The notes under the pieces: generated by a model | Databases searched by the model: none | What the model saw: the letters and a program-made list of their open reading frames with translations, nothing else | What the model was told of the DNA's origin: nothing | NCBI RefSeq assembly: GCF_004348265.1 | Contig: NZ_SMNT01000002.1 | Coordinates: 62,001 to 126,000 of the forward strand | Direction: 5' to 3' | DNA length: 64,000 bases | Origin: Methylobacterium segetis | Lineage (GTDB): Bacteria > Pseudomonadota > Alphaproteobacteria > Rhizobiales > Beijerinckiaceae | Shown: positions 1-64,000 of the stretch, piece by piece | Layout of the letters: each line of letters begins with the position of its first letter | How positions within the stretch are numbered: the stretch's first letter is position 1 | Position numbers and translations under genes: made by a program

Positions 1-368
1 CGGGCGAAGAAGGTGAACTCGTCGACCTGATCGTCGGGCAGCTCGCCCCCGCTCCAGGTGATCGTCTTCACCCCCTCGCTGACGGTGCCGTGGAAGGAGG
101 GATAGGGCTTGTCGTAGGCGCCACGCGCGGTGGCGATCTGCCAGCCGGCCTTCGGCATCGGTTTCGCGCCGGTCACGCCCTCGGGGATCGTGACGCTGAC
201 CCGGGTCGTCGGCTGGCCGTCGCAGCCGTGCATGATCTGGACGACGCCGCGATAGGCGGCGTTCGGGCTTGCCTCCTTCCGTTCGAGCACGGCGTGGGCG
301 AGGGCGGCGGAGGTCGAGGCGGTGAGGAGAAGGGCGGCGCAGAGCTCGGCCCGGGGAATGCGGTTCAT
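1..368 (-). CDS. YcnI-like (DUF1775) copper protein, partial at window edge
   Basis: The first 122 codons of a minus-strand gene are visible; the C-terminus lies beyond the left edge. Residues 1-23 form a signal peptide ending ALA, and the mature protein would begin with His (HAVLE). In the YcnI/DUF1775 family this N-terminal His is a Cu(II) ligand, so the placement supports the assignment. Family-typical stretches follow: MHGCDG, a conserved AGW (K-AGW-QI) and a T-WSGG segment. The likely role is periplasmic copper binding or delivery. A DUF2946-like gene lies immediately upstream in the same orientation, a pairing that fits copper handling; that functional link is inference. The start is the ATG at 366-368. 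Confidence 0.8.
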   Translation of the reverse strand, partial: MNRIPRAELCAALLLTASTSAALAHAVLERKEASPNAAYRGVVQIMHGCDGQPTTRVSVTIPEGVTGAKPMPKAGWQIATARGAYDKPYPSFHGTVSEGVKTITWSGGELPDDQVDEFTFFA

Positions 369-410
369 GATCGTGGTCCGTCGTCTGAAGGAATCGGGAT
401 GCGAGAGCCT

Positions 411-782
411 TCAGGCGGCGGGGGGACCTCTCGGGTGGGGAATCTGCCCGGGGGGGGCGCGCGGCAGCGTCTCGGTCGCGGGGACCCAGGAGATCCGGCT
501 CGCGGCTCGGGGCATCCAGGCCGCCGTGCTGAGCGTGACGCGGGGTGGCTCGGCCGTCCCGAGGAGCGGGGCCGCCGTGCAGCAATCGGCATGGTGATGG
601 ACGGGCGCCGGCTTGCCGTGCGCCGAGGCGGTGTCGGATTCGTGAAGGCAGAGGATGCCGTCGGGACCGGAGGCCGCGATCGGGATGATCCCTGCGATCA
701 TGATCTGGAGCACGAAGGCGTAGAGCGCGATCACGGCCGTCGCCGCGCGCCATCCGCCCCGTCTCGTGCTCCCGGCCCTCAT
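411..782 (-). CDS. DUF2946-like small membrane/exported protein
   Basis: This 123-residue protein has one hydrophobic N-terminal segment (about residues 15-40, containing ALYAFVLQIMIAG), then a His/Cys-rich part (HHHADCC) and a Pro/Arg-rich tail. That architecture matches DUF2946-type proteins, which are often found with copper or cobalt genes. The ATG at 780-782 is preceded by AAGGGG at a good distance, which decides this start over longer upstream frames. It reads into the YcnI-like gene with a 42-base gap, so the two are probably co-transcribed. The metal link is inferred from the His/Cys cluster and the neighbour; no enzymatic motif is visible. Confidence 0.6.
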   Translation of the reverse strand: MRAGSTRRGGWRAATAVIALYAFVLQIMIAGIIPIAASGPDGILCLHESDTASAHGKPAPVHHHADCCTAAPLLGTAEPPRVTLSTAAWMPRAASRISWVPATETLPRAPPGQIPHPRGPPAA

Positions 783-1007
783 CGCGGCACCCCTTAAGCG
801 ATCGCGCCACAGCGCGCCATTCCTGCCACAGTCCGGGCGACGGCGCTGTTGCCGCAGGGCCGCACCGCGAAGGCGTGTGCGCTTGAGCACCGCCGTGCCA
901 CATTCTGGCCCGGAGAGCATGGGTTCTTAACCGTACCTCGACACCCTGAGGGCACGCAGTTTCCGGCGCGTCGGCGTCCCTCGGCCCGAAACCGCCGTGC
1001 TCCATTC

Positions 1008-2330
1008 ATGGACCAGAGCTTCCGACCGATGCTGACCCAGGCACACACCACCCGCACGCTCGGCTTCGCGCTCCTCGCCGCCGTGGCGATCGCGCAGCCG
1101 GCCGCCGCCCGCGACGCCGGCGGCTTCGCCCAGGCCGAGTGGGCGCAGGACTACGCCTCGCCCGCCGCCATGCAGGTGCAGCGCTCGCTCACCCCGATCC
1201 TGTCGCCCCAGACGGTGACGGCGACCGAGCAGATGGTCGAGCGCTACCGGGACATCGTCGCCCGCGGCGGCTGGCGTCCGGTCTCGGGCGCGGACCGCCT
1301 GCGCATCGGCGGCCGCGGCCCCGCCGTCGCCGCCATCCGCCAGCGCCTGATCGTCACCGGCGACCTCGACCCGGTGGCCGGCACCTCGGGCGTCTACGAT
1401 TCCTACGTCGCCGCCGCCGTGAAGCGCTTCCAGGCCCGCCACGGCCTCAGCCAGACCGGCCAGATGAGCACGGCCACGCAGCAGGCGATGAACGTCCCCG
1501 CCGACGTGCGCCTGCGCCAGCTCGAGATCAACGTGGTGCGCCTCCGCTCCTACGCGGGCAATCTCGGCAACCGCTTCGTGATCACGAACATCCCGGCGGC
1601 CCTCGTCCAGACGGTCGAGAACGGGCAGGTCGTGACCCTGCACGCCGCGGGCGTCGGCAAGATCGACCGGCAGTCGCCGATCATGAACACCAAGGCGACC
1701 GAGATCAATTTCAACCCGACCTGGACGGTCCCCGCTTCCATCGTGAAGAAGGACCTGATCCCGAAGATGCAGAAGGATCCGAACTACCTCACGGACAACA
1801 AGATCCGCATCCTCTCGGGCGCTGGCGAGGTCTCGCCGAAATCCGTGAACTGGTTCTCCGACGAGGGCACCCGCTACACCTACCGCCAGGATTCGGGCGC
1901 CGACTTCAACTCGATGGGCATCGTGCGCATCAACATCCCGAACCCGCATGGCGTGTTCATGCACGACACCAACACGAAGGGCGTGTTCGGCGACGATTTC
2001 CGCTTCATCTCCTCGGGCTGCGTGCGCGTGCAGAACGTGCGCGAGTACATCACGTGGCTCCTCAAGGACACGCCCGGCTGGGGCCGCAACGAGGTCGAGC
2101 AGGCGATCGAGAGCGGCAAGCGCGTCGATGCCCGCCTGACCCAGCCCGTGCCGGTCTACTGGACCTACATCACGGCCTGGTCGACCCCGGACGGCCTCGT
2201 CCAGTTCCGGGACGACATCTACAAGCGTGACGGCGTGAACGTGCCCTCGACGATCTCGGCACCGACGCCGGTGGCGAGCGCCGAGCAGACCGTGCCCGAG
2301 ACCTTCGAGCCGGGCGACGAGGAGAACTGA
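1008..2330 (+). CDS. L,D-transpeptidase (YcbB-like) with peptidoglycan-binding domain
   Basis: The 440-residue protein carries a signal peptide (about residues 1-36, ending AAARD), a PG_binding_1 domain (about 98-162, with RGPAVAAIRQRL and AVKRFQ) and a YkuD L,D-transpeptidase domain (about 185-380). The catalytic signature is visible: His319 in FMHDTN and Cys338 in SSGCVRV. The family makes 3-3 cross-links between meso-DAP residues of peptidoglycan stem peptides, in the periplasm. The acidic tail ends EPGDEEN. The frame stays open upstream, but translation most plausibly starts at ATG 1008, or at ATG 1029 seven codons later; both give a proper signal peptide. The gene stands alone and is followed by a hairpin. 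Confidence 0.88.
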   Translation: MDQSFRPMLTQAHTTRTLGFALLAAVAIAQPAAARDAGGFAQAEWAQDYASPAAMQVQRSLTPILSPQTVTATEQMVERYRDIVARGGWRPVSGADRLRIGGRGPAVAAIRQRLIVTGDLDPVAGTSGVYDSYVAAAVKRFQARHGLSQTGQMSTATQQAMNVPADVRLRQLEINVVRLRSYAGNLGNRFVITNIPAALVQTVENGQVVTLHAAGVGKIDRQSPIMNTKATEINFNPTWTVPASIVKKDLIPKMQKDPNYLTDNKIRILSGAGEVSPKSVNWFSDEGTRYTYRQDSGADFNSMGIVRINIPNPHGVFMHDTNTKGVFGDDFRFISSGCVRVQNVREYITWLLKDTPGWGRNEVEQAIESGKRVDARLTQPVPVYWTYITAWSTPDGLVQFRDDIYKRDGVNVPSTISAPTPVASAEQTVPETFEPGDEEN

Positions 2331-2339
2331 GCCTCATCC

Positions 2340-2369
2340 CGAGCGGTGCGGCCGAGACCGCACCGCTCG
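2340..2369. terminator. Hairpin between convergent genes
   Basis: A perfect 12-bp inverted repeat (CGAGCGGTGCGG / CCGCACCGCTCG) with a six-base loop starts 9 bases after the L,D-transpeptidase stop. It lies between two convergent genes, so it may serve both. There is no T-tract on either side. Confidence 0.5.
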
Positions 2370-2456
2370 AAGCGCCTGCGCGGTGCGCGCGGACGCCTTG
2401 ATCCGCCACAGGATCGCGGGCGGCGCTTAGCCGCGTCGTCCCTTCAGTGTCGTCGT

Positions 2457-2906
2457 TCAGCGCCGACGCTGTGCTGCGAGCATCGCCTCGATGGACGGCA
2501 GCGAATCGATCGCCGACTGCGCGTGGCGAACCGCCGCGTCGGGCGACAGGAGGACGCTCTCCTGAGGATCGAAGGCGAAGCCGCCCACGGCTTTCGCGTA
2601 AGCGGCCGCGCACACCCAGGCCCCCACGAAACCCGGCAGCGTGTTCCAGTAAAGGGCAAAGGCATGCTGCCACGGCCCGCCCAGATCCAAGTCGTCGTAG
2701 GTTCTGAAGACGTCTTCGCAGTCGATCGGCCCGAATTCGAAGCCGACCTCGCGATCCTGCCAGATGGCTGGAAGATGTCCCTTCGATGTGCGGAGGTCCC
2801 GATCGGAATCGATGCGGACTTCGAAGCCTAAGTCATCGATGTGGCGCTGCCAGTCGGTTATCGATCTGATCACCCGATCGCAGAATATGTATGCTTCGTA
2901 TGACAT
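2457..2906 (-). CDS. Candidate immunity protein partner of the upstream nuclease toxin
   Basis: This 149-residue acidic, soluble protein has no signal peptide or membrane segment. I do not recognise its family with certainty. It begins 29 bases after the stop of the PD-(D/E)XK toxin candidate, in the same orientation and presumably on the same mRNA. Toxin first and small cytosolic partner second is the usual order of polymorphic toxin/immunity pairs. Visible features are a Trp-rich middle (ITDWQ, IWQDRE, GPWQH) and an Ala-rich helical end. The ATG at 2904-2906 has only a weak Shine-Dalgarno sequence (GAGACG), so it may depend on translational coupling. The 5' half is clearly poorer in GC than the surrounding chromosome. 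The immunity role is inferred from position and composition, not from homology. Confidence 0.55.
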   Translation of the reverse strand: MSYEAYIFCDRVIRSITDWQRHIDDLGFEVRIDSDRDLRTSKGHLPAIWQDREVGFEFGPIDCEDVFRTYDDLDLGGPWQHAFALYWNTLPGFVGAWVCAAAYAKAVGGFAFDPQESVLLSPDAAVRHAQSAIDSLPSIEAMLAAQRRR

Positions 2907-2935
2907 GTCTTGCGTCTCATTTTAAGTGCGTAAAT

Positions 2936-3589
2936 TCATGGATTGTTTAGGAGGGCGCGTCTTCTGTTTTGATAAAGAGTTGAGATGATTTGCTTCACAT
3001 TGATGCCGCGAAGGATGTGAATTTCGATGATTGGCACATCTTTGCCGACCCCCGTGGCTGCTCGAATCTCGGCAGCACGAGCTTCTGTGAGGCGCGCATT
3101 ACCTGTTTTGAAGTCCCAGATTGCTAGAACACGCCCGTTGGTTCCTTCTGCATCACGCAAAATAACATCTGTTCGAATGCTTCCATTGAGCCCGTACCTG
3201 ACGAGGTCTCCAGCACTGAAACTCTGCTCAACACCGTCTTTACCAATTCCAGGCAGGTTGAGATCGCGGATTCGTTGCGCTGAATTCGTATGTATATATA
3301 CACCGTACAAAGGACCGCTTCCGGCACCCACTTCTTCGACGACTTCTTTTACAATATCGATCAGCAAATCAGTTTTAGCATCGATTTTTGGGTCGCCAGT
3401 TCGATCTTTTCTGATGACCTCTACATGACTTGATCCCTGAATGCACCAACGTCCGCACGCGTCGCGCGGCTGATCAGGATTGAAGTTCGCCTTCTTGTTA
3501 AGTAAAATTTCGATTTTTAAGATGTTGAGCTGAATTTCGAGGAATGCGAACTCCGATCTAATCTCCAGATCTGTCGGATGAATAGGCAT
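2936..3589 (-). CDS. PD-(D/E)XK-type nuclease toxin candidate with NPxQPR motif
   Basis: The 217-residue protein has a short N-terminal helical part (1-35), then a FNPDQPRDACGRW segment. This NPxQPRxxxGRW motif often sits just upstream of toxin domains in alphaproteobacteria. The C-terminal domain (about 75-205) contains YGVYIHT, an RTDVILRD strand, AIWDFKTG, and a Leu-Thr..Ala..Ile helix. The spacing of D...(D/F)xK-TG followed by LTxARxxEI resembles the restriction-endonuclease-fold toxin domains of polymorphic toxins (DLKTG type). The predicted activity is DNA or RNA cleavage; the Asp and Lys residues needed are present. No signal peptide or delivery domain is seen. The ATG at 3587-3589 is preceded by GAGGAGG at ideal spacing, which excludes the longer open frame. 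Composition is far below the 70% GC of the genome: I counted 50%, 42% and 37% GC for 3301-3360, 3361-3420 and 3601-3660. This indicates horizontal acquisition. Confidence 0.65.
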   Translation of the reverse strand: MPIHPTDLEIRSEFAFLEIQLNILKIEILLNKKANFNPDQPRDACGRWCIQGSSHVEVIRKDRTGDPKIDAKTDLLIDIVKEVVEEVGAGSGPLYGVYIHTNSAQRIRDLNLPGIGKDGVEQSFSAGDLVRYGLNGSIRTDVILRDAEGTNGRVLAIWDFKTGNARLTEARAAEIRAATGVGKDVPIIEIHILRGINVKQIISTLYQNRRRALLNNP

Positions 3590-3620
3590 TCTTGGCGACC
3601 TCCTCAAGGAAAGCAGGTCG

Positions 3621-3649
3621 ATTGTTGCAAATTTTCCTAAAAATGTCAA
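3621..3649 (-). promoter_or_regulatory. Near-consensus sigma-70 promoter of the toxin/immunity pair
   Basis: Read on the minus strand, TTGACA (3644-3649) is followed after exactly 17 bases by AACAAT (3621-3626). Transcription would start near 3614, leaving a leader of about 25 bases that holds the GAGGAGG ribosome site before ATG 3589. The surroundings are very AT-rich. Such a clean housekeeping promoter is rare elsewhere in this window. Confidence 0.6.
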
Positions 3650-3839
3650 TTATTCCTGACGGCCTGTTGAGGCTCGAATGGCGGGCCCCAATGCTCAATT
3701 TTTTTTGAAGGGGGCGGCAAATTCGCCTGTGCTTGGCCTGGCATTCCAGCCCGTGTAGAACTCCCTGCTTGAACGCCCGCCCGTGCACGCCGACGGGTCA
3801 ACCGGGTCGTCACCCGAGCATAAGACAAGAGGCCATCTC

Positions 3840-5144
3840 ATGAGCGCCGGTACCGCTGCCGACAAGCATTTCACGAACACGTTCTTCGCCGCCTCTCTGG
3901 CCGAGGCCGATCCGGAGATCGCCAAGGCCGTCGAGCAGGAACTCGGCCGTCAGCAGGACGAGATCGAGCTGATCGCCTCGGAGAACATCGTCTCCCGCGC
4001 GGTGCTCGAAGCGCAGGGCTCGGTGCTCACGAACAAGTACGCGGAGGGCTATCCGGGCCGCCGCTACTATGGCGGCTGCCAGTTCGTCGACATCGCCGAG
4101 GAGCTCGCGATCGAGCGCGCCAAGCGCCTGTTCAATTGCGGCTTCGCCAACGTGCAGCCGAATTCGGGCTCGCAGGCGAACCAGGGCGTGTTCATGGCCC
4201 TGATGCAGCCCGGCGACACCTTCATGGGGCTCGACCTCGCGGCCGGCGGCCACCTGACGCACGGCGCGCCCCCGAACGTCTCGGGCAAGTGGTTCAAGCC
4301 CGTCTCCTACACCGTGCGCCGCGACGACCAGCGCATCGACATGGAGCAGGTCGAGCGCCTCGCCCACGAGCACAAGCCCAAGGTCATCATCGCGGGCGGC
4401 TCGGGCTATCCGCGCCACTGGGACTTCGCGAAGTTCCGTGAGATCGCCGACGCGGTCGGCGCCTACTTCTTCGTCGACATGGCGCATTTCGCGGGCCTCG
4501 TCGCGGCCGGCGTCCACCCGTCGCCGTTCCCGCACGCCCACGTCGCCACCACGACGACCCACAAGACCCTTCGCGGCCCGCGCGGCGGCATGATCCTCAC
4601 GAACGACGAGGCGCTCGCCAAGAAGTTCAACTCGGCCATCTTCCCCGGCCTGCAGGGCGGCCCGCTCATGCACGTCATCGCTGGCAAGGCGGTCGCCTTC
4701 GGCGAGGCCCTGAAGCCCGAGTTCAAGATCTACGCCAAGCAGGTCATCGAGAACGCCAAGGCGCTCGCCGACACCATCATCTCGGGCGGCTACGCCATCA
4801 CCTCCGGCGGCACCGACAACCACCTGATGCTGGTCGACCTGCAGCCGAAGGGCCTCACCGGCAAGGCGGCCGAGGCCGCGCTGTCCCGCGCCCACATCAC
4901 CTGCAACAAGAACGGCGTGCCGTTCGACCCGCAGAAGCCGACCATCACCTCGGGCATCCGCCTGGGCACCCCGGCCGGCACCTCGCGCGGCTTCGGCGTG
5001 GCCGAGTTCAAGCAGATCGGCGGCCTGATCGTCGAGGTGCTCGACGGCGTGGCGGCCAAGGGCGAGGCCGGCGACCCCGAGGTCGAGGCCCGCGTCAAGG
5101 GCAAGGTGCACGAGCTGACCCGCCGCTTCCCGATCTACGGCTGA
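3840..5144 (+). CDS. glyA: Serine hydroxymethyltransferase
   Basis: The 434-residue cytosolic PLP enzyme interconverts serine + THF and glycine + 5,10-methylene-THF. In serine-cycle methylotrophs it is also the C1 entry step. The PLP lysine is Lys242 in [14 protein letters not shown]; other hallmarks are ASENIVS (47-53), [15 protein letters not shown] (66-80), [10 protein letters not shown] (105-114) and the [12 protein letters not shown] region. Length and motifs are those of bacterial SHMT. The ATG at 3840 follows AAGAGG; the frame is open further upstream without an equally good start. It is monocistronic with two hairpins after its stop, just upstream of nrdR. GC content returns to the chromosomal level here, marking the right edge of the low-GC island. 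Confidence 0.97.
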
Positions 5145-5155
5145 GGCGATCGGAC

Positions 5156-5178
5156 CGGCCGGAAGACGCTTCCGGCCG
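5156..5178 (+). terminator. Hairpin after glyA
   Basis: A 10-bp perfect stem (CGGCCGGAAG / CTTCCGGCCG) with a three-base loop lies 12 bases after the glyA stop. It lacks a T-tract but is followed 20 bases later by a second, stronger hairpin. Confidence 0.5.
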
Positions 5179-5197
5179 TGCCTGCACCACGGTAAGG

Positions 5198-5230
5198 AAC
5201 GGCCGCGGGCTCTGCGCTCCGCGGCCGTTT
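5198..5230 (+). terminator. Second hairpin, probable glyA terminator
   Basis: An 11-bp perfect stem (AACGGCCGCGG / CCGCGGCCGTT) with a ten-base loop is followed by a short run (TTTCC). It separates glyA from nrdR. Confidence 0.6.
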
Positions 5231-5260
5231 CCGTTCGATCACGCGAGGTTTGAGCGCCCG

Positions 5261-5773
5261 ATGCGCTGTCCCTATTGCGGCGGCTCCGACACGCAGGTGA
5301 AGGATTCGCGCCCGAGCGAGGACGGCGCCGCGATCCGCCGCCGCCGCGTCTGCCCCGATTGCGCCGGCCGCTTCACCACCTTCGAGCGGGTGCAGCTGCG
5401 CGAGCTCGTGGTGCTCAAGCGCTCGGGCAAGCGCGTGCCCTTCGACCGCGACAAGCTCCAGCGCTCGATCGACGTGGCATTGCGCAAGCGGCCCGTCGAT
5501 CCGGAGCGGATCGAGCGACTGGTGAGCGGCATCACCCGCCAGCTCGAGAGCGGCGGCGAGGCGGAGATCGCCAGCGAGGCCATCGGCGAATTGGTGATGG
5601 AGGGGCTGAAGGGCCTCGACGACGTGGCCTATGTGCGCTTCGCCTCCGTCTACAAGAACTTCCGCGAGGCCAAGGATTTCGAGGCGCTGCTCGACACGCT
5701 CGGCGAGGCCTCGGAGGCGCCGGCCGGCGCCGCGCCTGCGCGTCCTCGACGAGGGGCGCGGGCGCGCCCGTGA
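5261..5773 (+). CDS. nrdR: Transcriptional repressor NrdR
   Basis: The 170-residue protein has an N-terminal zinc ribbon (CPYCGG at 3-8, CPDC at 31-34) and an ATP-cone (about 48-138: [20 protein letters not shown], with a Lys/Arg-rich ATP-binding face). NrdR represses ribonucleotide reductase genes when the cone binds dATP/ATP. The C-terminal Ala/Arg/Pro-rich tail (from about 150) is longer than in many homologues. Its TGA overlaps the ribD GTG (GTGA, 5770-5773), so it heads the rib operon, an arrangement common in alphaproteobacteria. Confidence 0.95.
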
Positions 5774-6924
5774 GCGAGACCGACCGCCGCTTCATGCGCC
5801 TTGCCCTCGCCCTCGGGCAGCGCAACCTCGGGCGCACCTGGCCGAACCCCTCGGTCGGCGCCGTCGTCGTGGCCGGGCCGCCCGGCGCGGAGCGCATCGT
5901 CGGTGAGGGCGTGACGGCGCCGGGCGGGCGCCCGCATGCCGAGCCGCTCGCGCTCGCCATGGCCGGCGATGCGGCGCGCGGCGCGACGCTCTACGTCACC
6001 CTCGAACCCTGCTCCCATCACGGCCGGACGCCGCCCTGCACCGAGGCGATCGTGGCCTCCGGGATTACCCGGGTCGTCACCGCGATCGAGGATCCCGATC
6101 CGCGCGTGGCGGGACGCGGCCACGCGCTCCTCGAAGCGGCCGGGATCGCGCTGACCACGGGAATCCTGCGGGACCGGGCCTTCGGCGATCACATTGGGCA
6201 TGTCACGCGGGTGACCGAGGGGCGGCCCGCCGTCAGCCTCAAGCTCGCCCGCACCCGGGACGGTTTCGCGGCCGCCTCGGGGAACGAGCGCCTGCGCATC
6301 ACCGGCGCGGTCGCCGACGGGGCCGTGCACCTGTGGCGCGCCCACGCGGACGCGATCATGATCGGCATCGGCACGGCACGGGCCGACGATCCCTCCCTGA
6401 CGGTACGCCTGCCCGGCCTCGCCGGGCGTTCCCCGCTGCGGGTGATCCTCGATTCGCATCTGCGCCTGCAGCCGTCGAGCGGGCTGGTTCGCAGCGCCCG
6501 GGACGTGCCGACCCTCGTCGTCACGACGCGCAGCGCCCCCGCCCATGCCAAGCGCACCCTCCAGACCTTCGGCGTCGAGGTCGTCTGCGTCCGCGCCGAG
6601 GCGGGGGGGCGCGTCGATCTGCGCGCGGCCCTGGAGGCCCTGGCGCAGCGGGGCATCACCCGCATCTGCAGCGAGGGCGGCCCGCTCCTTGCGGACACGC
6701 TCGCGGGGCACGACCTCATCGACGCCTGCACCCTGATCACCGGGCCGGTCGAGCTCGGCCCCCGCGGCGGCCTGCGGGCCGTCGGACCACGTCTCGGCGC
6801 GCTCCTCGCGAGCGGCCGCCTCCCAAGGGTCGAGGAGCGGCAATTCGGCCTCGACCGCGCCGTCATCTACGAGCGGAGCCCGCCATGTTCACCGGCCTCG
6901 TCACCGATATCGGCACGGTCCTGA
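5770..6924 (+). CDS. ribD: Bifunctional diaminohydroxyphosphoribosylaminopyrimidine deaminase / reductase RibD
   Basis: The 384-residue protein carries the second and third steps of riboflavin synthesis. The N-terminal deaminase domain (1-145) has zinc and catalytic residues His56 and Glu58 in PHAEPLA, Cys81 in EPCSHHG and Cys90 in PPC. The C-terminal reductase domain (about 150-370) has [10 protein letters not shown] and CSEGGP. The start is GTG 5770, overlapping the nrdR stop; an in-frame ATG at 5794 is the alternative. The 3' end runs 40 bases into ribE in another frame. That is more overlap than usual and points to translational coupling. Confidence 0.93.
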
Positions 6925-7526
6925 AGGTCTCGGGCGACGAGCGCCTGCGCCGGCTGGAGATCCGCTCGGCCTACGACCCCGCCGGCATCGCGATCGGCGC
7001 CTCGATCGCCTGCTCGGGTCCCTGCCTGACGGCCGTGACGGTCGAGGCCGTGGACGGGGGGGCCGTCTTTGCTGTCGACGCGGCGGCCGAGACCCTGGCC
7101 CGCACCACCGTCGGTCTCTGGCGGGAGGGCACGCGGATCAACCTGGAGCGCTCCCTGAAGATCGGCGACGAGCTCGGCGGCCACCTCGTCACCGGCCACG
7201 TCGACGGGCTCGCCGAGATCGTCGCCCGCGACCCCGTCACGGGCGGGGAGGGGGATTGGGGCGCGAGCGAGCGCTTCACCCTGCGGGCACCCCATCACCT
7301 CGCCCGCTTCATCGCGCAGAAGGGATCGGTCTGCCTCGACGGGACCTCGCTCACCGTGAACGCCGTCGAGGGCGACCTCTTCTCGGTCCTCCTCATCCCG
7401 CACACGCTGGCCGTCACCACCTGGGGCGAGCGGCGCGAGGGCGACCGGCTCAACCTCGAGGTCGACCTCATCGCCCGCTACGCGGCGCGGCTCGCCGAGA
7501 GCCGGGCCGAGGCCGTGGCCCCCTGA
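6885..7526 (+). CDS. ribE: Riboflavin synthase, alpha subunit
   Basis: The 213-residue protein dismutates two 6,7-dimethyl-8-ribityllumazines to riboflavin. It shows the two-fold internal repeat of the family: [10 protein letters not shown] at the N-terminus, VACSGPCLT-type motif (IACSGPCLTAV, about 43-53), GHLVTGHVDG (about 101-110) and the second-barrel match VCLDGTSLTVN. The start lies within the last 40 bases of ribD. ribH follows after a 135-base gap. Confidence 0.95.
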   Translation: MFTGLVTDIGTVLKVSGDERLRRLEIRSAYDPAGIAIGASIACSGPCLTAVTVEAVDGGAVFAVDAAAETLARTTVGLWREGTRINLERSLKIGDELGGHLVTGHVDGLAEIVARDPVTGGEGDWGASERFTLRAPHHLARFIAQKGSVCLDGTSLTVNAVEGDLFSVLLIPHTLAVTTWGERREGDRLNLEVDLIARYAARLAESRAEAVAP

Positions 7527-7661
7527 GCCCCGCATTCCGCGCACGGCCGCCGCCGCTTGTGGAGGGGCGGCCTTCGGTCTATCGCTCGCCACCCGCCGCC
7601 GACCCGTCCCTCCCGACCGGGAGCCGGGCGTGGGGTCACTGCCTCATCGACGAAGGCTGAG

Positions 7662-8183
7662 ATGGTTTCGACGACGAACACACCGCGTCCCGAGGTCGGA
7701 CCCGCGCCGTCGCTGCGCGACGCGCGCATCCTCGTGGTCGAGGCCCGGTTCTACGATCACCTCGCCGACGAGCTTCTCGCGGGAGCCCTCGCCGCGATCG
7801 AGGCGGCGGGCGCCCGCGCGGTCACGGTGACGGTGCCGGGAGCCCTGGAGATCCCGGGAACGGTCGCGATCCTCGTCGAGGCCGCCGAGCGCTCGGGCGA
7901 GCCCTATGACGGGGTCGTCGCCCTCGGCTGCGTGATCCGCGGCGAGACGGGCCATTACGACATCGTGGCGGGCGAGAGCGCGCGCGCGCTCATGGACCTC
8001 TCGGTCGCGCTGCGGCTGCCCCTCGGGAACGGCATCCTGACGGTGGAGAACGAGGCGCAGGCGCTGGCGCGGGCCCGCGTCGGAGAGATGAACAAGGGTG
8101 GCGGCGCGGCCGAGGCGGCGCTCGCCGTCCTCGCCCTGAAGCGTGCGGCCGAGGCCGGCTCTGTGGGAGGGGCCGAGCGATGA
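7662..8183 (+). CDS. ribH: 6,7-dimethyl-8-ribityllumazine synthase
   Basis: The 173-residue enzyme condenses 3,4-dihydroxy-2-butanone 4-phosphate with the pyrimidine made by RibD, just before riboflavin synthase. Family motifs are visible: [14 protein letters not shown] near the N-terminus, VPGALEIPG (substrate site), [14 protein letters not shown] (with the catalytic His) and NGILTVEN. The ATG at 7662 follows GAAGG; the upstream open frame has no matching family sequence. The stop overlaps nusB by four bases (ATGA), giving translational coupling. Confidence 0.95.
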
Positions 8184-8665
8184 CGAACGAACGAGACATC
8201 AAGCTCGCTGAGCGCAGCGGGGCGCGGCTCGCCGTGGTGCAGGCCCTCTACGACATGGAGATCTCCGGCAAGGGCGTCCTGGAGGCGCTCGCCGAATTCG
8301 AGGTGTTCTGGATCGGCCAGGAGGTGGACGGCGTCGCCCATCCGCCCGCCGAGCCCGCCTTCTTCCGCGACCTGCTGCGCGGCGTCGTCGAGGAGCAGCG
8401 GGCGATCGACCCGCAGATCGACCGCGCGCTCACGCAGGGCTGGCCGCTGAAGCGGATCGAGGCGGTGCTGCGCGCGATCCTGCGCGCGGGGACCTACGAG
8501 CTGATGTTCCGGCGCGACGTGCCGGCCCGCGCCGCGATCTCGGAATATGTGGACGTCGCCCACAGCTTCTACGCCGGCGACGAGCCTGGCCTCGTGAACG
8601 CCGTGCTCGACAAGGTGGCGCGCGGCACCCGGGGCGACGAGCTCGCCGACGCGAAGCGCGGGTGA
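8180..8665 (+). CDS. nusB: Transcription antitermination factor NusB
   Basis: The 161-residue all-helical RNA-binding protein acts with NusE (S10) at boxA in rRNA antitermination. Recognisable parts are [17 protein letters not shown] (arginine-rich boxA-binding helix, 13-29), [29 protein letters not shown] and the end segment [15 protein letters not shown]. The gene overlaps ribH and thiL by four bases on either side. ribH-nusB-thiL is a classic bacterial gene order. Confidence 0.95.
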
Positions 8666-9663
8666 GCGGGGAGCGGCCCGGCGAGGACGCGCTCATCGCG
8701 CGCTACTTCGCGCCGCTCGCGGGCGAGGGCGCCGACGGGCTGCGCGACGACGCCGCGAGCCTGACGCCGCGCCCGGGCCACGACCTCGTCCTCACCGCCG
8801 ACGCCCTCGTGGCCGGCATCCACTACTTCCCCGAGGATCCGCCGGCCTCGATCGCCCGCAAGGCGCTCGGCGTGAACCTGTCGGATCTCGCCGCCAAGGG
8901 CGCGCAGCCCCGGGCCTATCTCCTCCAGCTCGGCCTGCCGGACGACTGGACCGAGGCCTGGCTCGCGGGTTTCAGCGCGGGCCTCGCGGAAGCCGCGGCC
9001 GCATTCGGCTGCGCGCTGCTCGGCGGCGACACGGTCCGCTCCCCGGGGGCGGCCTTCATCGGGGTCACCGCGCTCGGCGAGGTGCCGGCCGGCCGCATGG
9101 TGCGCCGGCAGGCGGCCCGCATCGGAGACCGGGTCTGCGTCAGCGGGACGATCGGCGACGCGGCGCTCGGCCTCGCGCTGCGCCTGCGGCCGGCGGCAGC
9201 CTGGGCGGCCGGGCTCGATGCGGATGAGCGCGGGCACCTCCTCGACCGCTACCTGCATCCGCGCCCGCGCCTGCCCCTCGCGCCCCTGCTGCGCCGTTAC
9301 GCCAGCGCGGCGATGGACGTCTCGGACGGGCTCGCGGGCGATCTCGCCAAGATGATGGGCGGGGGGGAGGGCAGGCGGGCCGAGATCGCCGTCCCGTCCG
9401 TCCCGCTCTCCGCCGCCGCGCGCGCGGCCATCGCGGGCGACGCCGCGCTCCTCGACACGGCGCTGACCGGCGGGGACGATTACGAGATCCTCTGCACGGT
9501 GCCGCCGGAGGCGACCGAGGCCTTCCGCGCCGAAGCCGCGGCCGCTGGCGTGCCCGTCGCCGTGATCGGCGAGGTCGTGGCGGGGGAGGGATCGCCGCGC
9601 TTCACGACCGCCGAGGGCGCCTCGCGCAGCTTCGCCGCCGGCTCGTTCAGCCACTTCCGCTGA
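8662..9663 (+). CDS. thiL: Thiamine-monophosphate kinase
   Basis: The 333-residue protein phosphorylates thiamine monophosphate to the diphosphate cofactor. N-terminal GEDALIARYFAPL, DDAA and TADALVAGIHYF (Mg/ATP-binding aspartates), NLSDLAAKGAQP, GGDTV and the C-terminal DVSDGLAGDL and GGDDYE are all hallmarks of the AIR synthase-like ThiL fold. The GTG start overlaps the nusB stop (GTGA). It is the last gene of the operon and is followed by a hairpin. Confidence 0.94.
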   Translation: MSGERPGEDALIARYFAPLAGEGADGLRDDAASLTPRPGHDLVLTADALVAGIHYFPEDPPASIARKALGVNLSDLAAKGAQPRAYLLQLGLPDDWTEAWLAGFSAGLAEAAAAFGCALLGGDTVRSPGAAFIGVTALGEVPAGRMVRRQAARIGDRVCVSGTIGDAALGLALRLRPAAAWAAGLDADERGHLLDRYLHPRPRLPLAPLLRRYASAAMDVSDGLAGDLAKMMGGGEGRRAEIAVPSVPLSAAARAAIAGDAALLDTALTGGDDYEILCTVPPEATEAFRAEAAAAGVPVAVIGEVVAGEGSPRFTTAEGASRSFAAGSFSHFR

Positions 9664-9687
9664 GGGCGGGCCGCGCGAGGCCTGCCC
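9664..9687. terminator. Hairpin between thiL and a convergent gene
   Basis: A 9-bp stem with one G.T pair (GGGCGGGCC / GGCCTGCCC) and a six-base loop lies directly after the thiL stop. It is shared with the convergent minus-strand gene. There is no T-tract. Confidence 0.5.
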
Positions 9688-9691
9688 GATC

Positions 9692-9994
9692 TCACCTGTC
9701 CCGAACGGGCGCTTTCGGCAGGCCCTGGGGCGCGAGGCCGAGCTGCGCCCGGACATCGTCCATCAGCTCGGCGGCCACCGACGGCATCCAGAGGGCGAGG
9801 TCGCCCTGCGAGACACGGCTGGCCGGCGAGGCCGAGCGCGGTGCGGGCGCCGAGAACGAGCGTTGCAGGAGCGTGATCAGGTCCTCGCGGACATCCTCGG
9901 GCTGGTCGCTGACCCGTTCCGCGAGCAGGAACTGGACGGCCTTCGTCAACGTCTCGATCGTGGCGGCGAGCCGCGCGACCTGATCGGCACTCAT
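9692..9994 (-). CDS. Small hypothetical protein, coiled N-terminus
   Basis: This 100-residue soluble protein is not one I recognise. The N-terminal 35 residues are a heptad-like helix (VARLAATIETLTKAVQFLLAE). The middle is Ser/Pro/Ala-rich and the end has the segment ALWMPSVAAELMDDVRAQLGL. The ATG at 9992-9994 has a good ribosome site (AGGGGA). It stands alone, divergent from hppA and convergent with thiL. A coding role is supported by the ribosome site and GC-rich third positions; function is unknown. Confidence 0.6.
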   Translation of the reverse strand: MSADQVARLAATIETLTKAVQFLLAERVSDQPEDVREDLITLLQRSFSAPAPRSASPASRVSQGDLALWMPSVAAELMDDVRAQLGLAPQGLPKAPVRDR

Positions 9995-10344
9995 CCCGTG
10001 TCCCCTGCCTCTGTGCCCTGACGCCTTTGCAACCTCTGATTAACATCGCCGAGTCGCCCGGCAATCGGAATTCGTGAGGTCGGGCGCGGCGGCACCGGAG
10101 CGCCGGGACGGGGCGGGGCGCACGGCTATAATGCAGGTGGCACGGATACTGAATAATTTTGCAGCGCAACAATATCGGCTGTTCGAAACGGTACGCGCTG
10201 TTTGCGCTCCGCCGCGAAGTTTGGCAATCAGGGCACGCACTTCCGGGGAGGAAGGGCACGACCCGAGCGCCACGTCCCATGGCCGTCCCGGCCGAGCTCG
10301 GCGAAACAAGCCAACGCCTGGCATCATAATTCAAGGACGGATGA
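9995..10344. other. Gene-free region upstream of hppA
   Basis: This is 350 bases between two divergent genes, more AT-rich than the neighbours at about 10130-10190. TATAAT occurs at 10127-10132, but the bases where a -35 box would lie are GC-only, so I do not call a promoter. AAGGA just before 10341 is the hppA ribosome site. No ORF, RNA fold or repeat is evident. Confidence 0.5.
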
Positions 10345-12492
<2,148 letters not shown>

Positions 12493-12533
12493 GCACGGGC
12501 GAGCCCGGTCGACGCCGGAGATCCGCCCTGACG

Positions 12534-12569
12534 ATCCGCGTCCGCTCCGGGAGCGGGCGCGGATTTTTT
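12534..12569 (+). terminator. Rho-independent terminator of hppA
   Basis: A 14-bp stem (ATCCGCGTCCGCTC pairing with GAGCGGGCGCGGAT, one G.U) with a three-base loop runs directly into TTTTTT (12564-12569). It is the strongest intrinsic terminator I found here. The rest of the 312-base gap to the next gene (12570-12804) shows no other feature I can support. Confidence 0.9.
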
Positions 12570-12804
12570 ACGTCAACTCATCGTGACCAGAGCGCAACCC
12601 GTTCGCCGGGTTGCGTTATCGCGCATTTGCGGACTCGTTTTAACATAGATTACGTGTAGGGGGCCGCTCGGGCGGCGCGCTGCGCCTGCGTGAAAGCCGC
12701 AGCCGCGGTCCCGGCGTCAGGCATGTCGCGTCGTCTTCGAGCCGCCGAACCGCGCGACGACGCTCGCGGCAGCGTCGGAATTCGTTCGCGGAACTGATGG
12801 CCCC

Positions 12805-13863
12805 ATGAAGGATCGGGACGATGACTGGAACGGCGGGCTTCGTCCCTCGGCCGCCCGCCTCGCCCATTCCTCGCGGGAGATGCTGCGCCGGGTCGAGAGC
12901 TTCGGGCTGACGGGGAACTGGGGCTGGACCTTCGCGACCGGCGAGCAGGTCTGGTCCCTCGGCCTGTACGGGCTCCTCGGCCTGGAGCCCGGGATCGTGC
13001 GTCCCGGGATCGAGACCTTCCTCGCCTGCGTCCATCCGGCGGACCGGGCCTCCGTCGCGCTCGCCTGGAACGAGATGCGCTACGGCGTCCTCGGCGACCG
13101 CCGCTTCCGCATCATCCGCCCCAATGGCGCGCAGCGCACGATGCTCGGCCACAGCGAGATCCATCACGCCCTGGACGGCCGCCCGATCGGCGCGGCCGGG
13201 CTCCTCGTCGACGTGACGGAGCGCGAGCGGCTCGACCAAGCCCGCGCGATCGACGCGGGGCGCCGCCTGAGCCTGTTCCGGGAGACCGGATCCTACTTCT
13301 CGCACATCCCGATGAGCCCGTTCGATCCCTATCCGCCCGAGCTTCTCGCCCTCACCGGCAAGCGTCGGGAGGATTTCAACGAGAACTGGCTCTGCGCGAT
13401 CCCGCGCGAGGAGCACGGCTTCTGGCGGGGAGAGCTGATGCAATCCTGGGCGGGGACGAAGCCCTTCACCTACCTCTACACGCAGATCCGCGCCGACGGC
13501 GAGCGCGTCCGCTATCGCGGCACCTTCGCGCCGATCCTCGACGCAAGCGGGGGGACCGAGGCGTGGTCGGCCTTCACCGGTCCGGAGCGCATGGCGGTGG
13601 GGCCGGCGACGGGCGGCCTCGCCAGGGCGCTCGAATTGTCCGTCGCCGGCTGGCACCTGCGCGCGGCCCGCGCCCTGCTCGACTGGTCCATGACGGATCT
13701 CGCGAAAGCGAGCGGCCTGTCCTTCTCCAGCATCCGGCGGCTGGAGGAGAACGCGGACACGTCCTCCGCCCGCACCCGGCACGTCGCGATCGCGGCGCTG
13801 CGCCGGGCCGGCATCCGCTTCGCGCTCACGCAGGGCAACACGATCGCGGTCGCGAGGCTTTGA
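12805..13863 (+). CDS. PAS-domain protein with C-terminal helix-turn-helix
   Basis: The 352-residue cytosolic protein has two PAS-like domains (about 35-150, containing GNWGWTFATGEQVWS and VHPADR; about 155-270, containing YFSHIPMSPFDPYP). A C-terminal XRE-like helix-turn-helix follows (about 283-340: ALLDWSMTDLAKASGLSFSSIRR). No kinase or output enzyme is present, so it looks like a one-component sensor that binds DNA directly. The first PAS has the HPADR element common in PAS domains of hybrid kinases. It is read alone; no target is evident in the flanking DNA. The ligand is unknown. Confidence 0.75.
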   Translation: MKDRDDDWNGGLRPSAARLAHSSREMLRRVESFGLTGNWGWTFATGEQVWSLGLYGLLGLEPGIVRPGIETFLACVHPADRASVALAWNEMRYGVLGDRRFRIIRPNGAQRTMLGHSEIHHALDGRPIGAAGLLVDVTERERLDQARAIDAGRRLSLFRETGSYFSHIPMSPFDPYPPELLALTGKRREDFNENWLCAIPREEHGFWRGELMQSWAGTKPFTYLYTQIRADGERVRYRGTFAPILDASGGTEAWSAFTGPERMAVGPATGGLARALELSVAGWHLRAARALLDWSMTDLAKASGLSFSSIRRLEENADTSSARTRHVAIAALRRAGIRFALTQGNTIAVARL

Positions 13864-14049
13864 CCCGGCGGGCGCCGCACCGCGCCCTCGCTCGTGGACC
13901 CCATGTGCGCGAGCGCACCGTCGGTGCCGGCACAACTCTGGTGCAGTGCAGCGAAGTGCCCACGTATCCCGCACCCGGTGACCTGTGCGGTCCCGGTTGA
14001 CCGAGCCGCGGCGTACGTGCGCGGCCGAACAGCGTCCTTGAGAGACGCG

Positions 14050-15141
14050 ATGCCTTCCTTGTTCGATCCGATCCGACTCGGCGCCATCGATGCGCCGAAC
14101 CGCATCCTGATGGCCCCGCTCACCCGCGGCCGCGCCACGCGCACCCATGTGCCGACGCCGATCATGGCCGAGTATTACGCCCAGCGCGCCGGCGCCGGCC
14201 TCATCATCTCGGAGGCGACTGGCATCAGCCAGGAGGGTCTCGGCTGGCCCTACGCGCCCGGCCTCTGGTCGGACGAGCAGGTCGAGGCCTGGAAGCCGGT
14301 GGTCGCGGCGGTGCACGGGGCGGGCGGGCGCATCGTCGCCCAGCTCTGGCATATGGGCCGCATCGTCCATCCCGATTTCCTCGGCGGCGAGAAGCCGGTC
14401 TCGGCCTCGGCGACGACGGCGCCGGACGCGGCGCACACCTATTCCGGCAAGAAGCCCTATGCGGAGGCCCGGCCGCTCGACCTCGACGAGATCCCGCGGC
14501 TTCTCGCCGACTACGAGCGCGCGACCCGCAACGCGCTCGCCGCCGGGTTCGACGGCGTGCAGATCCACGCCGCGAACGGCTACCTGCCCGACCAGTTCCT
14601 GCGCGACGGCTCGAACTTCCGGGACGATGCGTATGGCGGCCCGGTCGAGAACCGGATCCGGCTGCTTACCGAGGTGACGCGCGCAGTCGTCGGCGTCGCC
14701 GGCAAGGAGCGCACGGGCGTGCGCCTCTCCCCGAACGGCGACAGCCAGGGCGTTGACGATTCGAACCCGGAGGCCCTGTTCGGCGCCGCCGCTGAGGCCC
14801 TGGGGCGCATCGGTATCGCCTTCCTGGAACTGCGCGAGCCCGGCCCCAACGGCACCTTCGGCAAGGCCAATCGTCCCCCCGTCGCGCCGACGATCAAGCG
14901 CGCCTTCGGAGGCCCCCTGATCCTCAACTCGGATTACGACGGCCGGTCCGCCCAGGCCGCCCTCGACGAGGGCGTCGCCGACGCGGTCGCCTTCGGCCGG
15001 ACCTTCATCGCCAACCCCGACCTGCCCCGCCGGATCGCCGAGGACGCTCCCCTGAACAAGGACGTCGCGAAGACGTGGTACTCGCAGGGGCCGGAAGGCT
15101 ACATCGACTATCCGACGCTCGCGGATTCGAAGGCCGCCTGA
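14050..15141 (+). CDS. Old Yellow Enzyme family alkene reductase
   Basis: The 363-residue FMN-dependent NAD(P)H:flavin oxidoreductase is of the NemA/XenB type and reduces activated C=C bonds or nitro groups. The TIM barrel shows N-terminal FDPIRLGAIDAPNRILMAPLTRGRA, AQLWHMGRI (about 97-105), FDGVQIHAANGYLPDQFLRDGSN (with the His/Asn pair binding the carbonyl and the Tyr proton donor), YGG and VAFGRTFIANPDLP near the C-terminus. Length is typical. The true start is ATG 14050; the frame continues upstream without family sequence. It is monocistronic and followed by a hairpin at 15187. Confidence 0.92.
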   Translation: MPSLFDPIRLGAIDAPNRILMAPLTRGRATRTHVPTPIMAEYYAQRAGAGLIISEATGISQEGLGWPYAPGLWSDEQVEAWKPVVAAVHGAGGRIVAQLWHMGRIVHPDFLGGEKPVSASATTAPDAAHTYSGKKPYAEARPLDLDEIPRLLADYERATRNALAAGFDGVQIHAANGYLPDQFLRDGSNFRDDAYGGPVENRIRLLTEVTRAVVGVAGKERTGVRLSPNGDSQGVDDSNPEALFGAAAEALGRIGIAFLELREPGPNGTFGKANRPPVAPTIKRAFGGPLILNSDYDGRSAQAALDEGVADAVAFGRTFIANPDLPRRIAEDAPLNKDVAKTWYSQGPEGYIDYPTLADSKAA

Positions 15142-15186
15142 GGATCGGCAGGCACCAGCCTGCGCCGAGGACGCGTAACCCTGCCC

Positions 15187-15212
15187 CGGCGCCGGCTCCC
15201 ATGCCGGCGCCG
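15187..15212 (+). terminator. Hairpin downstream of the alkene reductase
   Basis: A 10-bp perfect stem (CGGCGCCGGC / GCCGGCGCCG) with loop TCCCAT lies 45 bases after the stop codon. It has no T-tract. Confidence 0.5.
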
Positions 15213-15430
15213 ATTCGGCGCGGGCGCCCTGACTCAACTGTGTATTTTTAGACAGAACCTGATCTGGCCGCGGAATGTCGCGGCCTTGACTTGCAAGGTT
15301 GCTGCGATCCGGGATCTCCCGCCGCGGCAGCCGTACTTTTTTGCGGCTTTCGACCGGATCGGTGGTCTTTGTCCTGTTCCCGGGCGGGCACGCTGACTAT
15401 CTCTCGGCGTGTGGAGAAGGATCAGCTCAA

Positions 15431-17329
15431 TTGACGTCCGAATTGCCGGGCGACGTGGCCCAGCCGGCCTGGTCCGAGGCCGAGCGGCTCGCGGACCTGC
15501 GCGCCCTGCACGTCCTCGACACCCCGCAGGACGCCGCCTACGACGACCTGATCCGGATCGCGGCCCTCGTCTGCGAGGCGCCCTCGGCCCTCGTGAGCTT
15601 CGTGGACGAGGAGCGGCAATGGTTCAAGGCCGAGATCGGGTTCGGCTGCGCCGAGACCCCCCTCGACCGGTCGATCTGCGCGCACGCGATCCGCGAGGAG
15701 GCCCTCCTCGTCGTGCCGGACCTCACCGCGGACCGGCGGACCCGCGAGAACCCGCTCGTGACGGGCGAGCCCTTCCTGCGGTTCTACGCGGGTGCCGTCA
15801 TCCGCGGGCCCTCCGGCCTGCCGCTTGGCAGCCTGTGCGTCCTCGACCATGAGCCGCGGCCTCAGGGCCTCTCGCCTGCGCAGAGCGAGACCCTGTGCGC
15901 GCTCGCTCGGCAGATCACGGCGCTCCTCGCTCACCGGCAGAATCTCGCGACGATCACCGCCCGCGAGGCGGAGCTCGAAGCGAGCGAGCGGCGGTTCCGC
16001 GTGATGACCGCGGCGATGCCGCAGATGGTCTGGACCACGCTGCCCGACGGGTTCCACGATTATTACAACGACCGCTGGTACGAGTTCACCGGGGTGCCCT
16101 ACGGCTCGACGGATGGCGAGGGCTGGAACGGCATGTTCCACCCGGACGATCAGGACCGGGCCTGGTCGCGCTGGCGTCACTCGCTCGCCACCGGCGAGCC
16201 CTACGAGATCGAGTACCGGCTGCGCCACCATACGGGCGCATATCGCTGGACGCTCGGCCGGGCGATGCCCATCCGCGACGCGAGCGGCCGGATCGAGCGC
16301 TGGTTCGGCACCTGCACCGATATCGAGGACCTGAAGCGCGCGGAGACCGAGGCGCGCAAGCTCGCCGCCGTCGTCGAGACGTCCAAGGATTTCATCGGCG
16401 TCGCCGATGCGGAGGGGCGGATCGTTCACCTCAACGAGGCGGCGCTCCGCCTCGTCGGGCTCGGCGACCTCGCCGCCGCCCGCGAGACCCGGATCGCGGA
16501 TTATTTCATGCCGGCGAGCCAGCGCATCCTCGACGAGGTGGTGCTGCCGACCGTGCGCCGCGACGGCTGGTGGGAGGGGGAACTCGCCTTCCGCCATTTC
16601 GGCACGGGCGAGGGGATCGCCGTCCTCTACAACATCTTCCCCGTGCGCGACGCGGCCGGCCGTGAGGTCGGCTACGCGACGGTGACCCGCGACCTCCGGG
16701 AGCGCAAGCGCGCCGAGGAGGCCCGCGACCTCCTGATCCGGGAATTGTCGCACCGCATCAAGAACATCTTCGCGGTGGTGGGCGGCATCGCGGCCCTGAC
16801 CGCGCGCAGCGACCCCGAGGCGCGCCCCTTCGTCGAGGCCTTCCGCGAGCGGCTGACGGCCCTCGCGCAGGCCCATGAATACGTGCGGCCCCACTCGCCG
16901 GAGAGCGCCCCCACCGTCGAGGGCGAGACGCTGCTCGGCCTGATGCGGCTCATCATGGCGGCCTACATGCAGGCGGGCCGCGCGCGCGTGGCGATCGGCG
17001 GGGACGACGCGCCGGTGGGTGAGCGGGCGGCCACCGCGCTCGCGCTGATCATGCACGAGCAGGCGACGAACGCCGTGAAGTACGGCGGCCTCTCGACGGA
17101 GGACGGCACTGTCTCGCTGACCGGCCGCATCGAGGGCGACAGCTATCATCTGACCTGGGCGGAGGCGGGCGGCCCCGTGATCGCCCACGCGCCGTCCCGC
17201 CGCGGCTTCGGCACGGTGCTCGCCGAGCGGAGCGTCGCGGGCCAGCTCGACGGCAGCTTGGAGCACGAATGGGCGCCGGGCGGGCTGGTGATGCGCCTGC
17301 GTGTCCCGGTGGCGAATCTGCGCTATTGA
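15431..17329 (+). CDS. HWE-family sensor histidine kinase (GAF-PAS-PAS)
   Basis: With the TTG start at 15431 the protein has 632 residues: GAF (about 25-165), PAS with PAC (about 185-305), a second PAS (about 310-428) and an HWE kinase core (430-632). The phospho-acceptor is His441 in LSHRIKNIFAVV; HEQATNAVKYGGLS and the W-x-E of LTWAEAGG define the HWE class. No transmembrane segment is seen, so it should sense in the cytosol. TTG 15431 is preceded by GAGAAGGA at nine bases. The frame opens upstream to another TTG at 15299, but those 44 codons look non-coding. No partner regulator is adjacent. HWE kinases in this group often feed PhyR-type stress signalling. Confidence 0.88.
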   Translation: MTSELPGDVAQPAWSEAERLADLRALHVLDTPQDAAYDDLIRIAALVCEAPSALVSFVDEERQWFKAEIGFGCAETPLDRSICAHAIREEALLVVPDLTADRRTRENPLVTGEPFLRFYAGAVIRGPSGLPLGSLCVLDHEPRPQGLSPAQSETLCALARQITALLAHRQNLATITAREAELEASERRFRVMTAAMPQMVWTTLPDGFHDYYNDRWYEFTGVPYGSTDGEGWNGMFHPDDQDRAWSRWRHSLATGEPYEIEYRLRHHTGAYRWTLGRAMPIRDASGRIERWFGTCTDIEDLKRAETEARKLAAVVETSKDFIGVADAEGRIVHLNEAALRLVGLGDLAAARETRIADYFMPASQRILDEVVLPTVRRDGWWEGELAFRHFGTGEGIAVLYNIFPVRDAAGREVGYATVTRDLRERKRAEEARDLLIRELSHRIKNIFAVVGGIAALTARSDPEARPFVEAFRERLTALAQAHEYVRPHSPESAPTVEGETLLGLMRLIMAAYMQAGRARVAIGGDDAPVGERAATALALIMHEQATNAVKYGGLSTEDGTVSLTGRIEGDSYHLTWAEAGGPVIAHAPSRRGFGTVLAERSVAGQLDGSLEHEWAPGGLVMRLRVPVANLRY

Positions 17330-17370
17330 GGCGGCCTCTCCGCTCGCCCCTCTGCCTTGCCCGCCCCGCC

Positions 17371-18036
17371 ATGACCCGTGAGCGCCCGCCCGCGCCCTGC
17401 CGCCTCGTCGTCCTCGATTTCGACGGGACGCTCGCCGACAGCTTTCCGTGGTTCTGCTCCGTCATCAACGGCGTGGCGGACCGCTACCGCTTCAGCCGCA
17501 TCGCCGAGGACGAGGTCGAGGCCCTGCGGGCGCTCGGCGCCCGCGAGATCGTGGCGCATCTCGGCGTGCCGCTCTGGAAGCTGCCGGCCATCGCGCGCCA
17601 CATGCACGGGCTCGCGGCCCGCGACATCGACGGGCTGCGCCTGTTCCCGGGCGTGCCGGACGCGCTGACGGCGCTGGCGGGACGCGGGCTGCGCCTCGCG
17701 ATCCTCAGTTCGAACACGGAATCGAACGTGCGCCGCGTGCTCGGGGCGGACCTTGCCGGCCTCGTCGAAGCCTATGCCTGCGGCGCCTCGCTCTTCGGCA
17801 AGGCGCGGCGCCTCTCCGCGCTGATCCGCCGCTCCGGCGTCGCGCCCGAGGAGGTTCTCAGCGTGGGCGACGAGATCCGCGATGCGGAGGCCGCCCGCGC
17901 GGCCGGATGCGCCTTCGGTGCCGTGGCCTGGGGTTACACGCGGGCCGATGCGCTCGCCGCCACCGGTCCCGACCATCTGTTCGAGGAGCCGGGCCAGATC
18001 GCCCGGCTGCTCGCCGGGACGCCCGTTCTCGCCTGA
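17371..18036 (+). CDS. HAD-superfamily hydrolase (phosphoglycolate phosphatase-like)
   Basis: The 221-residue protein has all four HAD motifs: DFDGTLADSF (nucleophile and acid/base Asp), ILSSNTES (motif II Ser), a Lys in SLFGKARRL (motif III) and VGDEIRDAEAA (motif IV). The helical cap between motifs I and II indicates subclass IA, as in phosphoglycolate phosphatases and related sugar-phosphate phosphatases. The substrate cannot be read from sequence. The ATG at 17371 lies 41 bases after the histidine kinase stop, so the two may be co-transcribed. Confidence 0.85.
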   Translation: MTRERPPAPCRLVVLDFDGTLADSFPWFCSVINGVADRYRFSRIAEDEVEALRALGAREIVAHLGVPLWKLPAIARHMHGLAARDIDGLRLFPGVPDALTALAGRGLRLAILSSNTESNVRRVLGADLAGLVEAYACGASLFGKARRLSALIRRSGVAPEEVLSVGDEIRDAEAARAAGCAFGAVAWGYTRADALAATGPDHLFEEPGQIARLLAGTPVLA

Positions 18037-18037
18037 G

Positions 18038-18059
18038 GAGCCCGCGCAGCGGCGGGCTC
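18038..18059. terminator. Bidirectional hairpin between convergent genes
   Basis: An 8-bp perfect stem (GAGCCCGC / GCGGGCTC) with a six-base loop lies between the HAD phosphatase (plus) and bamE (minus). Confidence 0.55.
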
Positions 18060-18073
18060 GAGCCGAACCGCGA

Positions 18074-18565
18074 TCAGAGGCCGCGGTTGGCGCCGGGCAC
18101 GGGGCTGCTGCCGCTGCCGAAGGGCTCGTAGCGCGTCAGGCCGCGGAAGAGCTGGCTGAGGAAGGCGCGGTCCGCGCCGCTCGTCGGCGTCGTGCGCTCG
18201 ATGAAGTCGAACACGCGCCCGTCCTGCAGGCCGTAGAGGGCCACGCGCTCCACCTTGAAGCCGGAGCTGAAATATACCGCGACCACCTTCTGATCCTGCA
18301 CCGACTCGCCGAGGAACATCACCGTGCGGCGGGTGTTCTGGGAGATGTAGTACCAGGACTTGTTGCCGACCGTGGAGACCGTCGAGGGCGACCCGAGGAT
18401 CTGCAGGACCTGCTCCGGGCTCGCGCCGGGCTTGATCGACGCGACGGCCGCCTGATCGATCGGGTAGCCGTGCCGAAGATCCTCGCCGATGCAGCCGGAG
18501 ACGCCGGTGGCGAGGAGCCCGACCACGGCGAGACGAGCGAGCGACGAGACGAGACGGCGCGACAT
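18074..18565 (-). CDS. bamE: Outer membrane protein assembly factor BamE
   Basis: The 163-residue lipoprotein has signal peptide residues 1-24 with lipobox TGVSGC. The SmpA/OmlA fold follows: VASIKPGASPEQVLQILGSPSTV, SWYYISQ and VAVYFSSGFKVERVALYGLQDG. BamE is the small lipoprotein of the BAM complex that inserts beta-barrel proteins into the outer membrane. It is divergent from the cytochrome bc1 chaperone gene, the standard alphaproteobacterial arrangement. Confidence 0.93.
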   Translation of the reverse strand: MSRRLVSSLARLAVVGLLATGVSGCIGEDLRHGYPIDQAAVASIKPGASPEQVLQILGSPSTVSTVGNKSWYYISQNTRRTVMFLGESVQDQKVVAVYFSSGFKVERVALYGLQDGRVFDFIERTTPTSGADRAFLSQLFRGLTRYEPFGSGSSPVPGANRGL

Positions 18566-18734
18566 CGGCCCCCCTTGAGACTGTTGGCAACCCGGACACG
18601 GATGCGGGCTCCGGGCCTGTGCCCGATGAACGCTTGCGCCTTGGCCGTGGGTTGCCGTACCGCGGGGTTATGGTTTTGACAAGGCAAGCTCGGCCACACC
18701 CCAAAGCCTTCGCGCAGAGGCATGGGGGCGCCCG

Positions 18735-19280
18735 ATGATCGCCCGCTTCTTCCGCCGCGGGGATGATCGCCGCGCGACGATCCGGCAGCTGCACGCCCGC
18801 GTCAACGAGGCGTCGCGGCAGGTGGGGCTCTACGCGCGGCTCGGCGTGCCCGATACGGTGGAGGGCCGCTTCGAGTGCCTGAGCCTGCACGTCATCCTCG
18901 TCCTGCGTAGGCTCAACGCGCTGCCGCCCCCGGCCGCGGACGTGGCGCAGGATCTCGTGAACTCGGTCTTCCTGCAGCTCGATGCGTCGCTGCGGGAGCT
19001 CGGCGTCGGGGATTTCGGGGTGCCCAAGCGCATGAAGAAGCTCGGTGCCGCCTTCTACGGGCGCGCCGCCGGCTACGACGCCGCCCTCGACGCGGACGAT
19101 CAGGCCGCCCTGGCGGCGGCGCTCGCCCGCAACGTCCTGGGCCGCGAGGAGCCCGGGGCCGCGGCCGGGCTCGCGGCCTATGTCCGGGCCGCCAATGCGG
19201 GGCTGGCGCGGACCGATCTCGACGCCATCCTCGCCGCCCCGCCCTTTCCCGATCCGGATGCGTTCGGAGATGCAGCATGA
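18735..19280 (+). CDS. Ubiquinol-cytochrome c chaperone family protein (CBP3-like)
   Basis: The 181-residue protein matches the Ubiq_cyt_C_chap domain: ARLGVPDTVEGRFECLSLHVILVLRRL (about 36-62), VNSVFLQLDASLRELGVGDFGVPKRMKKLGAAFYGRAAGYD (about 78-118). Mitochondrial relatives (CBP3) help assemble cytochrome b of complex III; a matching role in bacteria is inferred. The stop overlaps the following DUF177 gene by four bases (ATGA). Together with bamE, plsX and fabH this is a conserved alphaproteobacterial block. Confidence 0.9.
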   Translation: MIARFFRRGDDRRATIRQLHARVNEASRQVGLYARLGVPDTVEGRFECLSLHVILVLRRLNALPPPAADVAQDLVNSVFLQLDASLRELGVGDFGVPKRMKKLGAAFYGRAAGYDAALDADDQAALAAALARNVLGREEPGAAAGLAAYVRAANAGLARTDLDAILAAPPFPDPDAFGDAA

Positions 19281-19807
19281 CCCGTAGCGAGATGTACCGG
19301 CACGAGGGCGGCCCGCTCACCCGCTCCGTCAACGTCGAGCGCCTGCCGCAGGGGCGCGGCACGGTCACCGTCGAGGCCACGCAGGCCGAGTGCGACGCGC
19401 TCGCCCGGGATTTCGGCATCCCCGCGATCCGCGATCTCGTCGGCCGGTTCGATCTCGACGGCTCGCTAAGCCAGCTCCGCGTCACCGGGACCGTCGAGGC
19501 CTGCGTGACGCAGGTCTGCACGGTGAGCCTCGACCCGTTCGAGGCGAAGGTCAGCGAACCGGTCGAGGTCGACTTCACCAACGCCGATCAGCTCGTCGGC
19601 ACCGACGCAGAGGATGCCGAATTGCCCGATCCGATCGTGAACGGCCGCATCGATTTCGGCGCGCTCACCGCCGAGTTCCTGGCGCTCGGCCTCGACCCGT
19701 ATCCGCGCAAGCCCGGCATTGCCTTCGAGGAATTGCGGGAGGGCGAGGAGGAGAAGCCCTTCGCCGCTCTCGCCCGGCTGCGGGATGGCCAGCCGGGCGG
19801 GGAATAG
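19277..19807 (+). CDS. DUF177 (YceD-like) protein
   Basis: The 176-residue cytosolic acidic protein belongs to the YceD/DUF177 family, recognised by the central VTGTVEACVTQVCTVSLDPF segment with its two cysteines and the end part DFGALTAEFLALGLDPYPRKPG. In many bacteria yceD is followed by rpmF and plsX. Here plsX follows directly without rpmF, as is common in alphaproteobacteria. YceD has been linked to 23S rRNA and L32 in other species; the exact role is unsettled. It overlaps the preceding gene by four bases. Confidence 0.9.
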   Translation: MTRSEMYRHEGGPLTRSVNVERLPQGRGTVTVEATQAECDALARDFGIPAIRDLVGRFDLDGSLSQLRVTGTVEACVTQVCTVSLDPFEAKVSEPVEVDFTNADQLVGTDAEDAELPDPIVNGRIDFGALTAEFLALGLDPYPRKPGIAFEELREGEEEKPFAALARLRDGQPGGE

Positions 19808-19948
19808 GGCGCCGAATCCGCCCGGACTCAGATTTCGTTTGCCCGCCCGGCCCGGATCGCTATTTTCCGCGGCGCCGGGCGGTCCCCTCGAACAGAGCGA
19901 GCCCCCGCGACCCGGCAGCCCTCCGCACGAGGCCGCGACACAACACCC

Positions 19949-20983
19949 ATGTCACAACGCGTGTGCATCTCGCTCGACGCCATGGGCGGCGATCACGGGC
20001 CGTCGACCGTCGTGCCGGGTGCGGCCATCGCCCGGGAGCGCCATCCCGAGACGACCTTCCTCATGTTCGGCGACGAGGCCGTCCTGCGGCCCCTCGTCGA
20101 GGCCGAGCCGCGCCTGAAGGGCGCCGTCGAGATCCGCCACACCTCGGTCGCGGTGGCGATGGACGACAAGCCCTCCCAGGCCGTGCGCCAGGGGCGCGGC
20201 AAATCCTCGATGTGGCAGGCGATCCAGGCGGTGCGCGACGGGCAGGCCGATGCCTGCGTCTCGGCGGGCAACACGGGCGCGCTGATGGCGATGTCGAAGA
20301 TCTGCCTCAAGACGATGTCCGGCATCGAGCGCCCGGCCATCGCCTGCCTGTGGCCGACGATCCGCGGCGAAAGCGTGGTGCTCGACGTGGGCGCGACGAT
20401 CGGCACGGACGCCGAGCACCTCGTCGAGATGGCGGTGATGGGCGCGGCCATGGCCCGCATCGTGTTCGACCTCGACCGGCCGACGGTGGGCCTCCTCAAT
20501 GTCGGCACCGAGGAGATGAAGGGCAACGAGGCGGTGAAGGAAGCGGCGCGCCTCCTGCGCGAGATGGACTTGCCGAACTTCGCCTATCACGGCTTCGTCG
20601 AGGGCACGGATCTCGGCCGCGGCACCGTCGACGTCGTGGTGACGGAGGGCTTCACGGGCAACATCGCCCTGAAGACGGCGGAGGGCACCGCCAAGCAGAT
20701 CGGCTCCTACCTGCGCTCGGCCATGAGCCGCACCCTGTCGGCCAAGATCGGATACCTCTTCGCCCGCCGCGCGTTCCAGGCCCTTCGCGAGAAGATGAAC
20801 CCGAGCCGCGCCAATGGCGGCGTGTTCCTCGGGCTCGAGGGCATCGTCATCAAGAGCCACGGCTCGGAGAACGCACAGGGCTTCGCAGCGGCCATCGACC
20901 TTGCCCACGACATGGCCCGCCACGATCTCATGCGCACGATCCGCGACATGCTCGACCAGACGCCCGCCGTGGTCTCCGCATGA
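19949..20983 (+). CDS. plsX: Phosphate acyltransferase PlsX
   Basis: The 344-residue peripheral membrane enzyme makes acyl-phosphate from acyl-ACP, the first step of the PlsX/PlsY phospholipid pathway. Motifs visible are [12 protein letters not shown] near the N-terminus, [13 protein letters not shown] (about 101-113), [22 protein letters not shown] and [17 protein letters not shown]. Length is typical. fabH follows 22 bases later and is probably co-transcribed. Confidence 0.96.
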
Positions 20984-21005
20984 GGCCGGCGGGAGAAGGA
21001 TCCTC

Positions 21006-21983
21006 ATGGTAGCCCTGCGTTCCGTCATCGTCGGCTGCGGCTCGGCCCTCCCGGCACGCGCCGTCACGAACGACGAGCTCGCGCAGCGCGTCGAGACCTC
21101 CGACGAGTGGATCGTCCAGCGCACCGGGATCCGGCAGCGCCACCTCGCGGACGAGAGCGAGAGCACCTCGGTCCTCGGCATCCGGGCGGCACAGGCCGCA
21201 CTCGCCGAGGCCGGATTGGGGCCCGAGGACATCGACCTCGTCATCTGCGCGACCTCGACGCCCGACCACACCTTTCCCTCCACCGCCACGCAGATCCAGG
21301 CGGGCCTCGGCATCCATCAGGGCGCGGCCTTCGACCTGCAGGCGGTCTGCGCCGGCTTCGTCTACGCCGTCACGACCGCCGACAAGTTCCTGACGACGGG
21401 GGCCGCCCGGCGCGCCCTCGTGGTCGGCGCCGAGACCTTCTCGCGCATCCTCGACTGGGAGGACCGGACCACCTGCGTCCTGTTTGGGGACGGCGCCGGC
21501 GCCATCGTGCTGGAGGCGCGCGAGGGCGCCGGCTCCAACGCGGACCGGGGCGTGCTGAGCACGAGCCTGCGCTCGGACGGCCGCCACCGCTCGAAGCTCT
21601 ACGTCGATGGCGGGCCGGGCACGACGGGCACGACCGGCCGCCTGCGCATGGAGGGCCGGGAGGTGTTCCGCTTCGCGGTGGGGTCGGTCACCGACGTGAT
21701 CGAGGACGCGTTCCGGCGTGCCGGCATCACCGTCGACGACCTCGACTGGTTCGTGCCCCATCAGGCCAACCGCCGCATCATCGAGGCCTCGGCCGACAAG
21801 ATCGGGATCGCGCGCGAGAAGGTGGTGCTGACGGTCGACCGGCACGGCAACACCTCGGCGGCCTCGATCCCGCTCGCCCTCGACGTCGCCCGCAAGGACG
21901 GGCGCATCCGCGAGGGGGACCTCGTCATGATCGAGGCGATCGGCGGCGGCTTCACCTGGGGCGCCGCGCTCATCCGCTGGTGA
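21006..21983 (+). CDS. fabH: 3-oxoacyl-ACP synthase III (KAS III)
   Basis: The 325-residue thiolase-fold enzyme starts fatty-acid synthesis by condensing acetyl-CoA with malonyl-ACP. The catalytic triad is present: Cys115 in LQAVCAGF, His in [11 protein letters not shown] and Asn in [11 protein letters not shown]. The ATG at 21006 is the first start after plsX; longer upstream frames overlap plsX. It sits in the usual plsX-fabH-ihfA order. Confidence 0.96.
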
Positions 21984-22130
21984 GCGCCCCTGTCCGCGCA
22001 ACCCGAACGGATCGGATTCGTTTTCGCAGCCCGATCCCAAGAGCCGCGGTTGACCCGGGGTACGGCGCCGATTAGCGTGCGGGATCATAGAGATACGCCG
22101 CAAGCGTCGAATCGCCGGGGGGGTCGAAGC

Positions 22131-22454
22131 ATGACAGGAAAGACGGTCACACGCGCCGATCTGAGCGAGGCCGTCTACCAGCAGGTTGGTCTCTCGCGCA
22201 CGGAATCCTCCGCTCTCGTCGAGACCGTCCTGTCGGAGATCTGCACCTGCCTCGCGCAGGGGGAGACGGTGAAGCTGTCCTCGTTCGGCTCCTTCGTCGT
22301 GCGGAGCAAGGGCAAGCGGGTCGGGCGCAACCCGAAGACCGGCGTCGAGGTGGCGATCGAGCCGCGGCAGGTCATGGTGTTCAAGCCGTCGAACGTCTTG
22401 AAGGCGCGGATCAACGGGGCCAATGGCGCCGATCACACCGACGGCGACGATTGA
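22131..22454 (+). CDS. ihfA: Integration host factor, alpha subunit
   Basis: The 107-residue DNA-bending protein has N-terminal [25 protein letters not shown], the [20 protein letters not shown] core and the flexible-arm motif [19 protein letters not shown] with the intercalating Pro. Length and arm sequence fit IhfA rather than HU. The ATG at 22131 follows the plsX-fabH unit, and a merR-family gene follows. This order is conserved from proteobacteria to rhizobia. Confidence 0.94.
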
Positions 22455-22527
22455 GGCCGGCCCGCACCGGCGGCGACGGGCGGCGCAACGCCCGCGCAGG
22501 GCCGGTCGGTAGGGAAGGGGAGCGACC

Positions 22528-23022
22528 ATGACGCTCGCAGCCGTGACCGAGGATGCCGAGATCGGCCCCCGGGCCGAGAAGGCGCCCGACGCCTTCCGCA
22601 CGATCAAGGAGGTCTCGGAGGATCTCGACGTGCCGCAGCACGTCCTGCGCTTCTGGGAGACCCGCTTCGCGCAGATCCGCCCGGTGAAGCGGGCAGGGGG
22701 GCGGCGCTATTACCGTCCCACGGATGTCGACCTCCTGCGCGGCGTGCGACAGCTCCTGCACGGCCAGGGCTACACGATCCGGGGCGCCCAGCGGGTGCTG
22801 CGCGAGAACGGGGTCCGCTTCGTCCAGGCGGTCGGCCGCGGCGAGGCTGCGGCCGACGCTCCCTCGCCGCAGGAGACCGAGCCGGCCGGCGAGGCGAGTA
22901 CCGCCGAGCCGCCGCGGGAGGCCGGCGCGGACAGGGCGCGCGCCGCACTGGAAGAGGCGCTCGCCGAGCTGAAGGCTTGCCGCGACGCGCTGGCGGCTCT
23001 GCGGCTCCCGCCGGAGCAATAG
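22528..23022 (+). CDS. MerR-family transcriptional regulator
   Basis: The 164-residue protein has an N-terminal winged helix (about 20-90: [25 protein letters not shown], then [22 protein letters not shown]) of the subtype located after ihfA in alphaproteobacteria. The linker (100-135) is Ala/Pro/Glu-rich and the C-terminus is a coiled coil (about 135-160), probably for dimerisation. No effector-binding domain or metal-binding cysteines are visible. The ribosome site GGGAAGGGGAG is strong. Confidence 0.88.
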
Positions 23023-23161
23023 GCCGGGGAACGCGGCCCTGCCGTCGTACCCCGCGGTCGGGGCGGATCCGCCTCTTCCGTCCGGGAGACTTCGGTTGCT
23101 CGGCACACGGACCGGATGAGGGATGCGACCTCCTCGGACAGACCTGCACCGCTCACCCCAA

Positions 23162-23183
23162 CCCTCTCCCGAATTGGAGAGGG
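23162..23183. repeat. REP-like palindrome (copy 1)
   Basis: CCCTCTCC / GGAGAGGG with a six-base loop is followed by GCGCGTCGCGGCTGCCG. A related element occurs at 63963-63982, also followed by a cggcagccg-type tail. It lies in the gap between two convergent genes. Confidence 0.5.
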
Positions 23184-23236
23184 GGCGCGTCGCGGCTGCC
23201 GATTGCGACAGGCGTCTCGCCGTCGAGCGGCCTGTC

Positions 23237-24103
23237 CTACCCCCTCAGGCTGTCGAGCGGCACAGGCGCCGCGTGTGGGCGGGTGCCGAGCATCCGATCG
23301 ATCAACGCCAGCACCTCGGAGCGGCCGCAATTCGCCGCCGGCTCGAACGGCGTCCAGGTCTGCCGGAAGTCGAGTTGGGCGAACACGTCCCGGTAGCGGC
23401 GAAGCTCGTTGATCGTCAGGGGCACGCCCCGCACGAAGGCCTTGTGCGCCGAGATCGTCAGCGCCTTCCGGAAGTCGCGGGGATCGAGCTCGAACTTCAG
23501 GGCGTCGCCGCAGAAGAGGATCTGCCGCGCCCGGTCGTACAGCACGGCGTGCCCGTCGAAATGGCCGGCCGTGCGGTGAAGCTCCAGCCCCGGCAGCGGC
23601 TCCAGGAAATCGTCGTAGGGCCAGGAGACCTGCAGGGCCGCGCTCCAGGTGAAATCCGCCGCGGGCAGGCAGAGTTCGGGGTCGAACCGGTCCTGCAGCT
23701 GGACCAGCGCGCCGTAGGAATGGGGATGCGAGGCCGAGAGAACCTGCATCCCGCCGAGGCTCGCGATGTGATCGAGCGCCGCCTCGCTGAAGACGGGGCA
23801 CGCCTCGAAGCCCATGTTGCCGGCGTCGGTCCGGATCAGGTAGGCGCTCGGCCCGATGCCGGAGACGGGCTCGTTCCAGAACCGCCAAACGCCGGGCTCC
23901 AGTTCCTGCCAGTGGCAGGGGAAGCGCTCCTGCGCCTGCCGCTCGGTCCAGAAGCGCCAGCCGTCCTGCGGAACGACGTGGCGGGCGTCGAGGCACATCG
24001 GGCAATGCGGCGGAGCCTCGAAATGGCGCTGCCAGAACCCGCAATTGTCGCAGGTATAGGCGGGCAGCTTGAGGGCGCCCGCGAAGGGCAGATATCCGGG
24101 CAC
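23237..24103 (-). CDS. Metallo-beta-lactamase-fold hydrolase with N-terminal Cys4 motif
   Basis: The 288-residue protein begins with a rubredoxin-like pair of knuckles (Cys18 and Cys21 in YTCDNCGF, Cys34 and Cys37 in HCPMC). An MBL-like domain follows: SASHPHSYGAL, a TAGHFDGHAVLYD metal-site segment and FCGDALKFE. The classic HxHxDH is degenerate here (HPHSYG), so the hydrolytic chemistry is uncertain and an oxygen- or redox-related use is possible. The start is GTG at 24101-24103. An SDR gene lies 67 bases upstream in the same orientation. Confidence 0.7.
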   Translation of the reverse strand: MPGYLPFAGALKLPAYTCDNCGFWQRHFEAPPHCPMCLDARHVVPQDGWRFWTERQAQERFPCHWQELEPGVWRFWNEPVSGIGPSAYLIRTDAGNMGFEACPVFSEAALDHIASLGGMQVLSASHPHSYGALVQLQDRFDPELCLPAADFTWSAALQVSWPYDDFLEPLPGLELHRTAGHFDGHAVLYDRARQILFCGDALKFELDPRDFRKALTISAHKAFVRGVPLTINELRRYRDVFAQLDFRQTWTPFEPAANCGRSEVLALIDRMLGTRPHAAPVPLDSLRG

Positions 24104-24170
24104 GAAGCGTCTCGCGGCAAGTGACGGTGGGCTGACCTAGCAGGCCGGGGACGCGAATGCACGGGGGCGT

Positions 24171-25181
24171 TCAGCGCCGCCCGAGGAGGCGGCGTGGCGC
24201 CCGGGCGGCCGTCAGCAGGCCCGCAACCCCCAGCGCCGCGACGCCCGCGAGGCCCAGCACCACGAGGTCGCGCTCCCGGCTCGTCCAGAACTCGGTGCGG
24301 GTGTGCTTCATGCGCTCGCCGAAGCGGCCCTCCGCGCCGACCTGACCCGGCACCGGCTCGAACAGGTTGCCGGCCCGGTCGGGGACCGGGTGATCCTCGA
24401 GCTGGCTCTCCCAGGCGTCGGCGGCCTTGCGGTCGGCCAATCCCGGCGCGACCGCCTGTGCCACGGCCATCATGAGCGAGGAGCGCCCGACCCAGATCTC
24501 CCGGCGGGGATGCTCGACGGCGTAATGGATCGCCTCGGCGCAGAGGCGCGGGTCGAAGACGGGATCGGGCGCGTTCTGCCCGTGCCCGGTCCGGGTGCGC
24601 GCCCAGTTGAATTGCGGGGTGTTGACGGCGGGCAGGTAGACGACGGTGAGCGACACGTCGACGGCGTCGTGGATCAGCTCGGCCCGCAGCGCGTCCGTGA
24701 ACCCCGAGACCGCGAACTTCGCCGCGCAATAGGGTGCCTGGAGGGGCGCCGCCCGGATGCCGAGGCCGGAGGAGACCTGCACGATGGCGCCGCGGTTGCG
24801 CGCCTTCATGTGGCGGAGCGCGGCGAGCGTCCCGAAGACCTGGCTCAGGTAGGTCGTCTCGGTCACCCGGCGGTACTCGTCCGGCGTGATCCGGTCGGCC
24901 GGGCTCACCACGGTCGACATCGCGTTGTTCACCCAGGCCCGGATGGGGCCGAGCTCGCGCTCGATCCGCTCGGCGGCCGCATCGACCGCCTGCGCGTCGG
25001 ACACGTCGGCCGAGATCGCGAGGGCGGGGTGCCCGTGGGCCGCGAGCGCGGCCTGCGCGGCGTCGAGACGCTCCTGATCGCGCGCGATCACCGCGACCGA
25101 CCAGCCGCGGGCGGCGAAGAGAAGGGCCGTCGCGAGGCCGATTCCCGAGGTCCCACCCGTCACGACCACCACGCGCGCCAT
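24171..25181 (-). CDS. SDR-family oxidoreductase with C-terminal membrane anchor
   Basis: The 336-residue protein is a classical-like short-chain dehydrogenase: TGGTSGIG cofactor motif (about 8-15), ADVSD, NNAMS, and catalytic Ser with YCAAK (YxxxK). The C-terminal 35 residues form a hydrophobic helix (LVVLGLAGVAALGVAGLL) ending in basic residues, so it is probably anchored in the inner membrane. The substrate is unknown. Confidence 0.88.
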   Translation of the reverse strand: MARVVVVTGGTSGIGLATALLFAARGWSVAVIARDQERLDAAQAALAAHGHPALAISADVSDAQAVDAAAERIERELGPIRAWVNNAMSTVVSPADRITPDEYRRVTETTYLSQVFGTLAALRHMKARNRGAIVQVSSGLGIRAAPLQAPYCAAKFAVSGFTDALRAELIHDAVDVSLTVVYLPAVNTPQFNWARTRTGHGQNAPDPVFDPRLCAEAIHYAVEHPRREIWVGRSSLMMAVAQAVAPGLADRKAADAWESQLEDHPVPDRAGNLFEPVPGQVGAEGRFGERMKHTRTEFWTSRERDLVVLGLAGVAALGVAGLLTAARAPRRLLGRR

Positions 25182-25309
25182 TCCGCAACCCTCACGCTCG
25201 ACCGCCCCGGCCCTTCAATGCGGGGCGCCCCGAACGGTTGCGGCCCCGCCCGGGTGCCGAATCGACACGGGGAGCGGGGCCGCGGGGAGTGGCGGCGTGC
25301 GGGCCGGCT

Positions 25310-28300
25310 CTAGGGGTGAGCCGGCGTCGCGTGCGGGTCGTGCTTGTCGGGCGTCGTGTTCTGCGGGTCCTTGCCCCGCTTCTTCGCGAGCCAGATCAGG
25401 ATGTTGCGGATCACGACGTAGAAGACGGGCGTGAGGAACAGGCCGAACACGGTGGCGCCGATCATGCCGAAGAACACCGCCGTGCCGAGTGCCTGTCGCA
25501 TCTCGGCGCCGGGGCCCGTCGCGATGACGAGGGGCAGCACGCCGAGGATGAAGGCGAAGGCCGTCATCAGGATCGGGCGCAGGCGCAGGCGGCACGCCTC
25601 TACGGCGGCGGCCACCGGGCCCTTGTGCTCGGTCTCCTCGATCTGGTGGGCGAACTCGACGATCAGGATCGCGTTCTTCGCCGCCAGACCGATCAGCACG
25701 ATCAGCCCGATCTGCGTCAGGATGTTGTTGTCCTGTCCCCGCAATTGCACCCCGAAGAGCGCGGCGAGCACGCCCGTCGGCACGACGAGGATGATCGCGA
25801 GCGGCAGCGCCCAGGATTCGTACTGGGCGGCCAGCACCAGGAAGACGAGGAGCACGCCGAGGGCGAACACGTAGATCGCCGTCCCGCCCGCCGCCTTCTG
25901 CTGGAAGGCGATCTCGGTCCAGTCGTAGGCGTAGCCGCCGGGCAGCGCCTTCTGGGCCATCTGCTCCATGGCGTCGAGCGCCTGGCCCGTCGAGATGCCG
26001 GGCTTGGCCGTGCCCTGGATCGGCACCGAGTAGAACAGGTTGAACCGCTGCACGATCTGCGGGCCGGTGATCTCCCGGATCTGGGCGAGCGTGCCCATCG
26101 GCACGAGCGCCCCGGTCGAGGAGCGGACCTTGAGCTGCGTGATGTCCTCCTGGCTGACGCGGAAGGGCGCGTCCGCCTGCACGCGGACTTGGTAGATGCG
26201 GCCGAGCGTGTTGAAGTCGTTCACGTAGGCGCCGCCGAGATTCGCCTGCAGCGTCGAGAAGACGTTGGCGAGCGGCACGTCCAGCATCCGGGCGACCGTC
26301 CGGTCGATGTCGATGAAGAGCTGCGGCGTGTCGTTGCCGAAGGTCGTGAAGACCCGCTGCACGTCGTTGCTCTGGTTGGCTTGGCCGATCAGCTCGCCCG
26401 CGGCCGCGAGGAGCGGGCCGATATCCGACGATTGCCGGCTCTCGACCTGCATCTTGAAGCCGCCGCCCGTGCCGAGGCCGCGGACCGGCGGCGGCGGGAT
26501 CACGATGATGCGCGCCTCCTGGATGCCGGCCGTGGCCTTGAGCACGTCGCCGGTCACCACGGCGGCGCTGCGGCCCTGGGCCGCCCGCTCCTTGGCGTTC
26601 TTGAGCGTGAGGAACATCACCGCCGCGTTGGTGGTGTTCGTGAAGGTGGCGCCGTCGAAGCCCGCGATGATGACGGTGTTCGTCACCCCGTCGACGCCGC
26701 GGGCGATCTCGGCCGCCCGCGTCACGACCTCCGTCGTGCGGTCGAGCGAGGCGCCCGAGGGCAATTGCACGACGCCGATCAGGTAGCCCTGGTCCTGGTC
26801 CGGGATGAAGCCTGTCGGCGTCGTCTGCGCGAGGTGCACCGTCCCGGCGATCGAGGCCGCGTAGACGAGGAGCATGGCGATCAGGCCGATCGCGTTCGCC
26901 GTCAGGAAGCGGATCGTCGCGGCGTAGCCGTGCGAGAGCTTGTCGAAGCCCTTGTTGAAGCCGTTGGCGAGCCAGTTCACGAAGCGGGTCAGGAAGAACT
27001 TCGGCTGGGCGTGCGCGTTGTGCGGCTTCAGGAGCAGCTTGCAGAGCGCGGGCGAGAGGGTGAGCGAATTGAAGGCCGAGATGATGGTCGAGGCCGCGAT
27101 GGTGAGCGCGAACTGCTTGTAGAACTGGCCCGAGATGCCGGGGATGAAGGCGGTCGGGATGAACACGGCCGCGAGCACCAGCGCGATCGCGACGACGGCG
27201 CCGCCGACCTCGTCCATGGTCTTGTGCGCGGCCTCGCCGGGGGAGAGCCCCTCGGCCATGTTGCGCTCGACGTTCTCCACCACGACGATCGCGTCGTCGA
27301 CGACGATGCCGATGGCGAGCACCAGCCCGAACAGGGTCAGGTTGTTGAGCGAGAAGCCGAGCGCCGCCATCACCGCGAAGGTGCCGACGAGCGAGACGGG
27401 AATCGCGATGACGGGGATGAGCGCCGTGCGCCAGCTCTGGAGGAAGACGAGCACCACGATGACGACGAGCGCCACCGCCTCGAACAGCGTCTTGTAGACC
27501 TCGTGGATCGATTCCTCGATGAACTCGGTCGGGTTGTAGGCGATCCGGTACTCGACGTCGGGCGGGAAGTTGCCCTTCAGCCGCTCCATCGTCGCCTTCA
27601 CCGTGGCGGCCGCCGCGAGCGCGTTCGTGCCCGGGCGCTGGAAGGCGCCGATGCCGACCGCGGGCGTGGCGTTGAGGAAGGAGTTCGTCGTGTAGTCCTT
27701 CTGCCCCATCTCGACGCGGGCGATGTCCTTCAGGCGCACGAGGCGCCCGTCCCGCGCCTTCACGATGACGCTGGCGAACTCGTCGGGCGTCTGGAAGCGC
27801 CCCTGCGACTGCACCACGAGCTGGAACGCGCTGGAGGAGGGCGCCGGCGGCGCGCCGAGGGCGCCGGCGGCCACCTGCACGTTCTGCTCCTGCAGCGCGC
27901 CGGTGACGTCCGTGGTGGTGAGGCCGTAGGCCGCGAGCTTGTCGGGATCGAGCCAGATGCGCTCGGCATACTCGTTGCCGCCGAAGATCGTGATGTCGCC
28001 GACGCCGTCGAGGCGGAGCATCTCGTCGCGGATGTTCAGGTAGATGTAGTTGGCGAGGTAGTTCTGGTCGTAGGTCTTGTTCGGCGAGAGCAGGTGCACG
28101 ACCAGCATCAGGTCGGGCGAGGCCTTGCGCACGGTGACGCCGAGGTTGCGCACGTCCGGCGGCAGGCGCGGCTGGGCCACCGAGAGCCGGTTCTGCACCA
28201 GCACGTTCGCGATATCGAGGTTGGTGCCGACCTTGAACGTGACGGTCAGCTGCATGTTGCCGTCGTTCGTGGAGAGCGACGTCATGTAGAGCATGTTGTC

Positions 28301-28522
28301 GACGCCGTTGATCTCCTGCTCGATCGGCGTCGCGATGGTGGCCGCCACCGTCTCGGCGTTCGCGCCGGGGAAGGAGGCGCGCACCGTCACGGTCGGGGGC
28401 ACGATCTCGGGATATTGCGAGACCGGCAGCGACGCGTAGGCGACGTAGCCGAGGATCAGGAAGACGATCGACGTGACCGAGGCGAAGATCGGGCGATCGA
28501 CGAAGAAATGGGCAAAACGCAT
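25310..28522 (-). CDS. RND efflux permease, HAE1 family (AcrB/MexF-like)
   Basis: The 1,070-residue inner membrane proton/drug antiporter starts MRFAHFFVDRPIFA, typical for HAE1. The AcrB architecture of twelve helices and two large periplasmic loops is clear. GIVVDDAIVVVEN (about helix TM4) carries the proton-relay aspartates, followed by the FIPTAFIPGISGQFYKQFALT segment. The C-terminal tail is His/Pro-rich. The periplasmic adaptor gene lies upstream (130 bases) in the same orientation. No outer membrane channel gene is beside them, so a genomic TolC must complete the pump. GAGAGG before ATG 28522 supports the start. Confidence 0.95.
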   Translation of the reverse strand: MRFAHFFVDRPIFASVTSIVFLILGYVAYASLPVSQYPEIVPPTVTVRASFPGANAETVAATIATPIEQEINGVDNMLYMTSLSTNDGNMQLTVTFKVGTNLDIANVLVQNRLSVAQPRLPPDVRNLGVTVRKASPDLMLVVHLLSPNKTYDQNYLANYIYLNIRDEMLRLDGVGDITIFGGNEYAERIWLDPDKLAAYGLTTTDVTGALQEQNVQVAAGALGAPPAPSSSAFQLVVQSQGRFQTPDEFASVIVKARDGRLVRLKDIARVEMGQKDYTTNSFLNATPAVGIGAFQRPGTNALAAAATVKATMERLKGNFPPDVEYRIAYNPTEFIEESIHEVYKTLFEAVALVVIVVLVFLQSWRTALIPVIAIPVSLVGTFAVMAALGFSLNNLTLFGLVLAIGIVVDDAIVVVENVERNMAEGLSPGEAAHKTMDEVGGAVVAIALVLAAVFIPTAFIPGISGQFYKQFALTIAASTIISAFNSLTLSPALCKLLLKPHNAHAQPKFFLTRFVNWLANGFNKGFDKLSHGYAATIRFLTANAIGLIAMLLVYAASIAGTVHLAQTTPTGFIPDQDQGYLIGVVQLPSGASLDRTTEVVTRAAEIARGVDGVTNTVIIAGFDGATFTNTTNAAVMFLTLKNAKERAAQGRSAAVVTGDVLKATAGIQEARIIVIPPPPVRGLGTGGGFKMQVESRQSSDIGPLLAAAGELIGQANQSNDVQRVFTTFGNDTPQLFIDIDRTVARMLDVPLANVFSTLQANLGGAYVNDFNTLGRIYQVRVQADAPFRVSQEDITQLKVRSSTGALVPMGTLAQIREITGPQIVQRFNLFYSVPIQGTAKPGISTGQALDAMEQMAQKALPGGYAYDWTEIAFQQKAAGGTAIYVFALGVLLVFLVLAAQYESWALPLAIILVVPTGVLAALFGVQLRGQDNNILTQIGLIVLIGLAAKNAILIVEFAHQIEETEHKGPVAAAVEACRLRLRPILMTAFAFILGVLPLVIATGPGAEMRQALGTAVFFGMIGATVFGLFLTPVFYVVIRNILIWLAKKRGKDPQNTTPDKHDPHATPAHP

Positions 28523-28652
28523 CGGTCAAACCTCTCGCCGCCCGGCGCCTCGCGGCGGCCGGCAGCCTGCGTCGTCTGCGGCGCGACGCCCGGGGCGCGC
28601 GGGCCACGGGCGGCGGTCAATCGTGTCTCCCGCTCGGGTGCCGTGCGGCGCC

Positions 28653-29807
28653 TCAGGAGCGGGTCGGCGGCAGCGTCTTCGTCTCCGGCGTCACCTTGGC
28701 GCCGGGGCGCACGCGGGTGAGCCCGTTGATGACGACGGTCTCGTCGCCCTTCAGCCCGTCGCGGATCACCCGGTAGCCGTCGACCTTCGGGCCGAGCTTG
28801 ACCTCCCGGGCGGAGGCGGTGCCGTCCTCGGCGATCACGTAGACGATGCGCTTGTCCTGGTTCGCCGAGACCGCCTCGTCGGGCAGCATGATGCCCTGGA
28901 AGGGCTTCGTCGCCGGCAGGGAGACGATGCCGAACAGGCCCGGCTTGATGAAGTTGTCCGGGTTCTCGACAGTGGCGCGCAGCAGCACCGTGCCCGTCTG
29001 GTTGTCGACGCGGTTGTCGACGAAGTCGAGGGTGCCCTTGCGGGTGGGCTTATCCTCGCCCGTCAGCGCGATGAGGATCGGCACGCCCTTGCCCTGCTGC
29101 GAGGCGCCCATGCCGATGCCGAGGCTGCCCTGGTACTTCAGGAACGAGCGCTCATCGACGGTGAAGCCGAAATAGATCGGGTCGAGCGAGACGATCGTCG
29201 TCAGCAGCGTCTGGTCGGTGATGACGATGTTGCCCTCGGTGACGAGGCGCCGGCTGATCCGCCCGCTGATGGGGGAGCGGACCTCGGTGAAATCGTAGTT
29301 GAGCTGGGCCTGGCGCAGCGCGGCCTCGGCGTTGTCGACATCCGCCTGCGCCGTCTGCGAGGCTTGCCGGCGCTGGTCCGTGACCTGCTCGGAGATGTTG
29401 CCCGAGCGGCTGAGCGTCTGGGCGCGCTCCAGGTCGGTCTGGGTGAAGTTGAGGCGCGCCTTGGCGGAGGTGAGCGTCGCCTGCGCCTGGTCGAGCGCCG
29501 CCTTGTAGGGGCGCCGGTCGATGATGAAGAGCAGGTCGCCCTTCTTCACGTTGGCGCCGTCCTGGAAGGCGATCTTGTCGAGGTAGCCGGTGACGCGCGC
29601 ACGCACCTCGACGAATTCCACCGGGTCGAAGCGGCCGGTGTAGGAATCGCGCTCCACGATCTCGCGGACGACGGGCTTGGCCACCGTCACGGTGGGCGGC
29701 GGGCCGCCCGGGGCCTGCGCCTGGGCCGGCGCGGCGAACCCGGCGAGGAGGAGCGGGGCTCCCAGCCCGACAGCGAGGAGGAGGTTCGAGAACCGGCGCT
29801 TGTGCAT
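28653..29807 (-). CDS. RND efflux periplasmic adaptor protein (AcrA-like)
   Basis: The 384-residue membrane-fusion protein has signal peptide residues 1-29 (ending AQAQA) and lipoyl halves around a coiled-coil hairpin. KKGDLLFIIDRRPYKAALDQA and the following helix, YDFTEVRSPISGRISRR, and beta-barrel/membrane-proximal parts (LLTTIVSLDPIYFGFTV; RATVENPDNFIKPGLF) are visible. It links the permease to the outer membrane channel. The ATG at 29805-29807 starts a proper signal peptide; the open frame extends further upstream without one. It is first in a two-gene operon with the permease. Confidence 0.95.
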   Translation of the reverse strand: MHKRRFSNLLLAVGLGAPLLLAGFAAPAQAQAPGGPPPTVTVAKPVVREIVERDSYTGRFDPVEFVEVRARVTGYLDKIAFQDGANVKKGDLLFIIDRRPYKAALDQAQATLTSAKARLNFTQTDLERAQTLSRSGNISEQVTDQRRQASQTAQADVDNAEAALRQAQLNYDFTEVRSPISGRISRRLVTEGNIVITDQTLLTTIVSLDPIYFGFTVDERSFLKYQGSLGIGMGASQQGKGVPILIALTGEDKPTRKGTLDFVDNRVDNQTGTVLLRATVENPDNFIKPGLFGIVSLPATKPFQGIMLPDEAVSANQDKRIVYVIAEDGTASAREVKLGPKVDGYRVIRDGLKGDETVVINGLTRVRPGAKVTPETKTLPPTRS

Positions 29808-29924
29808 GATGGGTATCCCTACGCTTCGCGCCCTACTCGGCCGGGCCGGGGCGCGTGGTGCGCCACCGCACACGGCCGATCCCGATGCGGGATGACGGCG
29901 CCCGAGCGCCGCGCCTTCGCCCGA

Positions 29925-30245
29925 TCACTCGACCGGCTCTCCGGAGGCCGCCCAATCCTTGAAGCCGCCCCGGTAATGCGCCTCGATCGGTAGACCCGCG
30001 GCCTGGGCCGCCGCGAGGGCGTGCACCGACCGGACCCCCGACGCGCAGGAGAAGACGGGCCGGCGCGGGTCGTCGGCGATCAGCGCGGCGAGGGCGTCCG
30101 TGTCGAAGCTCGAGAGCGGATGGGGCACCGCGCCCGGGATGTGGCCGCCCTCGTATTCGTGCGGCTCGCGCACGTCGATGACGAGGAGCGCGTTGTCGGC
30201 GAGCCCCTGCTTGATCGCGTCCCGGTCCAGATCGACGACCTTCAT
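29925..30245 (-). CDS. Rhodanese-like sulfurtransferase
   Basis: The 106-residue single-domain protein has VIDVREPHEYEGGHIPGAVPHPLS, the active-site loop FSCASGVRS (catalytic Cys then the positively charged loop) and AAGLPIEAHYRGGFKDW. It fits GlpE-type thiosulfate:cyanide or persulfide transferases. ATG 30245 is chosen over the ATG nine bases upstream because GAGG is then nine bases away instead of adjacent. The gene is isolated between the efflux operon and a glycosyltransferase. Confidence 0.88.
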   Translation of the reverse strand: MKVVDLDRDAIKQGLADNALLVIDVREPHEYEGGHIPGAVPHPLSSFDTDALAALIADDPRRPVFSCASGVRSVHALAAAQAAGLPIEAHYRGGFKDWAASGEPVE

Positions 30246-30404
30246 GCGCACCATCCTCGTCAAAGTCCGCGCCCCGGAGCATCCATAGCCAGGGACCGGG
30301 CCCGAGGCGACGGTGACGCCGCGCAAGACTTCGGCATCCGACACGATCGGGGGTGGGGCTGACGTCTTTCCATATTCGTCAGCCGTCACAGGTGCAACTG
30401 CAGG

Positions 30405-31694
30405 CTATGAGGGAAGCGTGGAGAGCGCCGCCTCCACCCGCTCGAAATGCGCGGCCCAGCTCGGCGGCGCGTAGGTTGCGAGGCGGCGCAGGCGCTCCGC
30501 CCGCAGGGAGGAGGCCGGCGCCGCGAGATCCTCGATCGTCCGCCCCCAGCCGGGGCCGTCGAGGGGGTCGAGGAACAGGGCCGCCTCGCCGCCGACCTCG
30601 CGATGCACCGGGATGTCGGAGGCCACGACCGGCAGGCCGCTCGCCGCCGCCTCGACCACCGGGAGGCCGTAGCCCTCCGTGAACGACGGCATCAGCAGGG
30701 CGGTCGCCGAGCGCATCAGCGCGGCGAGTCCGTGCGTCGAGAGCCCCGAAACCTCGACGACGCTGTCGCGGATCGCCTCGCAGCGATCGAGGAGATCCAC
30801 GATGTTCTCCGCCTCCCAGCCGCGCCGGCCGACGAGGACGAGGTAGGGCGTGGCAGGCCCCATCCGCTCGGCCAGGGACCGCCAGAGATGGAGGAGCAGG
30901 AGGTGGTTCTTGCGCGGCTCGATCGTGCCGCAGACGAGGAAGACCGGGCGGTCGGGGGCGAGGCGCGGGCCGTCCCGCCCGAAGGCCGCCTCGATGCCGA
31001 GGTGGCCCACGGTGATGCCGGGAGCCGTCGCCCCGGTCCGGCCGATGTGGCGGGCGACCCGCGCGCCGACATCGGCCGAATTGACGACGATGTGGGCCGC
31101 GTGGCGCGCCACCGTGCGCAGCCGCGCCGCGTGCCGCTCGGCCTCGCCGGGGCGACCGTATTCCGGATGCGTGATCGGGATCAGGTCGTGCAGGAAGAAG
31201 ACCGGCTGCAGGTCGCGCCGGTCGTAGAGCCAGTCGAACCGCTCGGGGCGGTCGAGGCGCAGATGCGAGGTGTGGACGTAGACGGTTCCCGCCGGCAGCG
31301 CGTCCGGGCCGCCCGCGCGCAGGGTGCGCAGCGAGGTCTCGGCCTGGATCCGGCGCCGGCGCCACGCGTCCCGCTGTGCCCGAGGCGGGCTCGCGGGGGC
31401 AGGCCCGCGCGTCTCCGCGCCGAGGCGGCCGGCGAGGCGCCGGTAGACGGGATCGGCCTCCGCCGCGACATCCTCGACCCAGCCCGCGGCGACAGCCTCG
31501 ACGATCGCCGCGGCGCCGGCCCGGTCGATGACCCGCGGCCCGAGCGGCGTGGTGACGAGCCCGAAGCGCGGGCCGGGGCCTTCGAGCGCCCAGCGGGCAT
31601 AGGCGAGATCGACGCGGTCGATTCCCGTCGGGCTCGCGTGGCGCAGGCGCGTGATCAGGCGGGTGAGGTCGAAGGCGACCGGTCTGTCTGTCAT
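30405..31694 (-). CDS. Glycosyltransferase family 4 protein
   Basis: The 429-residue cytosolic protein has a GT-B fold. The N-terminal domain (FDLTRLITRLRHASPTGIDRVD, HTSHLRLD, PVFFLHDLIPITHPEYG) precedes the nucleotide-sugar-binding half (VCGTIEPRKNH, FTEGYGLPVVEA, the E-x7-E catalytic signature). The RHASPTGIDRVD opening is seen in GT4 enzymes of exopolysaccharide or O-antigen clusters. No other polysaccharide genes are nearby, so the acceptor is unknown. The ATG at 31692-31694 is the first with family sequence. Confidence 0.87.
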   Translation of the reverse strand: MTDRPVAFDLTRLITRLRHASPTGIDRVDLAYARWALEGPGPRFGLVTTPLGPRVIDRAGAAAIVEAVAAGWVEDVAAEADPVYRRLAGRLGAETRGPAPASPPRAQRDAWRRRRIQAETSLRTLRAGGPDALPAGTVYVHTSHLRLDRPERFDWLYDRRDLQPVFFLHDLIPITHPEYGRPGEAERHAARLRTVARHAAHIVVNSADVGARVARHIGRTGATAPGITVGHLGIEAAFGRDGPRLAPDRPVFLVCGTIEPRKNHLLLLHLWRSLAERMGPATPYLVLVGRRGWEAENIVDLLDRCEAIRDSVVEVSGLSTHGLAALMRSATALLMPSFTEGYGLPVVEAAASGLPVVASDIPVHREVGGEAALFLDPLDGPGWGRTIEDLAAPASSLRAERLRRLATYAPPSWAAHFERVEAALSTLPS

Positions 31695-31838
31695 GGATGT
31701 CCGAACGGTGCGGCGGGCGTGTCGAGGCTTCGGGTTAACCGTCCCGCGCGGCCTCGACCAGCCGCCGTGCGCGCCCCGCGGAGGGGGGTTGCGCAGGCGA
31801 TACCGGAAAGCTAAGACGCGCAAGCCCTCTCGGGGCGT

Positions 31839-31916
31839 CGGAGCGTAGCGCAGCCCGGTTAGCGCACTAGTCTGGGGGACTAGGGGTCGGAGGTTCGAAT
31901 CCTCTCGCTCCGACCA
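31839..31916 (+). tRNA. tRNA-Pro (anticodon GGG), CCA encoded
   Basis: A full cloverleaf is seen by eye: acceptor CGGAGCG / CGCTCCG, D arm GCGC..GCGC, anticodon stem CTAGT / ACTAG around loop CTGGGGG (anticodon GGG), T arm GGAGG TTCGAAT CCTCT, then discriminator A and CCA. No gene overlaps it. Confidence 0.95.
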
Positions 31917-32113
31917 AAATTTCCATCACCGGCAAGCTTCTGGACGTGTCGGCCGCGCGCCTCGCATGCGCGGCGCCCGGACGTTCATCCGAACGGAACC
32001 GCCGGACCGTCAGCTCTATCCGCCACAAGCGCGTCGCCGATCTCCGAAGCGGCGCTTCAGCGTCTCCTCTCGCGGGCACGGTCGAGCGCGGGCACCTCTC
32101 CGCTTCAGCCGGC

Positions 32114-32548
32114 CTAATGCCACTCGGCCAGTTCGACGGTGACGCCCTCCGGCCCGTCGATGAAGACGAGCTTGCGCGCGTGGAAATCCATCATCGCGTT
32201 GCGCGGCTCGAAGCCATGCGCCCTCAGCCTCGCGACTTCCTCCTCGACATCGTCCACCGCGAAGCAGATGTGGTTCATGCCGAGCTTGTTCAGGTCGCGG
32301 ATGTGGGGATCGGGCAGCGGATCCGGATGACGGTACCGCAGAAGCTGGATCTCGGTCCGGGGCGTCACGTCCTCCAGGACGAGCGTCACGTGGTCCGCCT
32401 CGATCTCGGGGACGCCCATGTAGTCCGAGAAGGGCTCTCCGGCGATCACCACGGACATGGCCTCCCGGAAGCCGAGGACGGCGAAGAACTCCTTGGCGCG
32501 GTCGAGATCCCGCACCACGATGGTCAGATGGTCGAAGCGCCTGAGCAT
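32114..32548 (-). CDS. VOC-family (glyoxalase/dioxygenase-like) protein
   Basis: The 144-residue protein has one VOC module pair: FDHLTIVVRDLDRAKEFFAVLGF at the start, and MNHICFAVDDVEEEVARLRAHGFEP and VFIDGPEGVTVELAEWH at the end. Metal-site candidates are His7, His93 and Glu139. This size fits glyoxalase I-like, epimerase-like or dioxygenase-like VOC enzymes, which cannot be separated here. GAGGAGGCCAGGAGC before ATG 32548 is a strong ribosome site. The gene stands alone. Confidence 0.82.
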   Translation of the reverse strand: MLRRFDHLTIVVRDLDRAKEFFAVLGFREAMSVVIAGEPFSDYMGVPEIEADHVTLVLEDVTPRTEIQLLRYRHPDPLPDPHIRDLNKLGMNHICFAVDDVEEEVARLRAHGFEPRNAMMDFHARKLVFIDGPEGVTVELAEWH

Positions 32549-32781
32549 GCTCCTGGCCTCCTCCTGCGACGGCCCCGCCGAGACGGGAGCGCGGCACGGG
32601 GCCGGGCCCCTCGCGCCGGACGTCGCCTGCCCGTCACGGGGCGCGCCCGATCCTCCGCATCCTGCATCAATGCGACGAGTCGGCAATCGCCGCCGCGCGG
32701 CCGGTACGGGTGGTGGCGCCCGGCCCCATCGGAAGGTCCCGGAGGCCGCCCGTTTCGCTGCCGGCGCGCTGGCCCGGGGCC

Positions 32782-33408
32782 TCAGCGGAGATTGCCGCCG
32801 ACCACGCCCGCCTCGACCGCGACGGAGAGCCGGTCGGACACGGCCCATTCGACGCCGACATGCGCATCCGGCACGACGGCGATGTCCTCGCGCGCGAAGG
32901 AGCGCGAGACCGGCCGTGCCCGGTCCTCCAGCGTCCCGTGGACGGCCAGCACGCCCCCTCTGGCATAGAGCATCACGTCGGGCGTCAGGAGCGTTCCGAC
33001 CTTGACCTGCAGCGCCCCCGCGAAATCGCGCGTATAGGCGAGACCGCTCAGGCCGGGCCTGACCCCGCCGAGCGCCGACAGGTAGTCGAACCCGCCGGCG
33101 ACGCCGAAGACGAAGCGGCCCTCCTGCCACATCCGGCCGCCCTCGAACCCGATCGTCGGCCCTGCCGAGCTGCCGAACCGCTTCGACGAGGACACCTCGA
33201 ACCCGGTCGACAGGCGGGCGTAGGAACCGGCCCAGCGATTCTCCTCGCTCCCCGCCGCTGGCGGCCAGGCGAAGGCGGGCAGGGCCCCGAAGCCGGTGAC
33301 GAACGGGACGCCCTGCGCGGCGGCAGGATCCGCCCGCAGGACGCAGCCGGCAAGCAGCAGGCCGGACGCGAACAGGCGCAACGCGCGGGGCTGCGATGGT
33401 CTCATCAT
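32782..33408 (-). CDS. Outer membrane beta-barrel protein
   Basis: The 208-residue protein has signal peptide residues 1-31 (ending AAAQ) and alternating strands with aromatic girdles (GSYARLSTGFEVSS, FVFGVAGGFDYLSALGG, VMLYARGGVLAVHG, DAHVGVEWAVSDRLSVAVEA). It resembles the 8-stranded porin-like family of alphaproteobacterial outer membrane proteins (Omp31/OmpW type). Starts at 33408 or 33405 (two adjacent ATGs) are equally possible. Function is unknown. Confidence 0.75.
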   Translation of the reverse strand: MMRPSQPRALRLFASGLLLAGCVLRADPAAAQGVPFVTGFGALPAFAWPPAAGSEENRWAGSYARLSTGFEVSSSKRFGSSAGPTIGFEGGRMWQEGRFVFGVAGGFDYLSALGGVRPGLSGLAYTRDFAGALQVKVGTLLTPDVMLYARGGVLAVHGTLEDRARPVSRSFAREDIAVVPDAHVGVEWAVSDRLSVAVEAGVVGGNLR

Positions 33409-33560
33409 GGGGTCAGGGTAGCCGAAAGCGGGCGGCCGAGACAGGCCGACCGGGCCTGGCCGTGCGTTCCGCACGAGGCCCCACCGGGATGATCGCGATC
33501 AACGCGGGACCCCGCCGAGACGGGATCGCGCGATGATCGCGATCGAGCGCCCCGTCGCCC

Positions 33561-33854
33561 TCACGGCGCCTTGCTGCCGACCGCGATGCAGGCCCTCACC
33601 ATCTCCTCCATGCGCAGGTCCTTGGTGTCGCCGATATTGGCCGTCTCCTCCAGGCAGCGCATGAAGAAGCGGCTGTCGAGGTCCGGCGAGAGGGCGACGA
33701 AGGCCTTGCCCATCCGGTTCGTGAAGTCGATCTTTTCCTGCATGCTCGCTCTCGGCCAGAGCGATGCCTTGTCGTCCATCGCAAGTCGGGCAGCATCGGC
33801 AAATGTTACCGCCCAGATCATCCCTAATAATGATATCATAAATGCTCTGATCAC
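33561..33854 (-). CDS. Small exported protein with two cysteines
   Basis: The 97-residue protein has a signal peptide (about 1-20, MISLLGMIWAVTFADA), then a helical part containing Cys67 and Cys88 (MRCLEETA and RACIAVGS), which could form one disulfide. I do not recognise the family. GTG 33854 has a strong ribosome site (GGGGGAG); an in-frame ATG at 33839 is the alternative. The first 90 bases are locally AT-rich. It is divergent from another two-cysteine exported protein at 33983. Confidence 0.6.
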   Translation of the reverse strand: MIRAFMISLLGMIWAVTFADAARLAMDDKASLWPRASMQEKIDFTNRMGKAFVALSPDLDSRFFMRCLEETANIGDTKDLRMEEMVRACIAVGSKAP

Positions 33855-33982
33855 GTGTTTCTCCCCCCATCCCGTCTCTTTGACTGGATGACGTCTGGAC
33901 GGGGGAAGTCAATCCTGGCTCTTATCCTTGTCGCGGCGTGCGCGACGGCCGCGCAGAACGATGCGCCGCGCGAGGAGACGAG

Positions 33983-34348
33983 ATGAGAGCTGCCCTCTGC
34001 ATCGCGACGCTGATGTGCCTTGCCGCCCCCCGGACGCCCGCATCGGCCGAGGCGCCGGCGGCGTCCGGCATCCCGCCCTCGAGGAGCGAGACCGCCGCCA
34101 AGCTCGCCGGTCTGGCCGGCTTCGTGAACCTGTTCTGCCCCAACCTGCGCAGCGACCCGGACCGCCTCAAGGCAGTCGTCGCCTCCCTCGGATACGAGAT
34201 GCCGGACCTGGAGACGGGAGACCTCCGGCTCGCCGCCCACGGCTACATCGAGGCCTACCGGAAGAACATCCCGGACAGCTGCGCCCGCGCATCGGCGCTG
34301 TTCGGCACGGCGGGCACCGTCGTGCCCGGCTTGGTCCTGCCGCGCTGA
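33983..34348 (+). CDS. Small exported protein, unknown function
   Basis: The 121-residue protein has a signal peptide (1-22, ending ASAEA), then a mature helical part with two cysteines (LFCPNL and DSCARAS) that could pair. No family is recognised. The start at ATG 33983 follows GAGACGAG. It lies divergently next to the previous small exported protein and converges with spoVR after only ten bases. Confidence 0.55.
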   Translation: MRAALCIATLMCLAAPRTPASAEAPAASGIPPSRSETAAKLAGLAGFVNLFCPNLRSDPDRLKAVVASLGYEMPDLETGDLRLAAHGYIEAYRKNIPDSCARASALFGTAGTVVPGLVLPR

Positions 34349-34358
34349 GGCCGGCGCG

Positions 34359-35933
34359 TCAGAAGAAGATCGGCCGCGCGCTCGCCGTATGCTCGGCCAG
34401 GACCGAGCCGGTGGCCGGATCGACCTCCTTCAGCACCGCATCGTAGCCCCAGAGGTCCGCGAGGTGCTGCAGGACGCGCCGCGCGTCGTCCTTCTGAAGG
34501 GTGATGCGGTTCAGCGCCTTGTGGTGGAGGATCAGGCGGCGGTCGCCCTCGAGATCCACGTCGACGACTTCGATATCCGGGTCGAGCCAAGCCACGTCGT
34601 ACTGGCGCGCGAAGGACCGGCGCAGGCGCCGGTAGCCGCGCTCGTCGTGGATCGCCTCCACGCGCAATTCCGGCTCGTCCGGATCGTCAACGACGTGGAA
34701 CAGGCGCAAGTCCCGGATCAGCTTGGGCGAGAGGAACTGCGCGATGAAGCTCTCGTCGCGATAATTCGCCCAGATGTCGCGCAGCACGCCCATGCCGTCG
34801 CCGACCCCCGCGATTTCCGGGAACCAGGCCCGGTCCTCGTCGGTCGGATTCTCGGCGATGCGGGCGATGTCCTGCATCATGGCGAAGCCGATCGCGTAGG
34901 GGTTGTGGCCACCATAGGATCGGTCGTCGTAGTTGGGCTGCCGGATCACGTTGGTGTGCGATTGCAGGAACTCGAGATAGGCCGCCTCGCCGATCTGCCC
35001 CTTCTCGGAGAGCGCGTTCATGATCCGATAGTGGACGTAGGTGGCGCAGCCCTCGTTCATCACCTTGGTCTGACGCTGTGGGTAGAAATACTGGGCCACG
35101 AGCCGGACGATGCGCAGGATCTCGCGCTGCCAGGGGCGCAGGCGGGGCGCCACCTTCTCCAGGAAGTAGAGGATGTTCTCCTGCGGCAGTTCGAGCAGGG
35201 CGCGGCGGCGCTCGGCCGCCGCGTCCGAGCGCACGGCGCCGGGCTTCGAGGGGAGGGTGCGCCAGAGATCGTTGTAGATCTGCTCGCCGTGCTCGATCCG
35301 CTCGCGCTCGCGCCGCTGCTCGGAGGCGAGGTCGGGCCGCTTCTTGCGGGGGTAGCGATGCACCCCCTGGCTCATCAGGGCGTGCGCGGCGTCGAGCACC
35401 TGCTCGACCGCCTGATGCCCGTGCCGCTCCTCGCAGCGGCTGATGAAGCCCTTGGCGAAATCGAGATAGTCGAGAATCCCTTCCGCGTCCGTCCATTGCC
35501 GGAACAGGTAGTTGTTCTTGAAGAAGTGGTTGTGGCCGAACGCGGCGTGGGCGATCACGAGCGTCTGCATCGTGGCCGTGTTCTCCTCCATCACGTAGGA
35601 GATGCAGGGATCGGAATTGATGACGATCTCGTAGGCGAGCCCCATCAGGCCGCGGCGGTACCCCGCTTCGTGCTGCGCGAAATGCTTGCCGAAGGACCAG
35701 TGCTTGTAGAACAGCGGCATCCCGATCGACGCGTATGCGTCGAGCATCTGCTCGGCCGTGATGATCTCGATCTGATTCGGATACCAGGACAGCCCGAGTT
35801 CGGGCCCGGCCACCGCCTCGCAGGCGTCGTGGATTCGCCGGATCGTGTCGAAATCCCAGTCGTTGCCCGTGAACAGGGGCTCGGCCGATCCGGAGACCGA
35901 CCGGGACGTCGCGCGGCTCAGGCTGCCGACCAT
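34359..35933 (-). CDS. SpoVR family protein (YcgB-like)
   Basis: The 524-residue soluble protein is recognised by DWDFDTIRRIHDACE near the N-terminus, LGLSWYPNQIEIITAEQMLDAYAS, the NHFFKNNYLF element and YPQRQTKVMNEGCATYVHYRIMN. It ends with the SpoVR C-terminal domain. SpoVR was named from Bacillus spore cortex formation. In non-sporulating proteobacteria it accompanies PrkA and YeaH and is induced in stationary phase or nitrogen starvation; its chemistry is unknown. It is the last gene of a three-gene unit, 43 bases after the DUF444 gene. GAGAGAGG precedes the start. Confidence 0.93.
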   Translation of the reverse strand: MVGSLSRATSRSVSGSAEPLFTGNDWDFDTIRRIHDACEAVAGPELGLSWYPNQIEIITAEQMLDAYASIGMPLFYKHWSFGKHFAQHEAGYRRGLMGLAYEIVINSDPCISYVMEENTATMQTLVIAHAAFGHNHFFKNNYLFRQWTDAEGILDYLDFAKGFISRCEERHGHQAVEQVLDAAHALMSQGVHRYPRKKRPDLASEQRRERERIEHGEQIYNDLWRTLPSKPGAVRSDAAAERRRALLELPQENILYFLEKVAPRLRPWQREILRIVRLVAQYFYPQRQTKVMNEGCATYVHYRIMNALSEKGQIGEAAYLEFLQSHTNVIRQPNYDDRSYGGHNPYAIGFAMMQDIARIAENPTDEDRAWFPEIAGVGDGMGVLRDIWANYRDESFIAQFLSPKLIRDLRLFHVVDDPDEPELRVEAIHDERGYRRLRRSFARQYDVAWLDPDIEVVDVDLEGDRRLILHHKALNRITLQKDDARRVLQHLADLWGYDAVLKEVDPATGSVLAEHTASARPIFF

Positions 35934-35976
35934 GAACGGGCCTCTCTCGCTGTTGTCCCTTCGGGTGAGGAACGGC

Positions 35977-37281
35977 TCAAGCCTCAGCCTCCGCCCGGGC
36001 GTCCTTGCGCCCGAACAATTCGCGGAAGACCGGGTAGATCTCGCGGCGGTGGTTGACCTTGCGCATGGCGATGGCGCCGCCGGACTTGGCGATGCCCTCG
36101 TAGGTCCGCCACAGGGTGGTGCGGTGCTCGACGAAGCCGGCCCGCGGCCCGTTCTCGTCGCCGACCTCCAGATAGGCGAAGTGCTGGCAGGCCGGCAGGA
36201 TGTGGCTGCGCAGCAATTCCGTCGCGGTCGGGCCGTCCGAGGAGACGTTGTCGCCGTCCGACGCCTGGGCAGCGTAGATGTTCCAGTCGTTCGGGTCGTA
36301 GCGCTCGGTGATGACGCGCTTCATCTCGACGAGTGCGGAGGAGACCAGCGTGCCGCCCGTCTCGCGCGAGGAGAAGAAGGTCTCCTCGTCGACCTCCGTC
36401 GCCCGGTCGGTGTGGCGGATGAAGACGATCTCCACGTGCCGATAGCGGCGCGTCAGGAAGATGTGGAGCAGGATGTAGAACCGCTTCGCGAGGTCCTTCA
36501 TGTGCTCGGTCATCGAGCCCGAAACGTCCATCAGGCAGAACATCACCGCCTGCGCCACCGGCCGCGGATAGGGCTCGAAGCGGCGGTAGCGCAGGTCGAT
36601 CGGATCGACGTAGGGGATGCGCTTCGAGCGCTCGCGCAGCAGCTCCAGGCTCAGCTCGAGATCGGGCAGGGCGGGGTCACCCTCACGCAGCTCGGCGATC
36701 CGGGCCTCGAGAGCCGCGAGTTCGTCCGGCTTCGGGCGCTTCAGCGCGATGCGGCGCGACATCGAGTTGCGCAGCGTCCGGGTCAGGGCGAGGTTCGCGG
36801 GCGAGCCCGTGACGGTGTAGCCGGCGCGGCGCAGCCCTTCCGACTCGACGACGGCGAGGCGGCGCTTGGCGAGGTCCGGCAGTTCCAGATCCTCCAGGAA
36901 GAGCTCGAGAAACTCCTCGCGGGTGAGCACGAACTGGAAGGCGTCCTCGCTGTTCTCGCTGCCGTCGCCCCCCTCTCCGGCGCCGCCTCCGCCGCCCCCG
37001 CCGCCCGGCGGGCGCTCGATCCGGTCGCCCTCGACGTAGGTCTTGTTCCCGGGCAGGATGTGGTCCTGCAGGCCGCTGCCGGGCTGGCGGGAGAAGCGGG
37101 GCTCGCGCACGCCGTCGGCGGGGACGCTGACGCGCCCGTCCTTGCCGAGGTCCTTGATGTCCTTCTCGCGGGCAGATTCGCGCACGGCGCGCTGGGCCAC
37201 ATCCTTGACCCGGCGCAGGAAGCGCTGCCGATTGGCGAGGCTCTTGCCGCCTGGATTGAGCCGACGGTCGACGATGTGCAT
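35977..37281 (-). CDS. YeaH/YhbH family protein (DUF444)
   Basis: The 434-residue cytosolic protein has a central von Willebrand factor A-like domain: FCLMDVSGSMTEHMKDLAKRF (MIDAS DxSGS), then HTDRATEVDEETFF and GGTLVSSAL, the TG/T and D positions of the MIDAS. An acidic and Gly-rich stretch (about 85-115) is typical. DUF444 proteins always travel with PrkA and SpoVR. The neighbours fit exactly: prkA lies 113 bases upstream and spoVR 43 bases downstream. Confidence 0.94.
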   Translation of the reverse strand: MHIVDRRLNPGGKSLANRQRFLRRVKDVAQRAVRESAREKDIKDLGKDGRVSVPADGVREPRFSRQPGSGLQDHILPGNKTYVEGDRIERPPGGGGGGGGAGEGGDGSENSEDAFQFVLTREEFLELFLEDLELPDLAKRRLAVVESEGLRRAGYTVTGSPANLALTRTLRNSMSRRIALKRPKPDELAALEARIAELREGDPALPDLELSLELLRERSKRIPYVDPIDLRYRRFEPYPRPVAQAVMFCLMDVSGSMTEHMKDLAKRFYILLHIFLTRRYRHVEIVFIRHTDRATEVDEETFFSSRETGGTLVSSALVEMKRVITERYDPNDWNIYAAQASDGDNVSSDGPTATELLRSHILPACQHFAYLEVGDENGPRAGFVEHRTTLWRTYEGIAKSGGAIAMRKVNHRREIYPVFRELFGRKDARAEAEA

Positions 37282-37394
37282 CCGGTGCCTAAGCCTTCGC
37301 CCTCATGTCCCGACCGGTCCCTTCGTCCCGGCCGGTCGCCCGCAACGCTGGCGGCGGAGGGTTCTCCGGAACCGTGCCCCCGACGGGGGCGACC

Positions 37395-39347
37395 TCACCC
37401 CGCCTGCTTGACGCGCATGTACCACTCGACGAGACGCCGAACCTGACGCTCGGTGTAGCCGCGATCGACCATGCGCTCGACGAATTCGCCGTGCTTCTTC
37501 TCCGTCTCGCCGTCCTTCTTCGAACCAAAGGAGATCACAGGGAGCAGTTCCTCGACCTGGCTGAACATGCGCCGCTCGATCACCTCGCGCAGCTTCTCGT
37601 AGCTCGTCCAGTTCGGGTTGCGGCCGCCATGCTGCGCCCGCGAGCGCAGGGCGAACTTCACGACCTCGTTGCGGAAGTCCTTCGGATTCGCGATGCCAGC
37701 CGGCTTCTCGATCTTGGTCAGCTCCTGGTTCAGGAGCTCGCGGTTGAGGAGCTGGCCCGTCTCGGCGTCCTTAAAGTCCTGGTCCTCGATCCAGGCGTCC
37801 GCATAGTCGATGTAGCGGTCGAAGAGGTTCTGCCCGTAATCGTGGTAGGACTCGAGATAGGCCTTCTGGATCTCGTGGCCGATGAACTCCGCGTAGCGCG
37901 GGGCGAGCTCGGACTTGATGAATTCCAGGTAGCGCTTCTCGATTTCCGGCGGGAGCTGCTCGCGGCGCAGCGACTGCTCCAGCACGTACATCAGGTGCAC
38001 GGGATCGGCCGAGACCTCGGTCGTGTCGTGATTGAAGGTCGCAGCGAGCACCTTGAACGCGAAGCGCGTCGAGATGCCGTCCATGCCCTCGTCGACGCCG
38101 GCCGTGTCCTTGTACTCCTGCATCGAGCGGGCGCGCGGATCGACCTCGCGCAGGCTCTCGCCGTCATAGACCCGCATCTTCGAGAAGAGGTTCGAGTTGG
38201 CGTGCTCCCGCAGGCGGGAGAGGACCGAGAAGCGCGCCAGCATCTCGAGCGTGCCCGGCGCGCAGGCCGCATCCGAGAGTTCCGATCCCTTGATCAGCTT
38301 CTCGTAGATGTGCTGCTCCTCGTTCACGCGGAGGCAGTAGGGCACCTTGATGACGTAGATGCGGTCGATGAAGGCCTCGTTGTTCTTGTTGGTCTTGAAG
38401 CTCTGCCATTCGGCCTCGTTCGAGTGGGCGAGGATGACGCCCGTGAACGGGATGGCACCGATGTTCTCGGTCCCGACGTAATTGCCCTCCTGCGTCGCCG
38501 TGAGCAGCGGATGCAGCATCTTGATCGGTGCCTTGAACATCTCGACGAACTCGAGGATGCCCTGGTTGGCCCGGTTCAGGCCGCCCGAATAGGAATATGC
38601 GTCGGGGTCAGCCTGGCTGAGGGTTTCGAGCCGCCGAATGTCGACCTTGCCGACGAGGGACGAGATGTCCTGGTTGTTCTCGTCGCCGGGCTCGGTCTTC
38701 GCCACGGCGATCTGGCGGAGGCGCGAGGGCCGCACCTTGATGACGGTGAACCGCGAAATGTCGCCGTTGAACTCGTCGAGGCGCTTCAAGGCCCAGGGGC
38801 TCATCAGGCCCGTGAGGCGCCGGCGCGGAATGCCGTAGCGGTTCTGGATCTCCTCGGCCATCGTGTCGGGATCGAACAGGCCGAGCGGGCTCTCGAAGAC
38901 CGGCGACACCTCGTTGCCGGCCTTCAGCACGTAGATGGGGTGCACCTCCATCAGCGACTTCAGGCGCTCGGCGAGGGACGACTTGCCGCCGCCGACCGGC
39001 CCGAGGAGGTAGAGAATCTGCTTGCGCTCCTCCAGACCCTGCGCCGCGTGGCGGAAGAAGGAGACGATCCGCTCGATCGTCTCCTCCATGCCGTAGAACT
39101 CGGCGAAGGCCGGGTAGGTGCGGATGGTGCGGTTCATGAAGATGCGGCCGAGGCGGGAATCCTTGGCCGTGTCGATGAACTCCGGTTTGCCGATCGCCGC
39201 GAGGATGCGCTCGGCGGCGCTCGCGTACATCAGGGGCTCGTCGCGGCAGGCCTCCAGATACTCGGAGAGGCTCATCTCTGTGTCGCGCCGGGCCTCGTAC
39301 CCTCGGGTGAAGCTCTGAAACAGGTCGTTCGTCGACTGCATCGGCAT
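37395..39347 (-). CDS. prkA: PrkA family serine protein kinase (YeaG-like)
   Basis: The 650-residue protein has an N-terminal AAA+ domain (LLGPVGGGKSSLAERLK Walker A, about residues 120-136) and a C-terminal kinase-like domain. It is homologous to E. coli YeaG and B. subtilis PrkA, with roles in stationary phase, nitrogen starvation and stress. Recognisable parts are the N-terminal AAERILAAIGKPEFIDT, ILAHSNEAEW and the long C-terminal PrkA domain. AAGGGG seven bases before ATG 39347 fixes the start. It leads the prkA-DUF444-spoVR unit; no sigma-E/EcfG-type promoter is evident to me. Confidence 0.95.
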   Translation of the reverse strand: MPMQSTNDLFQSFTRGYEARRDTEMSLSEYLEACRDEPLMYASAAERILAAIGKPEFIDTAKDSRLGRIFMNRTIRTYPAFAEFYGMEETIERIVSFFRHAAQGLEERKQILYLLGPVGGGKSSLAERLKSLMEVHPIYVLKAGNEVSPVFESPLGLFDPDTMAEEIQNRYGIPRRRLTGLMSPWALKRLDEFNGDISRFTVIKVRPSRLRQIAVAKTEPGDENNQDISSLVGKVDIRRLETLSQADPDAYSYSGGLNRANQGILEFVEMFKAPIKMLHPLLTATQEGNYVGTENIGAIPFTGVILAHSNEAEWQSFKTNKNNEAFIDRIYVIKVPYCLRVNEEQHIYEKLIKGSELSDAACAPGTLEMLARFSVLSRLREHANSNLFSKMRVYDGESLREVDPRARSMQEYKDTAGVDEGMDGISTRFAFKVLAATFNHDTTEVSADPVHLMYVLEQSLRREQLPPEIEKRYLEFIKSELAPRYAEFIGHEIQKAYLESYHDYGQNLFDRYIDYADAWIEDQDFKDAETGQLLNRELLNQELTKIEKPAGIANPKDFRNEVVKFALRSRAQHGGRNPNWTSYEKLREVIERRMFSQVEELLPVISFGSKKDGETEKKHGEFVERMVDRGYTERQVRRLVEWYMRVKQAG

Positions 39348-39578
39348 TCGAAAACCCCTTTCACGACGAGGACAGCTTCATCCTGTCTCGCCTCGGATGC
39401 AACTGACAGGCCCGCTTTTGTCGCAGTGCGGTCAACACGCCGTGCATGCGTGTGATGCTTGCAACACCGGACCTGCCGCATCTCCGCTCAGACACAATGT
39501 CCGCCTCGGCGGGAATCAGGCGCTCTCAGTCCCGCTTGCCGAAAAACAGTGCTCTACCAAGTCGAGCCTGCTCAGCAA

Positions 39579-40034
39579 TCAGAGGTCAGTGCTCTCCTTC
39601 TTGGCAGCATCATCCTTCTTCGCGCCGGCCGCCTGGACGGTGATCCTGATGTTCTGCGTCTGGACCTGCCCGTCGGAATTCTTGATCTCGAACGTGACCT
39701 CGTCCGAGCCCGTGAAATTCGATTTGGCTTGGTAGAACAGCGCCTGAACGGACACATCCTTGTTCGGGCAGCGGAAACTCGCGGGCGTCTTCTGCTTGCC
39801 CGTCTTGGAGATGGTCGCGCCGTTCTTCGGAGCCACGGTGATCTTGAACTCCGGCATCGGCCCCTCGGAGCAATCCTTCTTCAGGTTCGGGGCGATGGCG
39901 AGGCGCACGGACTTCCCGCTCACAACCGTCTCGCTCTTCGTGATCGTGGTCTGCGCGCTCGCCGTGGAGGCTTGCGACGCAGCGAGGAGGAGGCTCGCGG
40001 TCATCAGGGCAACGAGCGGGCGCACGGCTGTCAT
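39579..40034 (-). CDS. Exported Ig-like/cadherin-like hypothetical protein
   Basis: The 151-residue protein has signal peptide residues 1-28 and a mature beta-rich domain (VAPKNGATISKTGKQKTPASF, FTGSDEVTFEIKNSDGQVQTQNIRITVQ) resembling bacterial Ig-like repeats. The Lys-rich tail ends KKESTDL. Two cysteines (KDCSEG, FRCPNK) could pair. It is probably periplasmic; function is unknown. Confidence 0.6.
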   Translation of the reverse strand: MTAVRPLVALMTASLLLAASQASTASAQTTITKSETVVSGKSVRLAIAPNLKKDCSEGPMPEFKITVAPKNGATISKTGKQKTPASFRCPNKDVSVQALFYQAKSNFTGSDEVTFEIKNSDGQVQTQNIRITVQAAGAKKDDAAKKESTDL

Positions 40035-40161
40035 ATGGCGAATCTCCCTCGCTCAGCTAACGTCCGGTCGCTCGCCGAGCGGCCGGATCGATGCTGGCCT
40101 CATCGATGTGGGGATGGCTCGCGCAGCCGTCGAGGTGAGGGGCCCGGAATTCCGGGCCGCG

Positions 40162-40581
40162 TCACTCCTGCAGCACGGCGGCGACGGCCCCCGTGACGCG
40201 AGCGATCTGCGCGGCGTTGAACTCGCCGGCGAGGGCAAGAGCGAGCCCCCGCTCGATCCGCTCGCGCTCCCCGATATCGGCGAGCGGCGTGGGGGGAATC
40301 TCGCTCTCCTTGAGGCGGCACGCCTTGCGGATCGTCTCGGCGGCCCTCAGCAGCGTCTCGCGCTCGCCGGGATTGAGGTCCCACAGAGGGTGCCGGAGGC
40401 GGCTGATCACGCGCCGCGCGTCCCGATAGTCCCGGTCGACGGTGGTGAGGGCCTCGATCTGGCTGACCAGAAACATCAGCTCGAGCACCTCGGCCGCCGC
40501 CTCCGGGCAGATGCGGACGATCCGCATCACGCGGCTGATCAACTCCTGGGTCGGCGACATCTGGCGTCGGGGCGCGGTCAT
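40162..40581 (-). CDS. Hypothetical helical protein
   Basis: The 139-residue all-helical, Arg-rich cytosolic protein (RRQMSPTQELISRVMRIVRICPEAAAEVLELMF; ETIRKACRLKESEIP) has no recognised family. ATG 40581 is the first start of a frame that stays open upstream into the glutathione transferase region. The frame is GC3-biased as in genuine genes here. It is isolated. Confidence 0.5.
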   Translation of the reverse strand: MTAPRRQMSPTQELISRVMRIVRICPEAAAEVLELMFLVSQIEALTTVDRDYRDARRVISRLRHPLWDLNPGERETLLRAAETIRKACRLKESEIPPTPLADIGERERIERGLALALAGEFNAAQIARVTGAVAAVLQE

Positions 40582-40627
40582 GGGCCGGTAACGCCGAGGC
40601 CACCGCAAAGTTCGATCGCCGGAACCG

Positions 40628-40665
40628 AAAAAACCGCGCCGGGGAAAGGGGATACGCCCGGCGCG
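40628..40665 (-). terminator. Rho-independent terminator of the glutathione transferase gene
   Basis: Read on the minus strand, a 9-bp stem (CGCGCCGGG / CCCGGCGCG) is followed directly by GTTTTTT. It lies about 80 bases past the GST stop. An overlapping alternative 11-bp hairpin with loop AGATCC (40659-40686) precedes it, so the two folds exclude each other. Confidence 0.75.
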
Positions 40666-40745
40666 CGGGGGATCTCCCGCGCGCCGTCGAGGCTGGTGCT
40701 TCACGCCGTTCGCGCGAGACGAACGGCGCGATTCCGCAATCCCGC

Positions 40746-41453
40746 TCAGCGCCGGGTGTTCACGGCATTCTGCCCGAACATCACGTCCTTGGCCTCGGGG
40801 CTCATCGGCTGGCCATGGTTTGGGTTGACCTCGGACGCACGCGCATACGCCGCCTTCGTCGCCGGGCGCTCGCCGATCGCCGTGAACCAACGCTTGAGAT
40901 GCGGGTGCTCGTCGAGATCCTGGCCCTGTTTCTCCCAAGGGACGATCCACGGATAGGCCGCCATGTCGGCGATCGAATAATCCGGGCCGGCGACGAAGGT
41001 CCGGTCGGCGAGGCGGCGATCGAGAACGCCGTAGAGGCGGTTCGTCTCGTTGACGTAGCGATCGATGGCGTAGGGCACCTTCTCGGGCGCATATTGCGAG
41101 AAATGGTGATTCTGGCCGAGCATCGGGCCGAGCCCTCCCATCTGCCAGAACAGCCATTGGAGGACCTCCACCCGGCCGCGCAGATCCTGGGGCAGGAAGC
41201 GGCCCGTCTTCTCGGCGAGGTAGAGCAGGATCGCCCCCGACTCGAAGATCGAGACGGGATCGCCGCCGCCCGCCGGCTCGTGATCGACGATCGCGGGCAT
41301 CCGGTTGTTGGGGGCGATCTTGAGGAAGTCCGGCTTGAACTGGTCTCCCTTGCCGATGTTCACCGGATGAATCCTGTAGGGCAGGGCGGTCTCCTCCAGG
41401 AAGAGCGTCACCTTGTGGCCGTTCGGGGTCGGCCAGTAGTAGAGGTCGATCAT
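40746..41453 (-). CDS. Glutathione S-transferase (YfcG/YghU-like)
   Basis: The 235-residue protein has an N-terminal thioredoxin-fold domain (LYYWPTPNGHKVTLFLEE, a Thr/Asn rather than Ser/Cys at the active position; NNRMPAIVDHE; FESGAILLYLAEKTG, the Glu-Ser pair binding glutathione) and an alpha domain with PEKVPYAIDRYVNETNRLYGVLDRRL. This pattern matches nu-class GSTs (YfcG/YghU), which act as disulfide-bond reductases. The gene runs alone and ends in a rho-independent terminator. Confidence 0.9.
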   Translation of the reverse strand: MIDLYYWPTPNGHKVTLFLEETALPYRIHPVNIGKGDQFKPDFLKIAPNNRMPAIVDHEPAGGGDPVSIFESGAILLYLAEKTGRFLPQDLRGRVEVLQWLFWQMGGLGPMLGQNHHFSQYAPEKVPYAIDRYVNETNRLYGVLDRRLADRTFVAGPDYSIADMAAYPWIVPWEKQGQDLDEHPHLKRWFTAIGERPATKAAYARASEVNPNHGQPMSPEAKDVMFGQNAVNTRR

Positions 41454-41604
41454 CGGGTCTCCGGGACTCGTGCCATGTCGCTCGTCGCGCCCTCGCGGCG
41501 CAGGTGGGACGCATCCGTACGGAGGTCAAGCGCGGCGCGGCCGGCCCTTTGCGGCCGAACGGACGCGTGCGAGCGTCGGTCGCCGTCCGCGTCGGGGGCC
41601 TGCC

Positions 41605-42552
41605 ATGTCATCATCGGAGATCGACAGCGTCCGCGCCCTGCTCGCCTCGCGCCCGCGGCCGACCGGTCTGGCGGAGCGGCGGGAGCGGCTCGACTGGATC
41701 GGCAGCCTCTCGACGCTTCCGCCGGATGTGAGGATCGAGCCCTCCGAACCCGGCGGCGTCCCGGCCGAATGGTCCGCGACACCCTCCGCCGACGGGAGCC
41801 GCGTGCTCCTGTTCCTGCACGGAGGCGGGTACGTTTCGGGATCGCTCGCGAGCCACAGGGTCATGGTCGCGATGGCCGGGCGCGAGGCCGGATGCCGGAC
41901 GCTCGCCCTATCCTACCGCCTCGCGCCCGAGCATCCGTTCCCCGCAGCCCTCGACGATGCCCTGGCAGCCTACCGCTTCCTGCTGACCTCCGGCATCGCA
42001 CCCGAGCGGATCTGCCTCGGCGGCGAGAGTGCCGGGGGTGGGCTCGCGCTCGCGACGTTGGTCAGCCTGCGCGAGGCGGGCGATCCGCTGCCCGCCTGCC
42101 TGTGGTGCGCCTCGCCCTGGGTCGATCTCGAGATGACGGGCGCCAGCATCGAGACGAAGGACGCCGTCGATCCGATCATCAATCGGGCCTATCTCGGCGA
42201 ACTCGCGGCCGCCTACCTCGACGGGTCGGATCCGCGCGGTCCGCTCGTCTCCCCACTGCAGGCCGATCTGACAGGGCTTCCGCCGACGCTGATCCAGGTC
42301 GGCTCGGCCGAAACACTCCTCGACGACGCCGTGCGGCTGGCGGGCAAACTCGCCGCGGCAGACGTTCCGGTGACGCTCGCCGTCTGGCCTCACATGATCC
42401 ACGCATGGCATCTGTTCCATCAACGGCTGACCGAGGGAGCCCAATCGCTTGCCCAGGTCGGCCGCTTCGTCCGCGAACACACGGGCAGCGACGTGAACGC
42501 GACTTGCCGGCCCGCCGGCTTGTCCCTAGAAACCTCCCATGTCGGGGTGTAG
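41605..42552 (+). CDS. Alpha/beta hydrolase, HSL-like esterase family
   Basis: The 315-residue protein has the HSL oxyanion motif LFLHGGGYVSGS, the nucleophile elbow GGESAGG, an acid residue in the DDAV region and catalytic His in HMIHAWHLF. These are the alpha/beta-hydrolase fold 3 (hormone-sensitive lipase-like, family IV) features of short-chain esterases. The start is ATG 41605. The stop codon TAG (42550-42552) lies inside tRNA-Pro(TGG), so the last ten bases of the reading frame are tRNA sequence (bases 1-10). Confidence 0.88.
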   Translation: MSSSEIDSVRALLASRPRPTGLAERRERLDWIGSLSTLPPDVRIEPSEPGGVPAEWSATPSADGSRVLLFLHGGGYVSGSLASHRVMVAMAGREAGCRTLALSYRLAPEHPFPAALDDALAAYRFLLTSGIAPERICLGGESAGGGLALATLVSLREAGDPLPACLWCASPWVDLEMTGASIETKDAVDPIINRAYLGELAAAYLDGSDPRGPLVSPLQADLTGLPPTLIQVGSAETLLDDAVRLAGKLAAADVPVTLAVWPHMIHAWHLFHQRLTEGAQSLAQVGRFVREHTGSDVNATCRPAGLSLETSHVGV

Positions 42553-42619
42553 CGCAGTCTGGTAGCGCACCTGGTTTGGGACCAGGGGGTCGTAGGTTCG
42601 AATCCTATCGCCCCGACCA
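42543..42619 (+). tRNA. tRNA-Pro (anticodon TGG), CCA encoded
   Basis: Cloverleaf: acceptor CGGGGTG / CGCCCCG (one G.T), anticodon stem CCTGG / CCAGG with loop TTTGGGA (anticodon TGG), T arm GTAGG TTCGAAT CCTAT, discriminator A, CCA. Its 5' end overlaps the 3' end of the hydrolase gene by ten bases. A complex I-related gene starts 25 bases later. Confidence 0.95.
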
Positions 42620-42644
42620 TCACCTTCGGAGACCGTCAGGACCC

Positions 42645-42956
42645 ATGTCGAGCGCCCGCATCTTCCAGCCCTCGAAGGATGCCTCGCAGTCGGGCCTCGC
42701 CCGGACCAAGACCTGGCTCCTCGAATTCGACCAGACCAGCCCGCGCGAGACCGACCCGCTCATGGGTTGGACCGGCTCGTCCGACATGCTGCAGCAGGTC
42801 AAGCTGGAATTCGACACCCAGGAAGAGGCCGTCGCCTACGCCAAGCGCGCCGGCATCGCCTACCGGGTCGAGGAGCCGCACAGGCCGGTCATGCGCAAGG
42901 GCCTGTCCTATTCGGACAATTTCAAGTTCAACCGGACCGCGCCCTGGACGCACTGA
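42645..42956 (+). CDS. NDUFS4-like ETC complex I subunit
   Basis: The 103-residue protein belongs to the ETC_C1_NDUFS4 family: ARIFQPSKDASQSGLARTKTWLLEFD, the PLMGWTGSSDMLQQVKLEFDTQEEA core and KGLSYSDNFKFNRTAPWTH. In mitochondria and alphaproteobacteria it is the supernumerary 18-kDa subunit of NADH:ubiquinone oxidoreductase, at the N/Q module boundary. It is encoded away from the nuo operon, as usual. Confidence 0.92.
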   Translation: MSSARIFQPSKDASQSGLARTKTWLLEFDQTSPRETDPLMGWTGSSDMLQQVKLEFDTQEEAVAYAKRAGIAYRVEEPHRPVMRKGLSYSDNFKFNRTAPWTH

Positions 42957-42963
42957 AGGGGCC

Positions 42964-43425
42964 TCATTCCGGCCTCCGGTCGCGCCGGACCGCGTAGGGC
43001 GGCGTCTCGTCTGTCGGCCGGATCTGTTCGAGCCGCATGGGTTGCTCGGAGAGCAGCCGGCACAATTCGGCGTAGAGGCCGGCCGTCTGCAAGCCGTAGG
43101 TGTCGGCCTCCTCTGCCGTGTAGGCGAAATAGCCTTCCCGAATGCCGGACAGGCGCATCGCGGCGTGGCACATCGGGCAGGGCTGGCCACTGGCGTAGAC
43201 GATGCAGCCGGCGAGGTCCCGGCTGCCGAGGCGGCGACTGGCCTCCCGCAGCCCGACCATCTCCGCATGATCGGTCGGGTCGTTGGTCCGATGCACCGTA
43301 TTCACCGAGCGGGCGAGCACCGTCCCATCCCGCACGATCACGGCTCCGTAGGGTGAGCCGCCTTCTTCCGCATTGCTGCGGGCGAGGGCGACGGCGTCGC
43401 GGATATGGGTCTCGTGGTCGCTCAT
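42964..43425 (-). CDS. Nucleoside/guanine deaminase family protein
   Basis: The 153-residue zinc enzyme of the cytidine deaminase superfamily has the HAE motif in DPTDHAEMVGLR (zinc His and catalytic Glu) and PCPMC (two zinc Cys). It resembles guanine deaminase/TadA-like branches (GSPYGAVIVRDG, TVHRTNDPTDHAEM). The substrate cannot be fixed. GAAGGATCCCGG before ATG 43425 is a good ribosome site. It is convergent with the NDUFS4 gene at eight bases. Confidence 0.85.
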   Translation of the reverse strand: MSDHETHIRDAVALARSNAEEGGSPYGAVIVRDGTVLARSVNTVHRTNDPTDHAEMVGLREASRRLGSRDLAGCIVYASGQPCPMCHAAMRLSGIREGYFAYTAEEADTYGLQTAGLYAELCRLLSEQPMRLEQIRPTDETPPYAVRRDRRPE

Positions 43426-43477
43426 CCGGGATCCTTCGAGGAGGTGTTCCGAAACGCGCAGGCCCGACCCCGGTTCG

Positions 43478-44545
43478 TCAGAAGGCGTAGCGCACCGAGC
43501 AATACGGCATGCGCGCGGAGAGCAGCGCTTTGAAGCGGGAGAGCCAACGTCCCTTCCAGCCGCTGCGATACCTCAGGTTCTCGCCACCGCCCTCCGAGCG
43601 CTTCAATTCCTGAATGTCGGGCCGCCACAGCAAGGCTTCGGCCTTCGGGTGCCAGCCGAGGTTGACCTCGTGCAAGGCGGCATTGTGCGTGAGAAGGATG
43701 ATCTCACACTTGAGCTGCGCCTTCGCGCGGGGCGACAGCGTGTCGTCGAGGGTCTCGAACAGGGCCTGCCAGTCCGCCTCCCAACCCTCGTAGAGGATCA
43801 CCGGCGAGAAATTGACGTGGACTTCGTAGCCCGCGGCCACGAAGTCGTCGATGGCAGCGATCCGCTCCGAGATCGGCGAGGTGCGCACGTCGACGATGCG
43901 GGCGATGCGCTCCGGCATCAGCGAGAAGCGGATTCGGGTCCGCCCCTGCGGATCGTAGCCGAGCAGATCGCGGTTGACGGCCTTGGTGGCGAAGGACGCC
44001 TTGGCGTTCGGGATGTCGCGGAAGAGTTCGACGAGGTCGCGCACGCCGCTGCCGATCACGGCGTCGACCGAGAGATCGCCGTTCTCTCCGATATCGTAGA
44101 CCCAGGCCCGATCGTCGATCTGGTCTGGCGCCGGCAGGCATCCCTGGCGCGCGGCATGACGCCGGATCGAGGCCGCGATCGCTTCGGTGTTGACGAACTG
44201 AGTGATCGGATTCGCGTAGCCCTTGCGGCGCGGCACGTAGCAATAGGCGCAGGCCATCGCGCAGCCGTTCGAGGTCGAGGGCGCGATGAAGTGGGCGCTG
44301 CGGCCGTTCGGGCGCATCGCGAGCCCCTTCTTCACGCCGAGCACCAGAACGGAGCGCTTGATGCGTGTCCAATCCTCGACCGAGCCGGCATTGCCGTGCA
44401 GGGTCGGGATGTTCCAGTGCGATGGAACGATGATCCGCTCCGCCAGAGGATGCCGGTCGAGGATCTCGCGCCCGAGCGGGTAATCGGCGGCGGCGGCCTC
44501 GTGGTAGATCGTGCGGATATCGATGAGGTCGCGGATGTCGGCCAT
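43478..44545 (-). CDS. SPL-family radical SAM protein (spore photoproduct lyase-like)
   Basis: The 355-residue protein has the radical SAM cysteines C95, C99 and C102 in NGCAMACAYCY (CxxxCxxC). Length and flanking segments (IAPSTSNGCAMACAYCYVPRRKGY, DIGENGDLS, ATKAVN) match the SplB/spore photoproduct lyase family. In sporeformers SPL repairs the thymine photoproduct 5-thyminyl-5,6-dihydrothymine. This lineage makes no spores, so the role is unknown; DNA photodamage repair is a plausible inference. It sits upstream of the deaminase in the same orientation. Confidence 0.85.
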   Translation of the reverse strand: MADIRDLIDIRTIYHEAAAADYPLGREILDRHPLAERIIVPSHWNIPTLHGNAGSVEDWTRIKRSVLVLGVKKGLAMRPNGRSAHFIAPSTSNGCAMACAYCYVPRRKGYANPITQFVNTEAIAASIRRHAARQGCLPAPDQIDDRAWVYDIGENGDLSVDAVIGSGVRDLVELFRDIPNAKASFATKAVNRDLLGYDPQGRTRIRFSLMPERIARIVDVRTSPISERIAAIDDFVAAGYEVHVNFSPVILYEGWEADWQALFETLDDTLSPRAKAQLKCEIILLTHNAALHEVNLGWHPKAEALLWRPDIQELKRSEGGGENLRYRSGWKGRWLSRFKALLSARMPYCSVRYAF

Positions 44546-44599
44546 GCGGAGCCCGGCGCGGCGGGCTCGGGCCGCTGATGGATATATGGGGCCGCGCCC

Positions 44600-45319
44600 T
44601 CAGAGACGAGAGAGGAGCTCCGCCTTCTTGCCCGTGAATTCGGCCTCCGTGAGCACGCCCTTTCTCTGCAGTTCGGCCAGCGCCTCGATCGTCCGGATGA
44701 TCTCGGCGCCCGAATCCGGTCGCTCGGCGGGCGGCGCCTGGGCGGGTCCGGAAGGACCCTGAACGTTGGAGGCTTCATCCTCCGCCGCATCGACCCGCCG
44801 CAGGCTCGCGAGATCGACATCCCCGAAGGCGCTCGTGAAGCGCACGGCGCCGTTCGCCTGGGAGGCCCCGGAAATCGCGTGCTCGCCTGTATCGTAGATG
44901 GCGACACCCTTCGAGGATGCGACCGCGAGGCGGCGCGTCAGAGGAAAGTAGGCGTAGCGCAATCCGTCCTGCGCTCCCGTCGTCGAGGGCGTGCCGAGGT
45001 CGGTGGGCCACCAATGCGATGAGCCCGGCCCTCCGGTCGCTGCCGTGCTCCAGCCTGCCGGTGGCAGCGAGGCCGCGAGCTCGCCGCACAGAGCCGAGAC
45101 GCGCGCCTTCAGCTCCGCATCGAACATGCGCCCGACCATCACCATGCCACCCGCGAACCACTGGCCCAAGCCGCCGAGTTCCGGATGGTCGAATTGCGCC
45201 ATGGTGCCATGGCCCGCCTCCAAGGCGCGCAGGAGGTGCCGCACCGCGTCGAGGCTCACACCGTGCCGGTCCGCGATGGTCTGCAGGCCGAAGCGTTTCT
45301 CGGCTCCCTCGTCGATCAT
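44600..45319 (-). CDS. SHOCT domain-containing protein
   Basis: The 239-residue protein ends in the short SHOCT motif (about 205-239: IIRTIEALAELQRKGVLTEAEF). The N-terminal half (1-100) has a helical HTH-like part (IADRHGVSLDAVRHLLRALEAG) and a long helical linker, and the middle is beta-rich with a YDTGEHAISG segment. SHOCT modules are oligomerisation tails in proteins of varied function. The ATG at 45317-45319 has GGAG at a good distance; an upstream ATG at 45349 lacks one. Confidence 0.65.
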   Translation of the reverse strand: MIDEGAEKRFGLQTIADRHGVSLDAVRHLLRALEAGHGTMAQFDHPELGGLGQWFAGGMVMVGRMFDAELKARVSALCGELAASLPPAGWSTAATGGPGSSHWWPTDLGTPSTTGAQDGLRYAYFPLTRRLAVASSKGVAIYDTGEHAISGASQANGAVRFTSAFGDVDLASLRRVDAAEDEASNVQGPSGPAQAPPAERPDSGAEIIRTIEALAELQRKGVLTEAEFTGKKAELLSRL

Positions 45320-45728
45320 GACCGTACTCCGTCGGTAGATCCCGAGCATTGGCGACCCGGACCGGGCTTTCGCCCCGACTCTAGCACGGAGCGCGGCAGC
45401 GCAGCACGGGGAGCGAGAGACATAGCCCATTCCCGGATCCGCGCTGTTCCGACCCGACCACCGTGCATGATGAAGAAAGCCGAGGTGGAACGACCTGTAT
45501 CCGCGCAATCGCCCCGACCCGACCCGGCGGAGACCCCTCCGAAACCGTGCTCGCAGGCCTCGGCCGGGCTCCTGCGCAAGGCTCTCCCCGACGTTCGTTG
45601 TGCACCGCGAAATTTTTCTCCGCCCAAGGACCTTCGCCGCCACCGGCACGTTCTGTTCCGGTTCGGGCGCCCCGCCTGCGACGCGAGAGCGGGCTCGCGC
45701 GGGGCAGCCCCGTTCTTCCGGAGTGAAC
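45320..45728. other. Gene-free region between SHOCT gene and glgX
   Basis: 409 bases separate two divergent genes. I see no conserved coding, no tRNA and no strong hairpin. A GGAAC at 45487-45491 is not followed by a matching -10 of the EcfG type. The GGAG before ATG 45729 is the glgX ribosome site. Confidence 0.4.
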
Positions 45729-48008
<2,280 letters not shown>

Positions 48009-48120
48009 CGGTTCGACCGGCTTGCACGGGATGGATTCGTCACCGGATATGCGACGTTTGCGCGTCGCCGCGCGTTGGGAAACGCCGTGCGGCGGCTCGT
48101 GCCGAAGGGGTTAGCGCGTG

Positions 48121-48504
48121 ATGGCGAAGATATTGCTGGTCGAGGATCACGAGGAGATCTGGGACTTCCTGTCCCGCCGCCTGAAACGGCGCGGCCACGA
48201 GGTCGTCCTGGCCCATGATGGCGAGGCTGGCGTGCAGCAGGCGCGTGCCTCACGTCCGGACGTGATCCTCCTCGACATGAACCTGCCGGTTCTCGATGGC
48301 TGGTCGGCGGCGCGTGCCCTGAAGTCGGGAAGCGACACGCAGCGGATTCCCATCATCGCGCTCACCGCCCACGCCATGTCCGGGGATCGCGACAAGGCGA
48401 TCCAGGCCGGCTGCGACGATTACCACCCGAAGCCGGTCGACTTCTCGAAGCTTCTCAGCCAGATCAGCGCCGCGCTGGGCGAGACGGCGCCCGCCGCCGG
48501 CTGA
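48121..48504 (+). CDS. Single-domain response regulator (CheY-like)
   Basis: The 127-residue receiver has ILLVEDHEEIWD with acidic pair Glu9/Asp10, phospho-acceptor Asp53 in VILLDMNLPVLDG, Thr in ALTAHAM and Lys in YHPKPVDF. No output domain is present. It could act as a phosphate shuttle in a multistep relay. GTG 48118 directly before ATG 48121 has better ribosome spacing from AAGGGG, so the true start is uncertain by one codon. An AI-2E transporter-like gene follows after 72 bases. Confidence 0.9.
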   Translation: MAKILLVEDHEEIWDFLSRRLKRRGHEVVLAHDGEAGVQQARASRPDVILLDMNLPVLDGWSAARALKSGSDTQRIPIIALTAHAMSGDRDKAIQAGCDDYHPKPVDFSKLLSQISAALGETAPAAG

Positions 48505-48576
48505 GGCGGCTCGGGATGGTGGGGGCCGAGGCTCCGTACTGGCGTGTTGGAAGCGTAAAGAGGTGAGGCGTCATTC

Positions 48577-50550
48577 ATGAGCGACGATCCCGTCACGGCC
48601 CAGCGCCTCCGGCGGGCTCTGCCGCTCATCACCGCGCTGGCCTCATTCCTCCTCGTCGTGGCGGTGATGGCCGCCCTCTATTTCGGGCGTGAGATCCTCG
48701 TGCCCGTCACGCTCGCGATTCTCCTCAGCTTCGTGCTGGTGCCGGCCGTGCGCGCCCTGCGTCGGACCGGCCTGCCGCGGGTGCCTGCCGTCATGCTCGT
48801 CGTCACGGTCGCCTTCGGGGCGCTGGTCGGCGTCGGATTGCTGATCGCCAACGAGGGTGCGCAACTCGCCTCCGACCTGCCGCGCTATCAGCTCACGATG
48901 CGCGAGAAGATTTCGTCACTGCGCGGCGCCACGGAGAGCCAGGGCACGCTCTCGCGCTTCATCGACATGGTTCAGGATCTGGGCGCCGAGCTGCAGCCGC
49001 CGAAAGCCGAGGAGACGGGCAAGGGGACGGGCGGCGAGAAGCCGCTCACCGTCGAGATCAGGCCGCCGAAGGCAGGACTCATCGAGACACTCGGGACGTT
49101 CGCCGCGCCCGTCCTGCACCCTCTCGCGACGACCGGCCTGATCCTCATCTTCACGATCTTCATCCTCCTGCAGCGGGAGGATTTGCGAAATCGCATGATC
49201 CGCCTTGCGGGCTCGGGGGATCTGCGGCGGACCACGGCGGCCATCGACGATGCGGTCAGCCGCCTGAGCCGGTTCTTCCTGGCGCAGCTCGCGCTCAACA
49301 TCGCCTTCGGCATCGTGATCGGCGCCGGGCTCTGGTTGATCGGCGTGCCGAGCCCGACCCTGTTCGGCGTGCTCGCTGCGATCCTGCGCTTCGTGCCCTA
49401 TATCGGCGCCGCGATCAGCGCGCTCCTGCCCATCGTGCTCGCGGCGGCGGTCGATCCCGGTTGGGGCATGGTGATCGCCACGGCCGCGCTCTTCCTCGTG
49501 GTGGAGCCGATCTGCGGTCACGTCGTCGAGCCGCTGCTCTACGGGCATTCGACCGGCCTTTCGCCGGTCGCCGTGATCCTTTCCGCCACGATCTGGACCT
49601 TCCTGTGGGGACCGATCGGCCTCGTGCTGGCCACCCCGCTGACGGTCTGCCTGGTGGTCCTCGGGCGCCATGTCGAGCGCCTCTGGTATCTCGACGTTCT
49701 CCTCGGCGACCAGCCGGCGCTCAGCCCGCCCGCGATCTTCTACCAGCGCATGCTCGCCAACGACCCGGCCGAGGCGATCGATCAGGGACGCGAATTCCTC
49801 AAGGAGCGCGCGCTCGTGACCTATTACGACGAGGTCGCCCTGGCGGGCCTTCTACTCGCGCAGGAGGACCTCTCCCGCGGCACCCTCGACCGGGCGCGCC
49901 AGGACGAGGTCGGCCTCGCGCTCCGCATGGTCGTCGATCGGCTCGGCACCACGCGTGTCACCCGCCGTGCCGGCCGCGGCTCTCCCCGCATCGGCAGTTC
50001 CGAAACCGCGGCCGCCGTCGCGGCAGCCGGGCCGGACCGTCAGGCGGCCAATATCGTCTTGAAGACGGAGGAACTGGGACCGCGCTGGCGGACGCCGACG
50101 CCGGTTCTCTGCGTGTCGAGCCGCGGGCCTTTCGACGAGGCGGCGACCCTGATGCTCAGCCAGATCCTGAAGCGGCACGGGCTCGCCTCGGAGGTCATTT
50201 CGATGCGCGCCCTGCGCGAGGGCGAGCGGCCGAGCAGCACCGACTTCGCACTGATCTGCTTCTCCTACCTTGAGCCGGTGAGCCTGTCGCAGATCCGCTT
50301 CACGGTTCGACAGGCGCGGGCTGCCGTTCCCGGCGTGCGCATCCTCGTGGGGTTCTGGCGCGAGCGCGACCCTGCCACTCTGGACCGCCTCCGGCGGGCG
50401 ACCTCCGCCGACATCCTCGTCACCTCCCTGAATGACGCGCTTGCCGCGACGATCGAGGAGGCGCGCCGAGCTGCCGTCGCGCCTCCGACGAGGCGCGCTC
50501 CGGACGCCGCCGCCTACGGGGCGACAACGGTCGAGGCGGCGCCGGCCTGA
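48577..50550 (+). CDS. AI-2E (PerM/DUF20) family membrane protein with extra C-terminal domain
   Basis: The 657-residue protein has about eight helices in an AI-2E/PerM domain (1-370; TLAILLSFVLVPAVRAL, RFVPYIGAAISALLPIVLA, WGPIGLVLATPLTVCL). A 280-residue cytosolic extension follows: helical (about 380-460), then a Rossmann-like alpha/beta part (about 505-640: PVLCVSSRGPFDEAATLMLSQILKRHG, DFALICFSYLEPVS, RILVGFWRERD). The C-terminal fold resembles B12-binding-type alpha/beta domains but lacks DxHxxG. The family name comes from one E. coli exporter (TqsA); substrate here is unknown. Confidence 0.85.
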   Translation: MSDDPVTAQRLRRALPLITALASFLLVVAVMAALYFGREILVPVTLAILLSFVLVPAVRALRRTGLPRVPAVMLVVTVAFGALVGVGLLIANEGAQLASDLPRYQLTMREKISSLRGATESQGTLSRFIDMVQDLGAELQPPKAEETGKGTGGEKPLTVEIRPPKAGLIETLGTFAAPVLHPLATTGLILIFTIFILLQREDLRNRMIRLAGSGDLRRTTAAIDDAVSRLSRFFLAQLALNIAFGIVIGAGLWLIGVPSPTLFGVLAAILRFVPYIGAAISALLPIVLAAAVDPGWGMVIATAALFLVVEPICGHVVEPLLYGHSTGLSPVAVILSATIWTFLWGPIGLVLATPLTVCLVVLGRHVERLWYLDVLLGDQPALSPPAIFYQRMLANDPAEAIDQGREFLKERALVTYYDEVALAGLLLAQEDLSRGTLDRARQDEVGLALRMVVDRLGTTRVTRRAGRGSPRIGSSETAAAVAAAGPDRQAANIVLKTEELGPRWRTPTPVLCVSSRGPFDEAATLMLSQILKRHGLASEVISMRALREGERPSSTDFALICFSYLEPVSLSQIRFTVRQARAAVPGVRILVGFWRERDPATLDRLRRATSADILVTSLNDALAATIEEARRAAVAPPTRRAPDAAAYGATTVEAAPA

Positions 50551-50562
50551 CGTGTCCGCGGC

Positions 50563-50796
50563 TCAGTCGACGGGCGCAATCAGCTTGACGGCGACCCCAT
50601 GCGAATCATTCTCGAAGACATGCGCGACGTCCTGGACCTGCCAGCGTCGGGCATCGGCTCCGAAGGCCAGGATCACGCATTCGCCGATGCGCGGGATGGG
50701 CTGCCCGGGAACGAAGACGATGGTGCGCCGAGAGGTTGTTCCCACAGCCTCCAAGTTGCTGCCGCTGGCGATGAAGACGACGTCGATGCCGGACAT
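50563..50796 (-). CDS. Small hypothetical protein
   Basis: The 77-residue protein is beta-rich (IDVVFIASGSNLEAVGTT, TIVFVPGQPIPRIGECVIL, GVAVKLIAPVD). It is not recognised. ATG 50794-50796 has GAAGG seven bases upstream, so it is preferred to the TTG at 50832. It is convergent with the AI-2E gene. Confidence 0.55.
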   Translation of the reverse strand: MSGIDVVFIASGSNLEAVGTTSRRTIVFVPGQPIPRIGECVILAFGADARRWQVQDVAHVFENDSHGVAVKLIAPVD

Positions 50797-51131
50797 GGTG
50801 TAGCCTTCGCACGTCACAACTTGTACGTTCAAAGATATGCCTGCTCAATCAGGCATGACCGTTCGAAGCGCACGACACGCGATCTCTTTGACTAGGGGCT
50901 GCTTTGTCCAAAATAAACCCACTCTTGCCGCCGCGAAGCGCTTTCGGCTTTGTCGCCTCGAAATATCGGGCATTTCGGCCGCGGCCTCCTGCTTGTCCCG
51001 GGAAATGCGGGATCTGCGCGGACGCTGTCGCTCCCCACTTGGTCGACACTGCACCGAGGGCGTCCTAAGACTCGCTTCCGCCGCCTGCGCATCCCGGGCA
51101 GCCTTTCCTCGATCAGGTGCGTCGCGCGAGC
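50797..51131. other. Gene-free region upstream of the LOV kinase
   Basis: 335 bases, part of it AT-richer (about 50860-50970). No supported coding or RNA signal is seen. The weak ribosome site of the LOV kinase lies at its right edge. Confidence 0.4.
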
Positions 51132-52754
51132 ATGTCAGAGACGCCCGGAACTCCTCCCCACGACGCCGCGATCCGCGTGGAAGCGGACGGCACTGCCGAT
51201 CTCGTTGACCGGCGCAACGACATCTTCTTCGCGGCGGTCGAGACCACGCGGATGCCGATGATCGTGACGGACCCGCGCCGGCCCGACAATCCGATCGTCT
51301 TCGCCAATCGCGCCTTCACGGCCATGACGGGCTACGGCCGGCACGAGCTGCTCGGCCGCAATTGCCGATTCCTGCAGGGGCCGGAGACGGACCCGGACAC
51401 GATCGACGAGATTCGTGCGGCGGTTGCGGAGAGGCGCGAGTTCGCGACCGAGATCCTGAACTACCGCAGGGACGGGTCCACCTTCTGGAACGCCCTGTTC
51501 GTCTCGCCGATCTACGATGCCGGAGGGGAGCTGACCTACTTCTTCAGCTCGCAGCTCGATGTCTCGCGCCGCCGCGACGCCGAGGACGCCCTCGGGCAGG
51601 CGCAGAAGATGGAGGCGCTCGGCCAACTCACGGGCGGGATCGCCCACGACTTCAACACCCTGCTCCAGGTCATCGTCGGCTATGTCGATATTCTCGCGGC
51701 CGGCCTCGAGAATCCGAATGCCGATCGCGGGCGTCTCGGCCGGGCCACGGAGAACATCCGGCAGGCGGCGGAGCGGGCGACGACCCTGACCCAGCAACTT
51801 CTCGCCTTCGCGCGCAAGCAGCGGCTCGAGGGCCGCCCGGTGAACCTGAACGCGCTGATCCACGGGATGAGCGACATGGTGGCCCGCTCCCTCGGAGAGG
51901 CGATCGTCGTGGAGAAGCGGCTCGCCGACGACGTCTGGAACTGCAGGGTCGATCCCACGCAAGCCGAGGTCGCGATCCTCAACGTTCTCATCAACGCCCG
52001 GGACGCGATGCCCGAGGGCGGCAAGGTCACCATCGCGACCGAGAATCGGGAGGTCGACCCGAGTGCGACCGCCAGGGTCGGATCGCTCCAGGCCGGCCGC
52101 TACGTCACGCTCAGCATCACGGATACCGGGACTGGCATCTCGCCCGACGTGCTGGCCCGGGTCATGGACCCCTTCTTCACGACGAAGGACGAGGGCAAGG
52201 GCACCGGTCTCGGACTCTCGATGGTCTACGGCTTCGCCAAGCAATCGGGCGGCGCGGCGCAGATCGAATCCAAGCTCGGCGAAGGGACGACCCTGCGCCT
52301 GTCGTTCCCCGCGATCTCGGGGCATGAGCGGGCACCGAAGCGCGCCACCAGCCGCGCCGTCGAGCGGCCCGGCACGGAGAAAGTCCTCATCGTCGACGAC
52401 CGCGAGGACGTGGCCGAGCTCGCGCGGACGATCCTGCGCGATTACGGCTACACGACCCTGATGGCCCGCAACGGCCGGGAGGCTCTCGACGTGATCGAGG
52501 GCGACGAGTCGATCGACCTTCTCTTCACCGACCTCATCATGCCGGGTGGCATGAACGGCGTCGTGCTGGCGCGCGAAGCCCGCAAGCTTCGGCCGCGCCT
52601 GAAGATCCTTCTGACCACCGGCTACGCCGAGGCCAGCCTTGAGCGAACCGACGTCGGTGGTTCGGAGTTCGAACTCCTGAAGAAGCCCTATCGGCGCGTG
52701 GAGCTGATCCGGCGCATCCGTGCGGTGCTCGACGGGCCGACCGGGGTCGACTGA
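51132..52754 (+). CDS. LOV-domain hybrid histidine kinase/response regulator (blue-light receptor)
   Basis: The 540-residue soluble protein has a LOV domain (about 32-145) with the photoactive motif GRNCRFLQG, Cys78 forming the flavin adduct. A HisKA domain (H172 in [11 protein letters not shown]) and HATPase_c (N-box [12 protein letters not shown]-boxes DTGTGIS and GKGTGLGLS) follow. A C-terminal receiver (about 415-540) has acidic pair Asp422/Asp423 and phospho-Asp467 in LLFTDLIMP. It binds FMN or FAD and should respond to blue light. No target gene is adjacent. ATG 51132 is preferred to GTG 51117. Confidence 0.93.
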
Positions 52755-52788
52755 GTGCAGGCCGTGTCCGCATGTGAGGAGTTGGGTG

Positions 52789-53106
52789 ATGCCCCAGGGC
52801 GACAAGTCGAAATACACGGACAAGCAGGTCCGCAAGGCCGAGCACATCACCGAATCCTATCTCGACCGCGGTGTGCCGGAGAAGGAGGCGGAGGCTCGCG
52901 CCTGGGCGACGGTCAACAAGGATGACGGCGGCGGCAAGAAGCCTGGCGGCTCGGGCCGCGGGCGGTCGACGGGCCGACCGGCCGCCCGGAAGGGCGGCGC
53001 CGCAGGGGGGAAGGCGTCGGCCTCGCGCACGGCCGCTGAACGTTCGGCGTCGGCGAAGAAGGGGGCCGAGACGCGCAAGCGGAATGCCGCGCACGCGGCT
53101 CACTGA
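52789..53106 (+). CDS. Small basic protein of the 'plasmid stabilization' annotated family
   Basis: The 105-residue protein has a conserved head (MPQGDKSKYTDKQVRKAEHITESYLDRG, then EKEAEARAWATVNK) and a long Lys/Arg/Gly/Ala-rich tail. Homologues in rhizobia are labelled plasmid stabilization, without known mechanism. The tail is likely disordered and nucleic-acid binding. It is read 34 bases after the LOV kinase. Confidence 0.7.
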   Translation: MPQGDKSKYTDKQVRKAEHITESYLDRGVPEKEAEARAWATVNKDDGGGKKPGGSGRGRSTGRPAARKGGAAGGKASASRTAAERSASAKKGAETRKRNAAHAAH

Positions 53107-53205
53107 TCGCTGCGGTTCGCCCTGCTCATTGGGGATGGGCCGCCGCCATCGCGCAAAGGCTGGCACCGGCGATGAGCCCGCGACGGTCCACCTCGATCGG
53201 GCGCC

Positions 53206-54246
53206 TCACTTCACGTTCGCACGGTCATTCGCGAGGCGCTCGGCACGGGCGCGCTCATCCGCGCTGAGGCCGGTCAGCGTCTGATCGAGCCACGCGTCGG
53301 AGAGGCCCTGCGCCGCCGCGGCGAGGTTCCAGGCGGCCGCTTCCACGACGTTCTTCGGAACGCCGCGCCCGACTGCGTAGAGCCGCGAAATCCGGTTCTG
53401 AGCGATGGCGTTCCCGCGCGCCGCGGCGTGCAGGAAGTAGCGTGCCGCGCGCCCCTCGTCCTTCGGCACGCCCGTCCCGTTGAAGAGGAGGATCGCGAAC
53501 TCGACCTCGCCCGCGAGGTCCCCGTTGTCCGCCGACCGGCGAAACCACTCGGCCGCCTTCGAGGCATCCTTCGGCACGCCGCGACCCTGCAGGTAGAGGA
53601 CGCCGAGATCGTGCTGGGCGGGTCCGAGCTCCGCATCCGCAGCCTTCCGGAAGAGCGTCGCGGCCCGGGCCTGATCCGGCTCCGTCCCCGAGCCGAGGAG
53701 GATCAGGGCGAGATTGTAGGCGGCCTGCGGCTGACCGCGCTCGGCCGCCTGCTCCAGCCAGCGACGGCCGAGCTTCGGGTCCTTCGGCATGCCGCGCCCG
53801 TCCATCGCCATCAGGCCGAGGGAGGCCATCGCGGCGATATCGCCCTGAGCGGCGGCGAGCTTGTACCATTCCGCCGCCTTGAGCGGATCCTGCTTGGTCC
53901 CGAGGCCTTGATTGTAGAGCTCACCGAGCAGCGTCATGGCGGCACCGTCCTTGCGGTCGGCCTCGATGCGCTTCGTCGCCTCCCGGAAAGCGGTGATGTA
54001 CTGGCCGCGCTGATAGGCGCCGTAGGCGAAATCCGGCGGCTGGCTCGTGGCGGGCGGCCGGGCGCCTCCCACGTAGTTCGGGGTGTAGGGCGTCGGCAGA
54101 TCGCGCGCGGGCGCCTTTAGCACCTCCGGCGCAGCCGGCGGCCGCGGCGTCTGCTGCGGTGCGGCCGGGTTCTGCGCCGCGAAGGCCGGGACCGGCAGAG
54201 CGGTCCAGGCCGTCAGCAGCAATCCGAGCCCGACCCTACGCCTCAA
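53206..54246 (-). CDS. Sel1-repeat protein, exported
   Basis: The 346-residue protein has a signal peptide (residues 1-25), a Pro-rich stretch and about six Sel1/TPR-like repeats (AAEWYKLAAAQGDIAAMASLGLMAMDG, AEWFRRSADNGDLAG and similar). Sel1 proteins are scaffolds, often in signalling or cell envelope processes. The start is TTG 54246, overlapping the ThiE-like stop (TTGA), with CGAGG eight bases upstream. The next candidate start upstream would lie within the thiE-like gene. Confidence 0.82.
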   Translation of the reverse strand: MRRRVGLGLLLTAWTALPVPAFAAQNPAAPQQTPRPPAAPEVLKAPARDLPTPYTPNYVGGARPPATSQPPDFAYGAYQRGQYITAFREATKRIEADRKDGAAMTLLGELYNQGLGTKQDPLKAAEWYKLAAAQGDIAAMASLGLMAMDGRGMPKDPKLGRRWLEQAAERGQPQAAYNLALILLGSGTEPDQARAATLFRKAADAELGPAQHDLGVLYLQGRGVPKDASKAAEWFRRSADNGDLAGEVEFAILLFNGTGVPKDEGRAARYFLHAAARGNAIAQNRISRLYAVGRGVPKNVVEAAAWNLAAAAQGLSDAWLDQTLTGLSADERARAERLANDRANVK

Positions 54247-54902
54247 GACGCAGCCTCGGGTCGGGAGAGCTGGGACATGGCGCGCGCGACCGCATCGAGT
54301 CCCCCGGTCCAGAGACCGCTTTCCAGACCGACGAATTCCGTTCCCGTCGCCGCAAGTCCGGCGACCTCCTCTTCGGCAGCCGCCACCGCAATGCAGGGCG
54401 TCTCGAAGATTTCGGCCCACCACGCCGCGCGCTCGCGCACGCTCTCGGGATCGGGAGCCGCGCCGTCGGCGTAGAGACCACCGACCATCAGATAGTCGAT
54501 CCCCGCCTCGCCGGCCTCCATGGCACCGTGACGGGTCTCGATGCCGCCAGCCCCGAGAATGCGTCCGTCCCGAAGCCGCTCCCGAAGGTCCCGAAGCGCG
54601 GCATCGTTCGGCTTGTCGATGTGAACGCCATCGGCGCCGCCGCGGGCCGCGACGCTGACGATGTCGCCGGTGCGGTCCGGGCAGGCGATCACCAGCGCCG
54701 CGCCGTGCTTCTGCGTCACCGCAGCGACGCGCTTCACGAGGGCGACGAGGCTGCGCTCGTCGGCCGCCGCCAGCCGAAGGACGAACGCCGCGACGTCACC
54801 CGCGACGAAGGCGCCATCGAGCGCGGGGAGAAGCGCGTCGAGGCCCGGGGCCTCGACGCGGTGCGGGGAGAGGAGGGCGAGCCGGGTCTTGATGTCCGTC
54901 AT
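54243..54902 (-). CDS. Thiamine phosphate synthase-like protein (ThiE fold)
   Basis: The 219-residue TIM-barrel protein is similar to ThiE: IACPDRTGDIVSVAARGGADGVHI, GAGGIETRHGAMEAGEAGIDYLMVGGLY and a Gly-rich end. Several residues of the ThiE pyrophosphate/Mg site are changed (for example the usual ND in its -NDR- element is CPDR here), so it may be a paralogue rather than the thiamine enzyme. It lies 20 bases after fba and overlaps the Sel1 gene by four bases. Confidence 0.65.
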   Translation of the reverse strand: MTDIKTRLALLSPHRVEAPGLDALLPALDGAFVAGDVAAFVLRLAAADERSLVALVKRVAAVTQKHGAALVIACPDRTGDIVSVAARGGADGVHIDKPNDAALRDLRERLRDGRILGAGGIETRHGAMEAGEAGIDYLMVGGLYADGAAPDPESVRERAAWWAEIFETPCIAVAAAEEEVAGLAATGTEFVGLESGLWTGGLDAVARAMSQLSRPEAAS

Positions 54903-54922
54903 GATGCCGGTGCCGGCCGTTC

Positions 54923-55996
54923 TCAGCGGGCCGTGTCGATCTTCTGGGCGAGAGAGCCGTCGGCGTAGCGCTTGGCCATGGCCGCGGTCGAGATCGGGCG
55001 GATCTTCGATCCCTGACCGGCCGTATTGAACTCCTCGAAGCGCTGCTTGCAGAGCTTCGTCATCGCGTCCATGGCGGGCTTCAGGTACTTGCGCGGATCG
55101 AACTCGGCCTTGTTCTCGGTGAGTACCTTCCGGATCTGGCCCGTCATCGCCATCCGGTTGTCGGTGTCGATGTTGATCTTGCGCACGCCGTGCTTGATGC
55201 CGCGCTGGATCTCCTCGACGGGCACGCCCCAGGTCGGCTTCATCTCACCGCCGTACTGGTTGATGATGTCCTGAAGATCCTGAGGCACCGAGGAGGAGCC
55301 GTGCATGACGAGGTGGGTCGTCGGCAGGCGGCGATGGATCTCCTCGATCACGTTCATCGCGAGAACGGCGCCGTCCGGCTTGCGGGTGAACTTGTAGGCA
55401 CCGTGGCTCGTGCCCATCGCCACCGCGAGTGCGTCGACCTGGGTGGCGGAGACGAATTTCACGGCCTCCTCCGGATCGGTCAGGAGCTGATCGTGGGACA
55501 GCTCGCCCTCGGCGCCGTGCCCGTCCTCGGCCTCGCCCGTGCCGCTCTCCAGAGAGCCGAGAACGCCGAGCTCGCCCTCGACGGAAACGCCCGCCCAATG
55601 GGCCATCTCGGAGACCTTGCGGGTGATCTCGACGTTGTAGGCGTAATCGGCGGGTGTCTTGCCATCGGCCTTCAGCGAGCCGTCCATCATCACCGAGGTG
55701 AAGCCGTACTGGATCGCGGTGGCGCAGGTGGCTTCGTTGTTGCCGTGGTCGAGATGCATGCAGACCGGGATGTGCGGATAGATCTCGACGAGGCCGTCGA
55801 TCATCTTGGCGAGGAGCACGTCGTTGGCGTAGGCGCGCGCGCCGCGGCTCGCCTGCAGGATGACGGGGCTGTCGGTCGCGTCCGCCGCCGCCATGATGGC
55901 GAGCCCCTGCTCCATGTTGTTCATGTTGAAGGCCGGCACGCCGTACTCGTACTCGGCGGCATGATCGAGAAGCTGTCTCAACGTGATCCGCGCCAT
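54923..55996 (-). CDS. fba: Class II fructose-bisphosphate aldolase
   Basis: The 357-residue zinc enzyme cleaves fructose 1,6-bisphosphate (or sedoheptulose 1,7-bisphosphate in the Calvin-type subgroup). Catalytic Asp83 and zinc His84 lie in MHLDHGNN; the SGGE-type zinc loops and GTSHGAYKF are visible. Length and the [10 protein letters not shown] tail match the CbbA-like class II type A branch common in alphaproteobacteria. It is 114 bases downstream of pgk. Confidence 0.95.
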
Positions 55997-56110
55997 CTCA
56001 CAACTCCTCGTCGACTGGGGCCTGCCATCGGGCCGTATATAGGCGCGGCACCGCTCGGGACGGAGCGGGCCGCCGGAATTTTGTGCTGGAACCAGGGCCG
56101 CCCGGCAGCC

Positions 56111-57310
56111 CTATTTCGCGCGCAAGGCCTCGACGCCCGGGAGCGCCTTCCCCTCAAGCCATTCGAGGAAGGCGCCGCCCGCCGTCGAGATGTAGGAGAA
56201 GTCCTCGCCGACACCGGCGTGGTTGAGCGCCGCGACCGTGTCGCCGCCGCCAGCCACCGAGACGAGCTTGCCGGACTTGGTGCGCCCGGCAGCGTAACGC
56301 GCCGCGGCGACCGTCGCCGCGTCGAAGGGGGTGAGCTCGAAGGCGCCGAGCGGGCCGTTCCAGACGAGGGTCGCCGCCGTGTCGATCGCCGCCTCGATCT
56401 CGGCGACCGAGCTGGGACCGGCATCGAGGATCATGCCGCCTTCCGGCACCTCCTCGACGCCGACCGTCTCGTGGGGTGCATTCGCCTTGAACTCGGAGGC
56501 GACGACGGCATCGACCGGCAGGATGATCCGGCACTGGGCAGCCTTCGCCGCCGCGAGGATCCGCGTCGCGGTCTCGGCGAGGTCGCGCTCGCAGAGCGAC
56601 TTGCCGACAGCCTTTCCTTGCGCGTGCAGGAAGGTGTTGGCCATGCCGCCGCCGATAACGAGCATGTCGACCTTCGAGACGAGGTTCTGAAGGAGGTCGA
56701 TCTTCGAGGAGACCTTGGCGCCGCCGACGAGCGCGATGACGGGACGCTGGGGTGCTTCCAGGCCCTTCGTCAGGGCGTCGAGCTCGGCCTGCATCAGACG
56801 GCCCGCATAGGCGGGCAGCCGGTGGGCGAGGCCCTCGGTCGAGGCGTGGGCGCGGTGTGCGGCCGAGAAGGCCTCGTTCACGTAGATGTCCCCGTTCCGG
56901 GCGAGGGCGTCCGTGAAGGCCCGGTCGTTCTTCTCCTCGCCCGCGTGGTAGCGGGTGTTCTCGAGGAGCAGCACGTCACCGTCCTTCAGGCCGGCGACGG
57001 CCGTTTCGGCGGCTCCGCCGATGCAATCTTCCGCGAAGGCGACCGGGCGGCCGAGATGGCGGCTCAGCGTCTCCACGACGGGCTTCAGCGAATCCTTCGG
57101 ATCGGGCTTGCCCTTCGGCCGTCCGAAATGGGCGAGCAGCACGACCTTTCCGCCGCCCTCCGCGATCTCGCGGATCGTCGGCACGACGCGCTCGATGCGC
57201 GTCGCGTCCGTCACGCGGCCCCCCTCCATCGGCACGTTCAGATCCACCCGCAGCAGCACGCGCTTGCCCGCGAGCGAGCCGGCATCGTCGAGGGTTCGGA
57301 AAGCGGTCAT
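56111..57310 (-). CDS. pgk: Phosphoglycerate kinase
   Basis: The 399-residue protein transfers phosphate between 1,3-bisphosphoglycerate and ADP. Hallmarks are [28 protein letters not shown] at the N-terminus, the HFGRPKG substrate motif, KVSSKIDLL near the middle and the Gly-rich [13 protein letters not shown] nucleotide loop at the C-terminus. Transcription runs gap - small protein - pgk - fba. Confidence 0.96.
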
Positions 57311-57335
57311 GAGATCCTTCGTCGGTCTGCGGCGC

Positions 57336-57830
57336 TCAGCGCTGCGGGATCAGGGCATCGAGGTGGAGGCGCTGCACCGCGATCATCAGCACGACGGTGA
57401 CGACGGCCGTGATGATCGCCGTGAGCACGAGGGCGCCGGCACCGGGCAGGCGCTTCGTCCGGTCGGAGACGGCGCGGACCTCGGTCCGGAGGGCGGCGAG
57501 GTCGGCCTGGCGGGCGGCCTCGTTCATGCGGGACGAGGCGTTCTCGACCTTGTCCTCGACGCGCGAGAGGAGCGCCTCGGACCGCGCGTACTTGTCCTCG
57601 ATCCGCGAGCACTTGTCCTCGATCCGCGCGAGCTGATCGATCAGCTGGGACGCGGAGAGGGGGCCTCCGGAGACCGGGCGCGCGGCCGGGGCCGCCCCCT
57701 GTGCCGGCTTGAGCTCGGCCGTCGGGGGAGCCGCCGGCGCCTTCGCCTCGGGGCCGGCCGGAGGCGGGGTCGGCGGCGTCTGCGGGATGAAGTTCTGTCC
57801 GGTCGCGGGATTGGGCGAGGCTTCAGTCAT
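57336..57830 (-). CDS. Hypothetical membrane protein with coiled coil
   Basis: The 164-residue protein has a Pro/Ala-rich N-terminus (1-55), a coiled-coil region (about 60-125 with repeated IEDK/VEDK heptads) and one C-terminal membrane helix (about 132-152). It is wedged between gap and pgk in the same orientation. It is unknown; the coiled coil before a tail anchor suggests membrane scaffolding. Confidence 0.65.
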
Positions 57831-57995
57831 CGCAGGCGCACCTTCCTGTGGCGTGATAACGCCGGGCTACGTCTCAAGCCGCGCCCGGTCCGGCTGGCCG
57901 AGTGTCGCCCGAACGATACGGCGGGTCGAGGGCGGGACCCTGCGCGGAGGCCGCCGGGAGGACCCGGCGTGCGCCCGCGCACGGTCGGCGGCCGA

Positions 57996-59003
57996 TCAGA
58001 TCAGCTTGGCCATCGCCACGGCCGTGTCGGCCATGCGGTTCGAGAAGCCCCACTCGTTGTCGTACCAAGACAGGATGCGCACGAAGGTGCCGTCCATGAC
58101 CTTGGTCTGGTCGAGGTGGAAGGTCGACGAGTGCGGATCGTGGTTGAAGTCGATCGACACGTTCGGACGGTCGGTCACGCCGAGCACGCCCTTGAGGGGG
58201 CCGTTCGCGGCGGCCTTGATCGCCTCGTTGATCTCCTCGACGGAGGTCGCGCGCTTGGCCGTGAAGACGAGGTCCACCGCAGACACGTTCGGGGTCGGAA
58301 CGCGGATCGCGGTCCCGTCGAGCTTGCCCTTCAGCTCCGGCAGGACGAGGCCCACCGCCTTGGCGGCGCCCGTCGAGGTCGGGATCATCGAGAGCGCCGC
58401 GGCGCGGGCCCGGTAGAGATCCTTGTGCATCTGGTCGAGCGAGGGCTGGTCGTTCGTGTAGGAGTGGATCGTCGTCATGAAGCCGCGCTCGATGCCGACG
58501 GTCTCGTTCAGCACCTTGGCGACCGGCGCGAGGCAGTTCGTGGTGCAGGAGGCGTTCGAGACGACGAGGTGCTCGCCCGTCAGCTTGTCGTGGTTCACGC
58601 CGTAGACGACGGTGAGGTCGGCGCCGTCGCCCGGGGCCGAGATGAGGACGCGCTTGGCGCCCGCCTCGAGATGGGCCTTCGCCTTGTCCTTGGCGGTGAA
58701 GATGCCCGTGCATTCGAGGGCGATGTCGACGCCGAGGTCGCGGTGGGGCAGTTCGGCCGGGTTGCGCACGGCCGTGACCTTGATCCGCTTGCCGTCGATG
58801 ACGAGGCTGTCGCCCTCGACGCCGACCTCGCCCGGGTAGCGGCCGTGGACGGAATCGTAGCGCAGCAGGTGCGCGTTCGTCTCGACCGGGCCGAGATCGT
58901 TGATCGCGACGACCTCGATGTCGCTGCGGCCGGCTTCGTGGATGGCGCGCAGAACGTTGCGGCCGATGCGCCCGAACCCGTTGATGGCAACCTTCACCGT
59001 CAC
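57996..59003 (-). CDS. gap: Glyceraldehyde-3-phosphate dehydrogenase
   Basis: The 335-residue enzyme has [14 protein letters not shown] cofactor motif at the N-terminus, catalytic Cys153 in [12 protein letters not shown] and the conserved His of the active site downstream (about residue 180). The start [11 protein letters not shown] is unambiguous. INDLG after beta-2 (Asp36) suggests NAD rather than NADP use. A long leader with tandem repeats precedes it. Confidence 0.96.
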
Positions 59004-59051
59004 GGCGTGACTCCTTCCTGTAGGGGGGCGCCGGTCAGCGGCGCGCTCCGG

Positions 59052-59097
59052 TCTTGCGAGCGTGTCTTGCGAGCGTGGCGGCCCGGCCGCCCGGCCG
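59052..59097. repeat. Two adjacent tandem duplications in the gap leader
   Basis: TCTTGCGAGCGTG occurs twice in tandem (59052-59064, 59065-59077). Shortly after, CCCGGCCG occurs twice in tandem (59082-59089, 59090-59097). They lie 49-94 bases upstream of the gap ATG on its leader side, within the 396-base gene-free region 59004-59399 that otherwise holds only the promoter below. Confidence 0.7.
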
Positions 59098-59270
59098 TGC
59101 CTGCTCTGTGCGAAACGGGGGTGAACCTGCGATGAACCGGGGCCGTGCCGGGCTCCGCGCCAGCGCGGAAGCGCATCCGGTCGACGGATGACGCGCGCGG
59201 GGGCCTCGGGTCTGTCACGGGATGAAGTTCCGGCTCTGCGCCGCCTCGCGGCTTCGCTGTCAGCGGCGGC

Positions 59271-59298
59271 TGTCTAGCATGCGACCCCACCTAGTCAA
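59271..59298 (-). promoter_or_regulatory. Possible sigma-70 promoter of gap
   Basis: On the minus strand TTGACT (59293-59298) is followed after 16 bases by TAGACA (59271-59276). The start near 59263 would give a leader of about 260 bases before gap, including the tandem repeats at 59052-59097. The -35 matches five of six bases, the -10 three to four of six. Confidence 0.4.
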
Positions 59299-59399
59299 AG
59301 GTTGCGGTGTGACAATCCCTCGGCGATGAACAGGAGGCATGCACGGCACGGGCGCATCGCAGGGTTCAGGCGTCCGAAGCGTTCCGGAGAGTCCCGCTG

Positions 59400-59693
59400 A
59401 TGACCGCCTCGATCGACGACGCCCTCCTGCGCCTCGACGCCGCCCTGAACCGCCTGGAGACGACGGTGGCGCGGCGGCTTGAGGCGGCGCGCGACCCGGA
59501 CGACCGCGAGGTCGAGCTCGCCATCATGGGGGAGGACCGGGCCCGGCTTGCCGCGGCCCTCGACGCCGCCCAGGCGCGGCTGGCCGAGGTGACGGCGACG
59601 GCCGACGCGATCGGCGGCCGGCTCGACCGGGCGATCGACACCGTGGAGGGCGTGCTGGGCGAGCGCGACGGGGAGGGGAGGCCGCCCGCATGA
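59400..59693 (+). CDS. DUF4164-like coiled-coil protein
   Basis: The 97-residue all-helical protein (DDALLRLDAALNRLETTVARRLEAA, RARLAAALDAAQARLAEVTATAD) is of the type found upstream of zapA in alphaproteobacteria (DUF4164). It is cytosolic and probably forms dimers. Its stop overlaps a 31-codon ORF (ATGA at 59690). Confidence 0.7.
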   Translation: MTASIDDALLRLDAALNRLETTVARRLEAARDPDDREVELAIMGEDRARLAAALDAAQARLAEVTATADAIGGRLDRAIDTVEGVLGERDGEGRPPA

Positions 59694-59785
59694 TCGCGCA
59701 CTCCGAACCGGCCGATGCGATCACGAATCGACGGGTCCGGACGTTGATCGCGATCATCGCCCGGGAGCGCCGCATCCCGGCTTGA
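59690..59785 (+). CDS. Possible 31-residue small protein
   Basis: A short frame starts with ATG overlapping the DUF4164 stop (ATGA) and runs to TGA at 59783-59785. The peptide starts MIAHSEPADA and ends IIARERRIPA. Only the overlap with the upstream gene argues for translation; it could be chance. Confidence 0.3.
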   Translation: MIAHSEPADAITNRRVRTLIAIIARERRIPA

Positions 59786-59842
59786 CCCGCCGCCTCCCGC
59801 CCCGCAAGCCGATGAACCCCGCAACGGACCGCCCCGACGCCG

Positions 59843-60205
59843 ATGCCCCAGATCAACGTCACCATCGACGGCAAGAACTACCGGATGGCCTGCGCGGAGG
59901 GCGAGCAGGACCACCTGGCCGAGCTCGCCGCCGCCTTCGACGCCCGCGTCGGCGAGATGCGCCGGGCCTTCGGCGAGATTGGCGACATGCGCCTGCACGT
60001 CATGGCGGCCCTGACGGTGACGGACGAGCTCGCCGAGCTGAAGCGGCGCATCGGCGCGCTGGAGGCGGAGACGGCCGCCCTGCGGGCCCTCACGGAGGGC
60101 GCCGAGGCCGAGCGCTCGGAGCGGGAGGCGCGCCTCGCGGACGGCGTCGGCCGGGCGGCCGAGCGGATCGAGCGCCTGTCCCAGGCTCTCGCGACCGGGC
60201 CGTGA
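59843..60205 (+). CDS. zapA: Cell division protein ZapA
   Basis: The 120-residue protein has MPQINVTIDGKNYRMACAEGEQDHLAELAAAFDARV at the N-terminus (ZapA beta-hairpin and helix) and a long coiled-coil C-terminus. ZapA bundles FtsZ filaments at the division ring. In proteobacteria it lies beside the 6S RNA gene and fthC, exactly as here. Confidence 0.93.
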   Translation: MPQINVTIDGKNYRMACAEGEQDHLAELAAAFDARVGEMRRAFGEIGDMRLHVMAALTVTDELAELKRRIGALEAETAALRALTEGAEAERSEREARLADGVGRAAERIERLSQALATGP

Positions 60206-60234
60206 AATCCTGCGGCCGCGCCCCTGGCGCCGCC

Positions 60235-60386
60235 CCCCGGGCGACGCTACATGGGGTGGGCGGGGCTGCAGGGTTCGTCAGGAGAACTTTTCCCCGGGGC
60301 CTTATCGACTCCCTCGGGAGCTGTCCCTGGCCTCGTCCCTGGACTTGGCCAACACGGCGCCCACCTACGCTGTAGGTTTCCCGGGA
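60235..60386 (+). ncRNA. ssrS: 6S RNA (SsrS)
   Basis: It sits between zapA and fthC, the standard 6S locus. The ends pair: CCCGGG (60236-60241) with CCCGGG (60380-60385), CTACA (60247-60251) with TGTAG (60371-60375) and GGTGGGC (60255-60261) with GCCCACC (60359-60365). The result is a long rod with an internal region around 60270-60350, about 150 nucleotides. 6S RNA binds the housekeeping RNA polymerase holoenzyme and mimics an open promoter. The exact ends are by eye. A reading frame of the downstream gene remains open through it by chance. Confidence 0.82.
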
Positions 60387-60406
60387 TCGACACTCCAACG
60401 GCTCAC

Positions 60407-61027
60407 GTGGCTCCGCACTCGACCTCTCCCATCTCCGCCCTCAAGGCCGACCTCCGCCGCGAGGCGCTCGCCCGGCGCGACGCCCTCGACCCCGACCTGC
60501 GCCGCGAGGGCTCGCTGCGGATCGCCGAGGCCGTCCTCGACGTGCCGGGGCTCGCCGAGGCGCCGATCGTCGGCGCCTTCTGGCCGATCCGGAGCGAGGT
60601 CGATCCGCGCCCGATCATCGAACGCCTCTTCGCCCGCGGCCAGCGCGTGGCGCTGCCGAAGGTCACGCCGGAGGGCCTCGTCTTCCGCGAGTGGAAGGCC
60701 GGCGAGGCGCTGGTGCGGGGCGGCTTCGGCCTGAGCGAGCCGCGCGACGAGCTGCCCCCCCTCGATCCGACCGCCCTGATCGTGCCGCTCGCCGCCTTCG
60801 ACCGGCGCGGCCAGCGCATCGGCTACGGCCGGGGCTATTTCGACCACGCCATCTCCCGCCTCGGCGCGAACGGCCCGGTCCTCACGATCGGCATCGCCTT
60901 CTCCGTGCAGGAGATCGAGGAGGTGCCCGCCGAACCGCACGACCGGCCCCTCGACCACCTGATGACCGAGGCCGGTCCCGTCTCCCTCGTCAAGACAGCG
61001 ACCGATGCGCCTGCTCTTCCTCGGTGA
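60407..61027 (+). CDS. fthC: 5-formyltetrahydrofolate cyclo-ligase
   Basis: The 206-residue enzyme converts 5-formyl-THF to methenyl-THF with ATP, relevant to C1 metabolism. The motifs are LKADLRREALARRDAL (start), the substrate segment GFGLSEPRDE and the C-terminal RIGYGRGYFDHAI (ATP/Mg binding). The start is GTG 60407, just after 6S RNA; the frame extends into the RNA without family sequence. It overlaps the next gene by 23 bases. Confidence 0.93.
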   Translation: MAPHSTSPISALKADLRREALARRDALDPDLRREGSLRIAEAVLDVPGLAEAPIVGAFWPIRSEVDPRPIIERLFARGQRVALPKVTPEGLVFREWKAGEALVRGGFGLSEPRDELPPLDPTALIVPLAAFDRRGQRIGYGRGYFDHAISRLGANGPVLTIGIAFSVQEIEEVPAEPHDRPLDHLMTEAGPVSLVKTATDAPALPR

Positions 61028-61823
61028 CGTCGTCGGGCGGCCCGGCCGCCACGCCGTCGCGGACCGCCTGCCCGCCCTGCGCGAGCGCTGGCGCCTCGAT
61101 TGCGTCGTCGTCAACGGCGAGAACGCGGCCGGCGGCTTCGGCATCACCGAGGCGATCTGCGACGAGATCCTGCAGGCCGGCGCCGATGCCGTCACCCTCG
61201 GCAACCACAGCTTCGACCAGCGCGAGGCCCTCGTCTTCATCGCGCGCCAGCCGCGGCTGATCCGCCCCGCCAATTACCCGTCCGGCACGCCGGGGCGGGG
61301 CGCCACCATCGTCGAGACCCGCGACGGTGCCCGCGTCCTCGTCGTGAACGTGATGGGCCGGATCTACATGGACGCGATGGACGATCCCTTCGCCGCGGCG
61401 GAGCGGGAACTCTCCGCCTGCCCCCTCGGCGAGGCGGCCGACGCCGTCATCGTCGACGTCCATGCGGAGGCGACGAGCGAGAAGCAGGCCTTCGCCCACT
61501 TCCTCGACGGGCGCGCGAGCCTCGTCGTCGGCACCCACACCCACGTGCCCACCGCCGACCACCGCATCCTGCCCGGCGGCACCGCCTACCTGTCCGATGC
61601 GGGCATGTGCGGCGACTACGATTCGGTCCTCGGCATGCACAAGGACGAGCCCCTGCGGCGCTTCCTCCAGAAGACGCCGGGCTCCCGCCTCGAGGCGGCG
61701 GCCGGGGAGGGGACGCTCTCCGGCCTCGCCGTCGAGACCGACGCGCGCGGCCTCGCGACCCTCGTCGCGCCTGTGCGTTTCGGGCCGCACCTCGAGGAAA
61801 CTTGGCCGCGCGCCTGGGATTGA
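61005..61823 (+). CDS. YmdB-family metallophosphoesterase (TIGR00282)
   Basis: The 272-residue protein has MRLLFLGDVVGRPGR (GDVVG, metal site), VNGENAAGGFGI, TLGNHSFD (GNHxFD), VDVHAEATSEK and GTHTHVPTAD. The family (YmdB/TIGR00282) hydrolyses 2',3'-cyclic nucleotides and affects biofilm in Bacillus. The overlap with fthC by 23 bases implies coupling. Confidence 0.92.
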   Translation: MRLLFLGDVVGRPGRHAVADRLPALRERWRLDCVVVNGENAAGGFGITEAICDEILQAGADAVTLGNHSFDQREALVFIARQPRLIRPANYPSGTPGRGATIVETRDGARVLVVNVMGRIYMDAMDDPFAAAERELSACPLGEAADAVIVDVHAEATSEKQAFAHFLDGRASLVVGTHTHVPTADHRILPGGTAYLSDAGMCGDYDSVLGMHKDEPLRRFLQKTPGSRLEAAAGEGTLSGLAVETDARGLATLVAPVRFGPHLEETWPRAWD

Positions 61824-61960
61824 GGGCGGCCACCGCCGCCGCCCCGCGCGCCGCCGACTTGATCGGGTCAGCCCCTGCCGCCAGAGTGACGGCAGCATCT
61901 GTCCGGCGCGCCGTTTCCTGTGCGAGCGGTCCTGAGCCAACCATCAGAGAGTTGTGACCG

Positions 61961-62935
61961 ATGGCGGCCCGTCCCGCGTCCCCTCCGTTGGCCAAGCCCG
62001 GCATCTACCTCGTGCGGATGCTGGTCTTCCTGATCCTGATCGGCTTCCTCGCCTTCGTCCTGTTCAAGCAGATCACGCCGGCCTTCCTCGCCAATCCGGG
62101 CCTGAACGGGCTCATCCTCGGCGTGCTGCTGATCGCGGTGCTCCTCGCCTTCGGGCAGGTGTTCCGGCTGTTCCGGGAGGTCGCCTTCGTCAACGCGGTC
62201 GCGGCCGGCGAGACGCCGCGCAAGGCGCCGAACCTCCTCGCGCCGCTCGTCCCGGCCATCGAGGCGAGGCGCGAGGGTGCGTCGCTGCCCGGCACCCGCT
62301 CCTTCCTCGACACGGTCGACGCCCGCCTCGACGAGGGCCGCGACATCCTGCGCTACGTCGCGGGCCTTCTCATCCTGCTCGGCCTCCTCGGCACATTCTG
62401 GGGCCTGATCGACACGCTCTCGGCGGTCGGGTCCGTCATCAAGTCGATGCGCGGCGGCGGCGAGGCCAGCGTGATGTTCGACGAGTTGAAGAACGGCCTC
62501 GCCGTGCCGCTCGGCGGCATCGGCCTCGCCTTCTCGGCCTCGCTGTTCGGCCTCGCCAGCTCCCTCGTCATCGGCTTCCTCGATCTCCAGGCCGGGCAGG
62601 CCCATGCCCGCTTCCACAACGAGCTCGAGGATTGGCTGACCTCCGGCGCCGTCGAGGAGACGGTGGCCGGCCCGCGCCCGCTCGCCGCCGCGCAGGACCC
62701 CGCCGTCGCCCGGGAGCTGAAGGAGGCGGTCGACCGGCTCACCGGCATCATCTCGGAGGGGGCGAACAGCCGCGCCGCGACCCAGGCCATGACCAACCTC
62801 GCGGAGGGCATCCAGGGGCTCGTTCAGCACATGCGGGCCGAGCAGCAGATGATCCGCGACTGGGTCGAGGCGCAGGCGAGCCGCGAGCGCGAGCTGAAGC
62901 AGGTGCTCGACCGCCTCGGCCGCGAGCGGGTCTGA
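61961..62935 (+). CDS. MotA/TolQ/ExbB-like proton channel protein
   Basis: The 324-residue inner membrane protein has three to four helices (about 17-37, 48-66, 130-160 with the LGTFWGLIDTL element and 180-205 with GLAFSASLFGLASSLVIGFLD), then a coiled coil (about 245-320). The GTFWGLI..F..S..GLA pattern is that of the MotA/ExbB/TolQ proton channel. It pairs with the OmpA-like gene that follows at three bases. Confidence 0.85.
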   Translation: MAARPASPPLAKPGIYLVRMLVFLILIGFLAFVLFKQITPAFLANPGLNGLILGVLLIAVLLAFGQVFRLFREVAFVNAVAAGETPRKAPNLLAPLVPAIEARREGASLPGTRSFLDTVDARLDEGRDILRYVAGLLILLGLLGTFWGLIDTLSAVGSVIKSMRGGGEASVMFDELKNGLAVPLGGIGLAFSASLFGLASSLVIGFLDLQAGQAHARFHNELEDWLTSGAVEETVAGPRPLAAAQDPAVARELKEAVDRLTGIISEGANSRAATQAMTNLAEGIQGLVQHMRAEQQMIRDWVEAQASRERELKQVLDRLGRERV

Positions 62936-62938
62936 GCC

Positions 62939-63952
62939 GTGGCGTCCCGTGCCGCCCGGCGCGAGCGCGCGCTCAACGTCTGGCCGGGCTACGTCGACGC
63001 GCTCGCGACGCTGCTCCTGTCGGTGGTGTTCCTGCTGACGATCTTCGTGGTCGGGCAGTTCTTCCTCTCGCAGGAGATCTCGGGCCGGGACACGGTCCTG
63101 AACAAGCTCAACCGTCAGATCGCGGATCTGACGGACCTCCTCGCCCTGGAGCGCTCGAACCGCCGCGCCCAGGAGGAGACCGCGCAGAACCTGCGCACGA
63201 CCCTCCTCACCGCCGAATCCGACCGCGACCGCCTGCAGGCGCAGGTCGAGGCGGGCGCGGCGGCGAAGGGGCAGACGGGCGAGCTCGACAAGCAGCTGCA
63301 GGCCGAGCGCGGCGCCACCTCGCGGGCGCTGACCCAGATCGACCTCCTCAACCAGCAGATCAGCGCGATGCGGCGCCAGCTCGCGGCGCTGGAGGATGCG
63401 CTCGCGGCCTCCGAATCGCGCGACCGCGAGAGCCAGGCCCGCATCGCCGATCTCGGCAGCCGCCTCAACGTGGCGCTCGCGCAGAAGGTGCAGGAACTCG
63501 CCCGCTACCGCTCCGACTTCTTCGGGCGCCTGCGCCAGATCCTGGGCAACCGCAGCGACATTCGCGTGGTGGGCGACCGCTTCGTGCTGCAATCCGAGGT
63601 GCTGTTCCCGGCCGGCTCCGCCTCGCTCAAGTCCGAGGCCGGGCCCGAGCTCGACCGCATCGCGGGCGCGATCCTCGACCTCGCGAAGCAGATCCCGGCG
63701 GATCTGCCCTGGGTGCTTCGGGTCGACGGCCACACCGACGCGCGTCCCATCGCCAGCGCGCAATTCCCCTCGAACTGGTCGCTCTCGGCCGCCCGCGCCA
63801 TCGCGGTGGTGCAGTATCTCGTCGGCAAGGGCCTCCCGCCCCAGCGCCTGCTCGCCGGTGCCTTCGGCGAGTTCCAGCCCCTCGACACGGGCACCTCCGA
63901 CGACGCCTATGCCCGCAACCGCCGGATCGAGATGAAGCTGACCGAGCGTTAG
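62939..63952 (+). CDS. OmpA/MotB-like peptidoglycan-binding protein
   Basis: The 337-residue protein has one N-terminal membrane helix (about 20-42) with an Asp in GYVDALATLLLSVVF, the position of the MotB proton-binding Asp. A long coiled coil (about 55-190) and a C-terminal OmpA domain (about 200-335: LRVDGHTDARPI, NWSLSAARAIAVV, NRRIEMKL) follow. With the preceding gene it forms a MotA/B-like pair that uses the proton gradient and binds peptidoglycan. No flagellar genes are nearby. The start is GTG 62939. Confidence 0.87.
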   Translation: MASRAARRERALNVWPGYVDALATLLLSVVFLLTIFVVGQFFLSQEISGRDTVLNKLNRQIADLTDLLALERSNRRAQEETAQNLRTTLLTAESDRDRLQAQVEAGAAAKGQTGELDKQLQAERGATSRALTQIDLLNQQISAMRRQLAALEDALAASESRDRESQARIADLGSRLNVALAQKVQELARYRSDFFGRLRQILGNRSDIRVVGDRFVLQSEVLFPAGSASLKSEAGPELDRIAGAILDLAKQIPADLPWVLRVDGHTDARPIASAQFPSNWSLSAARAIAVVQYLVGKGLPPQRLLAGAFGEFQPLDTGTSDDAYARNRRIEMKLTER

Positions 63953-63962
63953 CGCGGATCCA

Positions 63963-63982
63963 CCTCTCCCGTTCGGGAGAGG
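63963..63982. repeat. REP-like palindrome (copy 2)
   Basis: CCTCTCCCG / CGGGAGAGG with a two-base loop starts 11 bases after the last stop codon. A cggcggcagccg tail follows, comparable with the copy at 23162-23183. It could also terminate the upstream operon. Confidence 0.55.
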
Positions 63983-64000
63983 TCGAGTCGGCGGCAGCCG

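Follow-up and report, generated by a model that had tools for sequence, protein, structure and literature searches.

The stop codon of an esterase gene lies within a proline tRNA gene in Methylobacterium segetis

The window analysed here is a stretch of 64,000 nucleotides from Methylobacterium segetis (RefSeq assembly GCF_004348265.1, contig NZ_SMNT01000002.1, positions 62,001 to 126,000 of the forward strand), and coordinates are those of the window unless another genome is named. An esterase gene, a gene for tRNA-Pro(UGG) and a gene for a complex I subunit follow one another on its forward strand, the first two of which share ten bases, and the features of this region are as follows:

41605..42552, + strand, esterase (alpha/beta hydrolase of the hormone-sensitive-lipase type with a GESAG motif), 315 codons and the stop TAG
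42494..42496, + strand, out-of-frame TGA, probable remnant of the ancestral stop, to be compared with the TGA of genome G019
42496..42549, + strand, last 18 esterase codons, residues 298-315, NATCRPAGLSLETSHVGV, the DNA of which aligns with the G019 spacer
42503..42532, + strand, probable tRNA promoter CTTGCCG-N17-TAGAAA, a motif conserved before tRNA-Pro in the genus
42504-42509 and 42527-42532, + strand, parts of this promoter, TTGCCG and TAGAAA, with a 17-nt spacer between them
42543..42552, + strand, esterase/tRNA-Pro overlap of ten bases, the TAG being tRNA bases 8-10
42543..42619, + strand, tRNA-Pro(UGG) with encoded CCA (ARAGORN, Rfam)
42645..42956, + strand, NDUS4-type complex I subunit, 103 aa, 25 nt after tRNA-Pro

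The esterase is a real gene, as its product has an Abhydrolase_3 domain (PF07859, E 3.9e-55, with 187.3 bits where the cut-off is 25), matches solved esterase structures (3.5e-90, EstD11 and Est8 being the best relatives) and has orthologs in the genus, 12 of 24 further genomes of which give matches that span most of the protein at 64-82% identity; in G011 the gene is present in pieces. The best PDB matches stop at esterase residue 292-295. The GESAG motif itself is found in the protein, the score for the NCBIfam GESAG_HSLs subfamily (295.6 bits) being under the curated cut-off of 430. The start was taken as the ATG at 41605, which matches the start of the G019 ortholog, the ORF list beginning at an upstream GTG. 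The neighbour upstream, a glutathione S-transferase-like gene on the - strand, is divergent and the esterase is therefore probably transcribed alone.

The overlap is real as sequence. ARAGORN places tRNA-Pro(TGG) at 42543-42619 on the + strand and the Rfam tRNA model covers 42543-42616 with 67.8 bits. The final esterase codons read CAT GTC GGG GTG TAG, the first base of the tRNA (42543) being the third base of GTC and the TAG at 42550-42552 being bases 8-10 (U8-A9-G10) of the tRNA, so that a tRNA gene contains the stop of a protein gene on its own strand. A sequence-only reading of this DNA had put the stop at these bases and the last coding bases in the 5' strand of the tRNA, and ARAGORN, the ORF list and the positions of the codons relative to the tRNA all agree with it; its claim that the tRNA supplies the C-terminal residues is likewise correct for one base of V313 and all of G314 and V315, plus the stop. 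Between 42478 and 42640 the stop at 42550 is the only one in the esterase frame. Judged from the 5' end of the tRNA, RNase P would be expected to cut between 42542 and 42543, within codon 313.

Whether such an overlap persists in relatives or reflects a recent loss of the original stop had been posed as the question for comparison. A query of 361 bases, running from the end of the esterase through the tRNA, was searched in 111 genomes of the genus, own included, and among the matches listed only the own genome and G019 cover it whole. When the esterase was compared by tblastn with up to 1.5 kb of DNA preceding tRNA-Pro, in 57 regions from 48 genomes (45 from the genus), it directly adjoined tRNA-Pro in 2 of the 45 genus genomes, again the own genome and G019; the other 66 of the 111 were judged solely by their best match to the 361-base query, and a diverged adjacent copy could be missed in these as that search alone covered them. 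Of the two adjacent pairs that of G019 stops earlier, so the overlap is found in the own genome only and no recurrence across species was seen, in 45 genus genomes by tblastn and in the rest by the 361-base query. In G022 the esterase lies ~0.8 kb from tRNA-Pro with a HigB-like gene (PF05015, 1.6e-15) in between, and in G006 it lies ~1.4 kb from the tRNA with an MFS transporter gene (PF07690, 1.8e-45) in between. The HigB-like gene of G022, at about 1500-1781 of locus L201, is of the toxin-antitoxin type.

The G019 ortholog, a protein 82% identical, has the same gene order and stops at a TGA 58 nt before the tRNA. Translation to the stop was carried out for 15 loci, namely the own gene, 12 genus orthologs, Kaistia defluvii (L121) and Methylobacterium sp. 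Leaf123 (L122), the partial L014 and L015, the weaker L016-L030 and 78 of 80 named loci being left untranslated. All 12 genus orthologs are shorter than the own 315 residues, at 294-306 residues counted from the start of the match (query residue 1-4), that of Kaistia defluvii has 294 residues and that of Leaf123 (70%) is interrupted after 260. When aligned with the proteins of G019, G022 and G006, which end at residues 296-299, the own protein continues alone; indeed residues 298-315 have no counterpart in the relatives compared, such a tail being present in none of the 12 genus orthologs. The C-terminus of this esterase varies anyway, since the L007 and L008 orthologs (306 residues) carry a tail of about ten residues past the others that is of different sequence.

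The DNA of the tail has in common with the G019 spacer the elements CGACTTGCCGG-nn-CGCCGGC-nn-GTCCCTAGAAACC. In a MAFFT alignment the own sequence has gaps of 13 and 1 nt against that spacer, net 14 nt fewer, a placement that is not unique and to which there are possible alternatives. With this net difference and with the TGA at 42494 out of frame, the esterase frame runs through what was spacer to the TAG. The GC content by codon position of the last 20 codons (0.65, 0.55, 0.80) is near that of the body (0.73, 0.55, 0.84) and therefore composition does not flag the tail as non-coding; the tail is nevertheless probably translated spacer without function. An earlier in-frame stop is thus found in relatives, in G019 and in 12 of 12 orthologs, and the added tail corresponds to former spacer, as seen from one relative (G019). 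The comparison suggests that the original stop was lost recently, a direction of change that rests on the one comparison and the shorter orthologs because G019 is the only genome to share the adjacency.

The promoter-like motif before tRNA-Pro falls entirely within the esterase ORF tail, with 10 nt between it and the tRNA. The pattern CTTG[AC]-N-TA, which was fixed after the upstream alignment had been viewed, occurs before tRNA-Pro in 41 of 47 distinct sequences (in 50 dinucleotide shuffles the mean was 0.52 and the maximum 3), these 47, which are related to one another, being 44 of the genus and 3 of other families. It also occurs within 100 nt of 13 of the 42 own tRNAs (shuffles, mean 0.46 and at most 2), and is absent from 6 of the 47 upstream sequences and from 29 of the 42 own tRNAs. 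The DNA further upstream differs among relatives and the motif itself recurs. A generic sigma-70 scan of 41500-43100 did not report a tRNA promoter. It is probable that tRNA-Pro has its own promoter inside the ORF tail, from which, by the usual promoter spacing, transcription would start near 42539-42541 and give a leader of 2-4 nt, and for this reason tRNA-Pro need not depend on read-through from the esterase. The scan of 41500-43100 found no terminator between esterase and tRNA. A 5-bp hairpin at 42506-42519, the stem of which recurs in G019, overlaps the -35 region, has no T run after it and is not claimed as a terminator, and 42500-42660 folds no better than shuffled sequences do (z -0.04).

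In 24 of 25 genomes of the genus, counting the own one, a DNA match extends across both tRNA-Pro and the NDUS4 gene downstream of it. In other families a tRNA matching tRNA-Pro lies at most about 250 nt upstream of NDUS4 on the same strand in 11 of 16 genomes, as judged from coordinates and irrespective of anticodon. Transcription of NDUS4 may begin at the tRNA promoter, 3' processing of the tRNA then producing the 5' end of the NDUS4 mRNA. In G019 (C1:808530-808837, in L204) NDUS4 matches in two overlapping pieces, as if frameshifted or mis-sequenced. On the + strand of the window an ORF of 713 codons, 40815-42956, reaches across the tRNA in a different frame to join NDUS4, its stretch GVAQSGSAPGLGPGGRRFESYRPDH being translated tRNA; translated tRNAs are a frequent source of spurious annotated proteins. 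Elsewhere in the window 6S RNA (RF00013, 77.4 bits) lies at 60260-60417.

How readily a frame will end in a tRNA by chance can be gauged from the rest of the genome, in which Rfam finds 43 tRNAs and ARAGORN, run on the surrounding DNA, 42 distinct ones. TAG stands at bases 8-10 in 27 of these 42, and a stop is present in all three forward frames in 6 of them, in two frames in 25, in one in 10 and in none in 1. Across relatives bases 8-10 of this tRNA-Pro are TAG in 35 of 47 and TGG in 12 of 47. As TAG at these bases is common, an ORF that loses its stop would have about one chance in three of being captured there, given an A at base 9. Eleven ORFs of at least 100 codons stop inside a tRNA in this GC-rich genome and the esterase is the only one of them with a Pfam match (the other ten have none), hence it is not unusual here for an ORF to end in a tRNA, but it is for a supported gene.

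None of the other ten was taken as a second overlap on this evidence, codon-position GC in all frames having covered seven of them and Pfam only the remaining L064, L069 and L089. By codon-position GC a different frame or strand looks more like coding sequence at L062, L207, L088, L086 and L076, L206 has a rival frame and L063 gives an unclear picture. The frames of L062 and L207 have matches in relatives, many broken by stops; that of L207 matches G006 over 443 residues (61%) without a stop, and is read as probably the shadow of a conserved gene given its codon-position GC and the broken matches elsewhere. The L063 frame (L218, G000:C253), of 781 codons, ends at bases 8-10 of tRNA-Thr(CGU), and a 502-residue part of it matches 12 other genomes, all from the genus, out of 20 in which it was sought. 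Long frames at the same place end before the tRNA in L219, L220 and L221, a 212-codon frame in G022 (L223, C154) also ends at bases 8-10, and in G019 (L222) no frame does so; neither the 781-codon frame nor that of L223 has a Pfam family, and these frames may represent a real gene or a shadow. For tRNA-Pro itself, 14 of 47 upstream sequences, own included, have a frame of at least 60 codons that stops in the tRNA, at base 8 (7) or base 21 (7). No Pfam family was found in the 13 such frames of relatives, so that no other gene ending in tRNA-Pro is supported there, a gene of no known family being possible.

It seems likely to us that the overlap is a recent, lineage-specific loss of a stop, with the tRNA made from its own promoter, a tail without function and a nonstop outcome on read-through. 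Two other explanations have to be weighed against this. An error of sequencing or assembly, in which a small indel near 42490-42496 shifts the frame and the real stop is at or near the TGA at 42494, would account for that out-of-frame TGA sitting about where G019 stops; this is one draft genome, in 256 contigs, and a change of frame at the old stop would on its own suffice and be indistinguishable from a base-call error. However, base-call errors are not usually as long as the net difference of 14 nt from G019, and the remaining spacer aligns well with that of G019. The earlier stop that the sequence-only reading had named as the sign of an artefact does exist in relatives and may mark one, though we regard an error as unlikely.

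A functional coupling, whereby the mRNA normally reads through, the esterase and tRNA-Pro are alternative products and maturation of the tRNA turns the esterase off, would be in keeping with an only in-frame stop that lies 3' of the RNase P site, with the lack of a terminator-like site in the scanned region and with the presence of tmRNA in the genome. No connection of this esterase with proline tRNA is known to us, the overlap is absent from G019 and from all 12 translated genus orthologs, and tRNA-Pro has its own conserved promoter-like motif, all of which count against coupling and make it, in our opinion, improbable, even with the same model published for selB-selC in Alphaproteobacteria (PMC8124441).

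Under stop loss, the most likely course is a recent and near-neutral change, in which a small deletion or frameshift beside the esterase stop would have removed the in-frame stop in this lineage, the frame would then have continued across the short spacer in which the tRNA-Pro promoter lies, for some 18 codons, and the TAG formed by U8-A9-G10 of the tRNA would have halted it. Transcription of the tRNA would most likely start from its own promoter and give it a leader just a few nucleotides long. A molecule that reads through could either be translated as far as the TAG or give a mature tRNA, not both, as RNase P would remove the only in-frame stop and leave a nonstop mRNA, a substrate for tmRNA, of which the genome has a full-length match (308.6 bits) and a second, partial match (101.2 bits). 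An esterase transcript that ends before the tRNA, or is cut at 42542/42543, would likewise keep no in-frame stop and need ribosome rescue, and full-length untagged esterase would require a transcript with the first ten tRNA bases uncut. The cut had thus been placed correctly in the sequence-only reading, its "must be cut" applying to read-through transcripts alone, whilst the consequence drawn from it differs from the loss of the stop expected here; the suggested link between stability of the mRNA 3' end and tRNA processing is a hypothesis weakened by the probable promoter of the tRNA. It is doubtful that matters go further, with each read-through transcript giving either untagged esterase or mature tRNA, RNase P making the esterase a standing tmRNA substrate and bases 8-10 of tRNAs serving as a general catch for lost stops.

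The closest known parallel is selB-selC, in which tRNA-Sec is nested in or overlaps selB, cases with the stop inside the tRNA included, and for which RNase processing has been proposed to yield a nonstop mRNA (Mukai 2021, PMC8124441). These overlaps are known in Alpha- and Gammaproteobacteria, and in Dyella/Luteibacter the selB stop is inside the tRNA at residues 46-48 and close strains stop before the tRNA (PMC8124441). The esterase case is alike in that a bacterial protein gene and a tRNA on the same strand share bases and a relative stops before the tRNA, and unlike in that the selB-selC overlap, as described there, recurs in many species and joins genes with cooperating products (PMC8124441), whereas that of the esterase is found in one genome, is ten bases long, has partners without known common function and has a tRNA promoter-like motif inside the ORF. 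Unidirectional overlaps have been modelled as loss of the stop of the upstream gene and its extension to the next stop (Fonseca et al. 2013, PMC3887535), and the esterase fits this in losing its stop and extending into the downstream gene until the next one; the model is of two protein-coding genes, whilst here the downstream gene is a tRNA and U8-A9-G10 gives the stop. In human mitochondria, where tRNA punctuation applies and tRNA processing leaves nonstop mRNAs (Ng et al. 2022, PMC9674279), a tRNA likewise borders the coding sequence and processing of its 5' end sets the 3' end of the mRNA, but there polyadenylation completes many of the stops (PMC9674279); a cut esterase end, ...CAU GU, with A's added would read GUA AAA and have no stop. 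A literature search, mostly short of full text, found no report of this esterase/tRNA-Pro overlap, which is of an already described kind, seen in one genome so far, and probably arose by accident.

What the locus offers is a small and readable example of how a protein gene comes to overlap a tRNA, with a promoter caught inside the frame, the nearest comparable relative being without the overlap and the own genome having it. Wherever base 9 of a tRNA is A, bases 8-10 can provide a TAG ready-made, as they do in 27 of the 42 of this genome. The finding would mainly be a caution for annotation, the last 18 residues being probably translated spacer, unless the nonstop outcome is true, in which case the locus would let competition between the ribosome and RNase P be tested in a natural setting.
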